Assembly (NCBI GenBank): GCA_947630765.1
Contig: CANRIX010000010.1
Location: 1-64,000 of the forward strand
Reading direction: 5' to 3'
Source of the DNA: an uncultured Clostridia bacterium
GTDB taxonomy: Bacteria > Bacillota > Clostridia > Oscillospirales > CAG-382
DNA length: 64,000 nt
Both the position numbers and the translations under genes were made by a program. This document shows, in pieces, positions 1 through 64,000 of the stretch. Position 1 is the first letter of the stretch; each line of letters opens with the position of its first letter. Below the pieces are notes generated by a model, which was not told where the DNA came from, searched no databases, and saw nothing but the letters and a program-made list of their open reading frames with translations.

Positions 1-145
1 TGCTTATCCGAAGCAGCTACTTTCTACATAGCCACTCTTACGCACGGGGATAACCTGTTAAAAAAATCCTCGCCTGCACATGGCGGTATTACACCTTAAA
101 ACAAGAAACCAAATATCTACATAATGGAAGCGAATATTCTCATAT

Positions 146-180
146 CCGCAGAGGTCTGACGATCTCTGCGGTTTTTCTTT
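146..180 (+). terminator. Rho-independent terminator
   Basis: An 11-bp stem (146-156 with 161-171, one G-U pair) with a 4-base loop is followed by TTTTTCTTTT. It would end transcription entering from the left, separating the upstream part of the element from the sigma-like gene. Confidence 0.85.
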
Positions 181-243
181 TGTCGCTTTTTGTCGGAATA
201 CAGGACAAGCCTGTTTTCGGCGTAGGTTGCCGCAGCCCGCCTG

Positions 244-278
244 CCAATCTGAAATTTTCTCAAAAAATTTCAGATTGG
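244..278 (+). promoter_or_regulatory. 15-bp perfect inverted repeat overlapping the ribosome binding site
   Basis: Bases 244-258 are the exact reverse complement of 264-278, with a 5-base loop. The right arm ends inside the GGAGG (277-281) that serves the gene starting at 290, so the folded RNA would hide part of the Shine-Dalgarno sequence. It may be a translational switch or an operator; no U-tract follows, so it is not a terminator. Confidence 0.6.
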
Positions 279-289
279 AGGATAACAAG

Positions 290-718
290 ATGTCGTATAA
301 CCACGGCAAAGAAGAAAGAAAATGGCGGCTCTGGAAAGAAGCCGAGGAAAAGAAGCTGCGGGAATTGGGCGTCGATGAGGACACCATTGAGCAGCTTCGT
401 ATTCACGATTGGGCGATTTTCAATTCCGATAGGCGGTACTATCAGCGTATGCAGGATGCAGGTACATACCTTGAGGAAATTGCGGAAAGCGAGGAACTCC
501 CCGAAATAAAAACCGTGGAGGACTTTCTGGACAGCATTGAAAATCAGAAGCTCTATCAAATCTTGATTAAGGTGGACAAGCTCACCATTCGGGCAGTTAT
601 ATTGCAGTTGCAGGGATATTCTATCGCTGAAATCGCTATGACGCTCGGCATGAAAGAGTACGCCGTATATAAGAGATTGAGCAGGCTCAAAGAAAAAATC
701 AAAAATATTTTGGGATAG
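290..718 (+). CDS. Sigma-70-like helix-turn-helix protein of a mobile element
   Basis: The 142-residue protein starts at ATG 290 behind GGAGG (277-281). Its last ~45 residues read as a sigma region-4-like helix-turn-helix (YSIAEIAMTLGMKEYAVYKRL). The N-terminal half is charged and helical and does not look like sigma region 2. Short proteins of this kind, annotated as sigma-70 family or sigma factor-like, are common in integrative elements of Clostridia, where their exact role is unknown; they may control element genes. A hairpin overlaps its ribosome binding site and a strong terminator follows at 748. An alternative is a plain DNA-binding regulator without RNA polymerase contact. Confidence 0.75.
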   Translation: MSYNHGKEERKWRLWKEAEEKKLRELGVDEDTIEQLRIHDWAIFNSDRRYYQRMQDAGTYLEEIAESEELPEIKTVEDFLDSIENQKLYQILIKVDKLTIRAVILQLQGYSIAEIAMTLGMKEYAVYKRLSRLKEKIKNILG

Positions 719-1296
719 TGTCCAAAATAGCACTTTCCCACGGGCTACAGGGTGAGAGGACAAAAACCTCTCGCCCTGTTTTCCTTTGTGTGGCGAGAAC
801 GGGCGGCGCTCCTTGACAACCGAATAGCCATTCGCCAAATACTTCCTCTTTGTGATTGTGATGAGCATAAGCGTGTGCAGCGGTACGCCATGACCCGCCG
901 ACAAGCGGTAAGCGATGAAAGGTGGTGAGCGGAAAATACCGACTCAAAATATCGGGCGGCTCCCGATTTCGCCATAACCCACAAAGAGAACAATGGTACT
1001 CCCGTCCAGTCACAGTCCGAGCGTGATCAAACCGTCGCAGGCAATGAGGGCGGCTCTGTCAGAACGACAGGTGGGGTGAAACTCCCGTGGCGTCAGTTCG
1101 CTGCTGACCGTTTGGCGACTTCCCATCGCATTTCGGGGTGTCGAGGACAAATAGAAATGCGTCATCATAAGAGCCAAACGCAGGCGGTCAACAGAACAGA
1201 GCCATGTTTATGCGCTTCCGACCTTAAATACTCCCTGCGTTTGGCTTCTACATAGGCAGAAACCATCTGCCTAAACCAGATGGGAGGTCAAACACA
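719..1296 (+). other. Long non-coding, structured-looking stretch between terminator and mazF
   Basis: After the terminator at 748-782 about 510 bases hold no convincing gene; every frame is broken by stops except for fragments of 20-35 codons. Several hairpins are visible: CGAAT/ATTCG near 821-834, CTGTC/GACAG near 1055-1069 and AGGCAG/CTGCCT near 1254-1272. The motifs GACCG..GTTTGGC and GCCAAACGC..GGTC recur in opposite orientation. It could be a long leader RNA of mazF, a non-coding RNA of the element or an intron relic; I could not match it to a known RNA family. Confidence 0.4.
748..782 (+). terminator. Rho-independent terminator of the sigma-like gene
   Basis: A 12-bp stem (748-759 with 767-778, one G-U pair), a 7-base loop and TTTT follow the stop codon at 718. 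Confidence 0.85.
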
Positions 1297-1656
1297 ATGG
1301 AAAGAACAATCAAGCGTGGCGACATCTACTACGCCGATCTGAACCCTGTTATTGGCTCTGAACAGGGCGGCACAAGACCTGTGCTTATCATCTCAAACGA
1401 TACGGGCAACAGGTTTGCCCCGACGGTGATTATCGTACCGATCACGAGCCGAGTACACACAAAGGCAAAGCTCCCCACACATACGGTAGTGCAAAACTTT
1501 GAAGGACTGGAGAAGGAGTCTATTATTTTATCGGAGCAGATACGGACTGTTGACAAACAACGCCTGCGGGAGTATGTAGGAACTCTCGGCGGGCGTTTTC
1601 TTATTGAAGTGAACACCGCATTGGCAATCAGTATCGGACTGCCAAAAAAGGATTAG
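1297..1656 (+). CDS. MazF/PemK-family endoribonuclease toxin
   Basis: The 119-residue protein has the full MazF layout: an N-terminal IKRGDIYYADLNPVIGSEQ strand-loop, GGTRPVLIISND with the conserved Arg, VPITS with the catalytic-type Thr, and EQIRTVDKQRL. MazF toxins cut mRNA at short sequence motifs and are normally neutralised by a small MazE antitoxin encoded just upstream. Here no antitoxin gene is visible; the preceding ~580 bases are non-coding. The start is ATG 1297 behind GGGAGG. Length matches chromosomal MazF/NdoA. Inside a mobile element it could serve maintenance, or act as an orphan regulator controlled by an antitoxin elsewhere. Confidence 0.9.
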   Translation: MERTIKRGDIYYADLNPVIGSEQGGTRPVLIISNDTGNRFAPTVIIVPITSRVHTKAKLPTHTVVQNFEGLEKESIILSEQIRTVDKQRLREYVGTLGGRFLIEVNTALAISIGLPKKD

Positions 1657-1721
1657 CCCCCTCGTTATATGGGACAATCACAGGCTCATATACTTATTGA
1701 GAACGAGGGAGGTGTTGGCTA

Positions 1722-1928
1722 CTGAAGCATAGAGAATTTGTTTATGTAGGCGCTCCTGTTCCAGATTTGGATGGGCAGGAATACGCAGCGTTCCTTTTGA
1801 ATATTCAAAAGTCAATCCTCTTTTCTTTGGAACAGAGAAAACTATTGACCCCTTCACAGCGGGAACGCTGTTTGGTTGCGCTTGAAAATCAATACAGTCA
1901 AAAAGAGAGGAATAAGCGCCAAGCATAG
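1722..1928 (+). CDS. Small 68-residue protein of unknown function, probable CTG start
   Basis: An open frame runs from stop codon TGA 1698 to TAG 1926-1928 and lies 8-10 bases behind GGGAGG (1707-1712). The only start-like codon at the right distance is CTG 1722; there is no in-frame ATG, GTG or TTG near it. The product is amphipathic and charged, contains VYVGAPVPDLDGQEYAAFLLN, and has a Lys/Arg-rich C-terminus. It sits between mazF and the recombinase and its stop codon lies in the loop of a strong terminator, which supports a real gene. I do not recognise the family with certainty; it may be a recombination-directionality or regulatory accessory protein, but nothing in the sequence proves that. 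Confidence 0.6.
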   Translation: MKHREFVYVGAPVPDLDGQEYAAFLLNIQKSILFSLEQRKLLTPSQRERCLVALENQYSQKERNKRQA

Positions 1929-1943
1929 CCGCTTGGCGTTTTT
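1917..1943 (+). terminator. Rho-independent terminator
   Basis: An 8-bp GC-rich stem (1917-1924 with 1931-1938), a 6-base loop containing the stop codon of the small gene, and TTTTT. The recombinase therefore needs its own promoter, somewhere in 1944-2040. Confidence 0.9.
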
Positions 1944-2051
1944 ACATATAGAGAAATGTGCAAATTTGAAATTCGCACATTCGACAGAACCACCGCCCTT
2001 ATTTACAATAGAAATAACGGCAGCAGAGGTTGCTGGGAAAGGAGTATTGGA

Positions 2052-3950
2052 ATGAACAAATACGAACTCTTAAACCAAGAGCGCAAATTCGTTGATAAGA
2101 AAAAACGAGTTGCGGCTTATTGCCGAGTTTCAACCGATAACGAAGATCAAGCAAACTCTTTTGAAAGTCAGCAGCGGTATTTCCGGCAATATATCGAGCG
2201 CAATCCCGATTGGGAACTTTATGAGATATTTGCCGACGAGGGAATATCCGGCACGAACACCAAGAAGCGCAAAGAGTTTAACCGCATGATTGCCTGTGCT
2301 AAAAACGGGGATTTTGATTTGATTATCACAAAAGAGATCTCCCGCTTTGCCAGAAACACGCTCGACAGCATTTACTATACCCGTGACTTGAAAAAGCATG
2401 GTGTAGGTGTTATCTTTATGAATGACAACATCAACACGATGGACGGCGACGCAGAGCTGCGCCTTGCCATTATGTCCTCTATCGCACAGGAGGAAAGCCG
2501 AAAGACCTCGGAGCGTGTGAAGTGGGGGCAGAAACGCCAGATGGAACAAGGCGTCGTTTTCGGCAGGGATATGCTCGGTTACGATGTCCGTGGCGGCAAA
2601 ATGTATATCAATGAAGAAGGGGCAAAAATCGTCCGCCTTATCTTTCATAAGTTTGTTGTCGAGGGAAAAGGTACTCATGTTATCGCCCGTGAGCTTCGGG
2701 AGGAAGGCATTGAACCTATGCGGGTAAAGGAATGGCAGAACACGGTCATTCTCCGCATTATCCGCAACGAAAAATATTGCGGCGATCTGGTACAGAAAAA
2801 GACTTATACGCCGGACTTCCTATCCCATGAGAAAAAGTACAACCGTGGGCAGGAGGAATTCGTCATTATTAAAGATCACCATGAGCCAATCATTTCCCGT
2901 GAGCTGTTCGATGAAGCCAATCGGATTTTAGACGAACGCTCTTTATCGCCGGAGGGGAAGGCGAAACACTCAAACCGCTATCCGTTCTCTGGAAAAATCA
3001 AATGCGGGTGCTGCGGCGCAAGCTATGTGGCAAGGTATAAGACCCGCAAGGACGGAAGCCGATATAAGGCGTGGCGTTGTCTGGAGGCTGCTCGAAACGG
3101 CAGCCCGCATATAGATAAGGCGGGCAATCAAGTCGGTTGCACAGCCCCAAGTATCCGAAACGAGGACGCAACACATCTCATGTATCTCGTTACCAAAGAC
3201 TTAAAATTCAACCGACAGAAAATCACGGATAACCTGCTTTCCATTATCAAATCCATTATCGCTATGGATACCACAGGGTCGGATGTAGAAAAGCTGAAAG
3301 CGAAAATCAAAGCAATCGAGGAAAACCGAGCAAAGCTGATTGACCTCTATATGTCGAATGTCATAACCAAAGAGGAATTTGCGGACGCCAGAGCAAAGTA
3401 CGACAGTGAAATTGCCGAGCTGCAATCGGTCATCGACAGCATTGATAAACAGCAGTCCATGATAAAGCAGCAGCAGGAGCTTATCAGAGAGATCAGCGAT
3501 GCGATCAAAGAGATCGTCGGCGGCGTGGAATACGAAGATGAGTTTTACAAACGGATTTTGGATAAGATGGTCGTGAATGACCGTGACAATATAGATGTGT
3601 ACCTGCATTTACTTCCAATCAAGTGGAGCTATACGGTTGCAAAAGCGTCAAAAAAAGCGTTAGCCCCTAAAATGACGCATTTTAGGGGCTTCTCTACCGA
3701 TGTCGGTCAGCGTGCCGATCACCTGCTGGTTCGGCATGGAATACCGCTGGGAAAGGTACCGCATGGCGGCGCCCAACTCGCCGTCCGGCCCGCCGAACTG
3801 GGTGATGATCAGCTTGGCAAGCGCCGGATTCGGGTTCTTGATGTTGACCGGGTATTGCAGTTTCCTGTCATACGTCCACATGGCAGTTGCCTCCTTCCTG
3901 CTGTTGCCACGGCCACAGACCGCTTCCCCACGTCCAGCGGTCGCCGGTGA
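2052..3950 (+). CDS. Large serine recombinase (site-specific integrase) of the element
   Basis: The 632-residue protein has a resolvase domain (about residues 18-160; catalytic Ser27 in YCRVSTD, then DEGISGT and the ITKEISRFARN block), a Recombinase domain (about 175-290), a zinc ribbon (CGCC...C...C, about 317-360) and a coiled coil (about 410-500). This is the large serine integrase layout that joins attP and attB. ATG 2052 is preferred to the upstream in-frame ATG 1956 because AAAGGAG precedes it. It lies at the right end of the element, next to the junction. The reading frame does not stop inside the element: about 85 C-terminal residues after 3695 are antisense of host cotJB/cotJC. The original C-terminus is thus altered by the insertion; the catalytic parts are intact. 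Confidence 0.93.
   Translation: MNKYELLNQERKFVDKKKRVAAYCRVSTDNEDQANSFESQQRYFRQYIERNPDWELYEIFADEGISGTNTKKRKEFNRMIACAKNGDFDLIITKEISRFARNTLDSIYYTRDLKKHGVGVIFMNDNINTMDGDAELRLAIMSSIAQEESRKTSERVKWGQKRQMEQGVVFGRDMLGYDVRGGKMYINEEGAKIVRLIFHKFVVEGKGTHVIARELREEGIEPMRVKEWQNTVILRIIRNEKYCGDLVQKKTYTPDFLSHEKKYNRGQEEFVIIKDHHEPIISRELFDEANRILDERSLSPEGKAKHSNRYPFSGKIKCGCCGASYVARYKTRKDGSRYKAWRCLEAARNGSPHIDKAGNQVGCTAPSIRNEDATHLMYLVTKDLKFNRQKITDNLLSIIKSIIAMDTTGSDVEKLKAKIKAIEENRAKLIDLYMSNVITKEEFADARAKYDSEIAELQSVIDSIDKQQSMIKQQQELIREISDAIKEIVGGVEYEDEFYKRILDKMVVNDRDNIDVYLHLLPIKWSYTVAKASKKALAPKMTHFRGFSTDVGQRADHLLVRHGIPLGKVPHGGAQLAVRPAELGDDQLGKRRIRVLDVDRVLQFPVIRPHGSCLLPAVATATDRFPTSSGRR
3662..3690. repeat. 12-bp perfect inverted repeat at the element end
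   Basis: Bases 3662-3673 and 3679-3690 are exact reverse complements with a 5-base loop, immediately before the host junction. It may be a terminator-like structure or part of the recombinase binding site at the attachment end. Confidence 0.7.
3691..3704. other. Probable attachment junction (attR) inside cotJC
   Basis: Read on the reverse strand, codons for T-D-I-G of cotJC are followed directly by element sequence, where CotJC proteins normally continue T-E-E/L-A-H-L-E. The crossover therefore lies within or next to the Asp-Ile-Gly codons. The exact core cannot be fixed without the left end or an empty site. Confidence 0.65.
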
Positions 3951-4149
3951 CGCCGTTCGCGGTCAGCGGGCCGTAGGTCGATTCGTACTGTGCGGTCAGT
4001 TCGTTGCATCTTTTGCGATAGGTTTGGTACATCGCGAACGCTTTGCGGTTGTTCGGATGCGTGTCGAGGTAAAGGACCAGTTCGTGCAGCGTGAAGCATG
4101 CTTCCTGAATGCTACGAAGCAATGCGGTCCGATTATCGTTCTTGTTCAT
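3868..4149 (-). CDS. cotJB: Spore coat protein CotJB
   Basis: The 93-residue protein contains LDTHPNNRKAFAMYQTYRKRC and a later YGPLTAN block, which are the hallmark of CotJB (LDTHP-D-x-A-L...YGPL). CotJB is a small component of the inner spore coat made in the mother cell. Its start overlaps the cotJA stop (ATGA at 4146-4149) and its end overlaps the cotJC start by 14 bases, so the three genes are translationally coupled. Because it is upstream of cotJC in the operon, the element insertion should not stop its expression. Confidence 0.88.
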   Translation of the reverse strand: MNKNDNRTALLRSIQEACFTLHELVLYLDTHPNNRKAFAMYQTYRKRCNELTAQYESTYGPLTANGVTGDRWTWGSGLWPWQQQEGGNCHVDV

Positions 4150-4343
4150 CTTCTTTTCGCCCCCACGAACGGAAAGTCCAGCGATTTGAAGAGTGTCCCG
4201 CGGGAGAGCGCGGTGGGCTCATCATAGAGGTTCTGGAACGGCTGATTCGGCACATAGGACATGGCGAGCGAGATCTTTTCCGGGAAAAGACCGTTTTCCT
4301 CGGGCATGACGGCCTCCAGCGTTTCCTGATCGAATTTTTCCAA
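4146..4343 (-). CDS. cotJA: Spore coat-associated protein CotJA (TTG start)
   Basis: The 65-residue protein has the CotJA core LAMSYVPNQPFQNLYDEPTALSRGTLF followed by LDFPF. TTG 4343 is chosen because AAAGGAG lies 11 bases upstream and it gives the usual length; an internal ATG 12 codons later would shorten it to 53. It heads the cotJA-cotJB-cotJC operon. The upstream region (4344-4446) has no clear sigma-A promoter, as expected for a mother-cell gene. It holds an exact TGTCGAA heptamer (4423-4429) and a CATATGCT that could be a weak sigma-E -10. Confidence 0.85.
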   Translation of the reverse strand: MEKFDQETLEAVMPEENGLFPEKISLAMSYVPNQPFQNLYDEPTALSRGTLFKSLDFPFVGAKRR

Positions 4344-4446
4344 AACGGGAGATGCTCCTTTTTCCTGTTGGATTTGACAGAGCCTATATTTTTTCTGTCC
4401 ACTGTCAGCATATGGGGGTCTCTGTCGAAATGTGTGCGTGCGGAGC

Positions 4447-4471
4447 AAAAAAAGCCGCCGCGCGTGGCGGC
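4447..4471 (-). terminator. Terminator of the ABC transporter operon
   Basis: On the reverse strand GCCGCC-N6-GGCGGC (4454-4471) is followed by seven T (4453-4447), just after the permease stop. Confidence 0.85.
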
Positions 4472-4492
4472 GGGGGAGAGAGGGAAACCGTA

Positions 4493-5122
4493 TTACAGTT
4501 CGCGCTTGCGGTAGATACGGACGGACAACGCCCAGGAACCGACCCACAGCAGGAGGACGACGGGCAGAGCGGCGATTTTCACGACGGAATTTGGAATGGC
4601 GCTCCGCTCGGCGACGCTCAACGTGCCGATCAGGATCCCGAACAGCACCGCGAAACCCAGCAAGAGCAACCGCGCCTTTTCCGTGCCGAAACGGTACAGC
4701 AGCGGCAGGAACAGCAGGTTCGCGACCAGGCTTGCGCAAAGCAGGAACAGGAACACCTCCGCGCTCTCCAGCGGGGAGAACCCGCCGTCGACCGCCGAAC
4801 GGATCGCATGGGCGGCGGCCGCTATCCCCGCGAACAGTACGGCGGCGCACCCGGAGGTCAGGTACCGGGCGGTCACGAATTGCTTGCGGGTGTACGGGAG
4901 CGAACAGGCGTAGCGGAGCCAGCGTTCGTTTTCTTCCGTGACGTTGAGCAAAGTGGTCAGCGACATCGGCAGGAGGATCGAAAAGATGAAGAACGGATTG
5001 GCCACGACCGCGTAGGACCCGCCCGCAAACAGGTAAATCCCCAAAAACAGCAGTTCGATGAAAAACATATACCGTCCCTGCTTTACGAACGTGTAAACGT
5101 CTTTCAATAGCAGACCCTTCAT
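4493..5122 (-). CDS. ABC-2 type transporter permease
   Basis: The 209-residue protein is very hydrophobic with about six membrane segments and starts MKGLLLKDVYTFVKQ, the usual opening of ABC-2 permeases that accompany a GntR (YtrA-type) regulator. A short loop (TEENERWLRYACSLPYTRKQFVTARYL) is typical of this group, in which the permease and ATPase export antibiotics or cell-envelope compounds. It is co-transcribed with the ATPase upstream, one base apart. The substrate cannot be read from sequence. Confidence 0.88.
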   Translation of the reverse strand: MKGLLLKDVYTFVKQGRYMFFIELLFLGIYLFAGGSYAVVANPFFIFSILLPMSLTTLLNVTEENERWLRYACSLPYTRKQFVTARYLTSGCAAVLFAGIAAAAHAIRSAVDGGFSPLESAEVFLFLLCASLVANLLFLPLLYRFGTEKARLLLLGFAVLFGILIGTLSVAERSAIPNSVVKIAALPVVLLLWVGSWALSVRIYRKREL

Positions 5123-5123
5123 G

Positions 5124-5966
5124 TTATTTCGCCTCCTTGACCATAAAGATGAACAACTGCTCGATGTCGACCGGGCCGGACGGCAGACCGGCGGGAACGG
5201 CGTCCTTCCGCACGATGGCCTCTACCCCGTAAGGTCCTTCCTTTCGCCCGACGATCGCCGACGGCGGGAGGGACGCGAGCTGCTCGGCGGAGATGCGGAC
5301 GACCGCGTACTGCTCCCGGAGCCGGTCCTTTTCTTCGCACAGCATCAGTTTCCCCTTGTGCAGGAAAGCGACGTAGTCGCAAATTTTCTCCAGGTCGCTG
5401 ACGATGTGCGAGGAGATCAGGATGGCGTGGGTTTCGTCCCGCGTGAACTCCATGAACAGGTCGAGCAGTTCGTCCCGGACGACCGGGTCCAGCCCGGAGG
5501 TCGCCTCGTCGAGGAGCAGCAGCTTCGGGTGGTGGCTGAGCGCGACGGCGATGCCGAGCTTTTTCTGCATCCCGAGCGAAAAGGTATTGAACGGTTTCTT
5601 TTCCGGGACGGACAGACGCGCCAGCAGATCGGAATAGACACTATCGTCCCAATTGCGATAGGTGTTCCGCATGATTTTCCCGATTTGTCTTGCCGTCATG
5701 CTGTGCGGCAGTCCGATCTCGTCCGGCACCACGCCGACGTCCTCCAGCAGCAGGCGGTCGTCCTCCCGCAGTTCCCGTCCGAGCAGGCGGACGCTCCCGC
5801 CGTCCCGCCGAAGAACGCCGAGCAACAGCCGCATGGTCGTGCTTTTTCCGGCGCCGTTTTCGCCGATCAGCCCCATGATGCAGCCGCTCGGCAGGGTCAG
5901 GGTCAGCCGGTCGAGCGTGAAGTCCGGGTAGGATTTGGAAAGGTCCTTGAGTTCGATTGCGTTCAT
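5124..5966 (-). CDS. ABC transporter ATP-binding protein
   Basis: The 280-residue protein has Walker A GENGAGKST (about 35-43), the signature SLGMQKK (about 130-136) and Walker B LLLLDEAT (about 149-156), followed by a C-terminal extension as in YtrB/BcrA-type ATPases. It powers the permease encoded directly downstream. Its start overlaps the end of the GntR gene by four bases (ATGA), so the three genes form one operon. The acyl or peptide substrate is unknown; family members often give resistance to envelope-active compounds. Confidence 0.92.
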   Translation of the reverse strand: MNAIELKDLSKSYPDFTLDRLTLTLPSGCIMGLIGENGAGKSTTMRLLLGVLRRDGGSVRLLGRELREDDRLLLEDVGVVPDEIGLPHSMTARQIGKIMRNTYRNWDDSVYSDLLARLSVPEKKPFNTFSLGMQKKLGIAVALSHHPKLLLLDEATSGLDPVVRDELLDLFMEFTRDETHAILISSHIVSDLEKICDYVAFLHKGKLMLCEEKDRLREQYAVVRISAEQLASLPPSAIVGRKEGPYGVEAIVRKDAVPAGLPSGPVDIEQLFIFMVKEAK

Positions 5967-6340
5967 AATGCCTCCTTTGCCGCGGTGCGGAGCATCTCGA
6001 CGAGGTCCTCCGTTTTCAGGTCGCAGCTTGCGGCAAGCTGTAAGATTTGGTCGAAGTGCTCCTCGATTTTCCGCAGGGCGTCCTCCCGGAGCAGTTCGAC
6101 GTTTTTCGGGGCGACGAAACAGCCTTTCCCCGCGACGGTGTAGAGGAACCCCTCCTTTTCCAGCTCGTCATATGCCCGTTTGGTCGTGATGACGCTGATG
6201 CGCAGGTCCTTCGCGAGGTTCCGAATGGACGGCAAGGGCGCGTCCGCCGCCAGCGCACCGCTGATGATTTGCGCTTTGATTTGACCGTACACCTGCTCGT
6301 AAATGGGGATTCCGCTTCGGTTTTCAATGAAAAGGTTCAA
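5963..6340 (-). CDS. GntR-family regulator, YtrA type (TTG start)
   Basis: The 125-residue protein is a short GntR regulator: winged helix (IPIYEQVYGQIKAQI... LPSIRNLAKDLRISVITTKRAYDELEKEGFL) and a small helical tail, the length typical of YtrA. TTG 6340 is chosen because AGAGGTGA precedes it by 5-6 bases and family proteins begin at this point. It heads the ABC transporter operon and very likely represses it, since a strong palindrome overlaps the -10 of its promoter (6361-6385). Confidence 0.9.
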   Translation of the reverse strand: MNLFIENRSGIPIYEQVYGQIKAQIISGALAADAPLPSIRNLAKDLRISVITTKRAYDELEKEGFLYTVAGKGCFVAPKNVELLREDALRKIEEHFDQILQLAASCDLKTEDLVEMLRTAAKEAL

Positions 6341-6360
6341 TCCCGTCACCTCTGTGAATA

Positions 6361-6385
6361 ACTGTATATATACAGTATATACAGT
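6361..6385 (-). promoter_or_regulatory. GntR operator palindrome
   Basis: ACTGTATATA and its reverse complement (6361-6370 and 6376-6385) are separated by 5 bases, and an inner CTGTATATATACAG is also palindromic. The site covers the -10 hexamer, as expected for autorepression by the YtrA-type regulator. Confidence 0.8.
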
Positions 6386-6402
6386 CGAAACGGGTTTGTC
6401 AA
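6374..6402 (-). promoter_or_regulatory. Sigma-A promoter of the GntR-ABC operon
   Basis: On the reverse strand TTGACA (6402-6397), 17 bases, TATACT (6379-6374). Confidence 0.85.
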
Positions 6403-6428
6403 GGGGTTTTGCAAAATTTTTTCGTTTT

Positions 6429-6518
6429 TTACAAAAAATAAAACGACGGCAGGAAAACCTTCCGTCGTTTGTCTGTTTTCGGTTGTTCCCCGTCACACCG
6501 GGGCGGCGTCCCGCAGGG
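6429..6518 (-). repeat. ~90-bp repeat, copy 1, containing a terminator
   Basis: It is nearly identical to 7859-7949 and shares a short end with 7355-7376. On the reverse strand it reads as a gene 3' end (..RDAAPV-stop) followed by the hairpin AAACGACGG...CCGTCGTTT and a TTATTTTTT tract, so it acts as a terminator for the zinc-ribbon gene. Confidence 0.8.
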
Positions 6519-6551
6519 GATCGGTATGGTTCATATCTGTAGCGGCTACGC

Positions 6552-7262
6552 CTAATCATCCTGCTCCCCTGAGCATCTCCAATCAATTACCGTCTTTAAT
6601 TCCTCGCAATTTGTAAATGAATAAAACACAAATTCTTTTCCCGCGACATCCCGTATTTTCAAAATGGTATTTGAAAATTTCAGCGCTTTCAATGAACGGG
6701 AAGAAGGTGCGCTTGGTAAAGAGGTCACACTCCGAATTTGATCGTACGCCAATTTTAGGGGTCCTTTGGTCGTTGATCCAGTGATTTTCCTGTCTTCTAC
6801 GATTAAAACTTCAGTGGAAGCGTAAAATCTATACCGCATATAAAAATTGTTGATTGCTTTCGTTTGCTTAAAAAACACAACAATTCCTATAATAAATGAA
6901 ACGGTTATAGCTAGTACAAAAATGGACACATAAGGCAGTATATCGCTCAGAAAAGTTTTGCCCCAAATCGACCCCCAGTATGAAATCAAATAGATCAGAA
7001 TAGGTATAAAAATAACTTCAAGACCCAAAGACACCCATTGGATTATAAAGAAGCAGTTCCTTTTCTTTTCCAAAACCGGCATACAGCTTTTGGAACGGGT
7101 CAATATAGTGGGCACAGCTTTCGTTGCTTTTGCCTGCGGTTTAACGAAAACTTCGTCTTGATTTGAGAAAAGGGAGGCCTGCTGTACGTCAACTTTGATT
7201 TTCGTTCCGCAATTGGCGCAAAAGTTCCCATCAACTTTCGCCCCACAGTTTGAACAGTACAT
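6552..7262 (-). CDS. Zinc-ribbon membrane protein
   Basis: The 236-residue protein opens with a double CxxC zinc ribbon (YCSNCGAKVDGNFCANCGTK), has a polar linker, two hydrophobic hairpin segments (about 70-100 and 108-130), and a cytoplasmic-looking C-terminal domain of about 100 residues (YASTEVLIVEDRKITGSTTKGPLKLAYDQI), which resembles a PH-like/YdbT-type fold by strand pattern. Function is unknown. Its base composition is more AT-rich than its neighbours. The start is ATG 7262 with AGGAGA upstream. Confidence 0.75.
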   Translation of the reverse strand: MYCSNCGAKVDGNFCANCGTKIKVDVQQASLFSNQDEVFVKPQAKATKAVPTILTRSKSCMPVLEKKRNCFFIIQWVSLGLEVIFIPILIYLISYWGSIWGKTFLSDILPYVSIFVLAITVSFIIGIVVFFKQTKAINNFYMRYRFYASTEVLIVEDRKITGSTTKGPLKLAYDQIRSVTSLPSAPSSRSLKALKFSNTILKIRDVAGKEFVFYSFTNCEELKTVIDWRCSGEQDD

Positions 7263-7357
7263 GGTTCATTCTCCTAATAGATATTTTTATCCCAAACGCA
7301 AACAATTCTGTGTGCTTTGTTACGGTCTCTTGCGGGTATTAGCGAAATTTGTCCTCG

Positions 7358-7462
7358 TCACACCGGGGCGGCGTCCGGCAAGGACTGTGTTGCGATGGCA
7401 AGGCAACCAGACATGGCTACAGAGAGAACGAGCGCGACCATCAGAAGAAAAATTTTTCTCAT
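7358..7462 (-). CDS. Tiny lipoprotein (34 residues)
   Basis: The peptide begins MRKIFLLMVALVLSV and has a lipobox AMSGC, so it should be lipid-anchored and leave a mature part of only ~15 residues. It has its own near-perfect promoter (7517-7545) and an operator-like palindrome (7484-7500) between promoter and start, divergent from an XRE regulator. Its last residues, DAAPV, are encoded by the same short sequence that ends the CarD-like gene, which suggests the 3' end was rebuilt from a duplicated segment. The ribosome binding site is weak. A truncated or entericidin-like peptide are both possible. Confidence 0.55.
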   Translation of the reverse strand: MRKIFLLMVALVLSVAMSGCLAIATQSLPDAAPV

Positions 7463-7483
7463 AATTGTCCCAACTTTCTGTTT

Positions 7484-7500
7484 TGTCCTATCATAGGACA
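7484..7500. promoter_or_regulatory. Palindromic operator TGTCCTAT-N-ATAGGACA
   Basis: A perfect 8-bp inverted repeat with a one-base centre lies just downstream of the -10 of the lipoprotein promoter and ~80 bases before the XRE gene, so the XRE protein is the likely ligand. Confidence 0.75.
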
Positions 7501-7516
7501 TTTTTTTGTTAAAAAT

Positions 7517-7545
7517 ACTATAGCATAGAAAGTGCCATATGTCAA
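7517..7545 (-). promoter_or_regulatory. Sigma-A promoter of the tiny lipoprotein
   Basis: On the reverse strand TTGACA (7545-7540), 17 bases ending TATGC, TATAGT (7522-7517). Confidence 0.88.
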
Positions 7546-7578
7546 GACTTTTTTCGGTTTTTTTGAAAGGAAGAAAAA

Positions 7579-7833
7579 ATGGCACGAATTATTGATGGGA
7601 ACGAGAAAAATCTGATTGGGAAAAATGTTCGTAAATACCGCAAAAAGAAAAAGATGAGTCAGCGTCGGTTGTCGGAAGCATTGGAACTGCTGGGGGTTTA
7701 TATATGCCGTGGCTCCGTGTCGCGCGTCGAGGATCGGACGCGAACCGTGACAGACATTGAGTTGTATGCCCTTGCCGAGGTGCTGGGGGTTTCCATTGCA
7801 GATTTGTTTGAGGGCGTGGAAGGAATGGCGTGA
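7579..7833 (+). CDS. XRE-family helix-turn-helix regulator
   Basis: The 84-residue protein is a single Cro/CI-type helix-turn-helix domain: IGKNVRKYRKKKKMSQRRLSEALELLG...GSVSRVEDRTRTVTDIELYALAEVLGVSIADLF. It has a lysine-rich helix 1 and no effector domain. It starts at ATG 7579 behind GAAAGGAAG. It is divergent from the tiny lipoprotein, and the palindrome at 7484-7500 is its probable site. Confidence 0.88.
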   Translation: MARIIDGNEKNLIGKNVRKYRKKKKMSQRRLSEALELLGVYICRGSVSRVEDRTRTVTDIELYALAEVLGVSIADLFEGVEGMA

Positions 7834-7858
7834 AAATTTGTCGCTTTTGTGCCGGCTC

Positions 7859-7949
7859 TTACAAAAAATAAAACGACGGCAGGGAAAATCCTTCCGTCGT
7901 TTGTCTGTTTTCGGTTGTCCCCCGTTACACCGGGGCGGCGTCCCGCAGG
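7859..7949 (-). repeat. ~90-bp repeat, copy 2, containing the CarD-like gene end and its terminator
   Basis: On the reverse strand the repeat begins inside the CarD-like coding sequence (RDAAPV-stop) and continues into the AAACGACGG/CCGTCGTTT hairpin with a T-rich tail. Because here it is joined to a full-length gene, this copy is the likely source of the other two. Confidence 0.8.
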
Positions 7950-8419
7950 CGTTCGCAAATTTTCTGCGGGGAGCTGCGCAGGACGATGGCGAGCTCCTGC
8001 GTGACCTGATCGAGGGCGGCGGCGGCGAACCGCTCGTCCATCGCGCCCGGGCGCTTACCCGCGCGGACCGCACGGTCCACCTTGCCGCGCAGCGTCTTGT
8101 ACAGGCTGAGCATTTCATGCGGGTCGTGCCGCGCGATCAGCGCACGGTACTGGTCCGCCAAGGCCTTGGAATTGGTGCCGGCGAAGCTGCGGACGCGAAT
8201 GGTCGGGAAGTCCTCGATCACCTGTTCGGCTTCCTCCGGCGTGATGAGCGCACGCATGAATACGCTGCTGTCCACCGGCACATAGGACGTCAGCCCGGAA
8301 GCAAGCCGGATCACATACACCTGCTGGACGCCCAGCATGGCGCTTTCCCGCTCGGTGATCGCCTCGATCGTGCAAACACCGTTCCCTCCGTATATGACTT
8401 GTTGTCCTTGCCGAAACAT
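7925..8419 (-). CDS. CarD/CdnL-family RNA polymerase-binding regulator
   Basis: The 164-residue protein begins MFRQGQQVIYGGNGVCTIEAI, the Tudor-like RNA polymerase interaction domain of the CarD_CdnL_TRCF family, followed by a helical C-terminal domain. Such proteins bind the polymerase beta subunit and tune open-complex stability at promoters. Length and layout fit stand-alone CarD rather than Mfd. It has its own sigma-A promoter (8502-8530) and a ~75-base leader. Confidence 0.88.
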   Translation of the reverse strand: MFRQGQQVIYGGNGVCTIEAITERESAMLGVQQVYVIRLASGLTSYVPVDSSVFMRALITPEEAEQVIEDFPTIRVRSFAGTNSKALADQYRALIARHDPHEMLSLYKTLRGKVDRAVRAGKRPGAMDERFAAAALDQVTQELAIVLRSSPQKICERLRDAAPV

Positions 8420-8501
8420 TGTTTTCGCTTCTTTCCTATACCAACGCGCAGAAAGGGCGTCCGTCCCGCGGACACCGACTTAAAAGAACACCTCTATTTT
8501 T

Positions 8502-8530
8502 ATTTTACCCTTTTTGGAACGATTTGTCAA
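8502..8530 (-). promoter_or_regulatory. Sigma-A promoter of the CarD-like gene
   Basis: On the reverse strand TTGACA (8530-8525), 17 bases, TAAAAT (8507-8502). Confidence 0.85.
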
Positions 8531-8645
8531 GCAATTTTTTCACACTTTTTGTCCGAAAGTGCCAAATTCTTCCCGCAAATACGACAAAACAGGTGTTCTC
8601 TCCAAAAAATATTTTTGCAAAATTTGAAAAATCGTGCGAAACCTA

Positions 8646-8674
8646 TTGACAATCACATGATTGTGTGGTATTAT
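8646..8674 (+). promoter_or_regulatory. Sigma-A promoter of the flavoprotein gene
   Basis: TTGACA (8646-8651), 17 bases ending TGG, TATTAT (8669-8674). Confidence 0.85.
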
Positions 8675-8704
8675 CTTATCGAACCATGAAGGGAGGGAGC
8701 GCAT

Positions 8705-9964
8705 ATGGGAACGCCGAAGGTGGTGGTTTTGGGCGGCGGCGCCGCCGGGCTGTTCGCCGCGATCTCCGCTGCGGAAGCGGGGGCGTCGGTCGTTTTGGCG
8801 GAGAAAAACCCGTTCTGCGGGAAAAAGCTCAACATCACCGGCAAGGGGCGGTGCAACCTGACCAATGCGTGCGATCTGGACACGTTCCTCGCGAACGTGC
8901 CGGTCCACCCGCGGTTCCTGTACCGGGCGCTGACCGACTTTTCCCCGGCGGATACGGTCGCGTTCTTCGCGGCGCACGGCGTGCCGACCAAGACGGAGCG
9001 CGGGCGGCGGGTGTTCCCGGTCAGCGATTCCGCGCGGGACGTGACCGACTGCCTGACGCGGACGGCGCGGGAACGCGGCGTGCGGATCCTGCGCTTCACG
9101 GGGACAGCGCTCGAAATGACGGCGCGGGACGGAAAACCCGCCGTTTGCGGGCTGACCGGCAGGCGGACGGACGGCGCGAAGCCGGAAACGCTCGCCTGCG
9201 ACCGGCTGATCCTCGCGACCGGCGGCGCGTCCTATCCGGGGACCGGCTCGACCGGGGACGGGTATCGGTTCGCCGCACAGGCGGGGCATACGGTCATTCC
9301 GCCGAAGCCGTCGCTGGTGCCGCTGGAGTCCGACGACCCGTTCTGTCGGGACTGCATGGGGTTGTCCCTGCGGAACGTCGGCGCGTCCTTCCTGCGGGAG
9401 GGGAAAGTGCTGTACGGGGAGCAGGGAGAGCTGCTGTTCACCCATTTCGGGGTCAGCGGACCGGTCGTGCTTTCCGCGTCGGCGCACCTGCGGAGCGGCT
9501 ACCCGGTCACGCTGCGGCTGGACATGAAGCCCGCGCTGGACGAAAAGACGCTCGACCTGCGGCTGCAGCGGGAGTTCGCGGCGCACGGAAACCGCGACCT
9601 GCGCAACTGCATGGGCAGCCTGCTTCCCGCGAAGATGATCCTGCCGTTCCTTTCCCGGCTCGGGTTTACCGGGGAGGAGAAGCCCCATTCCCTGCTTCGC
9701 GAGGAGCGCAGGCGGCTGTGCGTCGGGCTGAAGGACCTCCGTATCGAACTGACCGGCCCACGCCCGCTCGCGGAGGCGATCGTCACCAGCGGCGGCGTGT
9801 CCGTCGACGAGGTGGACCCGAAAACCATGGCGTCCCGCCTCGTTTCCGGGCTGTATTTCGCCGGGGAACTGCTGGACGTCGACGCCTATACCGGCGGGTA
9901 CAACCTGCAGATCGCGTTCGCGACCGGGCGGCTCGCCGGGCTCTCGGCGGCGCGTGCGACGTGA
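8705..9964 (+). CDS. BaiN/HI0933-family NAD(P)/FAD-dependent oxidoreductase
   Basis: The 419-residue protein has the N-terminal FAD-binding GGGAAGLFAAISAAEAG fold, the hallmark KKLNITGKGRCNLTNAC stretch, ATGGASYPGTGSTGDGY in the middle and a C-terminal GELLDVDAYTGGYNLQIAFATG. This is the HI0933/BaiN (RdsA-like) flavoprotein family; one member reduces bile-acid intermediates, but most members have unknown substrates. Start ATG 8705 follows GGGAGG. It is transcribed alone from its own promoter. I would not assign bile-acid chemistry from sequence alone. Confidence 0.92.
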   Translation: MGTPKVVVLGGGAAGLFAAISAAEAGASVVLAEKNPFCGKKLNITGKGRCNLTNACDLDTFLANVPVHPRFLYRALTDFSPADTVAFFAAHGVPTKTERGRRVFPVSDSARDVTDCLTRTARERGVRILRFTGTALEMTARDGKPAVCGLTGRRTDGAKPETLACDRLILATGGASYPGTGSTGDGYRFAAQAGHTVIPPKPSLVPLESDDPFCRDCMGLSLRNVGASFLREGKVLYGEQGELLFTHFGVSGPVVLSASAHLRSGYPVTLRLDMKPALDEKTLDLRLQREFAAHGNRDLRNCMGSLLPAKMILPFLSRLGFTGEEKPHSLLREERRRLCVGLKDLRIELTGPRPLAEAIVTSGGVSVDEVDPKTMASRLVSGLYFAGELLDVDAYTGGYNLQIAFATGRLAGLSAARAT

Positions 9965-10003
9965 AAAACATCCAAAACGCTTCATTTTGAAAGGAGAACA
10001 CAC

Positions 10004-11026
10004 ATGACCATTTTTGTAATCGGACTGATCGCCATCGCGGTGCTGTACGTTCTGCTCGGCATCTGCAAGGAGAAGTATTCCCTCGACGGGCGGGTCAAGG
10101 AGCGGCTGACCTGGCGGCGAAACAAGCGGCAATGGTTCGCGCTCTGCGGGCTGGTCGTCATCGGGGCGGCCTGCATGAGCTCGGTCCCGACCGGGCACAC
10201 CGGCATCGTCACCACGTTCGGCAAGGTGGAGAATTACACCTACGAAGCGGGCGTGCACTTCAAACTGCCGTGGCAGGAGGTCGTCCGCATGGATAACCGC
10301 AACCAGAAGGGCAGTTTGCAAATGAGCTGCTTCTCGAGCGACATTCAGGAAGTGGACGTGGACTATTCCATCAACTACCAGATCGAAAAGAGCAACGCCC
10401 AGACCATTTACCGTTCCATCGGGGTGGATTACTACGACACGGTCATGGTGCCGCGGATCCAGGAGGCGGTCAAGAGCGTCATCGCGCAGTACACCGCTGA
10501 CGAGCTGGTCGAGCGCCGGGACGAACTGTCGAGCAAGATCATGGAATTGCTGGTAGAGGACCTCGCGACTTACAATATCGAGGTCGTTTCGACGGCGGTC
10601 GAGAACATCGACTTCACCGACGCGTTCACCGCCGCAGTCGAAGCCAAGCAGGTCGCCGCCCAGAATAAACTGCAGGCGCAGATCGCGCAGGAGCAGGCGA
10701 CGATGGAGGAAAGCGCGTCCGCAGACCGCAAGGTCATCGCGGCGGAAGCGGCGGCGGAAACGCAGAAGATCGAAGCCGAAGCGGAGGCGGAGGTCCGGCG
10801 CATCGAGGCGGACGCCGCGGAATACGCGGGGCAGAAGGACGCCGCGATCAATGACGCGCTCGCCGGGTCGCTGACCGAAGCGCTGCTGCAGTACTACCTG
10901 ATCGAGGGCTGGGACGGCAAACTGCCGGAAACCTACGTCGGGGACGAAGGTGCGCTGTCCATTCTCGACATCGCCGCCCTCGCGGAACAGGCGGCGCAGT
11001 CCGCCGACCCGATCCCGGCGGAATAA
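10004..11026 (+). CDS. SPFH/band 7 domain membrane protein
   Basis: The 340-residue protein has an N-terminal membrane segment, a second one at about 45-60, an SPFH/prohibitin domain (GHTGIVTTFGKVENYTYEAGVHFKLPWQEVVRMDNR ... about 68-215) and a long Ala/Glu-rich helix (about 215-290) that would coil with neighbours. Such proteins form ring assemblies in the membrane and scaffold proteases or lipids. It begins at ATG 10004 after GGAG and is followed by a bidirectional terminator. Confidence 0.9.
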   Translation: MTIFVIGLIAIAVLYVLLGICKEKYSLDGRVKERLTWRRNKRQWFALCGLVVIGAACMSSVPTGHTGIVTTFGKVENYTYEAGVHFKLPWQEVVRMDNRNQKGSLQMSCFSSDIQEVDVDYSINYQIEKSNAQTIYRSIGVDYYDTVMVPRIQEAVKSVIAQYTADELVERRDELSSKIMELLVEDLATYNIEVVSTAVENIDFTDAFTAAVEAKQVAAQNKLQAQIAQEQATMEESASADRKVIAAEAAAETQKIEAEAEAEVRRIEADAAEYAGQKDAAINDALAGSLTEALLQYYLIEGWDGKLPETYVGDEGALSILDIAALAEQAAQSADPIPAE

Positions 11027-11045
11027 ACGCAATCGGCGTCAAAAA

Positions 11046-11075
11046 AACGGAGGATTCCCGTCAGGATCCTCCGTT
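11046..11075. terminator. Bidirectional terminator
   Basis: AACGGAGGAT (11046-11055) pairs with ATCCTCCGTT (11066-11075); A-tract on the left and TTTTG on the right serve both converging genes. Confidence 0.85.
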
Positions 11076-11102
11076 TTGTTCGTTTGCTTGTCGCGAGGGC
11101 GA

Positions 11103-11627
11103 TCACTTTGCGGTAGAACGCACGGTGCTGTGCAGTCCGGTCCGGCGGCGGAGACAGCCGGGGCCGAAAATTTCCAGCACGGCGCACATTTTGTCCGTCG
11201 CGCAGACCAGCACGCTTTCGCGGTACCGCGGCGGGCGGAGATTGAGCGGGAACATATGCTTGGCGATGACGTCCTTTTCCCGTGCAGTCAGCGCGAAATC
11301 CCGGCAGGCGTTCTCCAGCGCCCGTTTGGCGTGGTGGAATCCGTGCAGGCGGTGCGAGGGGTCGTCCTCGTGCCAATCGTACTGGAAATAGTCGTGCAGA
11401 AGCGCCCCGCGGATCAGCGCGACCCGATTCAGCGGGATGCGGAGCCGCCGCGCGAGGTACAGGCTGACGAACGCCACGTTGACGCAATGCTCGTAGACGC
11501 TCACGTCGCCGTGCTGGACGAACGCCCGCCCGATCAGCATTCCCTTTGCGCGCAGGATCTCCGCGCCGTGCCGCCGGATCTCCGCGCGAAGTTCCGCCGC
11601 CCTCGCCATACTCTTTGCGTTCGGCAT
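11103..11627 (-). CDS. HD-domain phosphohydrolase
   Basis: The 174-residue protein carries an HD domain: H in SVYEHCVNVA, the HD pair in GALLHDYFQYDW, a further H in KRALENAC/KHMFPLN and a late Asp in VCATDKMCAV. These are metal ligands of phosphohydrolases acting on nucleotides or phosphate esters. A loop with HEDDPSHRLHGFHHAK is typical of small clostridial HD proteins. The start ATG 11627 has AAAGGAGTTG. The substrate is unknown. Confidence 0.88.
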   Translation of the reverse strand: MPNAKSMARAAELRAEIRRHGAEILRAKGMLIGRAFVQHGDVSVYEHCVNVAFVSLYLARRLRIPLNRVALIRGALLHDYFQYDWHEDDPSHRLHGFHHAKRALENACRDFALTAREKDVIAKHMFPLNLRPPRYRESVLVCATDKMCAVLEIFGPGCLRRRTGLHSTVRSTAK

Positions 11628-11680
11628 AAGAACAACTCCTTTCTTAGATATATGCTTTCTGTTATATGGAAAACCTCACA

Positions 11681-12100
11681 TTAAAGTTCGTATCTCGTGC
11701 CGTGTGAAAGCAGTACGGCGTCTGTTAATTCCAGACGCAGAATAATCGTGTTTTCATCTGAAAAATCAGTATGGCCGTTGTCAATCCAACTGGAAAATGC
11801 CTTCTTCAATTTTTCAGCAAGGAGACAGTTCTTTTCCTCACAAAACCATCCCAAACTCTCTCCTTTTGCGTGCGCGGCAAACCAGTCGCCTGCAATTGCA
11901 ACCGTGGGGCTCGTTTGGATATGCCGCATTTTATTAGAGAGCGCATGTGTGATAATATAAAAGGAACCTTCCTCATAATACGCATTGACATACCGCACAT
12001 AGGGAACTCCGTTCTCCACAGTCGCTAAAGGAATACTAGTATCTTTGTCGTTGCCAAAGCGCTCCATCATGATTTCTTCAGCCTGCTTATTCCAATTCAT
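11681..12100 (-). CDS. Pyridoxamine 5'-phosphate oxidase-family (split-barrel flavin-binding) protein
   Basis: The 139-residue protein reads as a split barrel: LATVENGVPYVRYVNAYYEEGSFYIITHALSNKMRHIQTSPTVAIAGDWFAAHAKGESLG, the pattern of small PPOX/general stress flavoproteins. It starts at ATG 12100 after GAGGAG. It belongs to the AT-rich island and is probably a recent arrival. The flavin substrate reaction cannot be inferred. Confidence 0.85.
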   Translation of the reverse strand: MNWNKQAEEIMMERFGNDKDTSIPLATVENGVPYVRYVNAYYEEGSFYIITHALSNKMRHIQTSPTVAIAGDWFAAHAKGESLGWFCEEKNCLLAEKLKKAFSSWIDNGHTDFSDENTIILRLELTDAVLLSHGTRYEL

Positions 12101-12220
12101 AGGCTTTCTTCTCCTCTAAAACCCGAATTTATCGGATGGACATGGCTCCAACCCATAATAAACGATACCACAGAATCGGGAATGAATCTACTGTTGCCGC
12201 CCCGTCGTATACTTTACAAG

Positions 12221-12325
12221 AGGCGAACTTTGCAATTTTTCCTCTGCTCTGTAGTAAAGGTTGCAAGATCATGTCGATGTTCTTTGCGATTTTGATACAA
12301 AGCGTAAGTTCTTTTATTTGTGTAA
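12221..12325. repeat. Mosaic intergenic repeat A
   Basis: Its left half (GGCGAACTTTGCAATTTTTCC) recurs in repeat C and its right half (TTCTTTGCGATTTTGATACAAA) in repeat B. On the reverse strand it contains a relic of the 3' end of the P-loop gene (ACACAAATAA versus ATACAAATAA). Confidence 0.7.
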
Positions 12326-12331
12326 AAGAGT

Positions 12332-13069
12332 TTATTTCCCTATTTTTTCTAATAAATCCATCATTTCGCGCCACTCGTGGATATGTAGATGTTCACATTT
12401 GGGTGCGGATTTTTCGGAGCGGCCTTTGTACTCCCTATCCGTCTCATTATCGTACCAAACGGGATATATTCCGACTTGCGCCGCGCCCTCAACATCTGCT
12501 TGCGGATCATTTCCGCAGTACCATACCTCGTCGGCGTGCAGTCCGGCTTTCCGCAAAGCAATATCAAATAAAATGCGGTTGGGCTTCCGCACAATATAAT
12601 CACTGGAAGTCATAACAAATTCAAATGCATTCATCGGCAACAGTCTGTTCAGCCGCTCTGATAAAGCATCGCCCGACCATAACAGGTTACTGATCACCGC
12701 GCTTCTTATGCCATTTTGATTGATGAAATCAAGCATGATATCCGCTTCGGGCATCATGGCGCCCATAGAAGCGCCGTCCCAAAAAACCTTTTCCATTTCA
12801 AGCGGTGTCAGAGAAAATTCCATTCCGAGATACGCATATAACACTCGATCGCCGATCTGACCGCCAATATCGTACCCGATTTTACGGACATTTTCGATAT
12901 GCTCTCCGTAAATCAGTTCTGCCGCTTTTCTGACATCCTCCAACGTACAGTGATCGGGATTTTTTGTGGCATACTTCAAAAGTTCCGCAGTTCCTCTGAC
13001 AGAATCCCAACCGGGTTCATACAGAAGCGTATGCCCATAGTCGAATAGAATCATTTTGGGATACCGCAA
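12332..13069 (-). CDS. HAD-superfamily hydrolase (TTG start)
   Basis: The 245-residue protein has motif I FDYGHTLL (nucleophile Asp, with Gly in place of the usual second Asp), motif II SAVISN, a Lys at RKPN and motif IV-like GNDPQADVEGA. FDYGxTL is a frequent variant in this clade of HAD proteins of Clostridia. TTG 13069 is preferred: GAGG lies 8 bases upstream, whereas GTG 13078 overlaps the Shine-Dalgarno sequence. It is AT-rich and flanked by mosaic repeats A and B. Substrate unknown. Confidence 0.85.
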   Translation of the reverse strand: MRYPKMILFDYGHTLLYEPGWDSVRGTAELLKYATKNPDHCTLEDVRKAAELIYGEHIENVRKIGYDIGGQIGDRVLYAYLGMEFSLTPLEMEKVFWDGASMGAMMPEADIMLDFINQNGIRSAVISNLLWSGDALSERLNRLLPMNAFEFVMTSSDYIVRKPNRILFDIALRKAGLHADEVWYCGNDPQADVEGAAQVGIYPVWYDNETDREYKGRSEKSAPKCEHLHIHEWREMMDLLEKIGK

Positions 13070-13080
13070 GCAAATCACCT

Positions 13081-13166
13081 CAGTATACTTGCAAACTCTG
13101 CAAGATAATCATTATATCGTTGTTCTTTTCGATTTTGATACAAATAGATATTTTATTTGTATAATC
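13081..13166. repeat. Mosaic intergenic repeat B
   Basis: It shares TTCGATTTTGATACAAA and TTTATTTGT-TAA with repeat A and CTCTGCAAGA with repeat C. It includes a 9-bp inverted repeat (13138-13146 with 13154-13162) that overlaps the 3' end of the P-loop gene. Confidence 0.7.
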
Positions 13167-13815
13167 CAAAATGTTTTGCTATTGAATCACAAACTTCCTC
13201 TTTGGTATCTTCCCCATTATCTTCTCTGATGATCGTGAAAAAACCGCTGTCAACAAATTCGTCATAGTGCTTTTGGCTATTGATAAGGGCAAGTCCGCGC
13301 CGGTAGTTTTCCATAACGGCTTCGGGATCATCACAGGCTTTGATAACATCGAATAGAAATTGTTTTTCGGGGTCGTTCCGATCAAAAAAACGATCAACGC
13401 TCATGGCCTGCGGGCAGAGCATAACGGCAACACGGTTATAATCGGATATTTCTTTCAGGATATCAATCGGAATGTTCGTATCCACGATAACTTTCTGATC
13501 TCTTGCTATGGAAATAAGCTCCGCCACCTCAAATTCAGCGCCTTCTCTTCCCACGCTGAATATCCATCGCTCATATTCTTCCGGAGAGCGCGTCACAAAA
13601 TCTTTCCAATCGGTAAGATGATTGAGATAACAAATATCCGGCTGTAAATCCGGCGTTGCCACGATATTAGATACTGCACTGTGATAGTTTTCTCCGCAAA
13701 AGATCATGTCAAATTTGTCGGCAAGCATTTTTACCGTTGTTGACTTTCCGGCATAGGCTGTACCCGTAATAAAGTATACATTCTTCAGGTAGTGCTTAAG
13801 AATGTTATTTGCAAT
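13153..13815 (-). CDS. P-loop NTPase (AAA/kinase-like), no standard start codon
   Basis: The protein contains Walker A GTAYAGKSTT, then a Y/H-rich block (IFCGENYHSAVSNIV), DWKDFVTRSPEEYERWIFSVGREGAEFEVAELI, VIVDTNIPIDILKEISDYNRVAVML and SVDRFFDRNDPEKQFL. It resembles small nucleoside/shikimate kinase-like ATPases found in Clostridia. The first ATG (13728) lies after the Walker A motif, so translation must start upstream, but between the stop at 13825-13827 and there no ATG, GTG or TTG is in frame. ATT 13815 (or ACG 13821) lies at a workable distance from GGAGGTGAT. Either a rare start codon is used or the start was lost when repeat C was formed. Confidence 0.7.
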   Translation of the reverse strand: MANNILKHYLKNVYFITGTAYAGKSTTVKMLADKFDMIFCGENYHSAVSNIVATPDLQPDICYLNHLTDWKDFVTRSPEEYERWIFSVGREGAEFEVAELISIARDQKVIVDTNIPIDILKEISDYNRVAVMLCPQAMSVDRFFDRNDPEKQFLFDVIKACDDPEAVMENYRRGLALINSQKHYDEFVDSGFFTIIREDNGEDTKEEVCDSIAKHFGLYK

Positions 13816-13837
13816 ATTCGTTGTTTATCACCTCCGC

Positions 13838-13895
13838 AAAGGCGCACTTTGCAATTTTTCCTTGGCCTTGTATCAAACTCTGCAAGACGATACCA
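13838..13895. repeat. Mosaic intergenic repeat C
   Basis: GGCGCACTTTGCAATTTTTCC matches repeat A with one change and CTCTGCAAGA matches repeat B. It carries the GGAGGTGAT ribosome binding site of the P-loop gene. Confidence 0.7.
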
Positions 13896-14040
13896 TTTCA
13901 AGAATACACCTTTTTACGGCGTTCGTCAACCGAAAGACCGAAAATTTCTGAAACTTTGGAATTTCCGCGCAAGAGTTCGCCGAAAAGGCGGAAGAAGCCT
14001 GTGCACATCTTACAAATCACAGATTTTTTCAAAAATCCCC

Positions 14041-14069
14041 TTGACAAACGCATGCGAATGGAGTATAGT
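14041..14069 (+). promoter_or_regulatory. Sigma-A promoter of the feo operon
   Basis: TTGACA (14041-14046), 17 bases, TATAGT (14064-14069). Confidence 0.88.
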
Positions 14070-14075
14070 ATTAGT

Positions 14076-14093
14076 AGTTAGCAAGGACTAACT
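14076..14093 (+). promoter_or_regulatory. Iron-box-like inverted repeat 1
   Basis: AGTTAG-N6-CTAACT lies over the transcription start of the feo operon. The half-site resembles DtxR/IdeR-type boxes (TTAG..CTAA) and recurs before feoB. Confidence 0.65.
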
Positions 14094-14127
14094 AACTCTT
14101 GAGGAAAGCACGGAAAACAATCGGAGT

Positions 14128-14340
14128 ATGATGCCGCTGATATTCGCCACGGTCGGCGAGGAAATGATCATCAAAAAGGTGGGCGGGACCCCGGAGGTCA
14201 AGAAGCATCTGGAAACGCTCGGGTTCGTCGTCGGCGGGAGCGTGACCGTCATCAACACGATCGGCGGGAACGTGATCGTCAACGTCAAGGAGTCCCGCAT
14301 CGCGATCAGCGAGCAGATGGCCCGGAAAATCATGGTTTGA
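14128..14340 (+). CDS. FeoA-domain protein 1
   Basis: The 70-residue protein is a small SH3-like FeoA domain: IFATVGEEMIIKKVGGTPEVKKHLETLGFVVGGSVTVINTIGGNVIVNVKESRIAISEQMARKIMV. FeoA is a cytosolic partner of the iron(II) transporter FeoB. It is the first gene of the operon; CGGAG lies very close to ATG 14128, so the next codon (ATG 14131) may be the real start. Two tandem FeoA proteins before FeoB are common in Clostridia. Confidence 0.9.
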   Translation: MMPLIFATVGEEMIIKKVGGTPEVKKHLETLGFVVGGSVTVINTIGGNVIVNVKESRIAISEQMARKIMV

Positions 14341-14364
14341 AGAGATACAGGAGGGAAACGGCAG

Positions 14365-14586
14365 ATGAAAACGCTCAGAGAGGTTTCGATCGGGGAAACG
14401 GTCCGCGTCGTCCGGCTCCACGGAGAGGGCGCGGTGAAGCGCCGGATCATGGACATGGGCATCACGCGGGGCGTGGAGGTTCACGTTCGCAAGGTCGCGC
14501 CGCTGGGGGATCCGATCGAAGTGACCGTGCGGGGGTACGAATTGTCCCTGCGGAAGGCGGACGCGGAAATGATCGAGGTCGAATAA
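14365..14586 (+). CDS. FeoA-domain protein 2
   Basis: The 73-residue protein is a second FeoA: LREVSIGETVRVVRLHGEGAVKRRIMDMGITRGVEVHVRKVAPLGDPIEVTVRGYELSLRKADAEMIEVE. It keeps the RRRIMDMGI-type and PLGDP motifs better than the first copy and is thus the canonical FeoA. It follows FeoA1 by 24 bases with GGAGGG before ATG 14365. A GC-rich hairpin (14602-14620) and the second iron-box-like repeat separate it from feoB. Confidence 0.92.
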   Translation: MKTLREVSIGETVRVVRLHGEGAVKRRIMDMGITRGVEVHVRKVAPLGDPIEVTVRGYELSLRKADAEMIEVE

Positions 14587-14637
14587 GGCTCGGCAAAGGT
14601 TCCGGGACGGACTGTCCCGGCGATTTTCGGGCGGTCG

Positions 14638-14653
14638 GTTAGCAAACGCTAAC
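14638..14653 (+). promoter_or_regulatory. Iron-box-like inverted repeat 2, before feoB
   Basis: GTTAG-N6-CTAAC, the same half-sites and spacing as at 14077-14092, lies 32 bases before the feoB start and may mark an internal regulated promoter. Confidence 0.55.
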
Positions 14654-14684
14654 GACGCTGAAAACAGGAAAGAGAGGAAGGCAT

Positions 14685-17138
14685 ATGGAATTGCGAATCG
14701 CCCTCGCGGGCAACCCGAACTGCGGCAAAACGACGCTGTTCAACGCGCTGACCGGCTCGAACCAGTTCGTCGGCAACTGGCCGGGCGTAACGGTGGAAAA
14801 GAAGGAAGGCAAACTCAAAAAGCACGACGGCGTGACGGTCACGGACCTGCCGGGCATCTATTCGCTGTCGCCGTACACGCTCGAGGAGGTCGTCGCACGG
14901 AATTACCTCGTCGGCGAGCGGCCGGACGTGATCCTCAACATCATCGACGGCACGAACCTCGAGCGGAACCTGTACCTGACGACGCAGCTGACGGAGCTGG
15001 GGATCCCGGTCGTCATCGCGGTCAACATGATGGACGTCGTCGAAAAGAACGGCGACCGCATCGACACGGAGGAGCTGTCCCGTCAGCTCGGCTGCAAGGT
15101 CGTCTGCATCTCGGCGCTGAAGGGCACGGGGCTGACGGAAGCGGCGGAAGCCGCCATGCACGCGGCCGCGAACACGAAAACCGTCCCACACCACACGTTT
15201 TCCGGCGCCGTCGAGCACGCCATCGCGCATATCGAGGAGGCCGCCGTGCATACCATGCCGGAGGAGCAGCAGCGCTGGTACGCGATCAAGATCTTCGAGC
15301 GGGACGAAAAGGTGCTCGAACGGCTGCGCCTGCCGGAAGCCACGCTTTCGCACATCGAATCCGACATCAAGGCGGCGGAGGAGGAGCTCGACGACGACGC
15401 GGAAAGCATCATCACCAACGAGCGCTATATCTACATCGCGTCGGTCATCAAGGCGTGCTACCATAAGCGGAGCGCCGGCAGGCTGACGGTGTCGGACAAG
15501 ATCGACCGGGTCGTCACCAACCGCTTCGCGGCTCTGCCGATCTTCGCGGTCATCATGTTCCTTGTCTACTATATTTCCGTTTCGACGGTCGGTTCGTTCG
15601 CGACGGACTGGGCGAACGACGGGGTGTTCGGCGACGGCTGGCACCTGTTCGGGATCGGCTCCGGTGATTACGACGACGCGATGAACGCGTATGCGGAGGA
15701 GAACCTTTGGACCGACGAAATGCGGACGCTCGTGAATGCCGCCGTCGAAGCGGACGTCGTCGGCGCGGAGGATCTGCAGGGCGCGATCGAGGACGGCGAT
15801 TTCGCCGCGTTCGACGAGGCGTACGGCTCCTACGCGGACGCACTCGCGGAGGAAGGATTCGATCTTTCCGGCATCTACGACGCGGCGCTCGGCGAGGACG
15901 TCGAGGGCGTTCCCGCGCCGGAGGATTACCCGGTCTGGGTGCCGGGCATCCCGGTGCTGGTCGAGCGCGGTCTTGACGCGGCGGGCACGCCCGAATGGCT
16001 CAACAGCCTGCTTTTGGACGGCATCATCGGCGGCGTCGGCGCGGTGCTCGGCTTCGTGCCGCAGATGGTCGTGCTGTTCCTGTTCCTCGCGTTTTTGGAA
16101 TCCTGCGGGTATATGGCGCGGATCGCGTTCGTCATGGACCGCATCTTCCGGAAGTTCGGGCTGTCCGGCAAGTCCTTCATCCCGATGCTGATCGGCACCG
16201 GCTGCGGTGTGCCGGGAATCATGGCGTCGCGGACCATCGAAAACGAGCGGGACCGCCGCATGACCATCATGACGACGACGTTCATTCCGTGCGGCGCGAA
16301 ACTGCCGATCATCGCGCTCATCGCGTCGGCGCTGTTCGGCGGCGCGTGGTGGGTCGCGCCCTCGGCGTACTTCGTCGGTGCGGCGGCGATCATCGTTTCC
16401 GGCGTCATGCTCAAGAAGACGCGTCCGTTCTCCGGCGACCCGGCGCCGTTCGTCATGGAACTGCCCGCGTACCACTGGCCGACGGTCTCCAACCTGCTTC
16501 GGTCCATGTGGGAGCGCTGCTGGTCCTTCATCAAGAAGGCCGGGACCATCATCCTGCTTTCCTCGCTGGTCATTTGGGCGGGTTCGTCGTTCGGCGTGGT
16601 GGACGGCAGCTTCCTGTTTGACCCGGAAATGGAGCTGGAAAGCAGCATCCTCGGCATCGTCGGCGGTGCGATCTGCTGGATCTTTGCCCCGCTCGGCTTC
16701 GGGACCATCAAGGCGGCCATCGCGACGATCATGGGTCTGGTTGCGAAGGAGGAAGTCGTCGGCGTGTTCGGCGTGCTGGACTTCGAGGGGATGACGCAGC
16801 TTGCGGCATATTCCTTCCTCGTGTTCAACCTGCTCTGCGCGCCCTGCTTCGCCGCGATCGGCGCGATCCGCCGCGAGATGAACAGCGGAAAGTGGACGCT
16901 GTTCGCGATCGGGTACCAGTGCGTCTTTGCCTACGCGGTTTCGCTGATGATCTACAACTTCGGACTGCTGTTTACCGGCGGCATTTCTTCCGCGCCGCAG
17001 GTCGTCGCGCTGGTCGCTGCCCTGCTGGTGCTGGCGGGGATCCTGTTCCAGCTGTTCCGCCCGTACCGCGAAGCCACCCGTCTGACCGTCGGGGAAAAGT
17101 CCGCGTCGGCGGAAACCAACGAAACCACCAACGTATAG
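14685..17138 (+). CDS. feoB: Ferrous iron transport protein B
   Basis: The 817-residue protein has the N-terminal G domain (G1 GNPNCGKTT 9-17, G2 region NWPGVTVEKKEG, G3 DLPGIYSLSPY, G4 NMMD), a helical GDI-like domain and a polytopic C-terminal half with two Gate regions (GTGCGVPGIMASRT and the later LCAPCFAAIGAI). It takes up Fe2+ across the membrane. Between the first membrane helix and the next lies an acidic insertion of ~110 residues (about 310-425, rich in D/E and Y), which makes it longer than the usual 650-770. Start ATG 14685 follows AGAGAGGAAGG. Confidence 0.96.
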   Translation: MELRIALAGNPNCGKTTLFNALTGSNQFVGNWPGVTVEKKEGKLKKHDGVTVTDLPGIYSLSPYTLEEVVARNYLVGERPDVILNIIDGTNLERNLYLTTQLTELGIPVVIAVNMMDVVEKNGDRIDTEELSRQLGCKVVCISALKGTGLTEAAEAAMHAAANTKTVPHHTFSGAVEHAIAHIEEAAVHTMPEEQQRWYAIKIFERDEKVLERLRLPEATLSHIESDIKAAEEELDDDAESIITNERYIYIASVIKACYHKRSAGRLTVSDKIDRVVTNRFAALPIFAVIMFLVYYISVSTVGSFATDWANDGVFGDGWHLFGIGSGDYDDAMNAYAEENLWTDEMRTLVNAAVEADVVGAEDLQGAIEDGDFAAFDEAYGSYADALAEEGFDLSGIYDAALGEDVEGVPAPEDYPVWVPGIPVLVERGLDAAGTPEWLNSLLLDGIIGGVGAVLGFVPQMVVLFLFLAFLESCGYMARIAFVMDRIFRKFGLSGKSFIPMLIGTGCGVPGIMASRTIENERDRRMTIMTTTFIPCGAKLPIIALIASALFGGAWWVAPSAYFVGAAAIIVSGVMLKKTRPFSGDPAPFVMELPAYHWPTVSNLLRSMWERCWSFIKKAGTIILLSSLVIWAGSSFGVVDGSFLFDPEMELESSILGIVGGAICWIFAPLGFGTIKAAIATIMGLVAKEEVVGVFGVLDFEGMTQLAAYSFLVFNLLCAPCFAAIGAIRREMNSGKWTLFAIGYQCVFAYAVSLMIYNFGLLFTGGISSAPQVVALVAALLVLAGILFQLFRPYREATRLTVGEKSASAETNETTNV

Positions 17139-17174
17139 GGGTTCGCAGAGAATTCCTGAAAGGGGAGAGCGTAT

Positions 17175-17363
17175 ATGCAATGGTTGACGGAAAACCTCGC
17201 GACGATCCTCATTTGTCTGGTTTTGGCGGGGATCGTGTGCGCCGTCGTCGTCAGTATGGTGCGCGGACGAAAACGGGGCGGGTCCTGCGGCTCTTGCGGG
17301 TCGTGCGGGTCCTGTCCGATGGGCGGCGCCTGCGGGCGTAAGAAGGGGGATGGTCCGTCGTGA
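17175..17363 (+). CDS. FeoB-associated Cys-rich membrane protein
   Basis: The 62-residue protein has one membrane helix (about 8-28) followed by a basic stop-transfer and a cysteine cluster CGSCGSCGSCPMGGAC. Small membrane proteins with such clusters often follow feoB in Clostridia and are named FeoB-associated Cys-rich proteins; they may deliver or sense Fe2+ at the cytosolic face. It starts at ATG 17175 after GGGGAG and its end overlaps the next gene by four bases. Confidence 0.88.
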   Translation: MQWLTENLATILICLVLAGIVCAVVVSMVRGRKRGGSCGSCGSCGSCPMGGACGRKKGDGPS

Positions 17364-17635
17364 CGCGGATCACGGTACAGATCGACGGGATGCGGTGCGG
17401 GATGTGCGAATCCCACATCAACGACGCGATCCGTCGGAACTTTCGGGTCAAAAAAGTCGCGTCCTCTCACGCGAAAGGCACCTGCGTCCTGTTTGCTGAG
17501 GAAGACATCCCAGACGACGCGCTTCGTGCGGCGATCCAACCGACCGGGTACCGCGTGCTCGCCGTCCGGCGCGAGGACGCGGGCGGAAAACCGGCGGAAA
17601 AGAAAGGGCTTTTCGCCTTTCTGCGTCGTTCGTGA
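17360..17635 (+). CDS. Heavy-metal-associated (HMA) domain protein, GTG start
   Basis: The 91-residue protein has a ferredoxin-like HMA fold with the metal-binding motif GMRCGMCESHI at the N-terminus and PTGYRV near the end, followed by a basic tail. HMA proteins carry copper-type ions through CxxC. Its GTG start overlaps the end of the Cys-rich gene (GTGA), so it is part of the feo operon, where a metallochaperone is not usual. Whether it binds iron, copper or another ion cannot be read. Confidence 0.85.
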   Translation: MTRITVQIDGMRCGMCESHINDAIRRNFRVKKVASSHAKGTCVLFAEEDIPDDALRAAIQPTGYRVLAVRREDAGGKPAEKKGLFAFLRRS

Positions 17636-17644
17636 GCATATGGC

Positions 17645-17676
17645 AAAAACCCGACGGGAAATCCCGTCGGGTTTTT
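17645..17676. terminator. Terminator of the feo operon
   Basis: AAAAACCCGACGGG (17645-17658), loop AAAT, CCCGTCGGGTTTTT (17663-17676); symmetrical, very strong. Confidence 0.92.
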
Positions 17677-17730
17677 CACGGGCGAGCATTTCCCCGCATA
17701 TGCTGGCAAAAGAAAGGAAGGAATCGATTG

Positions 17731-18474
17731 ATGGCAGAACTTTTTTTGAGCCCGTCCACGCAGGAATACAACCTATACTACGACAACAGCGGCAGCGAAG
17801 AGTATTACATGAACCTGATCGCCGACGCGATGGAACCCTATCTGACCGCGTCCGGCATCCCCTTCACCCGCAACGACCCGAGCGGCACGGTGGGCAACTC
17901 CGTCCGCCAGTCGAACGCGGGCAACTACACCCTGCACCTCGCCTTGCATTCCAACGCCTCCGGCTCCGCGAACCCCGGATCCCAGCAGGGCACCGACGTC
18001 TACTACTACGCCACCAGCACCCGCGGCAAGCAGGCGGCGGAACTGTTCGCGCAGAATCTGCGGGACATCTATCCGACCCCGTCCCGCGTCCGGGCGCTCC
18101 CGACGACCTCGCTCTACGAACTGCGCAACACCCGTGCGCCCGCGATCCTCATCGAGCTCGCCTACCACGACAACCCCGCCGACGCGGAATGGATCAAGTC
18201 CAATATCCGGCGCATCGCCCGCAACCTTTCCCTGTCGGTCGCGGAGTACTTCGGCGTGCCGCTGGTGGACCCGGAACCGCTTCGGACCGGCGTGGTGCGC
18301 ACGGAGGGCGGGCGGCTCAATATCCGCAGTCAGCCCAACACCTCCTCGCAGGTTCTCGGGCAGATCCCGAACGGCACCGAGGTGACGGTCACCGGGCAGG
18401 ACGGCAACTGGTACGTCGTGCAGTACGACGGCGTCACCGGCTATGTGTTCGGGCAGTATCTGTCGTTGCAGTAG
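17731..18474 (+). CDS. N-acetylmuramoyl-L-alanine amidase (Amidase_3) with SH3 domain
   Basis: The 247-residue protein begins FLSPSTQEYNLYYDNSGSEEYYMNLIADAM and contains LHLALHSNAS (zinc His), GTDVYYY and ILIELAYHDN (catalytic Glu), the layout of Amidase_3 cell-wall hydrolases of Clostridia. A bacterial SH3 domain (about 190-245: LNIRSQPNTSSQVLGQIPNGTEVTV...GYVFGQYL) follows for wall binding. There is no signal peptide, so it may be released by mother-cell lysis or another route. ATG 17731 follows AAAGGAAGG. Confidence 0.9.
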   Translation: MAELFLSPSTQEYNLYYDNSGSEEYYMNLIADAMEPYLTASGIPFTRNDPSGTVGNSVRQSNAGNYTLHLALHSNASGSANPGSQQGTDVYYYATSTRGKQAAELFAQNLRDIYPTPSRVRALPTTSLYELRNTRAPAILIELAYHDNPADAEWIKSNIRRIARNLSLSVAEYFGVPLVDPEPLRTGVVRTEGGRLNIRSQPNTSSQVLGQIPNGTEVTVTGQDGNWYVVQYDGVTGYVFGQYLSLQ

Positions 18475-18489
18475 GATTCTTTTTGCAAG

Positions 18490-18516
18490 GCGCCCTCCGC
18501 GCGGGGGCGCTTTTTT
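18490..18516 (+). terminator. Terminator after the amidase
   Basis: GCGCCC (18490-18495) pairs with GGGCGC (18505-18510), followed by TTTTTT. Confidence 0.88.
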
Positions 18517-18576
18517 GTGGAAAGCCGTTTTTACATCTTTTTTACATTTTTTAAGGGCGGATTTGTTCGACTGGGG

Positions 18577-18606
18577 TTGACATAACGCGTCAGAATATGC
18601 TATACT
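18577..18606 (+). promoter_or_regulatory. Sigma-A promoter of the C39/GH25 gene
   Basis: TTGACA (18577-18582), 18 bases ending ATATGC, TATACT (18601-18606). Confidence 0.85.
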
Positions 18607-18641
18607 GAATACGACGTTGCTCGAAATGGGGGTCGGTTTGG

Positions 18642-20792
18642 TTGAAAAGACGAATTCTGTGCGCATTCCTTGCAGCGGTGCTGCTGGCGGGCTTGGTCCC
18701 GCTGTCCGCGCTCGCGTTCGGACATTCGGCGACGACCCCGCTGCCGGACGGGTTGTACAAGTCCTGGAAACAGACGGACGAGCGCTGGCGGGACCTGGTC
18801 ATCGGCAAGGACCCGTGGACGGACGGCGCCGGCAACCGACACGAGGAGGAAACGATGGGTCACGCGGGCTGCCTGATCGCTTCTATGGCGATCCTGTCCC
18901 GCGCCTATGGGTTGACGCTGAAGGACGGCACGGAGATCACGCCGCTCACCCTCGGCAGCACGATGTACGATAACGGAAGCTGCCAGTACCTCACCGAGCG
19001 CGGCGGGGCGAGATACACGACCGCCTTCGACGCGTTGATCCCAGGTGTGCGGTATGTAGGTCTTGAACAGCCGGGCAACCCGACAAGCCGCATCACGCAG
19101 CTGCTGTCCGACGCGAACAGGGAATACGTCATCATCGCCGGCGTCAACAACGGGGGACACTATGTCGCGGTGGACTATGTGGAAAACGGGAAGGTACATA
19201 TCTGCGACTCCGGTTACAACCGCACGCTGCTTTCGGAATACAGCGTTCACTGTCTGATCGTTTATACGGTGGACGAGCAGTACGTCGATCCGGGTGCGTC
19301 CGCGCATCCCGCGTCCTCGCTGTGGGTTGTGACGGAGGATGCCGGCGTGCGCGTCCGCACGGAGCCGAGCACCAACGCCGAGATCCTATATACCTACTCG
19401 AAGGGAACGCAGATCGAAGTGCTGGAAACGGTAGAAGCGGACGGCTACCTGTGGGGCAGACATGCCGCCGGCTGGTCCGCGCTGCGGATGCTGAACGGGG
19501 AGGAAGTCTATTGCGTCCCGGTTCAGACGGACGAACAATTCACCGTGACCTACCACACCAACGGCGGGATCGGTGGACCCGCGCCGCAACAGAAAGCGGT
19601 GGGGACCGATCTGCGGCTCTCGTCCGATGCGCCGAGCAAGAAGGGGTATCGGTTCCTCGGCTGGTCGACGGACCCTTCCGCAGTTTCGGCGGAGTATGTG
19701 CCGGGCGGTTGGTACCGCGCGGACGCGTCGGCGGCGCTGTACGCGGTATGGATGCCGGAGAGCGACCTGTTCGGTTTCGGGATCGACGTTTCCGCCCATC
19801 AGGGGAATGTGGATTGGAAAAAGGTCGCGTCCGACGGGATCAAGTTCGTTATTCTGCGGGCGGGCACGTCCAAGGGCAAGGACGAGCGGTTCGAGGAGAA
19901 TTATCGCGGGGCGAAGGCCGCAGGGCTGCATGTCGGCAGTTACTTCTATTCCTACGCCCTGACCGAATCGGAAATGCAGAAGGACGCAGCGGATTTCCGC
20001 TCGTATCTTGCCGGAAAGACCTTTGATATGCCGGTCTATCTGGATTTGGAAACCGAAGAGCAGGCGAAGCTTTCGGCGGAGAAGCTGGTGCAGATGGCGC
20101 TGGGTTTCCAAGCGACGATGGAGGACGCGGGGCTGTTCTGCGGCGTATACAGCAGTTCCTCTTGGTTCGACACGAAGCTCAACGGCGATCGGCTCGGCGG
20201 GCGGTCCTACCTTTGGGTCGCGCAATGGACCGCGAGCGGGACGCTTTCCCAGAATATGAGCCAAAACTACGGGCTGTACCAGTACTCCGAAACCGGCCAC
20301 GTCGACGGGATCTCGACGACCGTCGATTTGGACGTCTGCTACCTCGATTATCCGACGCTGCTCGCGAATACGGAGACGAACCGCCCGGCGGACCCGGTGC
20401 CGACGCCGGAGTCCGGGTTGAATGTGTGCGAAGGGATCGTGTATGGGGGGGAACCCGGCATGACCGCGCAGGAATGGACTGCGCTGTTCGTGGGTTCGGT
20501 GAAATTCCGGCGCGTCGACGGGACGCTGATGGAGCCGGAGGAAACCGTTTGCACCGGCTGCGAGGTGGAATATGAAGGCAGATCCTTTCCGATCGGCGTG
20601 CGCGGGGACGTGAACGGCGACGGGAAAACGAATTCGATGGACTACATGCTGGTCAAGCGGTGCGTGCTGGGCACCTTCGCGCTGGAGGGCGGGGCGTACT
20701 ACGCCGGCTGTCTGCACGGAGAGAAGCTCAGTGCCACCGATTATATGCTGCTGAAACGCCATGTGCTCGGGACGTTCAATCTGTACGGGTGA
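18642..20792 (+). CDS. Secreted multidomain protein: C39-like peptidase, SH3, Listeria-type repeat, GH25 lysozyme, dockerin
   Basis: The 716-residue protein begins with a signal peptide (cleavage near ALAFG, about 26). Next come a C39-like cysteine peptidase fold (KQTDERW...MGHAGCLIASMAIL... GHYVAVDYV, about 40-205), an SH3-type domain (about 225-285), an InlB/Listeria-Bacteroides repeat (VTYHTNGGIGGPAP...GYRFLGWST, about 300-365) and a GH25 lysozyme (FGIDVSAHQGNVDWKKV, YLDLETEE, about 372-575). A C-terminal type I dockerin has two calcium loops (DVNGDGKTNSMDYML... and LSATDYMLLKRHVLGTF). It should cut peptidoglycan and dock to a cohesin. TTG 18642 is the start (KRRILCAF follows). Its own promoter and terminator make it monocistronic. 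Confidence 0.9.
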   Translation: MKRRILCAFLAAVLLAGLVPLSALAFGHSATTPLPDGLYKSWKQTDERWRDLVIGKDPWTDGAGNRHEEETMGHAGCLIASMAILSRAYGLTLKDGTEITPLTLGSTMYDNGSCQYLTERGGARYTTAFDALIPGVRYVGLEQPGNPTSRITQLLSDANREYVIIAGVNNGGHYVAVDYVENGKVHICDSGYNRTLLSEYSVHCLIVYTVDEQYVDPGASAHPASSLWVVTEDAGVRVRTEPSTNAEILYTYSKGTQIEVLETVEADGYLWGRHAAGWSALRMLNGEEVYCVPVQTDEQFTVTYHTNGGIGGPAPQQKAVGTDLRLSSDAPSKKGYRFLGWSTDPSAVSAEYVPGGWYRADASAALYAVWMPESDLFGFGIDVSAHQGNVDWKKVASDGIKFVILRAGTSKGKDERFEENYRGAKAAGLHVGSYFYSYALTESEMQKDAADFRSYLAGKTFDMPVYLDLETEEQAKLSAEKLVQMALGFQATMEDAGLFCGVYSSSSWFDTKLNGDRLGGRSYLWVAQWTASGTLSQNMSQNYGLYQYSETGHVDGISTTVDLDVCYLDYPTLLANTETNRPADPVPTPESGLNVCEGIVYGGEPGMTAQEWTALFVGSVKFRRVDGTLMEPEETVCTGCEVEYEGRSFPIGVRGDVNGDGKTNSMDYMLVKRCVLGTFALEGGAYYAGCLHGEKLSATDYMLLKRHVLGTFNLYG

Positions 20793-20804
20793 AAAAACAA
20801 ACAA

Positions 20805-20838
20805 AAAACGGACGCTTTCATCGGAAAACGTCCGTTTT
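20805..20838 (+). terminator. Terminator after the dockerin protein
   Basis: AAAACGGACG (20805-20814) pairs with CGTCCGTTTT (20829-20838). Confidence 0.85.
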
Positions 20839-20867
20839 AGTCTGTCGAAAAAAGGTCGCATGAAGAA

Positions 20868-21098
20868 AAATACAATTAAAATATCGTCCCGTAGGCGGAC
20901 ATGCGCCGCCGGAGGGGCTCCTTAAGAGAAAAACGGCGAAGGCGGCGTCAGAAGTGGCGCAAGCCGAGCCGCTTTTCGATGAAAAGGGGGTATTCGCTAT
21001 TCAAAGCGGCAAGCCGCTTTGAATGAGAAAACACGGAGCAAGGCGGAGCGTACGAAGTGCGCAAAGTCGCCGCGACCGTGTTTGTCCCCCGAAAATCG
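20868..21098 (-). repeat. Dispersed intergenic repeat, copy 1
   Basis: Read on the reverse strand this ~230-base unit matches 38604-38849 and, over its core, 42870-43060. The core is GGCTCGGCTTGCGCCA..TTCTGACGCCGCCTTCGCCG then TTTTCTCTTAAGG; a short AT-rich tail (ATATTTTAATTGTATTTTT) closes it. It contains a perfect 12-bp hairpin (20999-21010 with 21013-21024) and a second hairpin around 20889-20917. No gene is visible in 20839-21101. Confidence 0.8.
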
Positions 21099-21101
21099 TT
21101 T

Positions 21102-22031
21102 TTATTCGCCCTTGACGAGCCGTTCGATCTCGCCCGCGAAATCGTCCTCGCGCTTCTCGAGACCTTCGCCGCGTTCGTACTTGACGAACGAGCTGATCGC
21201 GAGCTTGCCGCCGAGCGCCTTGCCGGTCGCCTCGGTATACTGCGCGACGGTCATCTTGTCCTCCTTGACGTAATCCTGGTCAAGCAGGCAGGCGGTCTCG
21301 TAGAACTTGTTGAGACGACCCTCGATCATCTTTTCCTTGATGGCTTCCGGCTTGGAAGCATTCTTCGGGTCGTTGTTGATCTGGGTCAGGGCAATCTCCT
21401 TCTCGCTCGCCAGGACGTCCTCCGGGACGCAGTGGCGGCAGACGTAGGTCGGGTTCATCGCGACGATCTGCATGCAGATATTCTGCGCATACTCGGCGAA
21501 CGCCGGGTTGTTCGCGACCGCTTCGTCCGCCTCGAACTTCGTGACGCAGGCGGAGGAACCGCCGCCGTGGACGTAGGTGCCGGTCAACCCTTCGACGATG
21601 ACGAATCGGCGAATGGACATATTCTCGCCGATGGTGAAGATCTTGTCCTTCAGCGCCGCATCGACCGTCATTTCGCCGCCGTCAAACGGAAGCGCGAGCA
21701 GCGACGCGATGTCGGCGGGCTTGTTGGCGACGATGGTCCGCAGGATCCCCTGCACGAATTCCCGGAAGGTCGCGTTCTTCGCGACAAAATCGGTTTCCGC
21801 GTTGACTTCGACCATCGCGGTCATGCCGTTGGCGGTCAGGACGTCCACGACGCCTTCCGCCGCGACGCGGTCCGCCTTCTTCGCGGCGACCGAAAGCCCC
21901 TTCTCGCGGAGCACCTTGATCGCTTCGTCAAAATCGCCGTTCGCGGCGACCAGCGCCTTTTTGCATTCCATCATGCCCGCGCCGGTCTTCTTGCGCAGGT
22001 CCATAACCATTTTTGCGGAAATTTCTGCCAT
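21102..22031 (-). CDS. tsf: Translation elongation factor Ts
   Basis: The 309-residue protein begins MAEISAKMVMDLRKKTGAGMMECKKAL and contains the TDFVAKN motif, both diagnostic of EF-Ts, which exchanges GDP for GTP on EF-Tu. The length fits the long form. It is the second gene of the rpsB-tsf operon, 34 bases after rpsB, with GGAGG before its ATG. Confidence 0.97.
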   Translation of the reverse strand: MAEISAKMVMDLRKKTGAGMMECKKALVAANGDFDEAIKVLREKGLSVAAKKADRVAAEGVVDVLTANGMTAMVEVNAETDFVAKNATFREFVQGILRTIVANKPADIASLLALPFDGGEMTVDAALKDKIFTIGENMSIRRFVIVEGLTGTYVHGGGSSACVTKFEADEAVANNPAFAEYAQNICMQIVAMNPTYVCRHCVPEDVLASEKEIALTQINNDPKNASKPEAIKEKMIEGRLNKFYETACLLDQDYVKEDKMTVAQYTEATGKALGGKLAISSFVKYERGEGLEKREDDFAGEIERLVKGE

Positions 22032-22065
22032 TTTACAATTCCTCCTTAGCTATTCTCCGTTCCGA

Positions 22066-22800
22066 TCACTCCGCGGCAGGAGCGGGAGCGGCTTCTTCCG
22101 TCGAATCGGTGAACTGTTCGCCCTGACGACCTTCCAGCACCGCGTCCGCCATGACGGATGCGATCAGCTTGATGGCGCGGATCGCGTCGTCGTTGCCGGG
22201 AATGACCACGTCGATGACGTCCGGGTCGCAGTTGGTATCCACGATCGCGATGACCGGGATGCCCAGCTTCCGCGCTTCCTCGACCGCGTTGGTTTCCTTC
22301 TTCGGGTCGACCACGAAGATCGCCGAGGGAAGGGTCTTCATGTTCTTGATACCGCCGAGGTTCTTTTCGAGGTCGTTGGTCTGCTTCTGCAGAGCGGCGA
22401 CTTCCTTCTTCGGCAGCAGGTCGTATGTGCCGTCCTCCGCCATCTTCTGGAGGTTGTTGAGCTTGGTGATGGACTTCTTGATGGTCTTGAAGTTGGTCAT
22501 CATGCCGCCCAGCCAGCGGGTGTTGACATAGAACTGCTCGCACCGAAGCGCTTCCTCGCGGATCGCGTCCTGCGCCTGCTTCTTGGTTCCGACGAACAGA
22601 ATGCTGCCGCCGTCCGCGGCGATCTGGCGCACGAACAGGTACGCTTCCTCAATCTTCTTGACGGTCTTTTGCAGGTCGATGATATAGATCCCGTTCCGTT
22701 CGGTGAAGATATACTCCGCCATTTTCGGGTTCCACCGCCTGGTCGGGTGTCCGAAGTGGACGCCTGCTTCGAGCAGCTGCTTCATGGATACGACTGACAT
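22066..22800 (-). CDS. rpsB: Ribosomal protein uS2
   Basis: The 244-residue protein begins [27 protein letters not shown] and continues with [11 protein letters not shown] and [31 protein letters not shown], the conserved S2 signature. ATG 22800 is chosen because GGAGAA precedes it and the family starts here; the longer open frame upstream is leader. A -35/TATAAT promoter lies at 22941-22969, leaving a ~135-base leader that may carry an autoregulatory site. Confidence 0.97.
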
Positions 22801-22940
22801 AGGTTTTTCTCCTTCTTTCGGGTTTGCCCCGCCACCGTTTTGGAATTTACGCCCCGTTTTCCCGGTTTCCCGGACCCGAACCGCGGACGCAGAACGGTGT
22901 GTGTACTTTTGCACGTCCCCTTTTTCGGACGTACTGCATG

Positions 22941-22969
22941 ATTATAGCACATTTTTCCGGCGATTGCAA
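22941..22969 (-). promoter_or_regulatory. Sigma-A promoter of rpsB-tsf
   Basis: On the reverse strand TTGCAA (22969-22964), 17 bases ending TGTGC, TATAAT (22946-22941). Confidence 0.88.
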
Positions 22970-23022
22970 GGGGTTTTGCGAAATTTTTTTGCAGTTTTCC
23001 GCGCTTCCTTCGGGCGTGTCGC

Positions 23023-23051
23023 TTGACATTTTTCGGACGGTGTGCTATACT
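23023..23051 (+). promoter_or_regulatory. Sigma-A promoter of the DUF4288 gene
   Basis: TTGACA (23023-23028), 17 bases ending TGTGC, TATACT (23046-23051). Confidence 0.88.
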
Positions 23052-23077
23052 GGAACAGAAAGGGAGGGACCGACGGA

Positions 23078-23446
23078 ATGGAGCAAAAGAGATACAGCGT
23101 CAAGTGCATGTTTCAAACGACCTATTACGCCATGGGCGGACAGCAATTGCCCCGGGTGAGCTGGGTGGAGCGCATGTTCTACCTGCGTGCGTCGGACCTG
23201 GAGGATTCCTACCGCCGTGCGGAGGAGCTTGCGCTTGAATACGAGTGCGATTACACCAACGAGGAGAGACAGCTTGTCTGCTGCCGGCTGTACGAGATCT
23301 CGGACAGCTGCGAGATCCTGTGCGACCGCCTGCAGAGCGGCACGGAGCTTTACACGAATTTCTTCGACGCGTCCGAGGAGGAGGTCGAAGCGATTTTGCG
23401 CTGCCAGTTCGGCGAAAAGGGCGCCCCGACGGACAGCGTGAACTGA
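23078..23446 (+). CDS. DUF4288-like small protein
   Basis: The 122-residue protein begins MEQKRYSVKCMFQTTYYAMGG and continues WVERMFYLRASDLEDSYRRAEELALEYECDYTNEE...LYEISD, which fits the DUF4288 family (small cytosolic proteins with a strand-rich N-half). No function is established. ATG 23078 follows GGGAGG at normal spacing. It has its own promoter and a bidirectional terminator and stands alone. Confidence 0.75.
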   Translation: MEQKRYSVKCMFQTTYYAMGGQQLPRVSWVERMFYLRASDLEDSYRRAEELALEYECDYTNEERQLVCCRLYEISDSCEILCDRLQSGTELYTNFFDASEEEVEAILRCQFGEKGAPTDSVN

Positions 23447-23458
23447 AGAAAAAAGAAA

Positions 23459-23486
23459 GCGGTGCAGTACGATGGTACTGCACCGC
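23459..23486. terminator. Bidirectional terminator
   Basis: A 12-bp stem GCGGTGCAGTAC/GTACTGCACCGC (23459-23470, 23475-23486) with loop GATG, AAA before and TTTT after. Confidence 0.92.
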
Positions 23487-23504
23487 TTTTCGTTTGCGTC
23501 TGCG

Positions 23505-25100
23505 TCAGTTTTCCGCTTGCTTGAACGCGTTAATGGTTTCGTCCAGCGCGGCTTGCGCGGCGGATTCTTTCGCCTGGTAGGCGGAAGCGAACTGCCCCTT
23601 GTTCGCGTCCTGCGACATATCGTGCAGGAGCGTATCCAGACCGCCCCACTGGAACACCAGCCCGATGTCCGTGCTGCGCCCGGGGAGAATGTAGTTGTCG
23701 ATCATGTCCTTCGTGTCCTCGTCGCGGCTCTTCATGGTTTCCAGGCACTGCTCGAGGAAGACGGGAGCAAGCAGGTTTTTGCTCGCCGCACCCATGACGT
23801 TGAGCACGTCGGCCAGCATATCCCGCTGCTCTTCCGGCACCCAGCGCGGAACCGCGAAGCAGGTCGCGGACCACGGGTTGACCAGGCAGTAGTAGCCGTC
23901 CTGCTCCACATCGCCCTTCGGGACCGGCACAAGACCGTAATCGTCCTCCATGTCGCCCAGCTGGAGCGGGAAGGAGATGTCGCCGTTATAGAACAGAGCG
24001 TTGCCGGCGATGAAGTTCTGCATGGTCAGGATGGACGGCCATTGCACGCCGCCCTGTCCGAAGAAGTCGTTCGCGCTGAGGTAGTGCGTCGGATCCTGCA
24101 CCAGCGTTTGCATCTTTTCCATGACGGCGGCGTTGCGCTCGCTGTACATGGTCAGCACAGGATAGCCGTCCGCCGAGTCCGCCGCGGACGCGATGCGGGC
24201 GCCGGCGCCGTAGAACAGGCTCCACATATCGTCGAGCTGACCCTCCCAGCCGACCAGATCTTCGTAGTTGATCACGCCGTCATTGTTGAGGTCTTCACCG
24301 AATTCCTGCACCATCTGGTACGCGAGGTCGATGGTCCACGTCCCGTCGCGGACGAAGTCGTAGGGCGTTCCGCCGTATTTGGTTGCCAAGTCGTACCGCT
24401 CATACAGGCTCTTGTTCCAGGTGACGGCGGCGGAGGCCGATTTGTTGCCGAGACCGATGTCGCCGATGGTGAAGAACAGCTTGCCGTCAAGGGTCATTTC
24501 CTTGTTGAACGCCTGATCCCACCACGGTGCTTCCATCTGCAGGCCGGGAACGGCATTGAGATCGAGGAAGATGTTCTGTTGGGAGAGGAGCGCACCCGTC
24601 AGCAGGCAGGGCACCACGACCTGGTAGTTGGACGTGAAGGCCAAGCTGTCCTGCAGGATCCGCTGGGACATTGCGCCGCTCGGACGGGAGTCGTCCGCCA
24701 CATAGTCCTCCTGGATCACCACGTCGAGCTGTTCTTCGGTGAAGTCGACGCGAGTGCCGAGGGCGTCGTTGAGCGTCGAAAGCATGCGGTCGCCTTCGGC
24801 GGTCTGGTATTGCGGCAGGTCGTAATCGTTCTTGACGATTTCGGATTGATAGGTCTTGTTTACGGTACACACGAGGAACGTAAACGTTGCGCCGCCGTAG
24901 GTCTTGCCGGACGTTTGGGCGACGTAATTGCCGTCCTGGTCCTGGTATTCGCTGTAGGAGACCGTCGATTCGGACGTCTCGCCGGACGAGCCGGAAGAAT
25001 TTTCCGTCCCTTCTTCCTGGTCGCAGGCGGCGAATACGCCGAAGCAGAGCAGGAGCACCAGCAGCAGGCTGCATACGCGTAAGGATTTGCGGATTTTCAT
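23505..25100 (-). CDS. Extracellular solute-binding lipoprotein (ABC sugar-type), orphan
   Basis: The 531-residue protein has a signal peptide with lipobox VFAAC, a Ser/Glu-rich linker (about 28-50), then a family 1-type binding-protein fold: [65 protein letters not shown] with a calcium-like loop, and [11 protein letters not shown]. Such proteins capture oligosaccharides for an ABC importer. No permease or ATPase gene is next to it, so it may serve a distant transporter or act as a sensor. ATG 25100 has GAGGATTC upstream. It has its own promoter. Confidence 0.9.
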
Positions 25101-25146
25101 AAGAATCCTCCTTCGAGTTTTTGGGTCCACCCCAATGTATATAGGA

Positions 25147-25175
25147 AGTATAGCACAAATCTTTCCCGATTGCAA
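25147..25175 (-). promoter_or_regulatory. Sigma-A promoter of the solute-binding protein gene
   Basis: On the reverse strand TTGCAA (25175-25170), 17 bases ending TGTGC, TATACT (25152-25147). Confidence 0.88.
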
Positions 25176-25214
25176 GAAGTTTTTTTGCTTTTTTCGGAAA
25201 ATTCTTCAAAAAGG

Positions 25215-25243
25215 TTGCGAAACGTTCGGAAATATGGTATGAT
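25215..25243 (+). promoter_or_regulatory. Sigma-A promoter of nrdR
   Basis: TTGCGA (25215-25220), 17 bases ending ATGG, TATGAT (25238-25243). Confidence 0.75.
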
Positions 25244-25301
25244 AGACATTGAAAAAAAGTCCTACGGGGAGTTCAAAAAACAGAAGGAAGGATTTTTGCC
25301 C

Positions 25302-25763
25302 ATGCGATGTCCGGTTTGCGGCCACCTGGAAAGCCGGGTGGTCGATTCCCGTCCCGCCTCCGACGGCAGCTCGATCCGTCGCCGCCGCGAATGCCTCGCC
25401 TGCGGAAAGCGGTTCACGACGTACGAAACCGTCGAATCGCTTCCGATCATCGTCATCAAGAAGGACCGCACGCGGGAGGCGTTCGACAGGAGCAAGATCC
25501 TGCGCAGCATCATTCGCGCCTGCGACAAGCGGCACGTGACGATGGAGCAGATGGAGGACGTGGTTTCCGAGATCGAAAGTTCCCTGCAAAATTCCCTGCA
25601 GCGGGAGATCACCTCCGCCGCGATCGGCGAATTGGTCATGCAGCGGCTGCGGACGCTCGACGAGGTCGCTTACGTTCGGTTCGCTTCAGTCTACCGCCAG
25701 TTCAAGGATATCGGCGCGTTCATGGACGAGCTGACCCGCCTGCTCGACGAGAAGAAGCATTGA
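25302..25763 (+). CDS. nrdR: Transcriptional repressor NrdR
   Basis: The 153-residue protein has the N-terminal zinc finger ([22 protein letters not shown]...[17 protein letters not shown]) and the C-terminal ATP-cone ([27 protein letters not shown]). NrdR represses ribonucleotide reductase genes when dATP is bound. Length is standard. ATG 25302 is used because the family starts at this Cys-rich finger. It stands alone between a promoter and a bidirectional terminator. Confidence 0.97.
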
Positions 25764-25766
25764 AAA

Positions 25767-25810
25767 ATCGCGTACTTTGCCGGATTTTGGCGAAGTACGC
25801 GATCTTTTTT
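25767..25810. terminator. Bidirectional terminator
   Basis: ATCGCGTACTT (25767-25777) pairs with AAGTACGCGAT (25793-25803), with inner pairs TGCC/GGCG, an A-tract before and TTTTTTT after. Confidence 0.88.
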
Positions 25811-25816
25811 TACCTG

Positions 25817-26653
25817 TTACAGTCGGTCCGCACGGGCGGTTCGCCGCCGAAGAACGACCGTCAGCCCCGCCGACGCGGCAAGGAGCAGCAGCACCCACCC
25901 GAGCAGCGACGCGCGGTCCCCGGCGAAGGGTTCCTCCTTGCTGACCGCAACCGCGCAGACCGGCGGGACGAATGCTTCCCCGTCCTTCCGGGCGCTGATG
26001 ATGCACCGACCCGACCCGTCGAACGCCAGCGCGACTTCGCCGTTTTCGTCGGTCACGAAGGCGGTGTCCTTGCCGTCGATGCAGATGACCGCACCCGGAA
26101 CCGGGACTTCCGCAGGCTCGCCGTTCGCGTCCGTCCCGTCGGCGAGCAGGGTCAGCGTGAGTTTTTCCGCCCCGGCAACCGTGGCGGAGGTTTCATCAAA
26201 GTGGCAGTAAAGCGGCGTTTCCCCCGCTTCGTCCGCGAGCGGATATATATAAAGGAAATCTCCGTCGTTCACCGGGGTGAGCAGGTCGACGGGCAGGTGG
26301 TTGATTCGGAAGGCGCATCCTTCCGTTTCCTCCCCCCACAGCGTAAGAACTTGTAAGTCCCCTTCGGATTCCGTCCGCTCCACACGGTAGCCCTCGCCCT
26401 CGCCCTGCCAGAGCGCTTCATGGGCGCAGGTCAGGACGTCGTGTACGGTCAGCGCACCGTCGCCGTCCGCGTCTTTCGTCGAGACCGTCTCGCACGCAAA
26501 CGCAAGCGAACCGTCCTTCCCGGCGAGCGTGACCGTCAGCGTCAGGGGCGCTTCCTCCGGGTCGGACTGCGCGAAGGCGGTTCCGCCGCCGCACGCGAAT
26601 AGGAGCAGGACCACCGCCGCGAAAGCGGCAAACCGAACGCCGTGCAACTGCAC
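25817..26653 (-). CDS. Secreted, membrane-anchored surface protein with EF-hand/dockerin-like loop
   Basis: The 278-residue protein has a signal peptide (VVLLLFACGGGTAFA), then KDADGDGALTVHDVLTCAHEALW, a single EF-hand-like loop similar to half a dockerin or to DUF4430-type proteins. It then has a beta-rich middle with an Ig-like segment (GAVICIDGKDTAFVTDENGEVALAF) and a C-terminal membrane helix with a basic tail (VLLLLAASAGLTVVLRRR). It is probably displayed on the surface. GTG 26653 is very near the GGAGGG, so TTG 26647 is an alternative start. It has its own promoter. No function is known. Confidence 0.65.
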   Translation of the reverse strand: MQLHGVRFAAFAAVVLLLFACGGGTAFAQSDPEEAPLTLTVTLAGKDGSLAFACETVSTKDADGDGALTVHDVLTCAHEALWQGEGEGYRVERTESEGDLQVLTLWGEETEGCAFRINHLPVDLLTPVNDGDFLYIYPLADEAGETPLYCHFDETSATVAGAEKLTLTLLADGTDANGEPAEVPVPGAVICIDGKDTAFVTDENGEVALAFDGSGRCIISARKDGEAFVPPVCAVAVSKEEPFAGDRASLLGWVLLLLAASAGLTVVLRRRTARADRL

Positions 26654-26694
26654 CGCCCTCCTTCTGGTAAAAATGGGTTCCTGAAATTCACCTA

Positions 26695-26723
26695 AGTATA
26701 CCAGAGCTTTTCCCGTTTGTCAA
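26695..26723 (-). promoter_or_regulatory. Sigma-A promoter of the surface protein gene
   Basis: On the reverse strand TTGACA (26723-26718), 17 bases ending CTGG, TATACT (26700-26695). Confidence 0.85.
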
Positions 26724-26899
26724 CCCCATTTTTGCCGAAAAACGGAAAAAATCCCCCATTTGCGAAAATTCGACAGCAAATCGCAAAAAACGGCGGAAAT
26801 CAAAGAAAACCTTGTCCGTAACTGCCGGTTTTTTCGGCTTTCTGTCGAAAATTAGTACACAAAAGTTTACATAAAGTGGATATTTTTTCCAAGAAAACC
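26724..26899 (+). promoter_or_regulatory. Upstream region of the spo0A homologue with two 0A boxes
   Basis: It contains TTCGACA (26769-26775) and TGTCGAA (26843-26849), both exact matches to the Spo0A-binding heptamer TGTCGAA in opposite orientation, and a TTTGCGA/TCGCAAA inverted repeat around the first. They lie 50-130 bases before the -35, a plausible autoregulation site. A single 7-mer occurs by chance several times in 64 kb, so the pair is suggestive only. Confidence 0.5.
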
Positions 26900-26928
26900 T
26901 TGCTTTTTGAAGAGAACCGTGCTAAAAT
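26900..26928 (+). promoter_or_regulatory. Sigma-A promoter of the spo0A homologue
   Basis: TTGCTT (26900-26905), 17 bases ending CGTGC, TAAAAT (26923-26928). Confidence 0.75.
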
Positions 26929-26998
26929 AGAGGTGCCGTGAAGGAAAGCAGTGAAAAAAGCATGGGCAAAAAGAAAAGATAAGGGAGTTAGTCACAGT

Positions 26999-27787
26999 AT
27001 GGAAAAAGCCAGAGTCCTCATCGCAGAGAGCAACGATGAACTTCGCAGTCAATGCGCGATGAACCTGCGGAGAATGGGGCACAACGTAATCGGCGAGGTC
27101 AGCGACGGGCAGGAAGCGCTGCAGAAGATCGCCCGCCTGCATCCGAACATCGTCGTCGCAAACGTAGCGCTCAGCAAAATCGACGGGAACCGTCTGATCC
27201 GGGAGACGCGCAAGCAGTTCGCCGATTCCCGTCCGTCGTTCATTATGGTGTCGTCCTTCGACTGCCCGGAGGCGTTCGAGGAGTGTACGGAGGCGGGCGC
27301 TTCCCATTGTATGCTCGCGCCGCTCGACTACGACACGCTCAACGCGCGTATCCAGCGCCTTCTCAACAAGGACCAGAAGGAGCGGAAGCACGGCGGGGAC
27401 AACGGCGACTTGGAAACGCAGGTCACGAAGATCATTCACCAGATCGGCGTCCCGGCGCACATCAAGGGGTATCAGTACCTCCGCACGGCGATCATCATGG
27501 TCGTGGAGAACAACGAGATCATCAATTCCGTCACGAAGATCCTCTACCCTTCGGTCGCGAAGCAGTACGGAACGACCTCCTCCCGCGTGGAGCGTGCGAT
27601 CCGTCACGCCATCGAGGTCGCGTGGGACCGGGGCGACCTTGACGTGCTGAATTCCTTCTTCGGGTATACGGTGCAGAACTCCCGTGGAAAGCCGACCAAC
27701 AGCGAATTCATCGCGATGATCGCGGACAATCTGCGCCTGAAGAACCGCCAGACGGTCGGGAGCGGTGCGATGATGTCCACGGTCTGA
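26999..27787 (+). CDS. spo0A: Spo0A-like sporulation regulator with a degenerate receiver domain
   Basis: The 262-residue protein has the Spo0A DNA-binding domain nearly intact: [56 protein letters not shown] and [13 protein letters not shown]. Its N-terminal receiver keeps the fold ([19 protein letters not shown]) but has lost the chemistry. The acidic pair is Glu10-Ser11, the phosphoacceptor Asp is Asn55 (VVANVALS), the switch Thr is Ser85 and the conserved Lys is Ala107. It cannot be phosphorylated in the usual way. ATG 26999 follows AAGGGAG. Upstream lie two 0A boxes. It may be a second, constitutive or ligand-controlled Spo0A, or the only Spo0A of a lineage without phosphorelay. Confidence 0.9.
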
Positions 27788-27835
27788 ACCGACGGAGGAA
27801 CCGGGCGAAGGCGCGTGCGAAATGAAAACGAATAC

Positions 27836-27869
27836 AGCCGGGGCGTCCCATGTGCGGAACGTCCCGGCT
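27836..27869. terminator. Hairpin terminator between converging genes
   Basis: AGCCGGGGCGT (27836-27846) pairs with ACGTCCCGGCT (27859-27869, one G-U); the T-tract is weak (TTT). Confidence 0.65.
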
Positions 27870-27879
27870 TTCGGTTGGG

Positions 27880-28785
27880 CTATTCGACGGTGACACGGAT
27901 GTTCCCGCTCACCGTGGTCAGTTCGCAGGTCCCCGCACCGGGCGTGCTTTCCGGGACGCGGACGTCCCCGCTGGTGCTGTGCGCGGAGAATTGCTTCCCG
28001 CTGCGCAGGGAGGCGCGAATGTCCCCGCTGGCGCATTGCAGGCGGACGGTCTGCGCGTCGCAGGCGGAAAGCGTGACGTCGCCGCTCGCGGTTTCGCCGT
28101 CCAGCCGTTCGGCGGTCACGGCGGACAGTTCCACGTCCCCGCTTGCCGTGCGCAGGGTCAGCGTTCCGCCGCAGGTCACGTCCGTCAGTTCGGCTTCTCC
28201 GCTGGCGGTCCGCACGGACAGCGTTCCGCAGGTCACGCCGGAAAGGGTCACGTCCCCGCTGGCGGTATGCAGGGTCAGGTCCTCCGTCACGTCGGCGCAA
28301 AAGCGCAGGTCTCCGCTTGCCGCGCTCACTTCGGCGGTGCGGAAGCGGAAGCTGTCCGGGATCTCCGCGTCTCCGCTGGCGGTATGCACGGTCAGACGGT
28401 CGTATGCGGTTTCCGGCAGGTAGACCGTGACCTGCATTTCCCCCAAAAACACGCCGATATGCGCGTACCATTTTCGGTGGTCCTCCTGCCGGACGGTCAG
28501 CACGCCGCCGACGACCTCGACGGAAAAGCGCAGACCGTCGTATTCCGCGCAGTCGACGCGGCAGGTCCCGTCGCCGGACGGCAGGAGCCGCACGTCGCAG
28601 GAGCTTCCGTCGACGGAAAGGCTGTCGAACGGTTGGTCGACGGCATAGGTGACCGGGGTAAAGCGGTGGACGAACAGGGTTTCCGCGTCAAATCCGGCGA
28701 TCGCATACGTGGTTGTCACGAGCGCGAGCCCGACGAAGATGCAGATCGCGGCGACGAGCAGGGAAATTTTGGTCGCTTTCTTCAT
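27880..28785 (-). CDS. DUF4097-family beta-strand repeat membrane protein
   Basis: The 301-residue protein has one N-terminal membrane helix (about 8-28) and then a right-handed beta-helix-like array in which TASGD/TASGE or CASGD recurs about every 20 residues (SASGDLRF, TASGDVTL, TASGEAEL, TASGDVEL, TASGDVTL, CASGDIRA, STSGDVRV). This is the DUF4097 family, usually encoded after PadR and DUF1700 genes and thought to act at the cell envelope. Its start overlaps the DUF1700 stop (ATGA). The function is not established. Confidence 0.88.
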   Translation of the reverse strand: MKKATKISLLVAAICIFVGLALVTTTYAIAGFDAETLFVHRFTPVTYAVDQPFDSLSVDGSSCDVRLLPSGDGTCRVDCAEYDGLRFSVEVVGGVLTVRQEDHRKWYAHIGVFLGEMQVTVYLPETAYDRLTVHTASGDAEIPDSFRFRTAEVSAASGDLRFCADVTEDLTLHTASGDVTLSGVTCGTLSVRTASGEAELTDVTCGGTLTLRTASGDVELSAVTAERLDGETASGDVTLSACDAQTVRLQCASGDIRASLRSGKQFSAHSTSGDVRVPESTPGAGTCELTTVSGNIRVTVE

Positions 28786-29387
28786 GCGGCGGCCTCCTTT
28801 CGGGACGAACGGCGTTTCCACCAAAGGAACGGGGCTTTCACGAGGAAGAGCACCCCTTTCGCGAACAGTTTACAGGGGAAGAACCAGAGGATCGCGAGCC
28901 CCGCGAACACCAGTCCCGTGCCGAGTAGGAGAAGCCCCTGCGCGAGATCCCCGGAAAACGCGAGCGGGAACACCGCCGCGACGCCGGACGCCGCGACCGC
29001 CGCAAACGCGACAAGCACCGCGTACAGTGACAGCACGACCGCCCCCAGCGCGACGCAGACCGAAAGCGCGACCGCCGCCGCCGCGATCAGCAGCGAAAAC
29101 CAGATCGGCGCACCCAGCACGAGCAGCAGGACGATCCACCCGCTCCCGGACCGTTTTGCTTGATTTGGCGCCGCTCGTTCGGACCGCACCGGCGGCAGGT
29201 CGGACAGGACGGACGCCAGAACGTCCTCGAGCGGTCCGAGCGCCGCAACCGCTTCCTCCTCGGTCAACCCGTCCTCCATGCGGTCCTCGATCATTTCGCG
29301 GTAGTACGCCACGGTCGCGTCGACGTCCTCCGCCGGCAGGCCGGAAAGGCGTCCCCGCAACGCGGAAAGAAATTCATGTTTCGTCAT
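28782..29387 (-). CDS. DUF1700-family membrane protein
   Basis: The 201-residue protein begins MTKHEFLSALRGRLSGLPAEDVDATVAYYREMIEDRMEDGLTEEEAVAALG, the diagnostic DUF1700 N-terminal helical domain, followed by four to five membrane helices (about 75-180). ATG 29387 is used because the DUF1700 domain starts here. It lies between a PadR regulator (overlap 14 bases) and DUF4097 and is co-regulated with them, possibly in envelope stress. Confidence 0.9.
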   Translation of the reverse strand: MTKHEFLSALRGRLSGLPAEDVDATVAYYREMIEDRMEDGLTEEEAVAALGPLEDVLASVLSDLPPVRSERAAPNQAKRSGSGWIVLLLVLGAPIWFSLLIAAAAVALSVCVALGAVVLSLYAVLVAFAAVAASGVAAVFPLAFSGDLAQGLLLLGTGLVFAGLAILWFFPCKLFAKGVLFLVKAPFLWWKRRSSRKEAAA

Positions 29388-29700
29388 GCGTTTGCTCCTC
29401 CCTGACGATGTATCGGTAGATGGATTCCATTTCCCGCCAGTCCCGCTTGAAGGCTTCGATGCGTTCGAGCCCCCGCGGGGTGATGCGGTAGTACTTGCGG
29501 AGCCGCCCGCAGTGCTCGGCACATCGGACGGTCAGCAATTCGGCGCTCTCCAGCCGCCGCAGGATCGGGTAAAGGGTGGACTCCGAAAGCGAAACGTACG
29601 GGCGCACGTCCTTGATGATGCGGTAGCCGTAGGATTCGCCGTTTTTGATGGCGCTCAGCACGCAGACGTCCAGCAGTCCCCGCTTCAACTGAATATCCAT
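29374..29700 (-). CDS. PadR-family transcriptional regulator
   Basis: The 108-residue protein is a compact PadR: MDIQLKRGLLDVCVLSAIKNGESYGYRIIKDV, SESTLYPILRRLESAELL and YYRITPRGLERIEAFKRDWREM. PadR repressors answer phenolics, drugs or envelope signals. It heads the PadR-DUF1700-DUF4097 operon, and an inverted repeat over its own -10 (29721-29741) points to autorepression. Confidence 0.93.
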   Translation of the reverse strand: MDIQLKRGLLDVCVLSAIKNGESYGYRIIKDVRPYVSLSESTLYPILRRLESAELLTVRCAEHCGRLRKYYRITPRGLERIEAFKRDWREMESIYRYIVREEQTHDET

Positions 29701-29720
29701 GCGATGCCTCCCTTCGCGCT

Positions 29721-29741
29721 ATACTATACCACACATAGTAT
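29721..29741 (-). promoter_or_regulatory. PadR operator ATACTAT-N7-ATAGTAT
   Basis: A perfect 7-bp inverted repeat covers the -10 hexamer and contains ATACT..AGTAT, the half-sites reported for PadR-type repressors. Confidence 0.75.
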
Positions 29742-29751
29742 TGTTTGTCAA
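29723..29751 (-). promoter_or_regulatory. Sigma-A promoter of the PadR operon
   Basis: On the reverse strand TTGACA (29751-29746), 17 bases ending TGTGG, TATAGT (29728-29723). Confidence 0.88.
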
Positions 29752-29774
29752 GGGGGAAAACGAAAAAGGGACAA

Positions 29775-29945
29775 AAAATCCCCGCTCGCGAGAACGGGGA
29801 TTTGTCGAAACCCTTTTTGTGTCCTGCCGATTCGGTCCGAACAGGCAGATTTTTTATTTTCGACACCAAACCGAAAAGTTTTTGAAGATTTTCAAGAAAC
29901 TTTTTTCAAAAAAGTTTCTTGAAAGGACTGCACGTTGTGCAGTCC
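29775..29945 (-). terminator. Hairpin cluster after the fatty-acid operon
   Basis: Reading leftward from the acyl-CoA synthetase stop there is GGACTGCAC-N3-GTGCAGTCC (29925-29945), then a perfect 17-bp palindrome (29890-29906 with 29908-29924), and farther on an AATCCCC/GGGGATT hairpin near 29777-29801. The first two form a strong tandem terminator for the operon. Confidence 0.7.
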
Positions 29946-29987
29946 CGGTTTGGGGCAAAGTCCCAATGAATTCGTTCCGACCCGCCG

Positions 29988-31676
29988 TCAATCGGAGGGC
30001 GTGCCGGTCTTTGCCGCCTTGCGGGCGTCGCGTTCGCGGATCTCCACGCGGCGGATTTTCCCGCTGAACGTGGACGGGATCTGCTCGACGAAGTCCACGA
30101 CGCGGGGGACCTTGTAGTCGGCGGTCTTTTGCCGGACGAAATCCCGCAGTTCCCGCGACATCGCAAGCCCCGGCTGATAGCCGTCGCGCAGAACGACGGT
30201 CGCCTTGACGACGAAGCCGCGCTGCTCGTCCGGCAGACCCGTGACCGCGCACTCCATGACGGCGGGGTGCCGGATCAGCACGCTTTCCACCTCGAACGGG
30301 CTGACGCGGTAACCGCTGCATTTGATCATGTCGTCCACGCGACCGACGAACCAGAAGTAGCCGTCCTCGTCGCGCACCGCGATGTCCCCGGTGCGGTAGA
30401 GGTCGCCGTCCCAGACGTTGTCGCCGAGGTCGAACCCGGGCGCGGAGGGCATACACAGCCCCGCGTTGCACCGTCCGGCGGGCGGGAGGACGATCTCCCC
30501 CTGTTCGCCCGGCGGGCATTCCCTGCCGTCCTCGTCGACGACGATCGGGTGGTATAACGGCGAGCCCTTGCCCATCGAACCGGGGCGGATCGGCTCCCCG
30601 CGAAATTCGCCGGTCAGCATGACCGATTCCGTCTGCCCGTAGCCGGAATGGATCTCCAGCCCGGTCAGGCGGCGGAACTGCTCGACGATTTCCGCCGGGA
30701 TCGCCTCTCCGGCGGTCACGGCGTATTCCACGTCGGCAAACCCGTTGCCGAGCAGGCGGTTCTTGACGAAAAAGCGGTAGATGGTCGGCGGGGCGCAGAA
30801 GGTCGTGACCTGCTGCCGCTTGAGCACGTCCAGCATCCGCACGGCGGAAAACACGTCGAAATCGTACGCCATGACGGCGCTGCCGCACAGCCATTGCCCG
30901 TAAATCTTCCCCCACGACGCCTTCGCCCAGCCGGTGTCCGCGACCGAGAGGTGCAGACCGCCGTCCCGCACGTTCTGCCAAAGCAGGGCGGTCGAGATGT
31001 GCGCGAGCGGGTACATCCCGTCCTGCAGGACGATTTTCGGTTTTCCGGTCGTGCCGGACGTGAAGTAGAGCAGAAGCGGGTCCTCCTTGCGGGTCTCCAC
31101 GCGGGGAAATTCCGTCGGGCAGGCTTCGACCGCCCCGTCCAGCCGGGTGAACCCGGGTTTGTCCGCGCCGACGCTGCAGAGCAGATGCACGGACGGGCTG
31201 TCCGCAGCTGCCGCCGCAACCTTTTTGCACAGCGATTCCTCGCCGAGGCAGACCACGGCGGACACGGACGCGTCCCGCATATGGGAAACCAGGTCGTCGT
31301 GGTTGAGCATGCACGCCGTCGGCATCGCGACGGCGCCGAGCTTGTGCAGGGCGACGAGCAGGTACCAGTAAACGTAGTGCCGCTTGAGCAGCAGCATGAT
31401 CCGGTCGCCCTTGCGGATGCCGTGCGCGGTCAGGAAATTCGCCGCCTGGTCGGACAGGCGCGCCATGTCGGCGAAGGTCAGCGTTCGTTCGTGGCAGGCG
31501 GTCACGGCGTACAGCTCGCAGCTTTCGTCCTGCTCCCAGACCAGCGCACGCTGTTCGGGGTGCTCCTTCGCCATGCGGTCGACCACGTCATAGGCAAAAT
31601 TGAACGCTTCGGGGATGCGGAGCGAGAAATCCCCGTTCCCCGAAACGGTGCAGAATTCTGGATACAATGCGCTCAT
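29988..31676 (-). CDS. AMP-binding acyl-CoA synthetase (medium-chain/acetyl type)
   Basis: The 562-residue protein has the adenylation motifs LLYFTSGTTGKPKIV (about 205-219), GYGQTE, YRTGDIAVRDEDGYFWFVGRVDDMIKCSGYRVSPFEVE and the catalytic lysine in STFSGKIRRVEIR. The layout resembles the acyl-CoA synthetase (ACSM/AcsA-like) group that activates acetate to medium-chain acids with CoA. It is the last gene of the fatty-acid operon and overlaps accA (ATGA). A fatty-acid scavenging or branched primer-supply role is an inference from this position. Confidence 0.88.
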   Translation of the reverse strand: MSALYPEFCTVSGNGDFSLRIPEAFNFAYDVVDRMAKEHPEQRALVWEQDESCELYAVTACHERTLTFADMARLSDQAANFLTAHGIRKGDRIMLLLKRHYVYWYLLVALHKLGAVAMPTACMLNHDDLVSHMRDASVSAVVCLGEESLCKKVAAAAADSPSVHLLCSVGADKPGFTRLDGAVEACPTEFPRVETRKEDPLLLYFTSGTTGKPKIVLQDGMYPLAHISTALLWQNVRDGGLHLSVADTGWAKASWGKIYGQWLCGSAVMAYDFDVFSAVRMLDVLKRQQVTTFCAPPTIYRFFVKNRLLGNGFADVEYAVTAGEAIPAEIVEQFRRLTGLEIHSGYGQTESVMLTGEFRGEPIRPGSMGKGSPLYHPIVVDEDGRECPPGEQGEIVLPPAGRCNAGLCMPSAPGFDLGDNVWDGDLYRTGDIAVRDEDGYFWFVGRVDDMIKCSGYRVSPFEVESVLIRHPAVMECAVTGLPDEQRGFVVKATVVLRDGYQPGLAMSRELRDFVRQKTADYKVPRVVDFVEQIPSTFSGKIRRVEIRERDARKAAKTGTPSD

Positions 31677-32473
31677 CCGTTATTGCTCCCGTTCTCCTCG
31701 TAGATCCCGATACGGCGGAAGCGCTCGTAGCGTTCCTCCAGAAGCCGCTCGTCGGACAGCCCGCGCAGTTCGCTCAGGTCGCCCAGCAGCAGTTCCTTGA
31801 TCTCGGCGCACATCTGGTCGAAATGGGCGAAGTCCTCCGGGATCACGCCCTCCGCCACGCCGAAGGAAACCATGTCCTCCGCCGTGATATGCAGGCAATC
31901 CGCCGCGTCCTGCACGCGGCCCGCGTCCTTCCACAGGATGCTCGCGCAGCCGTCCGGCGAAATGACCGAATAGACGGCGTTCTCGAGCATATACACCCGG
32001 TCCGCGACCGCCAGCGCCAGAGCGCCGCCGCTGCCGCCTTCCCCGATGACGACCGACAGGATCGGGGTCTTTAGCCCCATCATTTCAAACAGGTTTTCGG
32101 CAATCGCCTGCCCCTGTCCGCGTTCCTCGCCGTCCGCGCCGGGATGCGCGCCGAGCGTATCCACGATACAGACCACCGGGCGACCGAATTTCTCCGCCTG
32201 CTTCATCAGCCGCAGCGCCTTGCGGTAGCCCTCCGGCATGGGGCAGCCGAAATGCTTCTTCATGCGTTCCGCGAGGTCGCGCCCCTTGTCCATGGCGAGA
32301 TAGGTGACGGGAATTTCCCCCAAATAGCCGATGCCGCCGAGGATGGCGGGATCGTCCGCGAACCTGCGGTCGCCGCAGAGTTCGACGCGCTCGGTGAACA
32401 GCGCTTCGACGAAATCGCGCCCCTTCGGGCGGCCGGATGCGCGCACCGCTTTCAATTTCTCGTAAGCAGTCAT
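31673..32473 (-). CDS. accA: Acetyl-CoA carboxylase carboxyltransferase subunit alpha
   Basis: The 266-residue protein contains ILGGIGYLGEIPVTYLAMDKG, GCPMPEGYRKALRLMKQAEKFGRPVVCIVDTLGAHPGADGEERGQGQAIAENL and IGEGGSGGALALAVADRVYMLENAVYSVISPDGCASILWKD, the AccA signature. With AccD it transfers carboxyl from carboxybiotin to acetyl-CoA. ATG 32473 is chosen over the in-frame TTG 32476. It is shorter than proteobacterial AccA, as usual in Firmicutes. No accB or accC is in this cluster. Confidence 0.95.
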   Translation of the reverse strand: MTAYEKLKAVRASGRPKGRDFVEALFTERVELCGDRRFADDPAILGGIGYLGEIPVTYLAMDKGRDLAERMKKHFGCPMPEGYRKALRLMKQAEKFGRPVVCIVDTLGAHPGADGEERGQGQAIAENLFEMMGLKTPILSVVIGEGGSGGALALAVADRVYMLENAVYSVISPDGCASILWKDAGRVQDAADCLHITAEDMVSFGVAEGVIPEDFAHFDQMCAEIKELLLGDLSELRGLSDERLLEERYERFRRIGIYEENGSNNG

Positions 32474-32519
32474 CAATACCCTTCCTTTCTATTCCCTCAA
32501 GCGAAGGCGAACCGAACCG

Positions 32520-33374
32520 TCAGCCGTCCGGGACGATCTCCTTCTGGTGCTGCCGGAGCAGCAGGGCGATGGTATCCCGCTGGGATTCCCGCGGGAGGAT
32601 CTGATCGACGAACCCGTGGTCGAGCAGGAATTCCGAGGTCTGGAAGCCTTCCGGCAGTTCCGCGCCGGTGGTCTGTTCGATCACGCGGCGACCGGCAAAG
32701 CCGATAAGCGTTTTCGGTTCGGCGAGCGTGATGTCGCCCTCCATGGCGACGGACGCGGTCATGCCGCCGGTTGTCGGGTCGGTCAGCAGGGCGATGTAGA
32801 GCAGCCCCGCGTCGCTGTGACGGCGGACGGCGCCGCTGCACTTCGCCATCTGCATGAGGGATACGATGCCCTCCTGCATCCGTGCGCCGCCGGAGCAGAG
32901 CACGCCGAGGACGGGAAGCCGGTTCTCCGTCGCGTACTCGAACAGGCGGGTGATCTTTTCGCCGACGGCGGAGCCCATGCTCGCCATGACGAAGCGGGAA
33001 TCCATCGCGAACACCGCGCAGGGGTTCCCCTGCATCTGCATGACGCCGGAGACCGCCGCGCACTGTTCGCCGGTGGTCTGCTTGGCCTTTTCAAGCTTGC
33101 TTTGATACTCCGGGAAGTGCAGGAAATCCGTAGAGGTCAGCGTTTCGTCCAGCTCCGCGAAACTGCCCTCGTCCGCGAGCAGCAGAATGCGGTCGCGGGC
33201 GGGTATGCGGACATATGCGCCGCAGTCCGGGCAGATATACCGGCGGGGGAACAGCTCGGAGCGCTTATGCGCCGCCTTGCACGCGGAGCAGCGCACCTCG
33301 AAGTCCGCGCCGGAGCCGGCGTGACCGGCGTCCGCCTGCGCGAACGCGACGGGGCGGGAATGTATCTGCATCAT
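32520..33374 (-). CDS. accD: Acetyl-CoA carboxylase carboxyltransferase subunit beta
   Basis: The 284-residue protein has the N-terminal zinc finger (VRCSACKAAHKRSELFPRRYICPDCG) and the carboxyltransferase core (AVFAMDSRFVMASMGSAVGEKITRLFEYA, VLCSGGARMQEGIVSLMQMAK, LAEPKTLIGFAGRRVIEQTTGAELPEGFQTSEFLLDHGFVD). ATG 33374 is preferred to TTG 33386, which touches the Shine-Dalgarno sequence. It is encoded 46 bases upstream of accA. Confidence 0.95.
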   Translation of the reverse strand: MMQIHSRPVAFAQADAGHAGSGADFEVRCSACKAAHKRSELFPRRYICPDCGAYVRIPARDRILLLADEGSFAELDETLTSTDFLHFPEYQSKLEKAKQTTGEQCAAVSGVMQMQGNPCAVFAMDSRFVMASMGSAVGEKITRLFEYATENRLPVLGVLCSGGARMQEGIVSLMQMAKCSGAVRRHSDAGLLYIALLTDPTTGGMTASVAMEGDITLAEPKTLIGFAGRRVIEQTTGAELPEGFQTSEFLLDHGFVDQILPRESQRDTIALLLRQHQKEIVPDG

Positions 33375-33422
33375 ACCATATACCAATCCTTTCTTGCAAA
33401 ACTGATCGGCGCAGGGGAGGGG

Positions 33423-33854
33423 TCAGCCCTTTTTCTCCTCTGCGGGGAACACGGCGAAGGAGAAGGAGGCGCTGACGCTCAGCTCCCCGTCCACTTTCCC
33501 GGTCCCTTTCGCCCAATAAAAGGGCGGTTTTTGCTTTTCGATCACGCATTCGGTCTCCAGCACGTCCCCCGGACGCACCGCACGCTTGAAGCGCACGCCG
33601 TCGAGTCCGGTCAGCACCGTGCGGACGGGACCGCTGATGCTGTCCCCCAGCAGGACGCACGCCGATTGCGCCAAAATCTCGCACAGGATCACCCCCGGCA
33701 CGATCGGGTCGCCCGGGAAATGCCCTTGCAGGAAGAATTCCTCCGGGCGAATTTGTTTTTTGCCCAGCGCCTTGCCGTCGCGGACTTCCGCTTCGTCCAG
33801 AAGCAGCATCCCGTCCCGGTGGGGGAGCAGGGTCATCAGTTCCTCCCGGTTCAT
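33423..33854 (-). CDS. fabZ: 3-hydroxyacyl-ACP dehydratase FabZ
   Basis: The 143-residue hot-dog protein begins at the LLPHRDGMLLLDEAEV motif and has QGHFPGDPIVPGVILCEILAQSA with the catalytic His and the later Glu region. It removes water from 3-hydroxyacyl-ACP in fatty-acid elongation. Its start overlaps the fabF stop (ATGA). Confidence 0.95.
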   Translation of the reverse strand: MNREELMTLLPHRDGMLLLDEAEVRDGKALGKKQIRPEEFFLQGHFPGDPIVPGVILCEILAQSACVLLGDSISGPVRTVLTGLDGVRFKRAVRPGDVLETECVIEKQKPPFYWAKGTGKVDGELSVSASFSFAVFPAEEKKG

Positions 33855-35083
33855 TGCGGCGCCTTCTTGAGGACCAGGCAGGTGTTATGCCCGCCGAAGC
33901 CGAGCGAGGTGGACACCGCCGTGTCGATCGGGGTGTGCAGCGCCGTGTTCGGGGTATAGTTCAGATCCAGCTCCGGGTCGGGGGAGGTCAGGTGGATGGT
34001 CGGCGGGACGAGGTCCTCCTGCAGCGCGAGCACGCAGGCGAGCAGTTCTGCCGTGCCGGCGGCGCCGAGCATATGACCTGTCATGGACTTGGTGGAGCTG
34101 ATGTGCAGGTCCTTCGCGCCCTCGCCGAAGTAGGATTTGAACGCGAGCGTTTCGACCTTGTCGTTGAGTTTCGTGCCGGTGCCGTGGGCGTTGACGTAGG
34201 TGCGAGCCGGGTCGTATGCCACGCCGTCCATCGCCATGGCGATGGCGCGAATGGTCTGCTTGGCTTCGGGGTCGGGCGCGGTGACGTGGTGCGCGTCGCA
34301 GGTCGCGCCGTAGCCGCAGACTTCCGCGTAGATCTTCGCGCCGCGTGCGACGGCGTGCTCATATTCTTCGAGGACGACCATCGCGGCGCCTTCGCCGAGC
34401 ACGAATCCGCCGCGGCGGCTGTCGAACGGCAGGGAAGCCGCTTCCGGGTCCTGCGACTGCGAGAGCGCCATGCAGTTGATGAATCCCGCGATGGCGAGCG
34501 GATTGACCGCCGCTTCGCTGCCGCCGCAGATGGCGGCGGTCAGGTACCCGTCGCGGATGGCGCGGAACGCTTCACCGACGGCGGTCGAACCGGTCGCGCA
34601 GGCGGTCGAAAGGTTCATCGCCGCACCGTGCGCCCCGAACCGAATGGCGATCTGCCCGGCGGCGATATTGATGATCATCTTCGGCACGAAATGCGGGCTG
34701 ACCATCTTCGGACCGCCCTCGAGCAGCTTCTTGTTCTCCTCACAGATGGTGTTGATGCCGCCCACGCCGGACCCGGCGTAGACGCCGAGCTCGTCCCGGT
34801 CGATCCCGTCGAGGATCTTGCTGTCATCGACCGCTTCCTGCGCCGCACACACCGCGTACTGCACATACAGGTCGGTCTTCCGGCGGGTCAGCAGGTCGAA
34901 GCAGGCGGACGGGTCGAAGTCCTTGACCTCCGCCGCCACCTTGCACTTGAAATCGGTCGAATCGAACCGGGTCAGCGGTCCGACGCCGTTCTTCCCGGTC
35001 CGAAGCCCTTCAAAATACGAGGGAACGTCGTTTCCGATGGGCGTTACCGCCCCCATTCCCGTGATAACTACGCGTTTTGGCAT
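33851..35083 (-). CDS. fabF: 3-oxoacyl-ACP synthase II
   Basis: The 410-residue protein begins MPKRVVITGMGAVTPIGNDV and has the catalytic triad: Cys in NLSTACATGSTA, His in NAHGTGTKLND and His in KSMTGHMLGAAG. It elongates acyl-ACP with malonyl-ACP. ATG 35083 is the family start; the longer frame upstream overlaps fabG. No fabH is present in this cluster. Confidence 0.96.
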   Translation of the reverse strand: MPKRVVITGMGAVTPIGNDVPSYFEGLRTGKNGVGPLTRFDSTDFKCKVAAEVKDFDPSACFDLLTRRKTDLYVQYAVCAAQEAVDDSKILDGIDRDELGVYAGSGVGGINTICEENKKLLEGGPKMVSPHFVPKMIINIAAGQIAIRFGAHGAAMNLSTACATGSTAVGEAFRAIRDGYLTAAICGGSEAAVNPLAIAGFINCMALSQSQDPEAASLPFDSRRGGFVLGEGAAMVVLEEYEHAVARGAKIYAEVCGYGATCDAHHVTAPDPEAKQTIRAIAMAMDGVAYDPARTYVNAHGTGTKLNDKVETLAFKSYFGEGAKDLHISSTKSMTGHMLGAAGTAELLACVLALQEDLVPPTIHLTSPDPELDLNYTPNTALHTPIDTAVSTSLGFGGHNTCLVLKKAPQ

Positions 35084-35120
35084 GAAAATTCCTATCCTTT
35101 CTGTTCGGATACACCTTCCG

Positions 35121-35855
35121 TTACATCGCCAGCCCGCCGTCGATGCGGACGGTTTCGCCGGTGATGTAATCCGCGTCCGGGGACGCGAGGAAGGTGACCA
35201 GCTTTGCGACCTCGGCGGGCTTGGCAAACCGCTTGAGCGGAATGTTGTCCGTCAGGGGCGTGCTCGCCGCGAGGTTCGCCGTCATGTCGGTTTCGACGAA
35301 ACCGGGCGCGACCGCGTTGCAGGTGATCCCGCGGGGCGCAAGCTCCCGGGCGAGGGACTTCGTCAGTCCGATCAGCCCCGCCTTCGCGGCGGCGTAATTG
35401 CACTGCCCCGCGTTCCCCATCAGCCCGGAAACCGAGGAAATGTTGATGATCTTCCCGCTCCGCTTCTTCACCATGACCGGGACGACCTGCTTTGCGCAGT
35501 AGAACGCCCCCCGCAGGTTGACCGAAAGCACGCGGTCGAAGTCCTCCTCCTTCATCAGCATCGCCAGCTTGTCACAGGTGATCCCGGCGTTGTTGACGAG
35601 GATGTCCACCGTCCCGAAGGACGCGAGGAGGGTCTTGAACGTCTCCCGCACGGCGTCGGCGTCCGAAACGTCGCAGGCATACGCTTCCGCACGGACGCTC
35701 TGCTCCTTCAGCAGGGAAAGCGTTTCCCCGGCGGCTTGTGCGTTGCCCGCGTACAGGAATGCGACGTCCGCCCCGCGACGCGCGAACTCTACGCAGATCT
35801 CCCGCCCGATCCCGCGCGACCCGCCGGTGACGACGGCGACCTTGCCCTCAAACAT
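35121..35855 (-). CDS. fabG: 3-oxoacyl-ACP reductase
   Basis: The 244-residue short-chain dehydrogenase has the NADPH motif TGGSRGIGREI (about 9-19), NNAGIT, the catalytic Ser in NISSVSGLMGN and YAAAK (Tyr and Lys), and the C-terminal YITGETVRIDGGLAM typical of FabG. ATG 35855 lies 8 bases inside the end of fabD, so the two are translationally coupled. Confidence 0.96.
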   Translation of the reverse strand: MFEGKVAVVTGGSRGIGREICVEFARRGADVAFLYAGNAQAAGETLSLLKEQSVRAEAYACDVSDADAVRETFKTLLASFGTVDILVNNAGITCDKLAMLMKEEDFDRVLSVNLRGAFYCAKQVVPVMVKKRSGKIINISSVSGLMGNAGQCNYAAAKAGLIGLTKSLARELAPRGITCNAVAPGFVETDMTANLAASTPLTDNIPLKRFAKPAEVAKLVTFLASPDADYITGETVRIDGGLAM

Positions 35856-36768
35856 GGCTGCCCACCTCGTCCGCGACCTTCGCGCAGTCCTCCGCCGTTT
35901 CGGCGGTATAGACCTTCGCATCCGGCAGGATGCGGGTGACGAGCTTCGCGAGCACGTTCCCCACGCCGGTCTCGACGAACGTGTCGAAGCCGTCCGCCGC
36001 CATGCGCAGGATGGTCTGCTCCCAGCGGACCGGGTGGTTCATCTGCCGGCTCAGCGTGTCGGCGACCGGCCCCGCGTACGGGGACGCGTCGTAATTGGCG
36101 TATACGGGCAGGCGCGGGGAGGCAAAGTTTGTCTTTTGCAGGACGTCCGCAAATTGCTTCGCGGCGTTGTCCATGAACGGCGAATGGAAGCCGCCCGCCA
36201 CCTTCAGCGGCAGGGCGCGACCGCCCGCCTGCTTGACGCGCTCGGAGAACGCCGCAAGCTGACTTTCTTCTCCCGCGACCGACAGATTGCCGGCGGAATT
36301 ATAGTTGACCGGGTAGACCTCGTCGAATTCCGCGCAGAGGCGTTCCACCGTCTCGTTGTCCAATTTGATGACCGCGACCATGGAGCTTTTCCGCTTCCGC
36401 GTGGCCTGTCCCATCAGTTCGCCCCGCCGGACGGTCAGCGAAAAGCCTTCCGCCGGGTCGATCGCACCGGCAAACGCCAACGCGGGCAGTTCGCCGAGAG
36501 AAAAACCCGCCACGCCCGCCGGACGGACCCCCGCTTCCGCAAGCACGGCGGCGGGCGCGAAATCGGCGAGATACAGACAGGGCTGCGTGTTTTCGGTTGC
36601 GCGGAGGGTTTCCGCGTCGCCCTCGAACATCTGGGCGAGTGTGCCGCTCCGCAGCTGCTCCGCGCGGTCGAACAGGGCGCGCACGGAGGCGTTTTGCTCA
36701 TACAGATCCTTCGCCATGCCGGGGTGCTGTGCGCCCTGGCCGGAGAAGAGGAATGCGATTTTAGCCAT
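35848..36768 (-). CDS. fabD: Malonyl-CoA:ACP transacylase
   Basis: The 306-residue protein has FLFSGQGAQHPGMAKDLYE at the N-terminus, the nucleophile Ser in VAGFSLGELPAL, and a C-terminal PVRWEQTI... FVETGVGNVLAKL. It loads malonyl groups on ACP. ATG 36768 is preceded by a weak SD in the fabK end; the genes are 5 bases apart. Confidence 0.95.
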   Translation of the reverse strand: MAKIAFLFSGQGAQHPGMAKDLYEQNASVRALFDRAEQLRSGTLAQMFEGDAETLRATENTQPCLYLADFAPAAVLAEAGVRPAGVAGFSLGELPALAFAGAIDPAEGFSLTVRRGELMGQATRKRKSSMVAVIKLDNETVERLCAEFDEVYPVNYNSAGNLSVAGEESQLAAFSERVKQAGGRALPLKVAGGFHSPFMDNAAKQFADVLQKTNFASPRLPVYANYDASPYAGPVADTLSRQMNHPVRWEQTILRMAADGFDTFVETGVGNVLAKLVTRILPDAKVYTAETAEDCAKVADEVGSHV

Positions 36769-36773
36769 GGAAG

Positions 36774-37718
36774 TCAGTCCTTTCCGCGCGAGCCGGTCAA
36801 CAGGGCGTCGCATTGTTCGCAGACCTCGCGCAGGATCTCCGCCGCAGGCTGTTCCTTCCGAACGAGCCCGGAAATCTGCCCGGCGAGGAAGCTGCCGTTC
36901 TTCGTGTCGCCCTCTACGGCGGCGAGACGCAGTGCGCCGACACCGAGGTCCGCGACGTCCTCCGCCGTTGTCTCCGGCTGGTATTCCACCTGCAGGAAGT
37001 GACGGCTGAACGGGTTTTTCAGGCAGCGGCAGGTGTTTCCGCCGAACCGTCTGCCGGTTGTGGTCGTGGAGACGTCCGTGGCGCGAAGAACCATGTCCTT
37101 ATAGTTTTGATGTACGCCGCACTCCGTCGCGACCAGGAAACGGGTACCCATCTGGATCCCGCAGGCGCCGAGCATGAAGGCAGCGGCCATTCCGCGCCCG
37201 TCGGCGATCCCGCCGGCGGCAAGCACCGGGACCTTGACCGCGTCGCACACCTGCGGCACCAGCGCCATGGTCGTCAATTCGCCGATATGTCCGCCGGACT
37301 CCTGCCCTTCCGCGATCACCGCGTCCGCGCCTGCCCGCTCCGCCATGACGGCGGACGCGACCGAAGCGACGACGGGCAGTACGGTGATCCCCGCCGCTTT
37401 CCAGGCGGGGAGGAACTTCGCCGGAGAGCCGGCGCCGGTCGTGACGACGGGGACCTTCTCGTCGATCACCGCCTGCGCGACTTCCTCCGCGTGCGGACTC
37501 ATCAGCATGACGTTCACGCCGAACGGACGGTCCGTCAGCGAACGGGCGAGGCGGATCTGCTCCTTGAGGTAGTCCGCCCCGGCGTTCATCGCCGAAATGA
37601 TGCCCAGTCCGCCGCCTTCCGAGACGGCCGCGGCGAGCTTCCCGTCCGAGATCCACGCCATCCCGCCCTGCAGGACGGGATAGCGGATATGCAGCAGCTC
37701 ACAGAGCGGGGAATTCAT
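36774..37718 (-). CDS. fabK: Enoyl-ACP reductase II (FMN-dependent FabK)
   Basis: The 314-residue protein belongs to the nitronate monooxygenase/FabK family: LHIRYPVLQGGMAWISDGKLAAAVSEGGGLGIISA, VTTGAGSPAKFLPAWKAAGI, GADAVIAEGQESGGHIGELTTMALVPQVCDAV and PVLAAGGIADGRGMAAAFMLGACGIQMGTRFL. Inside a fab operon between acpP and fabD it is clearly FabK, which makes the last reduction of the elongation cycle. The start overlaps the acpP stop (TAATG). Confidence 0.95.
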   Translation of the reverse strand: MNSPLCELLHIRYPVLQGGMAWISDGKLAAAVSEGGGLGIISAMNAGADYLKEQIRLARSLTDRPFGVNVMLMSPHAEEVAQAVIDEKVPVVTTGAGSPAKFLPAWKAAGITVLPVVASVASAVMAERAGADAVIAEGQESGGHIGELTTMALVPQVCDAVKVPVLAAGGIADGRGMAAAFMLGACGIQMGTRFLVATECGVHQNYKDMVLRATDVSTTTTGRRFGGNTCRCLKNPFSRHFLQVEYQPETTAEDVADLGVGALRLAAVEGDTKNGSFLAGQISGLVRKEQPAAEILREVCEQCDALLTGSRGKD

Positions 37719-37948
37719 TATGATCCCTTCTTCTGCAGCTCTTCGATCTTTTCGACCAGCGAGCCGACCGTCTTGATGGACGGGTCCGCTTCGATGGACA
37801 CGCCGAATTCCGTTTCAACGTTCATCAGCATTTCCGCAAAATCCAGGGAGTCCAGACCGAGCGCGGAAAATTCGGATTCCGCCGTGATTTCTTCCGCCGG
37901 GACGCCCAGCTTTTCCGCAAGCATTTCCTGCACTTTTTCGAGTACCAT
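37718..37948 (-). CDS. acpP: Acyl carrier protein
   Basis: The 76-residue acidic helical protein contains the phosphopantetheine site GLDSLDFAEML. It carries the growing acyl chain. It is the first biosynthetic gene of the operon, directly after the MarR-type regulator, and its stop codon overlaps the fabK start. Confidence 0.96.
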   Translation of the reverse strand: MVLEKVQEMLAEKLGVPAEEITAESEFSALGLDSLDFAEMLMNVETEFGVSIEADPSIKTVGSLVEKIEELQKKGS

Positions 37949-37974
37949 GTTTCATTCTCCTTCGTGGTGGTGTT

Positions 37975-38478
37975 TTATATACTTTCTTTTTTCGATTTCA
38001 GCTCCGCACGGGTCAGCCGGTTGTATTCCTCGAACCGTGCGCAGAGTTTTTCGAGGGTGCTGTACATGATTTCCAGCTCCTCGTCGGTGATCCCCTCCCG
38101 CAGGAATGCCTGCGCTTCCCGGACGTGCTGCTTGACGATGCCGCCGACGCGCCGCCCTTCCTCCGTCAGGGTCAGCTTGCTGCCGTACCGCCGCTTGCCT
38201 TCCGCCACACGCGGACAGGTGATCAGCCGCTTGGCGCTCAGCGAGCGCAGACTGCGCGAGATCAGGGACCGGTCGAGCATACAGACGCGGGAGAGCTGCT
38301 CCGCCGAAAGCCCGTCCGGGTTGTCGTAAAACAGGTACATGACCAGCACTTCGCCGTTCTTGAGGTTAAGGGGTCTTGCCCGAAGGGACTTCGCCCGTTC
38401 GAGGTTCTTTTGCAGGGTCGTCAGAGAATTGGAAATGCGCAGAAAACTGCTGATGACGACGCCTTCCCGTTCGATCAC
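37975..38478 (-). CDS. MarR-family regulator, FabT-like (GTG start)
   Basis: The 167-residue protein has a MarR winged helix: LTTLQKNLERAKSLRARPLNLKNGEVLVMYLFYDNPDGLSAEQLSRVCMLDRSLISRSLRSLSAKRLI and TLTEEGRRV. As the first gene of the fab operon it corresponds to FabT, which represses fab genes with acyl-ACP as co-repressor. GTG 38478 sits 7 bases behind AAAGGAGG; the longer frame upstream is leader. A TTGAC-N2-GTCAA inverted repeat between promoter and start (38527-38538) is its likely site. Confidence 0.85.
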   Translation of the reverse strand: MIEREGVVISSFLRISNSLTTLQKNLERAKSLRARPLNLKNGEVLVMYLFYDNPDGLSAEQLSRVCMLDRSLISRSLRSLSAKRLITCPRVAEGKRRYGSKLTLTEEGRRVGGIVKQHVREAQAFLREGITDEELEIMYSTLEKLCARFEEYNRLTRAELKSKKESI

Positions 38479-38603
38479 GACAACCCCTCCTTTCAGACGC
38501 GCCTTCGCGCCGTTTTTCGTCAAATGTTGACCAGTCAATTTCCCTTACCGGCACAGTATAGCACAGGAAATGGGATTTGTCAATATCTTTTGCGGAAGTT
38601 TTT
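38479..38603 (-). promoter_or_regulatory. Regulatory region of the fab operon
   Basis: On the reverse strand it holds TTGACA (38583-38578), 17 bases ending TGTGC, TATACT (38560-38555), then the inverted repeat TTGAC-N2-GTCAA (38527-38538) in the 5' leader and a second overlapping GTCAA-N3-TTGAC (38519-38531). The repeats resemble FabT boxes and lie where a repressor would block transcription. Confidence 0.75.
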
Positions 38604-38849
38604 TCGAGTTTGGGGGGCAAATGCAATCGCGTCGTCGCCAGCGACTTCGTCGCCGCGTCGCCTTGCTCTGCCTTTTCCCCCCAAATACCCCCCTTTGATC
38701 GAAAACCGGCTCGGCTTGCGCCAATTCTGACGCCGCCTTCGCCGGTTTTCTCTTGAGGTGGCCCCTATGCTCCGAACACAATGTGTTCGGAGCCAGCGGC
38801 AGCATGTCCGCTTACGGGGCGATATTTTATTGTATTTTTGCTTCCGACC
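38604..38849 (+). repeat. Dispersed intergenic repeat, copy 2
   Basis: The longest copy. It shares TTTGGGGGGCAAA..GCGACTT..GCCTTGCTC, the core GGCTCGGCTTGCGCCAATTCTGACGCCGCCTTCGCCGG and the tail GATATTTTATTGTATTTTT with copy 1. An extra 10-bp hairpin (CTCCGAACAC/GTGTTCGGAG, 38770-38779 and 38783-38792) is enclosed by GCCCC/GGGGC. It fills the space between the fab promoter and the XRE gene; no gene is visible. Confidence 0.8.
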
Positions 38850-38910
38850 AACGCCCGTTTCGCCTGCGCCCATGACGAAAAAGCCGGCGGTCAAAAGCGC
38901 TCCCGCCGGT

Positions 38911-39120
38911 TCACGACCGCTCGACCAACCCCAGCAAATAGTCCGTGCTGACGCCAAAAAACTTCGCCAGCTTCGGAAGCAATTCCAGATTCGGACAAAC
39001 CCCTTCCCGCTCCCAGCGGCTGACCGCCTGCGGCGTGACGCCGAGAAAATCCGCCAACCGTTCCTGCGTGACCTGTTTTTCCGTCCGCAGCTCCCGGATG
39101 CGCTCCCCGATCGTTGCCAT
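38911..39120 (-). CDS. XRE-family helix-turn-helix regulator (single domain)
   Basis: The 69-residue protein is one Cro/CI domain: IGERIRELRTEKQVTQERLADFLGVTPQAVSRWEREGVCPNLELLPKLAKFFGVSTDYLLG. It has no effector part. ATG 39120 has AAGGAGGG upstream. A TTGACT and TTTATA/TATACT promoter at about 39194-39224 (reverse strand) could drive it. It is divergent from another XRE gene. Confidence 0.9.
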   Translation of the reverse strand: MATIGERIRELRTEKQVTQERLADFLGVTPQAVSRWEREGVCPNLELLPKLAKFFGVSTDYLLGLVERS

Positions 39121-39404
39121 GCCGTTCCCTCCTTATCCGTCCCGCTTTCGTTTTTCCGTTTTGCATGTATGCGCCCTTTCGTTTTGGTACCCTACGCACA
39201 GTATAAACCGGAAGGATACCAGAGAGTCAAGGGTTTTTTGCAATTCTTTCAAAATACAGTACACACAGTATACAACAGATTTCTGCATTTGTCAACAGCA
39301 ATAGATAAAATTTAATCTATAAGTATCTTATTTTTTGCATAAAACCATGTATACTGACATTGAGGACATACAAAATTGAAGGAAGCGGACGGGAGGAGAA
39401 AGCG
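39121..39404. promoter_or_regulatory. Divergent promoter region of two XRE genes
   Basis: No gene. It holds a reverse-strand TTGACT..TATACT near 39194-39225 and a forward TATACT (39350-39355) with a weak -35. The imperfect palindrome TAGATAAAATTTAATCTA (39302-39319) may be an operator. Confidence 0.5.
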
Positions 39405-39746
39405 ATGAAGTATGCGGTGGACTATCGCCTGATCGGGGGAAGGATCCGGGAAAAGCGAAAGCAGAACCACCTTACGCAGGAGCGGCTTGCCGAGTATTTG
39501 GGGGTTTCTGTCGGGTATGTGAGCCAGGTCGAGCGGGGGGTCACCAAGATCAGTTTGGAATTGCTTTCGGCGGTCGCGTCGCTGCTTTCCTGCGACCCGG
39601 GGGAACTGATCACCGGCAGTGCGACGGCCTCCGAAGCCTATTTGCGAACGGAGCTGCTCGAGCAGGTTTCGCGTCTGACCGACCGGGAAAGGCGTTTGGT
39701 CCTCTCGTTTGTCCGCTGGCTGGCGGAAAACCGGGAAACGTCATAA
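39405..39746 (+). CDS. XRE-family regulator with C-terminal helix
   Basis: The 113-residue protein has an N-terminal helix-turn-helix (IGGRIREKRKQNHLTQERLAEYLGVSVGYVSQVERGVTKISLELLSAVASLLSCDPGELI) and a ~40-residue amphipathic C-terminal helix (YLRTELLEQVSRLTDRERRLVLSFVRWL) likely for dimerisation. ATG 39405 follows GGGAGGAG. It is divergent from the first XRE gene; the ~280 bases between hold a TATACT at 39350-39355 and no other gene. Confidence 0.9.
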   Translation: MKYAVDYRLIGGRIREKRKQNHLTQERLAEYLGVSVGYVSQVERGVTKISLELLSAVASLLSCDPGELITGSATASEAYLRTELLEQVSRLTDRERRLVLSFVRWLAENRETS

Positions 39747-39761
39747 GGAATTGCATAGAAA

Positions 39762-39801
39762 AACGGTTCCGCGCCCCGTTTGCGGGGGATACGGAACCGT
39801 T
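39762..39801. terminator. Bidirectional terminator
   Basis: AACGGTTCCG (39762-39771) pairs with CGGAACCGTT (39792-39801), with A-tract before and TTTTT after, between converging genes. Confidence 0.9.
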
Positions 39802-39813
39802 TTTTGCCGTTTG

Positions 39814-40983
39814 TCATTCCCCAAGGTACGCCCGGACGCCCCGGCGCAGGCGGTCAAGACCGTCGAGCAGGATGCTTCGCGGGCAGGCGATGTTCATGCG
39901 CAGGAAGCGCGAACCGTTGCCGCCGTACTGTGCGCCGGCGGAGAGGTAGAGCCCGGTCCGTTCCCGCAGGAAGTGCGCGAGCGCCGCCGTGTCCTCCGAA
40001 ACTTCGCCGCAGTCCAGCCAGAGCAGATAGGTCGCCTGCGAGGGGAGCAGTGAAATCTGCGGGAGCTCCCTTGCGAGGAAGTCAGCGACGGTGCGTTTGT
40101 TTGCAAAGAGGTACCGCCGCAGGTCGTCCAGCCAGTCCCCACCCTGCGTGAAGGCGGCGACCGTGGCGTCGACGGCGAACGCGTTCGGTTCGGCGACCTC
40201 GTCCGTGTTCAATGCACGGTCCACGCGGCGTCGCAGCGCCGGGTTCGGCACGACCACCGCCGCCGTCTGCAGTCCCGCGAGGTTGAACGCTTTCGTCGGC
40301 GCGAGGCAGGTGACGCTGATGTCCCGGCACACGTCCGAAACCGACGCGAACGGCACATACGCGCACCCCGGGTCGGTCAGGTCGCAATGGATCTCGTCGG
40401 ACAGCACCGTGACGGAATGTTCCTTACACAGTTCGCCGATGCGGGAAAGCGTTTCGCGGTCCCACAGCTTCCCGACCGGGTTGTGCGGGTTGCAGAGCAG
40501 AAGCAGGGTCGCCTGCGGGTCGGAAAGCGCCGCTTCAAGGGCGGAAAAGTCGATCCCGTACGCGTGCCCGTCGTAGACCAGCGGGCATTCCAGCACGCGC
40601 CGCCCGTTGTTTTCGATGGAATTGAAAAAGATGTTGTAGACCGGGGTCATCACGACCACCTTTTCCGCCGGGGTCGTCAGCTTGCGGACGGTCGTGGAGA
40701 TCGCCGGCACCACGCCGGTGCAGAAGATCAGCCATTCCCGGTCGATCGCAAAGCCGTGGCGGGTCGCCCACCACGTCCGATACGCGTCGTACCACGCGTC
40801 CGTGACCGTCGCGTAGCCGAACACCCCGTGCTTCGCACGGCGCTCGACCGCGTCGCGCACCGCGGGCGCCGTGGGGAAGTCCATGTCCGCCACCCACATG
40901 GGCAGTTCGTCCGCTCCGACGTCCCATTTCAGCGAATTGGTCTGCCGCCGGTCGACCGGCAGGTCGAAACGCTCGTCGGTCAT
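39814..40983 (-). CDS. PLP-dependent aminotransferase/C-S lyase, PatB/MalY type
   Basis: The 389-residue fold type I PLP enzyme opens with DRRQTNSLKWD..LPMWVADMDF, the PatB/MalY hallmark, and has TPVYNIFFNSI, NPHNPVGKLWDRETLSRI, SDEIHCDL and the PLP lysine in APTKAFNLAGLQ. These enzymes cleave cystathionine or cysteine conjugates. Its ATG overlaps the DUF3737 stop (ATGA), so both are translated from one transcript; the paired DUF3737 protein may help modulate it. Confidence 0.93.
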   Translation of the reverse strand: MTDERFDLPVDRRQTNSLKWDVGADELPMWVADMDFPTAPAVRDAVERRAKHGVFGYATVTDAWYDAYRTWWATRHGFAIDREWLIFCTGVVPAISTTVRKLTTPAEKVVVMTPVYNIFFNSIENNGRRVLECPLVYDGHAYGIDFSALEAALSDPQATLLLLCNPHNPVGKLWDRETLSRIGELCKEHSVTVLSDEIHCDLTDPGCAYVPFASVSDVCRDISVTCLAPTKAFNLAGLQTAAVVVPNPALRRRVDRALNTDEVAEPNAFAVDATVAAFTQGGDWLDDLRRYLFANKRTVADFLARELPQISLLPSQATYLLWLDCGEVSEDTAALAHFLRERTGLYLSAGAQYGGNGSRFLRMNIACPRSILLDGLDRLRRGVRAYLGE

Positions 40984-41843
40984 GCCGGTTCCCCTTTCTT
41001 CGCGTCGGGGCCGGTGAGGACGACGGTTTTCGACGGGTCGATGCGCTGCGGGTCCATCGTCAATTCCCCGATCTCGTCCGCCCGGATCACGCCGCCGGAC
41101 GGGTTGAACACGCTCTCCACCCGTCCCTTGATTTCCGCGTCGACGGTGGAATATTCAAAGGAAAGCGTGGTGTTGAGCAGTTTGCAGTTTTTCAGGGTGA
41201 GGTTTTCGATGTAGCAAAGCCCCTGCAGGCTTTCGATGGTGCAGTTGACAAAGGTCAGGTTTTTCGAGTTCCAGCCGAGGTATTCGCCGGAGAGGAAGCT
41301 GTCGTAAACCGTGACGTTCTGCGTGTTCCAGAACGCGTCCTTGGAGAGCATCTTTGCGTGCCGCACCTCGATGTCGCTCGCGCCGTCGAAGGCGTAGTTG
41401 CCGTAGAGCGTGAAATCTTGGATCCGCAGCCTGCGGCTGTTCATGCCGAAGTAGTCGCCCTTCGCCGTGACGCGTTCGAGCGAAACGTCCTCGCAGGTCC
41501 AGAGCGTCTCCGCCGCCTGCGAAAACGAGACGTTTTTCAGGGTCACGCCATGGCACCGCCGGAAGTTCTTCGGGGCGTCGAGCACGCAGTCCTCGAGCGT
41601 GATGTTGTCCGTGTACCACACGCCGGAACGGGCCATTTCCAGCCAGGTACAGTCCTTCGCGTAGATGTTTTTCGCGTACCAGAGCGGGTATTTCCATTGA
41701 AACATACAGTTGTACAGCCGGATGTCCCGGCTTTCCTTCAGCGGCGACTCGCCGTCGGTGAATATGGTGTCGTGCAGTTCGAGGTCGGTCCCGTGGAACA
41801 GCGGGCGCTCGCCGACGTACACCTGTTGTCTGATCTCTTCCAT
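40980..41843 (-). CDS. DUF3737-family right-handed beta-helix protein
   Basis: The 287-residue protein has repeated strand turns (IRLYNCMFQWKYPLWYAKNIYAKDCTWLEMARSGVWYTDNITLEDC, VTLKNVSFSQAAETLWTCEDVSLERVTAKGDYFGMNS...), the DUF3737 pattern, and begins MEEIRQQVYVGERPLFHGTDLELHDTIFTDGESPLKES. ATG 41843 is chosen because GGAG lies 11 bases upstream and the family starts here; the earlier ATG has no binding site. Its biological role is unknown. It is co-transcribed with the C-S lyase. Confidence 0.85.
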   Translation of the reverse strand: MEEIRQQVYVGERPLFHGTDLELHDTIFTDGESPLKESRDIRLYNCMFQWKYPLWYAKNIYAKDCTWLEMARSGVWYTDNITLEDCVLDAPKNFRRCHGVTLKNVSFSQAAETLWTCEDVSLERVTAKGDYFGMNSRRLRIQDFTLYGNYAFDGASDIEVRHAKMLSKDAFWNTQNVTVYDSFLSGEYLGWNSKNLTFVNCTIESLQGLCYIENLTLKNCKLLNTTLSFEYSTVDAEIKGRVESVFNPSGGVIRADEIGELTMDPQRIDPSKTVVLTGPDAKKGEPA

Positions 41844-41878
41844 CGCGTATTCACTCCGTTTCATATTGACCATAGGAA

Positions 41879-41907
41879 AGTATACCCCTTGCGGGACGGC
41901 TTGTCAA
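41879..41907 (-). promoter_or_regulatory. Sigma-A promoter of the DUF3737-patB pair
   Basis: On the reverse strand TTGACA (41907-41902), 17 bases, TATACT (41884-41879). Confidence 0.85.
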
Positions 41908-42110
41908 GCCCCAACCGAGAAAATATAGGGCTGTCTCTGTTTTTGGGGGCAAACAATTGCGTGCAAAAGCTGCTGCTTCGCAAAACAGCTGTTATTGATG
42001 CTCTATCCCTAAAGGCTCCACTACCTTTTCCCCATTTTCAAAAATATCTAACATTACAATTTTGTATTCATTGTGATATTTTCTTTTCTATTCAAAATAA
42101 TTTAGTAAAA

Positions 42111-42743
42111 TCAAATGTAAGACATATCGTTCAACTTGGATAATACGTGATTCCCGGCTGAATCTTCGTATAACATTGACACACCTGCTGTTTTGCCGGA
42201 TATATTAAATTTATCAAGCAAGTTCAAATCAATTCCTAACCATAAAGCAAAAAAAATACGTAATGTTCCATCATGAGATACGATGATTAGGTTATTCTCT
42301 GATGGATCTATAATTTGATTATAAAAAATAGAAACTCTACGCCAGACATCCTCTCTTGACTCTGCACCGTTAAAAACTTTTCCATCCTTTGTTGTTGCCC
42401 AATCTAACATGTCAGGCCATCGAGGACACTTCGCATTATTTCTTGCCCATTCTTTTGTCTTTCCAATAGCTTCACCTAAATGAAACTCTCTCAATAATGC
42501 GCTGTAAATCGGTTCTATTTTCAAATAACCTGATATAATCTCGGCAGTATGCTTGGTTCTCTGCAAATCCGAGGCATACAAAACATACGTTTCGTCTTGT
42601 ATTTCCATACGAAGTTTTTGACCAATACGATTGGCATGTTCAATACCAAGATCAGTGAGATCCCAGTTTCCCCATGACCCAATCATGCCATTGATATGTT
42701 GCTCGGATTGCGGATGTTGTATTGTAATTATTTTTTTTGACAT
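42111..42743 (-). CDS. Histidine phosphatase-superfamily protein
   Basis: The 210-residue protein has the catalytic block IITIQHPQSEQH (Gln in place of the usual Arg before the catalytic His), DLTDLGIEHANRIGQKL, YASDLQRTKHTAEIISGYL and IIVSHDGTLRIFFALWLG. This is the phosphoglycerate mutase-like (histidine phosphatase) fold with its second His intact. It is strikingly AT-rich, with no neighbour in an operon, and lies next to repeat copy 3; horizontal transfer is likely. The substrate is unknown. Confidence 0.85.
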   Translation of the reverse strand: MSKKIITIQHPQSEQHINGMIGSWGNWDLTDLGIEHANRIGQKLRMEIQDETYVLYASDLQRTKHTAEIISGYLKIEPIYSALLREFHLGEAIGKTKEWARNNAKCPRWPDMLDWATTKDGKVFNGAESREDVWRRVSIFYNQIIDPSENNLIIVSHDGTLRIFFALWLGIDLNLLDKFNISGKTAGVSMLYEDSAGNHVLSKLNDMSYI

Positions 42744-42869
42744 AAATACGACCATTCCGTTCTTCTACAATGCAGTACACAGCAAGTGTGTATCATGTAG
42801 CATTCAAAATAGTATTCAAAATGACCCCGAGAAATCGGATAATAAATAGCAATATACCACATATAAAGT
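42744..42869. other. AT-rich intergenic stretch before the phosphatase gene
   Basis: It contains the ribosome binding region of the phosphatase gene and AT-rich sequence; no clear promoter, hairpin or gene was seen. Confidence 0.5.
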
Positions 42870-43062
42870 ATAAATGCATTCGCCATTCAAAACGGCGAAC
42901 CGTTTTGAATGGCGAATGCCCCCTTTCGGGACGTGCCGACGACGTCTGCACGTTTGAAAACCGGCTGCGTCAGCGCCACTTCTGACGCCGCCTTCGCCGC
43001 TTTTCTCTTAAGGTGTTCCGCAGACGGCACATGTCCGTCTGCGGAACAGTATTCCTATTTGT
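42870..43062 (+). repeat. Dispersed intergenic repeat, copy 3
   Basis: It shares the core GAAAACCGGCT..CGCCACTTCTGACGCCGCCTTCGCCG and CTTTTCTCTTAAGG with copies 1 and 2. It has a perfect 20-bp hairpin with loop CGAA (42875-42894, 42899-42918) and a 14-bp hairpin (43013-43026, 43034-43047). The second hairpin differs in sequence from its counterparts but keeps full pairing. Confidence 0.8.
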
Positions 43063-43099
43063 CTACGACAAGCCCTTTATGTTTGGCGTATGCGTCGTT

Positions 43100-44338
43100 T
43101 CAGAAGCCCAGCTGCTCGTCCGGCTCGGTCGGGGAAACGAAGTCCGGCTGATAGGAGAAGCTCCAGCTGCTGACGAAGGTCCACTCGGTACCCTTCTTGA
43201 CGAGGGACGGCGTGCCGAGCGCGAAGGAGGAGAAGTAGAGCTTGTTGGAACTGGGGTTCATGTCCCAGAGCTTGACGTAATCGGTCGAGCGGTAGAACTG
43301 GTCGTCGGGGTTATAGATCTGCATGGTCATGTGGTAGGCCGGGGCCTGCTCGCCCCACATTTCGACCTTGCAGGCGTTGTTGCCGTCGTTGAAGTTGTTG
43401 CCGTAGTTGCTCGTGCCGGTCAGCGGGGTCTGGACCAGTTTTTCCGTGCCGTCGACGTTGTAGAATTTCGTCCAGTTGCCGTACTGCTTCATGATCGGCA
43501 TCATGCAGGTATAGGACATCTGGAAGTAGACGTTCCGCGTCATGTACAGCTTGGATTGAACGAACACGTCCTCTCCGTTGAACAGGTACAGCTTTTCGAC
43601 GTTGATCATCACGTTGTCCTGCGTATATTCACCGGCGTAGATGTTGTTGTGAATGACCACGCGAAGTCCGTCGACGGTCAGCGTTTCGCCGTCCTTCGGC
43701 TCCAGCTTTTCGCCGGTCTTCCCGTCGTAGAAGGTCATGTCGATGAAGTGGTCGTTGGTTTTCGTGGTATCCTCGGCGGTCCAGTCGGTCGCGGTGTAGT
43801 CGCCGTGGTTGCCGCCGCGGAAGGTGCCGCTCGAACCGGAATCCGGTCCGCAGCGAAGGACCCATTCAAAGTCGGTCGACGCGCCGATGATCTGCGCCAT
43901 GACGCCGGCCGCGTCCGTGTGCTGGACGGCGCCGAGCATATACATCCCCCAGCGCTTCCTGACCAATTGCGTCATGTACGAACCGCCCTCGGGGTAATCG
44001 TAGTAGATCGAATAGACGCCGTTCGTCCCGTTGCAGACGACCCGCATCTTCTTGAAGTCGATCCCGTCGGTCGCGCCGAGGTTTTCGGCGAACGTGTCGG
44101 TATAGGCGTCGTTGTAGTTTTCCGGGATCTCGTACTCCATGTAAGCTGCCTCCCTCGGCGGTTCGGTGCTGGTTTCTTCGCTGACGGTCTCCGTGCCGCT
44201 CACCGCTTCGCTGTCGGTTTCCGCACCGCTGACCTCCTCGCTGTTATCCGTGCGCTGAGGGTCCCCGGCGCAGGCGCAGAGCAGGATCGCCGCAAGCAGG
44301 CAGAGCAGGACGGCGCGAAAGATGTACTTTGCGTTCAT
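43100..44338 (-). CDS. Secreted lipoprotein of unknown function
   Basis: The 412-residue protein has a signal peptide with lipobox LLCAC, a Ser/Glu/Thr-rich linker of ~40 residues (about 28-65) and a beta-rich domain of ~340 residues. Aromatic-rich segments include YSIYYDYPEGGSYMTQLVRKRWGMYMLGAVQHTD, YLFNGEDVFVQSKLYMTRNVYFQMSYTCMMP and FALGTPSLVKKG. The pattern could be a carbohydrate-binding or lyase-type jelly roll, but I do not recognise the family. It stands alone; no promoter stands out. Confidence 0.7.
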   Translation of the reverse strand: MNAKYIFRAVLLCLLAAILLCACAGDPQRTDNSEEVSGAETDSEAVSGTETVSEETSTEPPREAAYMEYEIPENYNDAYTDTFAENLGATDGIDFKKMRVVCNGTNGVYSIYYDYPEGGSYMTQLVRKRWGMYMLGAVQHTDAAGVMAQIIGASTDFEWVLRCGPDSGSSGTFRGGNHGDYTATDWTAEDTTKTNDHFIDMTFYDGKTGEKLEPKDGETLTVDGLRVVIHNNIYAGEYTQDNVMINVEKLYLFNGEDVFVQSKLYMTRNVYFQMSYTCMMPIMKQYGNWTKFYNVDGTEKLVQTPLTGTSNYGNNFNDGNNACKVEMWGEQAPAYHMTMQIYNPDDQFYRSTDYVKLWDMNPSSNKLYFSSFALGTPSLVKKGTEWTFVSSWSFSYQPDFVSPTEPDEQLGF

Positions 44339-44390
44339 TTTGGTATGACCATTCCTTTCCTTTGCGGGTGTATCGCGAAAGCAATTTGTT

Positions 44391-45227
44391 TTACGGGGTT
44401 TTCAGGGCGCCCTCCAGGAGCGACGAAACGCGTTCGCTCAGCGCCGTGGTCCGCAGGGCGAGCACTTCCTCGACCGGCAGCACATCGCAGACCGTCAGCG
44501 TCACCTCCGTGCGCCGAAACGGGAAGTTGCGCGTGACTTCGGCGGTCCCGCGCGTCGCGACGACGGCGACGGGCGCCTTCGCCTTTTGCGCGATCATCAG
44601 CACGCCGTCGTGGAACGGCAGAAGCGCCGGGAGCGGTTGGTCCTTCGGCGCACCCTTTTGGAGCCGGTTGCGGGTCCCTTCCGGGTACACGCCCATCGAG
44701 CAGACGCCGCGCGAGAGCTGGTCGGCGGCGGCGCGGACCGTGCGGACGGCATTCCGCGCATCCGTGCGGTCGATCGCGAGAAAGCCGCAGTAACGCGCGA
44801 ATTTCCCGATGAGCGGGACGCGCAGGATCTCCGGCTTGGCGACGAAAGAAAGCGGTCGACGCGGGAAAGCGGCGACGGCGACGATCGGGTCGAACAGGGA
44901 GCGGTGGTTGGAAACCAGCAGCAGCGGTTCGTCCGGCAGCTTTTCGGCGCCTTCCACCCGCACGGTCACCCGGGACGCCGCGCAGACCGCACGAAGGGTT
45001 TCCACCAGAAACCACCGTGCGACCGGGTGCTCCCGCTCCAACGGGGTCTTCGGACGCAGAAACAGGGAGACGCCAAACAGGAGCAGGACGTACAGCAGGA
45101 TGATCCCCGCGAGGAACGCGACGAACAACCCGACGAACGCCGGCAGGAGCCACACCTTGGTGATGTCCCAAAGCACGCAACAGAGCGCGGACAGCAGAGC
45201 GCCCGCCGCGCCGAAAGCGAGCAGCAC
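44391..45227 (-). CDS. plsC: 1-acyl-sn-glycerol-3-phosphate acyltransferase (PlsC-like)
   Basis: The 278-residue protein has two N-terminal membrane helices and the acyltransferase motifs NHRSLFDPI (catalytic HxxxxD, about 105-113), GFLAIDRTD, VYPEGTRNR and a later PVAVVATRG. It makes phosphatidic acid from lysophosphatidic acid. It begins with GTG 45227 after AGGGAGG. It is longer than the shortest PlsC because of the membrane N-terminus. Its promoter overlaps the end of ylbJ. Confidence 0.88.
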   Translation of the reverse strand: MLLAFGAAGALLSALCCVLWDITKVWLLPAFVGLFVAFLAGIILLYVLLLFGVSLFLRPKTPLEREHPVARWFLVETLRAVCAASRVTVRVEGAEKLPDEPLLLVSNHRSLFDPIVAVAAFPRRPLSFVAKPEILRVPLIGKFARYCGFLAIDRTDARNAVRTVRAAADQLSRGVCSMGVYPEGTRNRLQKGAPKDQPLPALLPFHDGVLMIAQKAKAPVAVVATRGTAEVTRNFPFRRTEVTLTVCDVLPVEEVLALRTTALSERVSSLLEGALKTP

Positions 45228-45256
45228 GTTCGACCGCCTCCCTTTCCGTTTTTTCT

Positions 45257-45285
45257 ATTATATTCCTTTTCGGCGGGTTTGTCAA
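45257..45285 (-). promoter_or_regulatory. Sigma-A promoter of plsC
   Basis: On the reverse strand TTGACA (45285-45280), 17 bases, TATAAT (45262-45257). Confidence 0.85.
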
Positions 45286-46187
45286 GCGAAAAGTGCCGTA
45301 AGCAGCAGCAAAAATGCGCCGGTCAGCAGTTTTCCGAGCAGGTAGGGGCGCAAGGACAGCTTCCCGCGCGTCACCGAGGCGACCTGCGCACATACGCAGA
45401 GCCCCGCGCAGCCGACGGTCCCCGCCGCGAGCAGTCTGCCGGTCTTCCCGCCGATCGCGGCCGCCCGCCCGACGCCGGAGGAGAATTCCAGCAGACCCTG
45501 CAGGACCGCCGCCCCGACGCCGTCCGGCGAAAGCCCGAAAATTTGCAGCAGCAGGTCCGCCGACGCGCCGAAGAACACCAGCATGCCGCCGAGCTCGAGC
45601 ATGGTGTGCGCACTTCCCGCGACCGCTTTCGCGACCGCGCCGATACCGGCGTCCGTCCGCGCCGACGGGACGCGCACCCCGCCGCAGGACGGGCGGAGGA
45701 CGGCGAACAGCACGCCCGCCGCGAGCAGGGCGGCGAGCAGCTGCAGCAGGGCGAGCCGGACGCCGAACCCGACGTCCCCGAACAGCGTGCTGCCGACCAC
45801 GCCGACGAGGAACGGCAGGGAGGCGAGATTGGAAAACCCGCACAGGAATTCCGCGCGGGCCTTGGAGATGCGCCCTTCCTCGTACAGCTGCACCGCCGTC
45901 CGTGCGCCGACCGGGAACCCGCACAGCACCCCGAGCGCAAGCCCGGTCAGCTCCACGCCGAACGGAAAGCGGTAGAGCGCCCGCGCCGGCGGGGAGGACA
46001 CCAGCAGCCCGGACAGGCACAGTGCGCCGAACAGCGACGGGAACACCGCCTTGACGAAGAACGTCAGCCGCCCGAGCGTCAGGGTCGCGGACAGCGACGG
46101 GTGCGCGAGCAAAAGGGCGAACAGCGCAAGCGGAAAAAGCGGGAAAAGGCACCGGGACGTCCGGCGCAGACCGGCAGACAGGTTCAT
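45282..46187 (-). CDS. ylbJ: Sporulation integral membrane protein YlbJ-like
   Basis: The 301-residue polytopic protein carries Gate-type segments: VKAVFPSLFGALCLSGLL, GFPVGARTAVQLYEEGRISKARAEFLCGFSNLASLPFLVGVVG and a second half with SAHTMLELGGMLVFFGASADLL. This is the YlbJ/nucleoside-recognition gate family needed for spore formation. It is shorter than B. subtilis YlbJ but has both gate halves. It is divergent from yqfC-yqfD with ~70 bases between them, so a mother-cell sigma-E promoter is plausible, though I saw no clear one. Confidence 0.85.
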   Translation of the reverse strand: MNLSAGLRRTSRCLFPLFPLALFALLLAHPSLSATLTLGRLTFFVKAVFPSLFGALCLSGLLVSSPPARALYRFPFGVELTGLALGVLCGFPVGARTAVQLYEEGRISKARAEFLCGFSNLASLPFLVGVVGSTLFGDVGFGVRLALLQLLAALLAAGVLFAVLRPSCGGVRVPSARTDAGIGAVAKAVAGSAHTMLELGGMLVFFGASADLLLQIFGLSPDGVGAAVLQGLLEFSSGVGRAAAIGGKTGRLLAAGTVGCAGLCVCAQVASVTRGKLSLRPYLLGKLLTGAFLLLLTALFA

Positions 46188-46259
46188 AAAATCCCTCCGG
46201 CACCAATATACTGTTGATGCGGCCGGGGGTATGCCTTTTCCCGGTTCGCGGAAAGGCGC

Positions 46260-46514
46260 GTGAGGCGGGTTTTGCTGAAGAAACTACCCCGTTCGGAAGG
46301 GGTTTACATCGAATGGCGCAACGGGAACCGACTGCTCGCCGAGGGGATCGACAGCCTGCTGGAATACGGCGAGGAACGGGTCGCCGTCGGCGCAGGGGAC
46401 CGGCGGATCGTCTTTGAGGGCGACGCTCTGGAGATGACCTTCCTTTCGGAGAACCGCATCGTGCTCGAGGGGGAGATCCGCGTCGTCCGCTACGAAACCG
46501 AAAGGGAGGGTTAG
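46260..46514 (+). CDS. yqfC: Sporulation protein YqfC/YabP-like
   Basis: The 84-residue protein is a YabP/YqfC-type beta protein with EGVYIEWRNGNRLLAEGIDSLLEYGEERVAVGAGDRRIVFEGDALEMTFLSENRIVLEGEIRVVRYE, ending in the strand pattern of that family. It lies 3 bases before yqfD, as in sporulating Firmicutes. GTG 46260 follows GGAAAGG. It acts in the mother cell during spore formation, by family knowledge. Confidence 0.85.
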   Translation: MRRVLLKKLPRSEGVYIEWRNGNRLLAEGIDSLLEYGEERVAVGAGDRRIVFEGDALEMTFLSENRIVLEGEIRVVRYETEREG

Positions 46515-46517
46515 GAG

Positions 46518-47735
46518 ATGTACCGCTTTCTGCACCCGCTGTTCGGGGAGTACCAGATCCGCCTGCGGGGAGAGGGCGTCCTGCCGTTCCTGTACCGGCT
46601 GAGCGCCGACGGGGTGCTGTTCTGGCGCGTCCGGCGGGAGGAGGACGGCGCCGTCCTGCTGCGGACCTCCCTGTCCTGTGCCGAGGGGCTGTTCGCCGGG
46701 GCGAAGGAGGCGGGGCTGGAGGCGGAACTGCTTCGCAGGCGGGGACTGCCGTTCCTGTTTGCCCGGTATCGGAAGCGGCCGGGACTGCTGGTCGGGATGT
46801 TTTTAGGGCTGGCGCTGCTGTTCTGGGCGGAGCTGTTCGTCTGGAAGGTGTCGGTCAACGGGAATATCCTGCTGACGGACGAGGAAGTCGTCGAAGCGCT
46901 CGCGGACTGCGGGGTCCGCGTGGGGAGCTATATCCCGGATATCCCGATTTTGCGGGTGCAGAACGAGTTCCTGCTGCACTTCCGGGACGTTTCCTCCATC
47001 GCCATCAACGTCAAAGGCACGCACATCGAGGTCGAACTGCTCGAGCGCACCCACGCGCCGGAGATCGACCCGAACGACGGGGTATGCGACCTCGTCGCGT
47101 CCGAGGACGGCATCGTCCTTTCGGTGGACGTGGCGGCGGGGACGGCGCTGGTGCGCCCGGGGGACGTGGTCACGGCGGGGCAGACGCTGGTCAGCGGCTA
47201 CACGGTCGACGGGCGCGGGGTCTACCGCCTGCACCACGCACGCGGCAGCGTCAAGGCGCAGACCTACGAACGCTGTTCGTTCGTCATACCGCTGGAACGC
47301 ACGGTCAAGCACTACACCGGGCGGACCGAAAAAAAGACGACCCTCACCCTGCTGGGCAAGCGTCTGGATCTGTTTCGGACGGAGGAATGCCGGTTCGACA
47401 GCTTCGACACGACGGTCGAAGAAGAAACGGTTCTGCTTTTCGGGATCGCGGAGACGCCGATCCGAAGCACCAGCGTGACCTACGCCGAATACACCCCGGA
47501 AACCGTGACCGTCACGCCGGAGCAGGCGCAAAGGGAGGCGGAGGAGGCGTTCCGCGCATGGCTGGAGCGGCAGACGGACGAGGTGCTCGAGAGCACGAGC
47601 AGCATCAGCTTCGACGAGATCCAGAACGCCTGTATCCTCGACGCGGAGATCACGTTTCGGAAGGAATTGACCGTGGATTCCCCGCTCACGCCCGGGGAGA
47701 CGCCGCCGGAGGGACTGACTCCGAGCGTGACTTGA
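46518..47735 (+). CDS. yqfD: Sporulation protein YqfD
   Basis: The 405-residue protein has one membrane helix (about 94-112, GLLVGMFLGLALLFWAELFVW) and the YqfD signature NGNILLTDEEVVEALADCGVRVGSYIPDIPILRVQNEFLLHFRDVSSIAINVKGTHIEVELLERT followed by AGTALVRPGDVVTAGQTLVSG. It is required for stage IV of sporulation in B. subtilis. The C-terminus extends over the converging gene: its last 50 bases overlap the fumarase-like gene. Confidence 0.92.
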   Translation: MYRFLHPLFGEYQIRLRGEGVLPFLYRLSADGVLFWRVRREEDGAVLLRTSLSCAEGLFAGAKEAGLEAELLRRRGLPFLFARYRKRPGLLVGMFLGLALLFWAELFVWKVSVNGNILLTDEEVVEALADCGVRVGSYIPDIPILRVQNEFLLHFRDVSSIAINVKGTHIEVELLERTHAPEIDPNDGVCDLVASEDGIVLSVDVAAGTALVRPGDVVTAGQTLVSGYTVDGRGVYRLHHARGSVKAQTYERCSFVIPLERTVKHYTGRTEKKTTLTLLGKRLDLFRTEECRFDSFDTTVEEETVLLFGIAETPIRSTSVTYAEYTPETVTVTPEQAQREAEEAFRAWLERQTDEVLESTSSISFDEIQNACILDAEITFRKELTVDSPLTPGETPPEGLTPSVT

Positions 47736-48258
47736 ACAGGTCGTTCCCGTACGCGTCCACCGCGACGGTCAGCGGGAATTCCCGGAATTCCAGCCGCTTG
47801 ACGGATTCGCACCCCAGTTCCGGGAAAGCAATCTCCTCACAGGAAACGATATGGCTTGCGTAGAAGGCGCCCGCGCCGCCGACCGCGATGAGGTAGACGC
47901 CGCCGGTTTCCCGGATCGCGTCCACGACTTCCGCGCTCCGACCGCCCTTGCCGACGGTCCCCTTCAGACCCAGCCGGTAGAGCGACGGGGCGAACGCGTC
48001 CATGCGGCAGGACGTCGTCGGGCCGAACGAGCCGCACACCCGCCCTTCCGGCGCCGGGGTCGGTCCGGCGTAATAGAGGAAAGCGCCCTCCAGCGGGAAC
48101 GGCAGGGGGTTCCCCGCCGCGAGCAGCTCGGCCATCTTCTTGTGCGCCGCGTCCCGGGCGGTGTAGACCGTCCCGCTCAGCAGCAGCGTGTCCCCCGCGT
48201 GCAGCTCCGGCACCCAGCGCTTCGCGTCCTCGACGCGGACCGAACGGACCCCGCTCAC
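47686..48258 (-). CDS. Fe-S hydro-lyase beta domain (fumarase/tartrate dehydratase beta type), GTG start
   Basis: The 190-residue protein is the beta (C-terminal) domain of class I fumarases: AGDTLLLSGTVYTARDAAHKKMAELLAAG, AFLYYAGPTPAPEGRVCGSFGPTTSCRMDAFAPSLYRLGLKGTVGKG and GGVYLIAVGGAGAFYASHIV... FPELGCESVKRLEFREFPLTVAVDAYGNDL. GTG 48258 overlaps the stop of the DivIVA-like gene (GTGA). The alpha subunit with the Fe-S cluster ligands is not next to it. The C-terminal ~17 residues overlap yqfD on the opposite strand. Confidence 0.88.
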   Translation of the reverse strand: MSGVRSVRVEDAKRWVPELHAGDTLLLSGTVYTARDAAHKKMAELLAAGNPLPFPLEGAFLYYAGPTPAPEGRVCGSFGPTTSCRMDAFAPSLYRLGLKGTVGKGGRSAEVVDAIRETGGVYLIAVGGAGAFYASHIVSCEEIAFPELGCESVKRLEFREFPLTVAVDAYGNDLFKSRSESVPPAASPRA

Positions 48259-48791
48259 TGCATATTGCCGAGCGTCTTGCGCCGCAGGTCCTCCGTCGCG
48301 TCGCCGATGGCGGTTTCCGTCTTGCGCAGGTCCGCCGAAAGCGCACCGATGCGCTTGGTGAACAGGTCCGCCGCCTGTCCGAGCACGGCGCAGCGTGCGC
48401 GCACCTCCGCGACGGCGCGGGCGGTCTCCTGCTCCGCCTTGAGGCGCTCCTTTTCGACCAGCTCCGCCGCTTCCCGCTGGGCCTGCGCGAGGATCTCCTC
48501 GGCGCGGGCGTCCGCGGTCAGCATGCGCTGCCCGATGCTCGCCTGCAGGGTCTCGCACTCCCGCTCCTTCGCTTCGAGCGCCTCGGTCAGTTCCCGCTCC
48601 CGCGCCGCAAATTCCGCTTCTTTGGTCTTCAGTTCTTCCTGCGCTTCCGTCAGCGCCGTTTCCAGTTCCCGACGCTTGTCCTCCCACGCCGTTTCCTTCT
48701 CCGCGCAGGTGCGGTTCATCTCCAGCAGGAAAGCGTCCACCTGTGCGCGGTCGTAACCGCGTCCCGCTTTCGCAAACATTGCTTCCACCAT
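48255..48791 (-). CDS. DivIVA-domain coiled-coil protein
   Basis: The 178-residue protein starts MVEAMFAKAGRGYDRAQVDAFLLEM, the DivIVA/GpsB membrane-binding N-terminal motif (FxxxxxGY.xxxVDxFL). It is followed by a long Glu/Ala/Arg coiled coil (about 30-165). Such proteins bind curved membrane at poles or septa, or scaffold cell-wall enzymes. It is translated with the fumarase-type beta subunit downstream, an odd pairing. It has its own promoter. Confidence 0.85.
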   Translation of the reverse strand: MVEAMFAKAGRGYDRAQVDAFLLEMNRTCAEKETAWEDKRRELETALTEAQEELKTKEAEFAARERELTEALEAKERECETLQASIGQRMLTADARAEEILAQAQREAAELVEKERLKAEQETARAVAEVRARCAVLGQAADLFTKRIGALSADLRKTETAIGDATEDLRRKTLGNMQ

Positions 48792-48851
48792 ATGCCGTCC
48801 GTCCCATCTCTTTCGGCGCTTTCCGCGCCGTCCGTTTCTTTCTCTACGGAT

Positions 48852-48880
48852 AAGATACCACATTTTTTCGCATTTGTCAA
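48852..48880 (-). promoter_or_regulatory. Sigma-A promoter of the DivIVA-like/beta subunit pair
   Basis: On the reverse strand TTGACA (48880-48875), 17 bases ending TGTGG, TATCTT (48857-48852). Confidence 0.8.
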
Positions 48881-48920
48881 CCGAAAAACGCGTTCTTCGC
48901 GCACCGAAAAGGAGTTTCGT

Positions 48921-50249
48921 ATGCTGCAGACCCTGCGGGAGGCTCTCTGGGGATTCCCCATGATCGCGCTGCTGGTCGTCAGCGGTCTCTGGTTCTCCGT
49001 CCGGACGGGCTTCTTCCAGCTCCATCCGATCCGCCTGTGCCGCCATACCGTCGGCGGACTGTTTCGCAAAAAGGAGGGACGGCGGACCCTGCTCGCCTCG
49101 GTATCCACCGCGCTCGGCGGGACGGTCGGCGTGGGGAGCATCACCGGCGTCGCTTACGGGATCGCCGTCGGCGGAGCGGGGAGCGTGTTCTGGATGTGGG
49201 TCAGCGGGATCACCGGCATGGCGCTGAAGTACGCCGAGGTCTACCTCGGCGTCGCGCACCGAAGGAAACTGCCGGACGGCGGATATGCCGGCGGCGCGCC
49301 GTACGGGCTTACCGATCTCGGACTGCGACCGCTCGGCGTGCTGTTCGCCCTGCTGTGCGTATGCTCCTCCTTCGGGGTCGGCAACCTCGCGCAGATCGGC
49401 GCGCTGACGGAGGCGGCGGGCACGCTGGGCGTTTCCGCCCCGGTCTGCGGCGGGGCGTGCGCATTGCTGCTCGCCTACGTCCTGTTCGGCGGGCGGAAGC
49501 GCATCGGCAAGCTGAACACAGCCATCGTCCCGGCCGCGTCGGCGCTCTACCTGCTCGCGGTCCTGTGGATCCTGCTGTGCGATCTGCCAGCCCTGCCGGG
49601 CGTGTTCCTGCGGATCCTGCGGGAGGCGTTCGGGGTGCGTGCGGCGGTCGGCGGCGTGAGCGGAAGCCTGCTTTCGCTGGCGCTGCGCGAGGGATTCGCA
49701 CGCGGGGTGTTCTCGAACGAAGCGGGCGTCGGTTCCTCCCCGCTCGCACACGCGTCCTCCGGCGAAAGCGACCCGCAGAAGCAGGGGGAATGGGGTGCGT
49801 TCGAGATCCTCGCCGACACGTTCCTCGTCTCCACCCTGACGGCGCTCGCACTGCTTTCGGCGGACGGGGAACCCCTGCGAATGGCGGAACTGTTCGGGAA
49901 CGCGTTCGGGACGTTCGGCGTCCTGCTGTTCACGCTGCTCGCGGCGGTGTTCGCCTTTTCGTCCATCCTCAGCTGGTGCTATTACAGCGACGTCTGCCTG
50001 ACCTTCCTCGCCCTGCCGCACGGGCAGACGGTCTACCGCCTGCTGTCCGTCGGAGCGGCATTCTTCGGGGCGTTCGTCCCGATGCACGCGCTCTGGGCGG
50101 CGGCGGACGTGCTCAACGCGCTGATGATCCTGCCGAACCTCCTGCTGCTGTTCCTGCAACGAAAAGAAGTCGTATACATCTCCGCTCAAAAGGAAAGGTT
50201 GTCAACGTGTGGTACTCTGAAGAACAAGAAGTCCTCCTGCGCGAACTGA
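48921..50249 (+). CDS. AGCS-family amino acid:cation symporter
   Basis: The 442-residue protein has about eleven membrane helices and the family blocks ALWGFPMIALLVVSGLWFSVRTGFFQLHPIRL, GGTVGVGSITGVAYGIAVGGAGSVFWMWVSG and GVFSNEAGVGSSPLAHA. AGCS proteins import alanine or glycine with sodium. ATG 48921 follows AAGGAG. Its last 43 bases overlap the start of the P-type ATPase gene in another frame. Confidence 0.93.
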   Translation: MLQTLREALWGFPMIALLVVSGLWFSVRTGFFQLHPIRLCRHTVGGLFRKKEGRRTLLASVSTALGGTVGVGSITGVAYGIAVGGAGSVFWMWVSGITGMALKYAEVYLGVAHRRKLPDGGYAGGAPYGLTDLGLRPLGVLFALLCVCSSFGVGNLAQIGALTEAAGTLGVSAPVCGGACALLLAYVLFGGRKRIGKLNTAIVPAASALYLLAVLWILLCDLPALPGVFLRILREAFGVRAAVGGVSGSLLSLALREGFARGVFSNEAGVGSSPLAHASSGESDPQKQGEWGAFEILADTFLVSTLTALALLSADGEPLRMAELFGNAFGTFGVLLFTLLAAVFAFSSILSWCYYSDVCLTFLALPHGQTVYRLLSVGAAFFGAFVPMHALWAAADVLNALMILPNLLLLFLQRKEVVYISAQKERLSTCGTLKNKKSSCAN

Positions 50250-52717
50250 AAACCGACCGGAACGGTCTGCGCGGACGCGACGCCGCCGACCGCCTGCGCA
50301 CCTACGGCGCGAACACCCTGCGCCCCCGCCGTCGAAAGCACCCGCTCCTCCGCTTTTTCTCCGCCTTCGCCGACCGCATGACGCTGGTCCTGCTCGCGGC
50401 GGCGGCCATCTCCTTCGCCGCCGACCGCCTCAACGGCGAATGGAGCCCCGACCCGTTCATCATCCTCGCCATCGTCCTGCTCAACGCCGTCGTCACGCTG
50501 ATCCAGGAGAGCCGGGCGGAAAAGGCGCTCGAAGCGCTCAAACGCATCTCCGCACCGACCTGCACGGTCCTGCGGGACGGGGTCGAACGGTGTATTCCCG
50601 GCGAACAGGTCGTCCCCGGGGACATCGTCCGCCTGTCGAAAGGGGAGATCGTCCCCTGCGACGGTCGCCTGCTGGAAGCGGACGGACTGCTCACGGACGA
50701 ATCGGCGCTGACCGGTGAATCCGGCGGCGTGCGCAAGGACGCGTCGCGTCTGCTTCCGCCCGGGACCCCGACCGGCGACGTGGTCAACGCGGTGTGGGGC
50801 GGGACGGCGGTCCTCGCCGGGAGCGGGCTGTTCGTCGCGGTCAAGACCGGCATGGACACCGCCGTGGGGAGCATCGCGTCGCTGCTGGAGGGCGAGGGGG
50901 AGAAGACCCCGCTGCAGCAGCGGCTCGCGAAACTGTCCGGGGTGTTCGGCAACCTGACCGTCGGCATCTGTGCGGTCATCTTCCTGCTTTCCCTCTGGAA
51001 GGGGCTGGAGCCGAAGGATATGTTCCTGACGAGCGTCAGCCTCGCCGTCGCGGCGATCCCGGAGGGGCTGCCCGCCATCGTGACCGTTGTGCTGTCGCTC
51101 GGCGTACAGCGCATGGCGAAGCAGCGCGCCATCGTGCGCAGGCTCCCGGCGGTGGAAACGCTCGGCTGCGCCGGGGTCATCTGTTCGGATAAGACCGGCA
51201 CGCTGACCTGCAACCGCATGACCGTCACCGACGTGTACGGCGACCGCGAACAGGTCGCACGGGCGTGTATCCTCTGCAACGACCGGGCGTCCCCGACCGA
51301 GGAAGCGCTTTGGGCGTTCGCCGTCCGTGCGGGAAAGGACCCGGACGCCCTCCGCGGACACTTTCCGCGGGTGAAGACCCTGCCGTTCGATTCGGACGTC
51401 AAGCGTATGCTGACCGTACACCGTTCCGGGAACCGCTTTTTGACCTATCTGAAGGGTGCGCCGGACGTGCTCGCGGGGCTTTGCGGCGGACTTTCGCGGG
51501 AAGCGGCGGACGCGATGCGGGGCATGACGGAGGACGCGAAACGGGTCATCGGGTTCGCGCTCGCGGAATCGGATGCGCTTCCGGCGGACCCGCTGCGGCA
51601 GCGGTTTCGGTTCCTCGGGCTCTGCGGCATGGAGGACCCGCCCCGGGAAGGGGTGGAAGACGCGGTCCGGCAATGCGCCGACGCGGGGATTTTGCCGGTC
51701 ATGATCACCGGCGACCACGCCTCGACTGCCTCCGCCGTCGCCCGCCGGCTCGGAATTTTACGGGACGGGCAGACCTGCCGCACGGAAGCGGAACTGCGGG
51801 ACCTGTCCGACGAACAGCTCTCCGAGCAGGTCCGCACCTGCACGGTGTTCGCCCGCACCACGCCCGCCTTCAAGATGCGGATCGTCGACGCGTACCGAAG
51901 GAACGGCTTCGTCGTCGCCATGACCGGCGACGGGGTCAACGACGCGCCGGCGCTCCGCAAGGCGGACATCGGCTGCGCGATGGGCAAGGGCGGCACGGAG
52001 GTCGCACGGGAAGCGTCCGACCTGATCCTGACCGACGATAACTTCTCCACCGTCGTCGAATCCGTCCGCGAGGGGCGGACCATCTACGGAAATATCCGCC
52101 GTGCCGTGCATTTCCTGCTCTCCTGCAATATCGGCGAGATCGTCACGGTTCTGCTCGGCATTCTGCTCTCCCTGCCGTCCCCGCTCGAGGCGATCCAGCT
52201 CCTCTGGGTCAACCTCGTGACCGACTCCCTGCCCGCCATTTCGCTCGGGCTGGAGAAGCCTGCGCGGGACGTGATGCGTCATCCGCCGGGGCGGCGCGAC
52301 GAGCCGTTGTTCCCTGCACCGCGTTGGCTGGAGATTTTCGCGGAAGGGATCCTGATCGGCTGCCTGTCCCTGCTCGCCTTCGGGTTCGGGGCGGTCTCCG
52401 GCGGGTTCGCCGTCGGGCGGACCATGGCGTTCACGGTGCTGGCGGTGTCGCAATTGGTGCACGCGTTCAATATGCGAACCTCCGCGTCGCTTTTTACGGT
52501 TTCGCCGTTCTCCAATCCGTGGCTGCTCGGCTCGTTCCTGCTCGGGACCGTCCTGCAGGTCGCCGTCGTGCAGGTCCCGTTCCTCGGACGGCTGTTCCTG
52601 ACCGTCCCGCTCGACGCGGCACAATGGCTGTGCACCGCGGGGCTGTGCGCGTTCCCGCTGGTATTCTGTGAGCTGTACAAGCGGGTCCGAAATGGTTTTA
52701 GACGAAAAAATGGATAA
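50207..52717 (+). CDS. P-type cation-transporting ATPase (PIIA calcium type)
   Basis: The 836-residue protein has the actuator motif TGES (169-172), PEGLP in membrane helix 4 (285-289), the phosphorylated Asp328 in SDKTGTLT, MITGD, and the hinge MTGDGVNDAPALRKADIGCAMG. The N-terminal cation ATPase domain and the C-terminal cation ATPase_C domain place it with SERCA/PMCA-like calcium ATPases. GTG 50207 is used because AAAGGAAAGG lies 8 bases upstream; the longer frame lies inside the symporter gene. It exports Ca2+ or Mn2+; the ion is inferred from family. Confidence 0.93.
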   Translation: MWYSEEQEVLLRELKTDRNGLRGRDAADRLRTYGANTLRPRRRKHPLLRFFSAFADRMTLVLLAAAAISFAADRLNGEWSPDPFIILAIVLLNAVVTLIQESRAEKALEALKRISAPTCTVLRDGVERCIPGEQVVPGDIVRLSKGEIVPCDGRLLEADGLLTDESALTGESGGVRKDASRLLPPGTPTGDVVNAVWGGTAVLAGSGLFVAVKTGMDTAVGSIASLLEGEGEKTPLQQRLAKLSGVFGNLTVGICAVIFLLSLWKGLEPKDMFLTSVSLAVAAIPEGLPAIVTVVLSLGVQRMAKQRAIVRRLPAVETLGCAGVICSDKTGTLTCNRMTVTDVYGDREQVARACILCNDRASPTEEALWAFAVRAGKDPDALRGHFPRVKTLPFDSDVKRMLTVHRSGNRFLTYLKGAPDVLAGLCGGLSREAADAMRGMTEDAKRVIGFALAESDALPADPLRQRFRFLGLCGMEDPPREGVEDAVRQCADAGILPVMITGDHASTASAVARRLGILRDGQTCRTEAELRDLSDEQLSEQVRTCTVFARTTPAFKMRIVDAYRRNGFVVAMTGDGVNDAPALRKADIGCAMGKGGTEVAREASDLILTDDNFSTVVESVREGRTIYGNIRRAVHFLLSCNIGEIVTVLLGILLSLPSPLEAIQLLWVNLVTDSLPAISLGLEKPARDVMRHPPGRRDEPLFPAPRWLEIFAEGILIGCLSLLAFGFGAVSGGFAVGRTMAFTVLAVSQLVHAFNMRTSASLFTVSPFSNPWLLGSFLLGTVLQVAVVQVPFLGRLFLTVPLDAAQWLCTAGLCAFPLVFCELYKRVRNGFRRKNG

Positions 52718-52727
52718 TTTTTCACAA

Positions 52728-52759
52728 AAAAGGCGTCGCCCCACCCGGCGACGCCTTTT
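52728..52759. terminator. Bidirectional terminator
   Basis: AAAAGGCGTCGCC (52728-52740) pairs with GGCGACGCCTTTT (52747-52759) between converging genes. Confidence 0.93.
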
Positions 52760-52778
52760 CTGTATGGAATCCGACGGC

Positions 52779-53390
52779 TTACGCGGAAAGACCGCGGCTT
52801 CGCCGAAAGACTTTTTCACCGATCTCCGTCAAACGGAGGATCGCCGGGGCAAGCACGAGGTTAAACAGCACTTCAAACAGGAAATTCCCGCCCACCAGCA
52901 CCAAAAAGATGTAGGCGACGACGCTTTTTCCGGCGTCCGCCGCGACCGCAGTGAGGTCGCCGAAAAAGAACAGGAAGCACCCGGCGACGAACACGCCGGT
53001 GTTCACGACCGGGCAGACGAGCGCCGAAACGAGAATGGCGACCCAGCGGTTCCACTTCTGCAGGGCGGAATAGACGACGCCCGCCGCGACGCCCGCCGCG
53101 ACGCCCTTGACCAGCACCGTGATGATCGTCCCGGCGGCATTGAAGCCCATGAAGAACGCCGCGTCGCCAGAAATCAGGACGGTCACGCCGAACGCCAGAC
53201 CGAGCCACCCGCCCGCGAGCGGACCGAGCAGCGTCGCGCCGATGACGATCGGGACCAGCACGAGCGAGATGGAAAAGAGGCCGAGATGGATAAACGAACC
53301 GAGCAGCTGCAGAACAACCACAAGGGCGGTCATAAGACCAAGCAGGGTGATGCTTTGTGTCTTTGACAGGGATTTTGCGTTGGTTTGCAT
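52779..53390 (-). CDS. ECF transporter substrate-binding (S) component, possibly for pantothenate
   Basis: The 203-residue protein has six membrane helices and the S-component pattern SKTQSITLLGLMTALVVVLQLLGSFIHLG, FSISLVLVPIVIGATLLGPLAGGWLGLAFGVTVLISGDAAFF and CPVVNTGVFVAGCFLFF. S components bind vitamins for a shared EcfA/EcfT unit, which is not encoded here. It lies just downstream of coaX on the same strand with ~100 bases between, so pantothenate (PanT) is a fair guess by context. FolT, RibU and other vitamins cannot be ruled out from sequence. Confidence 0.85.
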   Translation of the reverse strand: MQTNAKSLSKTQSITLLGLMTALVVVLQLLGSFIHLGLFSISLVLVPIVIGATLLGPLAGGWLGLAFGVTVLISGDAAFFMGFNAAGTIITVLVKGVAAGVAAGVVYSALQKWNRWVAILVSALVCPVVNTGVFVAGCFLFFFGDLTAVAADAGKSVVAYIFLVLVGGNFLFEVLFNLVLAPAILRLTEIGEKVFRRSRGLSA

Positions 53391-53493
53391 AGGGGTTTCT
53401 CCTTTTTGCCGCTGACGTCCCGCATGGCGGGTACGGCGCGGCGGTGTATTTATGAAAGCGGTTTCCCGCGTTCATAGCGTGGGTTTGCGGGGC

Positions 53494-54300
53494 TCAAGCG
53501 TTTTTCGCTCCGGCGGCGTCCGCGGAAGGGCATCGGTTGCGCTTCCAAAGCAGGTACAGTCCCCGCAGGGTCAGGTCCGGGCAATGGGTCATCGGCGCAC
53601 GGCAGAAGGGCAGGACGGTTTCGGCGAGCCCGCCGGTCGCGACGGCGGTCAACGTCTGCGTGCGCAGCGCCCCCCGGAAGCGATCCAGAAAGCCGTCGAT
53701 CAGGAACGCGTGTCCGTACAGCACGCCGATATTCATGGATTCCCGCGAATTCTTCCCGATCAGCCGCTTCGGCGGGACCAGCGAAACGTCCGGCAACTCC
53801 GACGCCCCGGCGGACAGCGCGTCCATGGACATCCGAAGCCCCGGCGCGATCACCGCGCCCTCCAGCGTGCCGTTCCCGTCGAGCACGGTAAACGTCGTCG
53901 CCGTTCCGACGTCCACGACGACCACCGGCGGGGAGAACAGCGACAGGGCGGCGACCGCGTTCGCGACGAGGTCCGCGCCCAGCTCCGCCTGGCTTTCGAT
54001 GCGGATGTTCAGCCCGGTCCGAATCCCCGGACCGACCTCCAGCGCCTGCACGCCGAACAGCATCCGCAAAGCGAAACGCAGGTTGCGCGTCAGCGTCGGC
54101 ACGACGGAGGACAGCACGCAGTCGGTCACGTCCTGCGTCGACACGCCGTGCAGCTTCAGCAGACCGCCCACCAGCACCGCGTACTCGTCCGCCGTGCGGG
54201 TCTTTTCCGCCGAGACCTTGCTTTTGTGCCGGAGCGTCCCGTCCTCGTCGAACAGTCCGAACGAGATGCTCGAATTTCCGATGTCCGCCGCAAGCAGCAT
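53494..54300 (-). CDS. coaX: Type III pantothenate kinase
   Basis: The 268-residue protein begins MLLAADIGNSSISFGLFDEDG (phosphate 1 motif) and has GADLVANAVAA, VVDVGTATTFTVLDGNGTLEGAVIAPGLRMSMDAL and ATGGLAET, the CoaX (BAF acetyl kinase-like) signature. It phosphorylates pantothenate in the first step of CoA synthesis. It has its own promoter and precedes the ECF S component. Confidence 0.95.
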   Translation of the reverse strand: MLLAADIGNSSISFGLFDEDGTLRHKSKVSAEKTRTADEYAVLVGGLLKLHGVSTQDVTDCVLSSVVPTLTRNLRFALRMLFGVQALEVGPGIRTGLNIRIESQAELGADLVANAVAALSLFSPPVVVVDVGTATTFTVLDGNGTLEGAVIAPGLRMSMDALSAGASELPDVSLVPPKRLIGKNSRESMNIGVLYGHAFLIDGFLDRFRGALRTQTLTAVATGGLAETVLPFCRAPMTHCPDLTLRGLYLLWKRNRCPSADAAGAKNA

Positions 54301-54335
54301 ACCGATCCCTCCGTTTTTTTCGCTTCCTTCGCCCT

Positions 54336-54364
54336 ATTTTACCGCAAAACGGCGTCGTTGTCAA
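54336..54364 (-). promoter_or_regulatory. Sigma-A promoter of coaX
   Basis: On the reverse strand TTGACA (54364-54359), 17 bases, TAAAAT (54341-54336). Confidence 0.85.
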
Positions 54365-54405
54365 GAGGAAGATGCAGACAGAGCGCACGGGGCGGGAAAT
54401 GCCGG

Positions 54406-54434
54406 TTGACAAAGCGGGGAAGATATGCTAAAAT
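54406..54434 (+). promoter_or_regulatory. Sigma-A promoter of the GHL10 gene
   Basis: TTGACA (54406-54411), 17 bases ending ATATGC, TAAAAT (54429-54434). Confidence 0.88.
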
Positions 54435-54479
54435 GTGTAAAACAGGAAATTTGTCTGTGCAGGGAAAGGGAAATCATCC

Positions 54480-56936
54480 ATGAATGCTCACCGATTCGCC
54501 CGTCTGCGGGCGCTGACGCTCTTGCTTTTGACCTCCGTGCTGCTCTGCCCCGCTTTGCCGCTCGGGGTTTCGGCGGAGGGGGAGGAGACACACATCTTCC
54601 CGGTCAACGCCGTCAACGGCACCCGCTGGGAACAGACCCTCATTGTCTACCGCAACGCGGCGACGACCGGGCAGAACCAGTACGGCTGGAACATCGTCGT
54701 CGACGCGGACGGCAAGGTCATCGAAAAGATCCCGGCGGGGGATTCGCGGGGCAGGGACCTCGCCATTCCTGTGGGCGGCATGGTGGTTTCCGGCTGCGAC
54801 GACCCCGGCAAACTGCCTTACGACGCGTGCGAGATCGGCTCGAACGTCTATTTCGACGCGTACAGTTCGCGGGTGCTGATCTCCGCGGGGGAAATCGACC
54901 CGTTCTACGAGTATACCCTGCAGGCGACGACCTATAACGACGTGCGCTATGCGCAGACCATCGTCCTTTACGACCGCGGGGAAACCACCGGGACCAACGG
55001 CTACGGCTACGAGGTCTGCGTCGGCGCGGACGGGCGGGTCCTGTCCGCCGGCGGCAACGACAATGCCGTCCCCGAGGGCGGGTATGTGATCTCCGCCATC
55101 GACAAAGCCGATATCAACCTGCTCAAGACTTACTTCATCCCCGGGGCGTCCTGCACGCTCGACGGGCTTCGTGTCACCGTCAAGTACGAGCCGCAGATGC
55201 TGATGACCACGGCGGAGGCGGAGCTTGCGGATATCCGGCGGGAGCTGGAAACGGCGAAGGAAGAACTGCGGCTGGTGGACTACGACGGCGTCGAAACGCA
55301 GCTCGCGGACGCGGAAGCGGAGATCGCGCAGATCGAAGCGGACGGCGGATTCCCGTCGTTTGCGGCGCGGGACGAACTGCTTGCGCGGCTCACGCCGATC
55401 CGGCTCGGGCTGACCGAGCGTGCGCCGGTCGGGGTGCGCAGCGTCTGGTACGTCCCGACCGAATTGAACGCCGAGAGCGCGGCCGCGTCGGTCCGCCGCA
55501 TGGCGGAGGTCGGGATCAACCAGCTTCGGTTAGGCGTTTCCAACGGCTACCGCACGATCGTCCCCATGCCGGAAGCGCTGGACGACGGCGAGGGCGGAAG
55601 CATCGAATTCCCCTTCCGCGTCGACACGCGGTGCAAGAACGTGGATCTGCTCGCGGTATACGCCGAGACCTGCCGGGAGGAGGGCATCGAGCTGGTCGTG
55701 AGTATCCCGATGTTCCAGAACAGCGGCGGCGTGCGCTACCAGGAGGCGTGGCAGACCACGACGAACCGCGAAACCGACAACCTCGACCCGTTCTTCTCGC
55801 CGGCGAACGACGAGTACCGCGCCTACTTCAGCGCTTACGTCCGCTATATCATCCAGCATTACGATATTTCCGGGCTGGAATTCGACTATATCCGCTACCC
55901 CTATTTCGACGGGAGCGTGGATTACGGCTACGACGAGATCACCAAGCAGAAATTCGCCGAAAAGACCGGCCTGCCCGCGTCGACGGTGGACGAGATCGGC
56001 ACGCAGCTGCGTTCGCACCCGCAATGGAACGAATGGGTGCAGTTCCGGGCGGGACTGATCACGGAATTCCTCGAGGAGCTGCGGGGCATGATCGACGACC
56101 TGCGCCCGGACCTGTACGTGACCGCCGCCGTCGCGGACGACACGGCGCTCGCGTCCTACTGTCAGGACAGCCGGACGTGGATGGACCGTGCGCTGGTGGA
56201 CGGCATCTACCCGATGTCCTACGGCGAGGGGCTGATGCGGTCGTCGACGGAGAAGTTTTCCCCGTACTGCAACGAAAACACCTTCCTCGTCATGGGCTGC
56301 GGGGCGTATATGTCCTTCACCGAGGACGAGATCGCGCTGCAGGCGAAGCAGGCGCCGCTCTACGGGGCGGACGGCATCGCGTACTTCGAGTGGAGCGCCT
56401 ACAATAAGTACGGGTATGCGGATTTCCTGCGCGGAACCGTCTACGAGAACGACGCGCTGTCCTTCACGGCGCACGAGGGTGAGAGCGTCAAACTGCTGGT
56501 CGAACAGGCGAAGAAGCGGTTTGCGCTGTTCGGGGCGGATGCGGACGACCTGTTCGGGCAGTATGAGAGCGGGGGAATCAACCTGCCCGGTCTGCTCGAC
56601 GCGCTGCGGGAGCAAAACGGGGAGAACGCCTTCCTGTACCGCGATCTGGACCTCGCGGTGCGCATTGAGAATTTTTCTCGCGAGGAATATCGCGGGACCG
56701 TCGAGCTGCTGCCGATCGACGTAAGCGTGGGCGACGAAAGCGAAGGCGAGGACAGTACCGACGCGTCCTCCGGCGAGGAAAGCGTTTCCGAGAGCGAACC
56801 GTCCGATTACGGGAAGGGCGGACGCGGTTGGCTGTACGCGGTCGTCGCCGCCGCGGTCGCCGCCGTCGCGGCTGTCGCTGCTGCGTGCGTGGTCGCCGTG
56901 CGGCGGAAGGGCAAAAAGAAGCAGGACCGGGGCTGA
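54480..56936 (+). CDS. Surface-anchored glycoside hydrolase-like (GHL10/DUF187) protein
   Basis: The 818-residue protein has a signal peptide (about 1-32) and two similar ~95-residue N-terminal modules (WEQTLIVYRNAATTGQNQYGWN and YAQTIVLYDRGETTGTNGYGYE). A coiled coil (about 240-305) and a TIM-barrel-type hydrolase domain follow (VRSVWYVPTELNAESAAASVRRMAEVGINQLRL, GIELVVSIPMF, GLEFDYIRYPYF, about 315-640). The end is an acidic Ser/Glu linker (about 735-775) and a C-terminal membrane helix with basic tail. GHL10 proteins are predicted glycosidases with unknown substrate. It starts at ATG 54480. Confidence 0.88.
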   Translation: MNAHRFARLRALTLLLLTSVLLCPALPLGVSAEGEETHIFPVNAVNGTRWEQTLIVYRNAATTGQNQYGWNIVVDADGKVIEKIPAGDSRGRDLAIPVGGMVVSGCDDPGKLPYDACEIGSNVYFDAYSSRVLISAGEIDPFYEYTLQATTYNDVRYAQTIVLYDRGETTGTNGYGYEVCVGADGRVLSAGGNDNAVPEGGYVISAIDKADINLLKTYFIPGASCTLDGLRVTVKYEPQMLMTTAEAELADIRRELETAKEELRLVDYDGVETQLADAEAEIAQIEADGGFPSFAARDELLARLTPIRLGLTERAPVGVRSVWYVPTELNAESAAASVRRMAEVGINQLRLGVSNGYRTIVPMPEALDDGEGGSIEFPFRVDTRCKNVDLLAVYAETCREEGIELVVSIPMFQNSGGVRYQEAWQTTTNRETDNLDPFFSPANDEYRAYFSAYVRYIIQHYDISGLEFDYIRYPYFDGSVDYGYDEITKQKFAEKTGLPASTVDEIGTQLRSHPQWNEWVQFRAGLITEFLEELRGMIDDLRPDLYVTAAVADDTALASYCQDSRTWMDRALVDGIYPMSYGEGLMRSSTEKFSPYCNENTFLVMGCGAYMSFTEDEIALQAKQAPLYGADGIAYFEWSAYNKYGYADFLRGTVYENDALSFTAHEGESVKLLVEQAKKRFALFGADADDLFGQYESGGINLPGLLDALREQNGENAFLYRDLDLAVRIENFSREEYRGTVELLPIDVSVGDESEGEDSTDASSGEESVSESEPSDYGKGGRGWLYAVVAAAVAAVAAVAAACVVAVRRKGKKKQDRG

Positions 56937-56965
56937 AAACCGCCGGTTCCCGAAAATCGCATGAA

Positions 56966-56992
56966 AAAGGGACCGTTTTGGACGGTCCCTTT
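56966..56992. terminator. Bidirectional terminator
   Basis: AAAGGGACCGT (56966-56976) pairs with ACGGTCCCTTT (56982-56992) between converging genes. Confidence 0.9.
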
Positions 56993-57013
56993 CGTTATTG
57001 GTCAGAATAGGGT

Positions 57014-58300
57014 TCAGAACAGGTTGAGGACACGCGGATACAGCAGGTTGTTGAGCAGGACGAGGTTCTGGGGGTTGGGGCGCATGAAGTTCCAGTAGAG
57101 CGCCCCGCGCAGTCCGTATTCCGGCAGCAGGCGCAGACGCGCGTCCAGCGAGCGTGCGTCCTCGAACCAGACGACGTGCTCGACGCCGTCGGACGTGTAA
57201 CGGAAGAACGGCGCCTGCACGGTCTCGTCGTATTGGATCTCCGCCCCGACGTCCCCGGCGAGCAGGAACGCTTCGGCGACCGAGAGCGACCGCGCCATGG
57301 AAAGCCCCTGCACGAACGGGAGCGTGAAGTCGTAGCCGTAGTTGGAAACGCCCAAAAAGATCTTTTCCGCCGGGATGCGGGTCAGCGCGTACTCGATGAC
57401 GCTGCGGACCGGCCGGATCGGGGAGACCGCCATCGGCGGGCCGTAGGTGTACCCCCATTCGTAGGTCATCAGCAGGACGCAGTTGACCGCCTGCCCGATC
57501 GCGGCGTAGTCGTGCCCCTCGTAGAGCGTGCCGGGCTGGTCGTCGCGGGTCTTGGGCGCGAGGGCGGCGAGGACCGGGTAGCCGGCGGGGTTGAGCGTTT
57601 CCCGCACGCGCGTCAGGAAGGCGGCGTAGAGCGGCGCGTTCTCCGCCCCGAGGAACTCGAAATCTACGTCCAAACCGTAATACCCCTTCCGGCGCAGGGT
57701 CGCAAGCAGCTCGCCGATGAGCGTCTGCTGGGCAGTTTCGTCCCGCAGGAGCACGGACGCAAGTTCGGAGGAAAAATTGCCGTCGTCGGTCAGGGTGGAC
57801 AGGTGCATGACCGGGGAAACGCTGTAGGGGAACGCCTCGTTCAGCAGTTCCCCGTCGTCGAGCGGGATGAGCGTCCCGTCCGGGCGGAACCCGTAGGTGA
57901 ACGGCATGATCCCGGACAGCAGGGGCAGGGTCTGCCGGTAGAGCGTCAGATCCACGAACGGGTAGACGTACCCGCCGACCATGTACGCCCCGATGCGCTC
58001 GTTTTCCGTGCCGAGGTACAGCACGTCGCCGGGGAAGATCTCGCTTCCGCCGTTCAGGAACACGTTGTTGCGCCAGAGCGTGCGGACGGTCAGCCCGTAG
58101 CGGGAGGCGATGCCGTAGAGCGTTTCGCCCGCCGTGACCGTGTGGGTCGCCGTCGGGACCGCCACGATGAGCGTCATTCCGACCGGCAGCTTTTCCGGCG
58201 CCGCCACGCCGTTGTCCGCCGCCAAATTGCGCACCGGCACGCCGTATCGGTTCGCGATGGACGTGAGCGTCTCCCCGGAGGTCACCGTGTGAAAAATCAT
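57014..58300 (-). CDS. LysM-LysM-GH18 protein, SleL/YaaH type (spore cortex hydrolase-like)
   Basis: The 428-residue protein starts with two LysM domains (HTVTSGETLTSIANRYGVPVRNLAADN about 4-49; HTVTAGETLYGIASRYGLTVRTLWRNN about 53-98). A GH18 barrel follows (about 105-425) with the motif YGLDVDFEF (catalytic Glu) and MTYEWGYTYGPPMAVSPI. This is the layout of SleL/YaaH N-acetylglucosaminidases that break cortex peptidoglycan during germination. There is no signal peptide, as usual for this type. Its start is ATG 58300. Confidence 0.92.
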   Translation of the reverse strand: MIFHTVTSGETLTSIANRYGVPVRNLAADNGVAAPEKLPVGMTLIVAVPTATHTVTAGETLYGIASRYGLTVRTLWRNNVFLNGGSEIFPGDVLYLGTENERIGAYMVGGYVYPFVDLTLYRQTLPLLSGIMPFTYGFRPDGTLIPLDDGELLNEAFPYSVSPVMHLSTLTDDGNFSSELASVLLRDETAQQTLIGELLATLRRKGYYGLDVDFEFLGAENAPLYAAFLTRVRETLNPAGYPVLAALAPKTRDDQPGTLYEGHDYAAIGQAVNCVLLMTYEWGYTYGPPMAVSPIRPVRSVIEYALTRIPAEKIFLGVSNYGYDFTLPFVQGLSMARSLSVAEAFLLAGDVGAEIQYDETVQAPFFRYTSDGVEHVVWFEDARSLDARLRLLPEYGLRGALYWNFMRPNPQNLVLLNNLLYPRVLNLF

Positions 58301-58335
58301 TGCCCGTTCTTCCCTTCAAAGTCGTCGGAAAATGC

Positions 58336-58443
58336 TTGACAAGCCGGAAACCCTATGCTATAATATACTGATTTATCCTATGCGGCATAGGGGTTTCCCC
58401 TTGCAAACGACGTTTTATTACCATCATATAAGGAAACAAGACG
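58336..58443 (+). promoter_or_regulatory. Promoter and leader of argS
   Basis: TTGACA (58336-58341), 17 bases ending TATGC, TATAAT (58359-58364). The ~75-base leader holds a 6-bp hairpin CCTATG/CATAGG (58377-58391); no T-box structure was recognised. Confidence 0.8.
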
Positions 58444-60150
58444 ATGCGTGACAACAAAACCATTCTCGCGGAAAAGCTCGCGTCACTGCTCGACGGGCAG
58501 GGGGTTTCCCTGACGGCGGCGGAGGCGGTCGGGCTGTTTGAAACCCCCGCCGACCCGAAGTTGGGCGATCTGGCGCTTCCCTGCTTCAAGTTGGCAAAGC
58601 TGCTGCGGAGCGCGCCGCCGAAGATCGCGTCCGATCTGGTGGGCGCGTTCGCCGGGACGGCGGGCATTTCCAAGGTCGAAGCGGTCGGGGGGTACCTCAA
58701 TTTCTTCTACGACGGCGCGTCGGCGGTCTCGGCGGTCGACGAGATCTTGCAAAACGAGCGGTTCGGCTCCTCCGACGAGGGGAACGGGAAAACCGTCTGC
58801 CTGGATTTCTCCTCCCCCAATATCGCCAAACGCTTCCACCTCGGGCATCTCGGCACGACGGTCATCGGCAACGCCCTGCGGAACCTGTTCGATTTCCACG
58901 GCTACAGGACCGTCGCCATCAACCACCTCGGCGACTGGGGGACGCAGTTCGGCAAGCTGATCTACGCCTATCAGAACTGGTCGTCGCAGGAAAAGCTGGA
59001 GCAGGGCGGGATCACCGAGCTGGAGAAGCTCTACGTCCGCTTCTGCACGGCGGAAAAGGAGGACCCGTCCCTGACGCAAGCGGCGCGGGACGCCTTCCAC
59101 CGTCTGGAATGCGGGGACGAGGAATGCCTGCGGATCTGGAAGACCTTCAAGGACATCTCCCTGCCGGAGTACCAGAAAACCTACGATCTGCTGGGGATCA
59201 CGTTCGATTCCTACGTCGGAGAGGCGTTTTTCTCGGATAAAATGCCCGCCGTGGTGGAGGAACTGCGGGAGAAGGGATTGCTCGAACTGGACGACGGCGC
59301 GTCGGTCGTGCGGCTGGACGAGGAGGGGATGCCCCCCTGCCTGATCCTCAAGCGGGACGGCTCGACGCTCTATCCGGCGCGGGACATCGCCGCCGCGATC
59401 TGGCGCAAAAAGACCTATGATTTCGAGAAGTGCATTTATGTGACGAGCGCGGGGCAGAGCCTGCATTTCGCGCAGTGGTTCCGGGTGGTCCGCAAGATGG
59501 GATACGATTGGGCGGACGGGCTGGTGCACGTCCCCTACGGCACGATGAGCGTCGGCGGGGAGAAGCTCGCGTCCCGGACCGGGAACGTCGTGCTGCTGGA
59601 GGACCTGCTTTCCGAAGCGATCCGCAAGTGCGAGCAGGTCATCGCCGAAAAGCACCCGGATCTGCCGAATCGCGAGGAGACCGCAAAAGCGGTCGGCGTG
59701 GGTGCCGTGGTGTTCAACGCCCTGTCCAACAGCCGCATCAAGGACAGCGACTTCAATTGGGAGGACGCGCTCTCCTTCGAGGGCAACGCCGGACCGTATG
59801 TGCAGTACACCTACGCCCGCACGTCGAGCATCCTGCGCAAAAACGGCGGACTTCCGCCCGCGTCCCCCGCCGGCTATGCGCCGTGCGCGGAGGAAACGGC
59901 GCTCGCGAAGAAGCTCTCCGAGTTCCCGGAAGCGGTCGACCGCGCGATCGAGGCGTATGAGCCGAGCGTGATTTCCCGCTATCTGCTCGCCGTCTGCGCG
60001 CTTTTCAACCAGTTCTACCACAATTGCCGCATCCTCGGCGCGGACGCGGAGGACGCGCGGGACTTCCGGGTGCGCCTGTCCGCGGCGACGCGCACGGTCA
60101 TCGGCAACGGGCTCGACCTGCTCGGGATCCGCCGCACGGAAGAAATTTGA
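58444..60150 (+). CDS. argS: Arginyl-tRNA synthetase
   Basis: The 568-residue protein has the N-terminal ArgS domain, the signature FSSPNIAKRFHLGHL (HIGH motif, about 122-136), INHLGDWGTQFGKLIYAY, and the anticodon-binding DALR domain near the C-terminus (YTYARTSSILRKNG ... LLAVCALFNQFYHNCRILG). It charges tRNA-Arg. It follows its own promoter and is followed by yebC after 43 bases. Confidence 0.97.
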   Translation: MRDNKTILAEKLASLLDGQGVSLTAAEAVGLFETPADPKLGDLALPCFKLAKLLRSAPPKIASDLVGAFAGTAGISKVEAVGGYLNFFYDGASAVSAVDEILQNERFGSSDEGNGKTVCLDFSSPNIAKRFHLGHLGTTVIGNALRNLFDFHGYRTVAINHLGDWGTQFGKLIYAYQNWSSQEKLEQGGITELEKLYVRFCTAEKEDPSLTQAARDAFHRLECGDEECLRIWKTFKDISLPEYQKTYDLLGITFDSYVGEAFFSDKMPAVVEELREKGLLELDDGASVVRLDEEGMPPCLILKRDGSTLYPARDIAAAIWRKKTYDFEKCIYVTSAGQSLHFAQWFRVVRKMGYDWADGLVHVPYGTMSVGGEKLASRTGNVVLLEDLLSEAIRKCEQVIAEKHPDLPNREETAKAVGVGAVVFNALSNSRIKDSDFNWEDALSFEGNAGPYVQYTYARTSSILRKNGGLPPASPAGYAPCAEETALAKKLSEFPEAVDRAIEAYEPSVISRYLLAVCALFNQFYHNCRILGADAEDARDFRVRLSAATRTVIGNGLDLLGIRRTEEI

Positions 60151-60193
60151 AAATCTTTTGCAATCGTTATAAAGAAACAGGGAGTTGACAGGT

Positions 60194-60916
60194 ATGTCCG
60201 GACATTCCAAGTGGAAAAATATCATGCACAAGAAGGAAAAGACCGACGCCGCACGGGCGAAAGTCTTTACCAAAGTCGGCAAGGAGATCGCCATGGCGGT
60301 GCGGGAAGGCGGGGCGGACCCGGTTTCCAACACCAAATTGCGCGACCTGATCACCAAGGCGAAGAGCCTCAACGTGCCGAACGACAACATCAAGCGCATC
60401 ATCGACAAGGCGTCGAGCGACAACAGCGCCGCCTACGAGTTCGTCACCTACGAGGGCTACGGTCCGGGCGGGGTCGCCGTCATCGTCGAAGCGGCGACGG
60501 ACAACCGCAACCGCACGGCGCCGGAGGTGCGGCACGCGTTCGACAAGTTCGGCGGCAACCTCGGCACGAACGGGTGCGTGTCCTTCCTCTTTTCGGAGAA
60601 AGGGGTTATCGTCGTGTCCAACGAGGACGGCGACGTGGACGAGGAAGCGCTGATGGACGCCGCGCTCGAAGCGGGTGCGGGGGATTTCTCGGCGGAGGAC
60701 GACTGCTTCGAGATCTACACCGAACCGGCGGACTTTTCCGCGGTCTGCGAAGCGCTGTCCGGCAAGGGGTACACGTTCCTGTCGGCGGAGATCGAAAAGG
60801 TCCCGGCGACCTACGTCGCGCTCGACGACGAGCAGGCGGGGCAGATGCAGAAACTGCTCGAACGGCTCGAGGACAACGACGACGTGCAGAACGTCTGGCA
60901 TAACTGGGACGAATGA
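60194..60916 (+). CDS. YebC/PmpR-family DNA-binding regulator
   Basis: The 240-residue protein begins MSGHSKWKNIMHKKEKTDAARAKVFTKVGKEI and contains YEGYGPGGVAVIVEAATDNRNRT, the diagnostic YebC motif. YebC-type proteins bind DNA or, in some bacteria, help ribosomes at proline stretches. ATG 60194 is the family start; GGGAGTTGACAGGT precedes it. It overlaps nadD by four bases. Confidence 0.95.
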   Translation: MSGHSKWKNIMHKKEKTDAARAKVFTKVGKEIAMAVREGGADPVSNTKLRDLITKAKSLNVPNDNIKRIIDKASSDNSAAYEFVTYEGYGPGGVAVIVEAATDNRNRTAPEVRHAFDKFGGNLGTNGCVSFLFSEKGVIVVSNEDGDVDEEALMDAALEAGAGDFSAEDDCFEIYTEPADFSAVCEALSGKGYTFLSAEIEKVPATYVALDDEQAGQMQKLLERLEDNDDVQNVWHNWDE

Positions 60917-61497
60917 CGCCCATGCGTGTCGGCATCTTCGGCGGCAGCTTCGACCCGGTGCACAACGGACACGTCCGTGCGGCGGAGCGCTTCCGGGAGG
61001 AGTGTGCGCTGGACCTGGTCTACGTCCTGCCGAACAGCATCCCGAACCTCAAGGACCGCAGGGTCGCCCCGGCGGAGGACCGGCTCGCCATGCTGCGTTT
61101 GGCGTTCGCGGGGAAGGAGAAGGACGGGTTTCTCGTCAGCGACCTCGAAGTGCGCCGGGGCGGCGTGAGCTACACCTGCGACACGGTCGCCGAACTGAAA
61201 CGGCTGCACCCGGGCGCGGAGCTGTACCTGTTCTTCGGGGACGACTGGCTGGAGGGGCTGCCGCGCTGGAAGAACGTGCGCGAACTGCTCGCAAACGTGA
61301 CCGTCGCGCTCGCGAACCGCAGCGGGCGGGACGTGGCGCCGCTCGTCGCGGAACTGGAAAGGACCTACGGCGCGAGATTCCAGATCTTGCGCTTTCAGGC
61401 GCTGGACGCGTCCTCGACCGCCCGCCGGGCGGGGGATCTCTCGCTCTGCTGCGACGCGGTCAACCGCTATATCGCGGAAAAAGGGCTTTACGTTTGA
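60913..61497 (+). CDS. nadD: Nicotinate-nucleotide adenylyltransferase
   Basis: The 194-residue protein has the nucleotidyltransferase motif FGGSFDPVHNGHVRAAE (about 9-25) and the later STARR (ISSTxIR-like) block. It makes deamido-NAD in NAD synthesis. The start may be ATG 60913 (overlapping yebC stop) or ATG 60922. It is followed by yqeK and rsfS, the usual Firmicutes order. Confidence 0.93.
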   Translation: MTPMRVGIFGGSFDPVHNGHVRAAERFREECALDLVYVLPNSIPNLKDRRVAPAEDRLAMLRLAFAGKEKDGFLVSDLEVRRGGVSYTCDTVAELKRLHPGAELYLFFGDDWLEGLPRWKNVRELLANVTVALANRSGRDVAPLVAELERTYGARFQILRFQALDASSTARRAGDLSLCCDAVNRYIAEKGLYV

Positions 61498-61515
61498 GAA
61501 AACGGGAAGGAACGT

Positions 61516-62148
61516 ATGAAGGAACTGATCGAAACCGTGCGGCGGGACCTGTCCATGAGCGAAAAGCGCCGCCGGCACACCGAAGGGGTCGTCGAGACGG
61601 CGAAACTGCTGGCAGAGCGGCACTTCCCGGCGGAAATCGCGCCGGAGGAGGCGGAACTGGCGGCGCTCCTGCACGATTACACGAAGGAATACCCGGTCGA
61701 AAAGCAGCTGGAGATCTGCCGGCAGTACGGCATGGAGGTCCCGGCGGAGGAGCTGGAAACGCCGAAACTGCTGCACGCACGTTCGGCGTCGTTGCTCGCG
61801 GAGCACCTGTACGGTGCGCCGGAGAAGATCTGCTCGGCGGTCCGCTGGCATACGACCGGGCGGCCCGCCATGCGCCCGCTGGAATTGGTGATCTACTTCG
61901 CCGATTATATCGAACCCGGGCGGACGGATCCGGCCTGCACGCGGCTGCGGGAATACTACGAACGGCAGTATCAGTCGCGCAGGGACAAGACGCGTGCGCT
62001 GTATCTGGCGCTGGTGCGCTCCTTCGACACGACGGTGCGGTTCCTGCTTGCGGAACGAAAACCGATCGATTCCTGCACCGTCGAAGCGCGAAACGACTAT
62101 CTCAGGCTCGTCAAAACGACGAACCCCCACACGGGAAAGGACGGATAA
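61516..62148 (+). CDS. yqeK: HD-domain protein YqeK
   Basis: The 210-residue HD protein has RRRHTEGVVETAKLLAE, LAALLHDYTKEY, LLHARSASLLAEHLYG, AVRWHTTGRPAMRPLELVIYFADYIEPGR. This is the YqeK pattern (symmetrical Ap4A hydrolase). It lies between nadD and rsfS. Confidence 0.93.
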   Translation: MKELIETVRRDLSMSEKRRRHTEGVVETAKLLAERHFPAEIAPEEAELAALLHDYTKEYPVEKQLEICRQYGMEVPAEELETPKLLHARSASLLAEHLYGAPEKICSAVRWHTTGRPAMRPLELVIYFADYIEPGRTDPACTRLREYYERQYQSRRDKTRALYLALVRSFDTTVRFLLAERKPIDSCTVEARNDYLRLVKTTNPHTGKDG

Positions 62149-62154
62149 CAGAGT

Positions 62155-62523
62155 ATGGATATGGAACGACCGTTGACCGAAGAACGGCAAAAGGAACTCG
62201 CCGAACGCATCGCGGCGCTCGCCGCGTCCGCGCTCGAGGACAAGAAAGGGCTGGACATCCAGACGCTCCCGGTCGCGAAGCAGACCCCGCTTGCGGATTT
62301 CTTCGTCCTGGCGACCGGCACGTCCGGCACGCACGTCCGCGCGCTGGCGGACGAGGTGGAATTCCGCGTCCGGCAGGAGCTGAACGTCGGACCGCTGCAC
62401 ATCGAGGGCTACCGCAACAGCATGTGGTACCTGCTGGATTACGGCTCGGTCGTCGTGCACATTTTCACCGACGAAGGGCGGAAATTCTATCATCTCGAAC
62501 GGCTCTGGGGCGGCGAGAACTGA
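62155..62523 (+). CDS. rsfS: Ribosome silencing factor RsfS
   Basis: The 122-residue protein has ALEDKKGLDIQTLPVAKQTPLADFFVLATGTSGTHVRALADEVEFRVRQEL...HIEGYRNSMWYLLDYGSVVVHIFTDEGRKFYHLERLW, the RsfS (YbeB/YqeL) signature. It binds uL14 and blocks subunit joining at low nutrient levels. It sits 6 bases after yqeK. Confidence 0.95.
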   Translation: MDMERPLTEERQKELAERIAALAASALEDKKGLDIQTLPVAKQTPLADFFVLATGTSGTHVRALADEVEFRVRQELNVGPLHIEGYRNSMWYLLDYGSVVVHIFTDEGRKFYHLERLWGGEN

Positions 62524-62547
62524 CCCGGGAAAGGAAGGACAACCACC

Positions 62548-64000
62548 ATGGAATACAAATTCAGGGAAATCGAGCCGAAATGGCAGAAAAAATGGGAGGA
62601 AGCCGGCCTGTTCCGGGCGGTGGACGGGAGCGAAAGGCCGAAGTTCTACGCCCTCGTGGAGTTCCCCTATCCGAGCGGCCATGGGATGCACATCGGGCAT
62701 ATCAAGGCATACGGCGGGCTGGAGGTCGTCTCCCGCAAGCGGCGGATGCAGGGGTATAACGTGCTTTTCCCGATCGGCTTCGACGCGTTCGGTCTGCCGA
62801 CCGAAAACACCGCCATCAAGGACGGCGTGCACCCCCGCGTCCTGACCGACCAGAACATTCGGAAATTCACCGATCAGCTTCGGCGCGTCGGCTTCTCCTT
62901 CGATTGGTCCCGGACGGTGGACACGACGGACGAGGGGTATTACCGCTGGACGCAGTGGATCTTCCGCAAGATGTTTGACGCGGGACTGGTGTTCCGCGAC
63001 AAGACACTCGTGAATTTCTGCCCGCATTGCCAGGTGGTGCTTTCTAACGAGGACTCGCAGGGCGGGAAGTGCGATATCTGCCACAACGACGTGGTGCAGA
63101 AGTCCAAGGACGTCTGGTACCTGCGCATCACCGAATATGCGGATAAACTGCTCGAAGGGCTCGACCACGTCGATTACCTGCCGAACATCCGCAACCAGCA
63201 GGAGAACTGGATCGGGCGGTCGACCGGCGCGTTCGTCAACTTCCCGCTCAAGGAGGTCGACGACAAGCTGCGCATCTACACCACCCGCTGCGACACGCTC
63301 TTCGGCGTGACCTTCATGGTCATCGCCCCGGAGCACCCGGTGCTGGATACCTACGCGGACAAGGTCAAAAACATGGACGAAGTACGCGCCTACCGCGCCG
63401 AATGCGCCAAAAAGACGGAATTCGAGCGCACGCAGCTCGCCAAGGACAAAACCGGCGTGCGCATCGACGGGCTGACGGCGATCAACCCGATCACGGGTCG
63501 GGAGATCCCGATCTTCATTTCGGACTACGTCATGATGGGGTACGGTACCGGGGCGATCATGGCGGTCCCGGCGCACGATACGCGCGACTACGCGTTCGCG
63601 AAGAAGTTCGGCGTGGAGATCCTGCCGGTCATCGAGGGCGGCGACATCTCCAAGGACGCGTATACGGGCGAGGGGCGCATGATCAATTCCGGCTTCCTCA
63701 ACGGGCTGACCGATAAAAAATCCTCCATCGAACGGATGCTCGTGGAGCTGGAAAAGCGGGGCGTCGGCGAGGCGGGCGTGCAGTACAAGATGAAGGACTG
63801 GGCGTTCAACCGCCAGCGCTACTGGGGCGAGCCGATCCCGATCGTACATTGCCCGAAGTGCGGCATGGTGGGCGTTCCCTATGAGGAACTGCCGCTGAAG
63901 CTGCCGGAAGTGGAAAACTTCGAACCCGGCGAGGGCGGGGAGTCCCCGCTCGCGAAGGTGGCGTCCTTCGTGAACTGCAAATGCCCGCAGTGCGGCGGCG
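62548..64000 (+). CDS. leuS: Leucyl-tRNA synthetase, N-terminal part (runs off the window)
   Basis: The first ~484 residues start MEYKFREIEPKWQKKWEEAGLF and contain the HIGH motif in PYPSGHGMHIGHIKAYG, a zinc-finger-like CPHCQVVLSNEDSQGG.CDIC and the editing domain (TRCDTLFGVTFMVIAPEHP and YGTGAIMAVPAHDTRDYAFA). The KMSKS part lies beyond the window. ATG 62548 follows AAAGGAAGG. It is probably co-transcribed with rsfS. Confidence 0.96.
   Translation, partial: MEYKFREIEPKWQKKWEEAGLFRAVDGSERPKFYALVEFPYPSGHGMHIGHIKAYGGLEVVSRKRRMQGYNVLFPIGFDAFGLPTENTAIKDGVHPRVLTDQNIRKFTDQLRRVGFSFDWSRTVDTTDEGYYRWTQWIFRKMFDAGLVFRDKTLVNFCPHCQVVLSNEDSQGGKCDICHNDVVQKSKDVWYLRITEYADKLLEGLDHVDYLPNIRNQQENWIGRSTGAFVNFPLKEVDDKLRIYTTRCDTLFGVTFMVIAPEHPVLDTYADKVKNMDEVRAYRAECAKKTEFERTQLAKDKTGVRIDGLTAINPITGREIPIFISDYVMMGYGTGAIMAVPAHDTRDYAFAKKFGVEILPVIEGGDISKDAYTGEGRMINSGFLNGLTDKKSSIERMLVELEKRGVGEAGVQYKMKDWAFNRQRYWGEPIPIVHCPKCGMVGVPYEELPLKLPEVENFEPGEGGESPLAKVASFVNCKCPQCGG

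Follow-up and report, generated by a model that had tools for sequence, protein, structure and literature searches.

Single-gene cassettes with the ends of a gut-phage attachment site suggest integron-like movement of bacterial genes by phage integrases

The best-known mobile cassettes of single genes are those of integrons, which rely on a tyrosine recombinase, and the attC sites of integrons carry boxes of the consensus RYYYAAC/GTTRRRY. Several other described elements resemble in some respect the cassettes that we report here. SCC elements insert at one chromosomal gene and carry many genes, whereas the present cassettes are small units found in arrays at many loci. MITE-like elements consist of the ends of an autonomous element without its recombinase; the cassettes too have autonomous-element ends and no recombinase, but each of them contains a cargo gene and they are arranged in head-to-tail arrays. 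Phage satellites of the PICI/PLE type have their own integrase and packaging or hijack genes, and no such genes were found among the longest open reading frames (ORFs) of the cassettes, which were the ORFs searched, the cassettes being units of 0.6-2.0 kb with one main ORF. Tn5397 and Tn4451 are, unlike the cassettes, autonomous transposons, and we know of no cassettes or arrays associated with them. The likeness to SCC lies in the presence of two large serine recombinases (LSRs), CcrA and CcrB, for which recombination between like sites has been reported (PMC3783163), and the likeness to Tn5397 and Tn4451 lies in a large serine recombinase of Clostridia (TndX, TnpX) and in the central GA that is described for the targets of TndX (PMC4430133).

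The locus described below shares with integrons, and with integron-type arrays devoid of an integrase (CALINs), small genes of the same orientation, a recombination site at each junction, diverse small enzymes and the gain and loss of whole cassettes; unlike them, it has a 52-bp site with a central GA, half-sites at the edges of the array and ends shared with phages. With phages encoding tandem LSRs it shares the same half-sites and leader, the central GA and, on the phage side, an LSR pair near one end, but each cassette lacks a recombinase and has a single main gene. The nearest known kind is therefore that of non-autonomous elements moved by an LSR, the new part being the single cargo genes and the arrays. 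No description of such a system was found in a search of open-licence papers. We consider it likely that the three genes of the island studied here are separate mobile cassettes, each with phage attachment ends, in an array that is decaying; they would have been moved in trans by the paired serine integrases of a phage and later reshuffled by homologous recombination.

The island lies in a 64-kb window (the whole stretch of DNA that was analyzed) of the genome of an uncultured Clostridia bacterium, G000. For positions 12221 to 13895 the initial annotation described three AT-rich genes with repeats between them (A, B and C) whose halves are shared in different combinations, and this description is borne out: A and C are 79% identical (12221-12268 versus 13840-13887), A and B 88% (12268-12301 versus 13111-13144), and the GC content of the island is 0.43 compared to 0.65 and 0.63 in its flanks. 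The island extends past these limits, for the PNPOx gene at 11681-12100 belongs to it. All three genes are located on the minus strand. Cassette 1 contains a P-loop NTPase-like gene of 222 codons plus stop (13153-13821), in which a Walker A motif is seen by eye, which has no Pfam match, and which has ACG at the position where its relatives have an ATG or GTG start (start codons were compared by eye). Cassette 2 contains a gene of a HAD-family hydrolase of 248 aa (12332-13078; Pfam HAD_2, 9.7e-10), and cassette 3 the PNPOx-like gene of 139 aa (Pfam PNPOx_N, 3.7e-07). The 3' edge of the array is decayed and can be placed approximately at 11655-11680 (minus strand), where the left half-site present at the corresponding edge in the related genome G001 is lost. 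Beyond it lies an HD-domain gene of the host (11103-11627, minus strand; Pfam HD, 1.7e-07), whose homologs with 96, 94 and 72% aa identity adjoin the alternative or empty site in G001, G014 and G022, respectively. On the other side, FeoA/FeoB-like genes (14128-17138, plus strand; ORFs named by eye) form part of a 2168-column match to G001 at 96.8% identity. None of the window genes was matched by PADLOC, which at other loci matched an antisense Fic in L128 and AbiH in L154.

A single 52-bp quasi-palindrome underlies repeats A, B and C, which are decayed copies of it and stand far above chance. The consensus of the site is TTGTATCAAA-N32-TTTGATACAA, in which a central GA is flanked by two arms, each with a 10-bp outer box, TTTGATACAA, and a variable base precedes the box; an intact example from G373 reads TTGTATCAAAATCGCAAAGAACATAG/ATATAATCTTGCAGAGTTTGATACAA on the gene strand. 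Half-sites were scored with matrices built from 20 sites of other genomes. The core of repeat C (13868-13894, minus strand) is a right half-site (R-half), GGTATCGTCTTGCAGAGTTTGATACAA, which scores 36.9 bits with the R-half matrix and forms the upstream edge of the array, and the remainder of repeat C (13834-13867, minus strand), GGCCAAGGAAAAATTGCAAAGTGCGCCTTTGCGG, is the leader of the first cassette, common to other cassettes and to phage ends; the leader contains TTGCGGTGTAA repeats. Repeat B comprises a left half-site (L-half) of 27.1 bits, TTGTATCAAAATCGAAAAGAACAACGA (13117-13143, minus strand), which is the 3' end of cassette 1, and the degenerate right half-site of the HAD cassette (13091-13116, minus strand), recognized by alignment, which has lost its outer box and leader, has six extra bases and is present in intact form in L078. 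Repeat A is a full 52-bp site (12249-12300, minus strand) with three mismatches, all of them in the right outer box; its L-half of 37.0 bits, TTGTATCAAAATCGCAAAGAACATCGA (12274-12300, minus strand), is the 3' end of the HAD cassette, and the repeat also includes the leader of the PNPOx cassette (12217-12248, minus strand), similar to that found before the PNPOx cassette of L101. The three repeats draw on the same parts: a left half occurs in A and B, joined in A by a degenerate right half and a leader and in B by a broken right half with no leader, and C combines a right half with a leader.

Elsewhere in the window the next-best matrix scores are 10.9 and 6.3 bits, and 300 dinucleotide shuffles of the 2.5-kb island gave at best 10.1 bits (L-half) and 4.3 bits (R-half). 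The control loci, 561,588 bases in total, contain three matches of at least 20 bits, two of which are the ends of a real cassette in L137 and the third a 42-bp relative of the site in L166. What was taken for the 3' end of the P-loop gene within repeat A is a weak match, with 15 of 19 bases agreeing and a score equalled in 10 of 2000 shuffles.

When 394 genomes of the order were searched with the outer-box pattern, TTGTATCAAA-N20..50-TTTGATACAA, eight of them proved to have full sites, and the reversed pattern gave none among the matches listed. When the spacing between the boxes was scanned in a genome collection (at least 120 stretches) and a viral collection (26 stretches), a peak of at least 76 sites appeared at 52 bp, every other length being represented by 0-5 sites among the matches listed. 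Of the 76 distinct sites among the matches listed, 34 have GA/TC at their centre and 32 have CA/TG, counts that do not represent 76 independent cases since many of the sites are related. The outer box occupies approximately positions 16-25 from the site centre, and the distal ZD motif of the LI integrase is placed at positions 16-24 (PMC3783163). Like LSR-type attachment sites, the site has a length of about 50 bp, two arms, a 2-bp core, which is GA or CA in 66 of the 76 sites among the matches listed, and a distal ZD-like motif. A looser scan with the inner motif gave matches in 27 of 394 genomes, versus 8 for the reversed pattern (manual count), and half-sites of at least 14 bits were present at 12 of the 30 loci that it yielded, so that many of its matches are due to chance or decay. 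In L078, the sites follow each other in the order R-half, full, full, L-half. Array/host junctions on both sides fall at the site centre.

In the other genomes a cassette runs from an R-half through the leader and the gene to an L-half, and such units follow each other head to tail. We collected 33 cassettes that are non-identical in sequence, with the same gene in several, a set that is no census since its loci were selected for holding sites. The longest ORF is in the sense orientation in 32 of the 33 units, and a few units of 1.1-2.0 kb may carry more than one gene or span a lost site. Twenty further cassette proteins were compared with Pfam: seven are GNAT acetyltransferases, three methyltransferases and two NUDIX proteins, there is one each of HIT, APH, HTH with a GyrI-like domain, a weak AAA and an antisense Fic, and three have no match. 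Arrays are also present outside Clostridia (L125, L190).

All three window genes are, judging from their sequences, separate cassettes with copies beside intact half-sites in distant gut Clostridia. These copies, found in distant hosts at 88-93% nucleotide identity, are 93% identical for the P-loop cassette in L084 (genome G095 of another family), 91% in L137 and 90.5% in L205, all between half-sites; 88% for the PNPOx cassette in L101 (5127-5545), between an R-half and a full site; and 89% for the HAD cassette in L078, L079 and L126, with a further copy of 87% in L157. Homologs of the P-loop gene without sites are at most 74% identical, and in the alignment with G095 homology stops at or near the sites on both sides. 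The P-loop protein is 94% identical to that of the genome of another family versus 75-78% to those of the four congeners with a homolog. Among 23 other genomes of the genus, a homolog of the HAD protein (E <1e-40) is found in one, of PNPOx in none and of the P-loop protein in four. ArgRS provides a poor baseline between G000 and other families, with 25-37% identity over parts of the protein.

Whole cassettes are gained or lost between relatives. The sequences of G304 and G357, which belong to one genus, do not differ up to and including the L-half of a GNAT cassette, after which G357 has one extra cassette of approximately 630 bp before the same host gene as in G304; this is the only stretch compared, the contig of G357 ending close by, and the extra cassette encodes a Cys-rich 124-aa protein with no Pfam match. 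The window locus itself holds different cassettes in different genomes: P-loop, HAD and PNPOx in the window, an APH-like cassette in G001 and G014, and none in G022 (ArgRS identity to G000 of 99, 98 and 87%, respectively). This supports the proposal of the initial annotation that insertion or recombination at gene ends led to an effect similar to cassette exchange. G001 and the window are 96.8% identical as far as position 13834, and they match again from approximately 11663; the cassette between these points in G001 has a shortened ORF, and by eye its protein is similar to the APH-family protein of L100. The locus in G001 has an R-half of 30.0 bits and, at the 3' array edge, an L-half that scores 22.5 bits. 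A cassette of this kind is also present in G014, where the R-half scores 29.8 bits and is preceded by what looks by eye like the remnant of a left half; the 3'-edge L-half is discernible by eye only. In G022, no half-site of at least 8 bits is present within the 10 kb examined. The window and G001 diverge at the end of the leader and not at the GA, which means that the first leader stayed and the gene changed, so part of the local swapping resembles homologous recombination between repeated ends and not site-specific exchange, and the exchange idea has to be corrected in this respect. Two further comparisons are similar: in units for the Cys-rich 124-aa protein of G357 and G229 the 3' body is common and the inner L-half differs, and two GNAT units of L132 are 99.8% identical in their bodies with ends slightly less alike. 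The simplest cause of these breakpoints located away from the GA is homologous recombination between repeated ends.

A search for a recombinase associated with the repeats, which the initial annotation advised, led to phages and prophages in which tandem LSRs adjoin the same half-site and leader. Tandem LSRs occur near 52-bp sites of several subfamilies, and LSR homologs are present at 11 of 74 loci with 52-bp sites versus 3 of 72 control loci with sites of other lengths. The association is tighter for the subfamily of the window sites. The order in L154 is full site, leader and AbiH gene, and after these come two LSR genes whose products have Resolvase, Recombinase and zinc-ribbon domains. 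A search with the site and leader retrieved three GenBank phages labelled 'Ca. Heliusvirales' (records of 48-65 kb), a search with the leader pattern retrieved three IMG/VR contigs, and a viral scan with an exact 18-base pattern gave 8 matches; plasmids gave no match to the site and leader. Eight loci were chosen by leader, half-site or LSR, and at six of them (L154, L321, L325, L326, L327, L329) an LSR gene accompanies the same half-site and leader. In L321, the LSR gene is cut by the contig end; the second LSRs of L154 and L326 are 99.8% identical and were counted as one element; L324 has an LSR pair and the leader motif with no half-site of 12 bits; and the LSR genes of L328 lie outside the stretch covered. 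Of 13 LSR regions from the genome set, 12 have no half-site of this subfamily: it is absent from all six LSR regions of array-bearing genomes (L263-L268), and among the seven regions found with the LSR of L154 (L317-L323) it is present in L321 only. Most LSRs of the regions without half-sites are well below 70% identical to those of L154; in one such region, L317 of G175, the LSR has a broken frame and is 93% identical to that of L154 over 333 residues.

An L-half and an R-half joined together form a putative 52-bp attP-like site, as in tandem-LSR phages including the 'Ca. Heliusvirales' phage NatCom_11578. This phage has an R-half with the leader at one end and an L-half of 35.9 bits at the other, with host flank beyond the L-half; the junction of its ends is a 52-bp site with a GA core that scores 58.8 of 91.8 bits, and at least one frame stays open across the joined host flanks. 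No L-half is present in the first 6 kb of the other two phage records. The 5' ends of all 33 cassettes match phage ends, over at least 50 nt in 24 of them and over less than 50 nt in nine, the latter matches barely exceeding the half-site by which the cassettes were chosen. Four of the 33 cassette 3' ends match the left end of L154 over at least 40 nt. Only the ends are common to phages: the cassettes contain no phage structural genes, their longest ORFs being enzymes or unknowns, the HAD and P-loop proteins of the window have no relatives in the phage collection at an E value of 1e-10, and the genes after the leader in the three phages code for HTH proteins, zinc ribbons and unknowns, with no cassette-type enzyme among them. 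The Heliusviridae are described as a widespread phage group, and in the main text of that paper the words 'integrase', 'recombinase' and 'attachment' do not occur and 'cassette' occurs once (PMC9226167).

The array's host G000 has no cognate recombinase, i.e., no L154-type LSR at E <= 1e-120, and G304 and G357 have LSR fragments only (38.8 and 23.5 bits). The LSR encoded in the window itself (1956-3950) was considered as the mover and rejected, as it is a single LSR of another element, and no LSR locus of the window genome ranks with the best matches of the tandem pairs. In G000:C30, a terminator with ATTTTGATACAAAGCG that lies next to a tRNA-like sequence (recognized by eye) gave an E value of 0.56 and was treated as a chance match.

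The cassettes might be remnants of prophage ends with cargo, shuffled solely by RecA-dependent recombination between half-sites and leaders, with no single cassette ever moved by an integrase. The leaders are repeated in most arrays, the window/G001 breakpoint and the L132 units fit such an origin, the retention of at least 40 nt of the L154 left end in four of the 33 cassettes speaks for it as well, and so does the finding of a half-site in only one of the 13 genome-set LSR regions. We nevertheless regard this explanation as unlikely, since the P-loop cassette recurs in another family, where its surroundings are unrelated and the homology stops at the half-sites or close to them, the array/host junctions lie at the site centre, and a half of 27 bp provides little homology for integration into unrelated DNA. 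If the cassettes are mobile, their mover could in principle be another enzyme, i.e., another LSR, an IS607-type serine recombinase or a tyrosine recombinase; several recombinase families exist in these genomes, and the window genome, as noted, is devoid of the L154-type LSR. The tandem LSRs are, however, the only recombinase genes found beside the half-site with the leader, and one phage has both halves at its ends, which makes a different mover very improbable.

An integron-type origin, with the array being a CALIN and the repeats being attC sites recombined by IntI, would agree with the single gene orientation, with the imperfect palindrome after each gene and with the GNAT, NUDIX, kinase and methyltransferase cargo. 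It was rejected on the core box, IntI and the breakpoints, and we find it scarcely credible. RYYYAAC/GTTRRRY boxes are absent, the outer box being TTTGATACAA instead, and the length of 52 bp is nearly constant; none of 11 genomes has IntI above the cut-off (TIGR02249, 265 bits), weaker matches to tyrosine recombinases occurring in all 11 of them and in all 14 control genomes; breakpoints are found not at the R' core of attC but at the centre for array/host junctions and, for some inner junctions, at the leader end or in the L-half, and half-sites are present at both array edges. The decayed window repeats, moreover, fold no better than shuffles (z -0.2 to -1.1). The cassette idea of the initial annotation stands as far as cassettes are concerned, with the correction that the repeats are phage attachment ends and not integron attC sites. 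The idea that the island is simply an operon passed on by vertical descent and interspersed with REP-like or terminator repeats deserves practically no credence. The three genes do share one strand, but the empty and alternative sites in congeners contradict vertical descent, as does the closer match of the P-loop protein to another family than to congeners. The gene order is not conserved either: the conserved order with the same repeats that the initial annotation named as the opposing outcome was not found, and homologs of the window genes lie in other arrays and orders, namely GNAT-HAD-GNAT in L078, PNPOx-GNAT in L101 and a P-loop cassette in L137.

The reading that we favour is that of cassettes with phage attachment ends moved by paired LSRs. 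By analogy with known serine integrases, each arm of the site would bind a recombinase, with the outer box as the putative zinc-ribbon (ZD) motif. The cassettes may circularize at the full site, and entry of a cassette circle into a GA-centred target would leave half-sites at both edges, as is observed. Alternatively, a circle might enter a resident full site in an attP x attP reaction, which is reported for the A118 integrase and CcrA/CcrB (PMC3783163); LSRs that use many targets are also on record (PMC10083194). The LSR pair would be supplied in trans by a resident or visiting phage, a source that is suggested by the lack of such an LSR in the window genome. The repeated leaders could then allow RecA-type recombination to delete, duplicate and swap genes. 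In the window, boxes are missing from repeat B and the 3' edge, one box of repeat A deviates at three positions and ACG occupies the start position of the P-loop gene; the damage to the sites, together with the lack of this LSR type in the genome, means that the array is probably stranded, decaying and immobile now.

The cassette ends copy the attachment site of gut phages, which suggests, at the level of sequence comparison, that phage integrases may move single bacterial genes in an integron-like manner. A broader proposal, which we put forward tentatively and rate as somewhat short of an even chance, is that this is an integron-equivalent gene-capture system run by serine integrases, for which gut phages with paired LSRs would provide the platform: single genes with phage attachment ends would travel as cassettes, integrate where a site is centred on GA or CA, accumulate into arrays and pass from one family to another, and sister versions with other inner sequences (e.g., in Acholeplasmatales) would make the system general in Firmicutes and their relatives. 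The same cassette architecture that is familiar from integrons comes here with a serine-integrase attachment site common to gut phages, and if phage enzymes move the cassettes, the paired integrases could be tested as tools for assembling gene arrays and the phages would be engines that shuffle single metabolic and modifying enzymes among gut Clostridia.

The same GNAT cassette is present twice in one array (locus L132, 154-618 and 1702-2166), where the bodies of the two copies are identical at 611 of 612 bases and a different cassette sits between them. In cassette 1 of the three-gene island, the P-loop gene (window 13153-13821, minus strand) has ACG at 13819-13821, a position where its relatives have ATG or GTG, and this ACG is a sign of either decay or an unusual start. 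The stretch at window 42001-43000 is also AT-rich, with a GC content of 0.38 versus 0.60 for the window. The left end of the window (990-3950), which carries one lone large serine recombinase (LSR) together with a pemK RNA (Rfam) and an ORF judged PemK-like by eye, is a mobile element of an unrelated kind.

Direct repeats of about 10-12 bp, such as GGGGTGCAAA, GGGTGCGTAA and similar sequences, were found by eye adjoining the 52-bp site in five LSR loci (L092, L186, L221, L208 and L184), and they resemble the repeats TTGCGGTGTAA found in the leader of the cassettes. The repeats next to the sites of LSR loci may bind an accessory protein. In locus L325, the R-half of a phage end (around 11728) comes immediately after a gene that, by eye, appears to encode a type I restriction methylase.

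A 42-bp form of the site, its interior shorter by 10 bp, is found in two genomes of one genus, at 7993-8034 of L081 (G149) and 8384-8425 of L082 (G089). Other subfamilies of the 52-bp site, with unchanged outer boxes and a different inner sequence, are repeated inside single loci (L125, L190, L097, L112, L156 and L182), and thus arrays of a similar kind may also be present beyond Clostridia, with Acholeplasmatales as one possible case.
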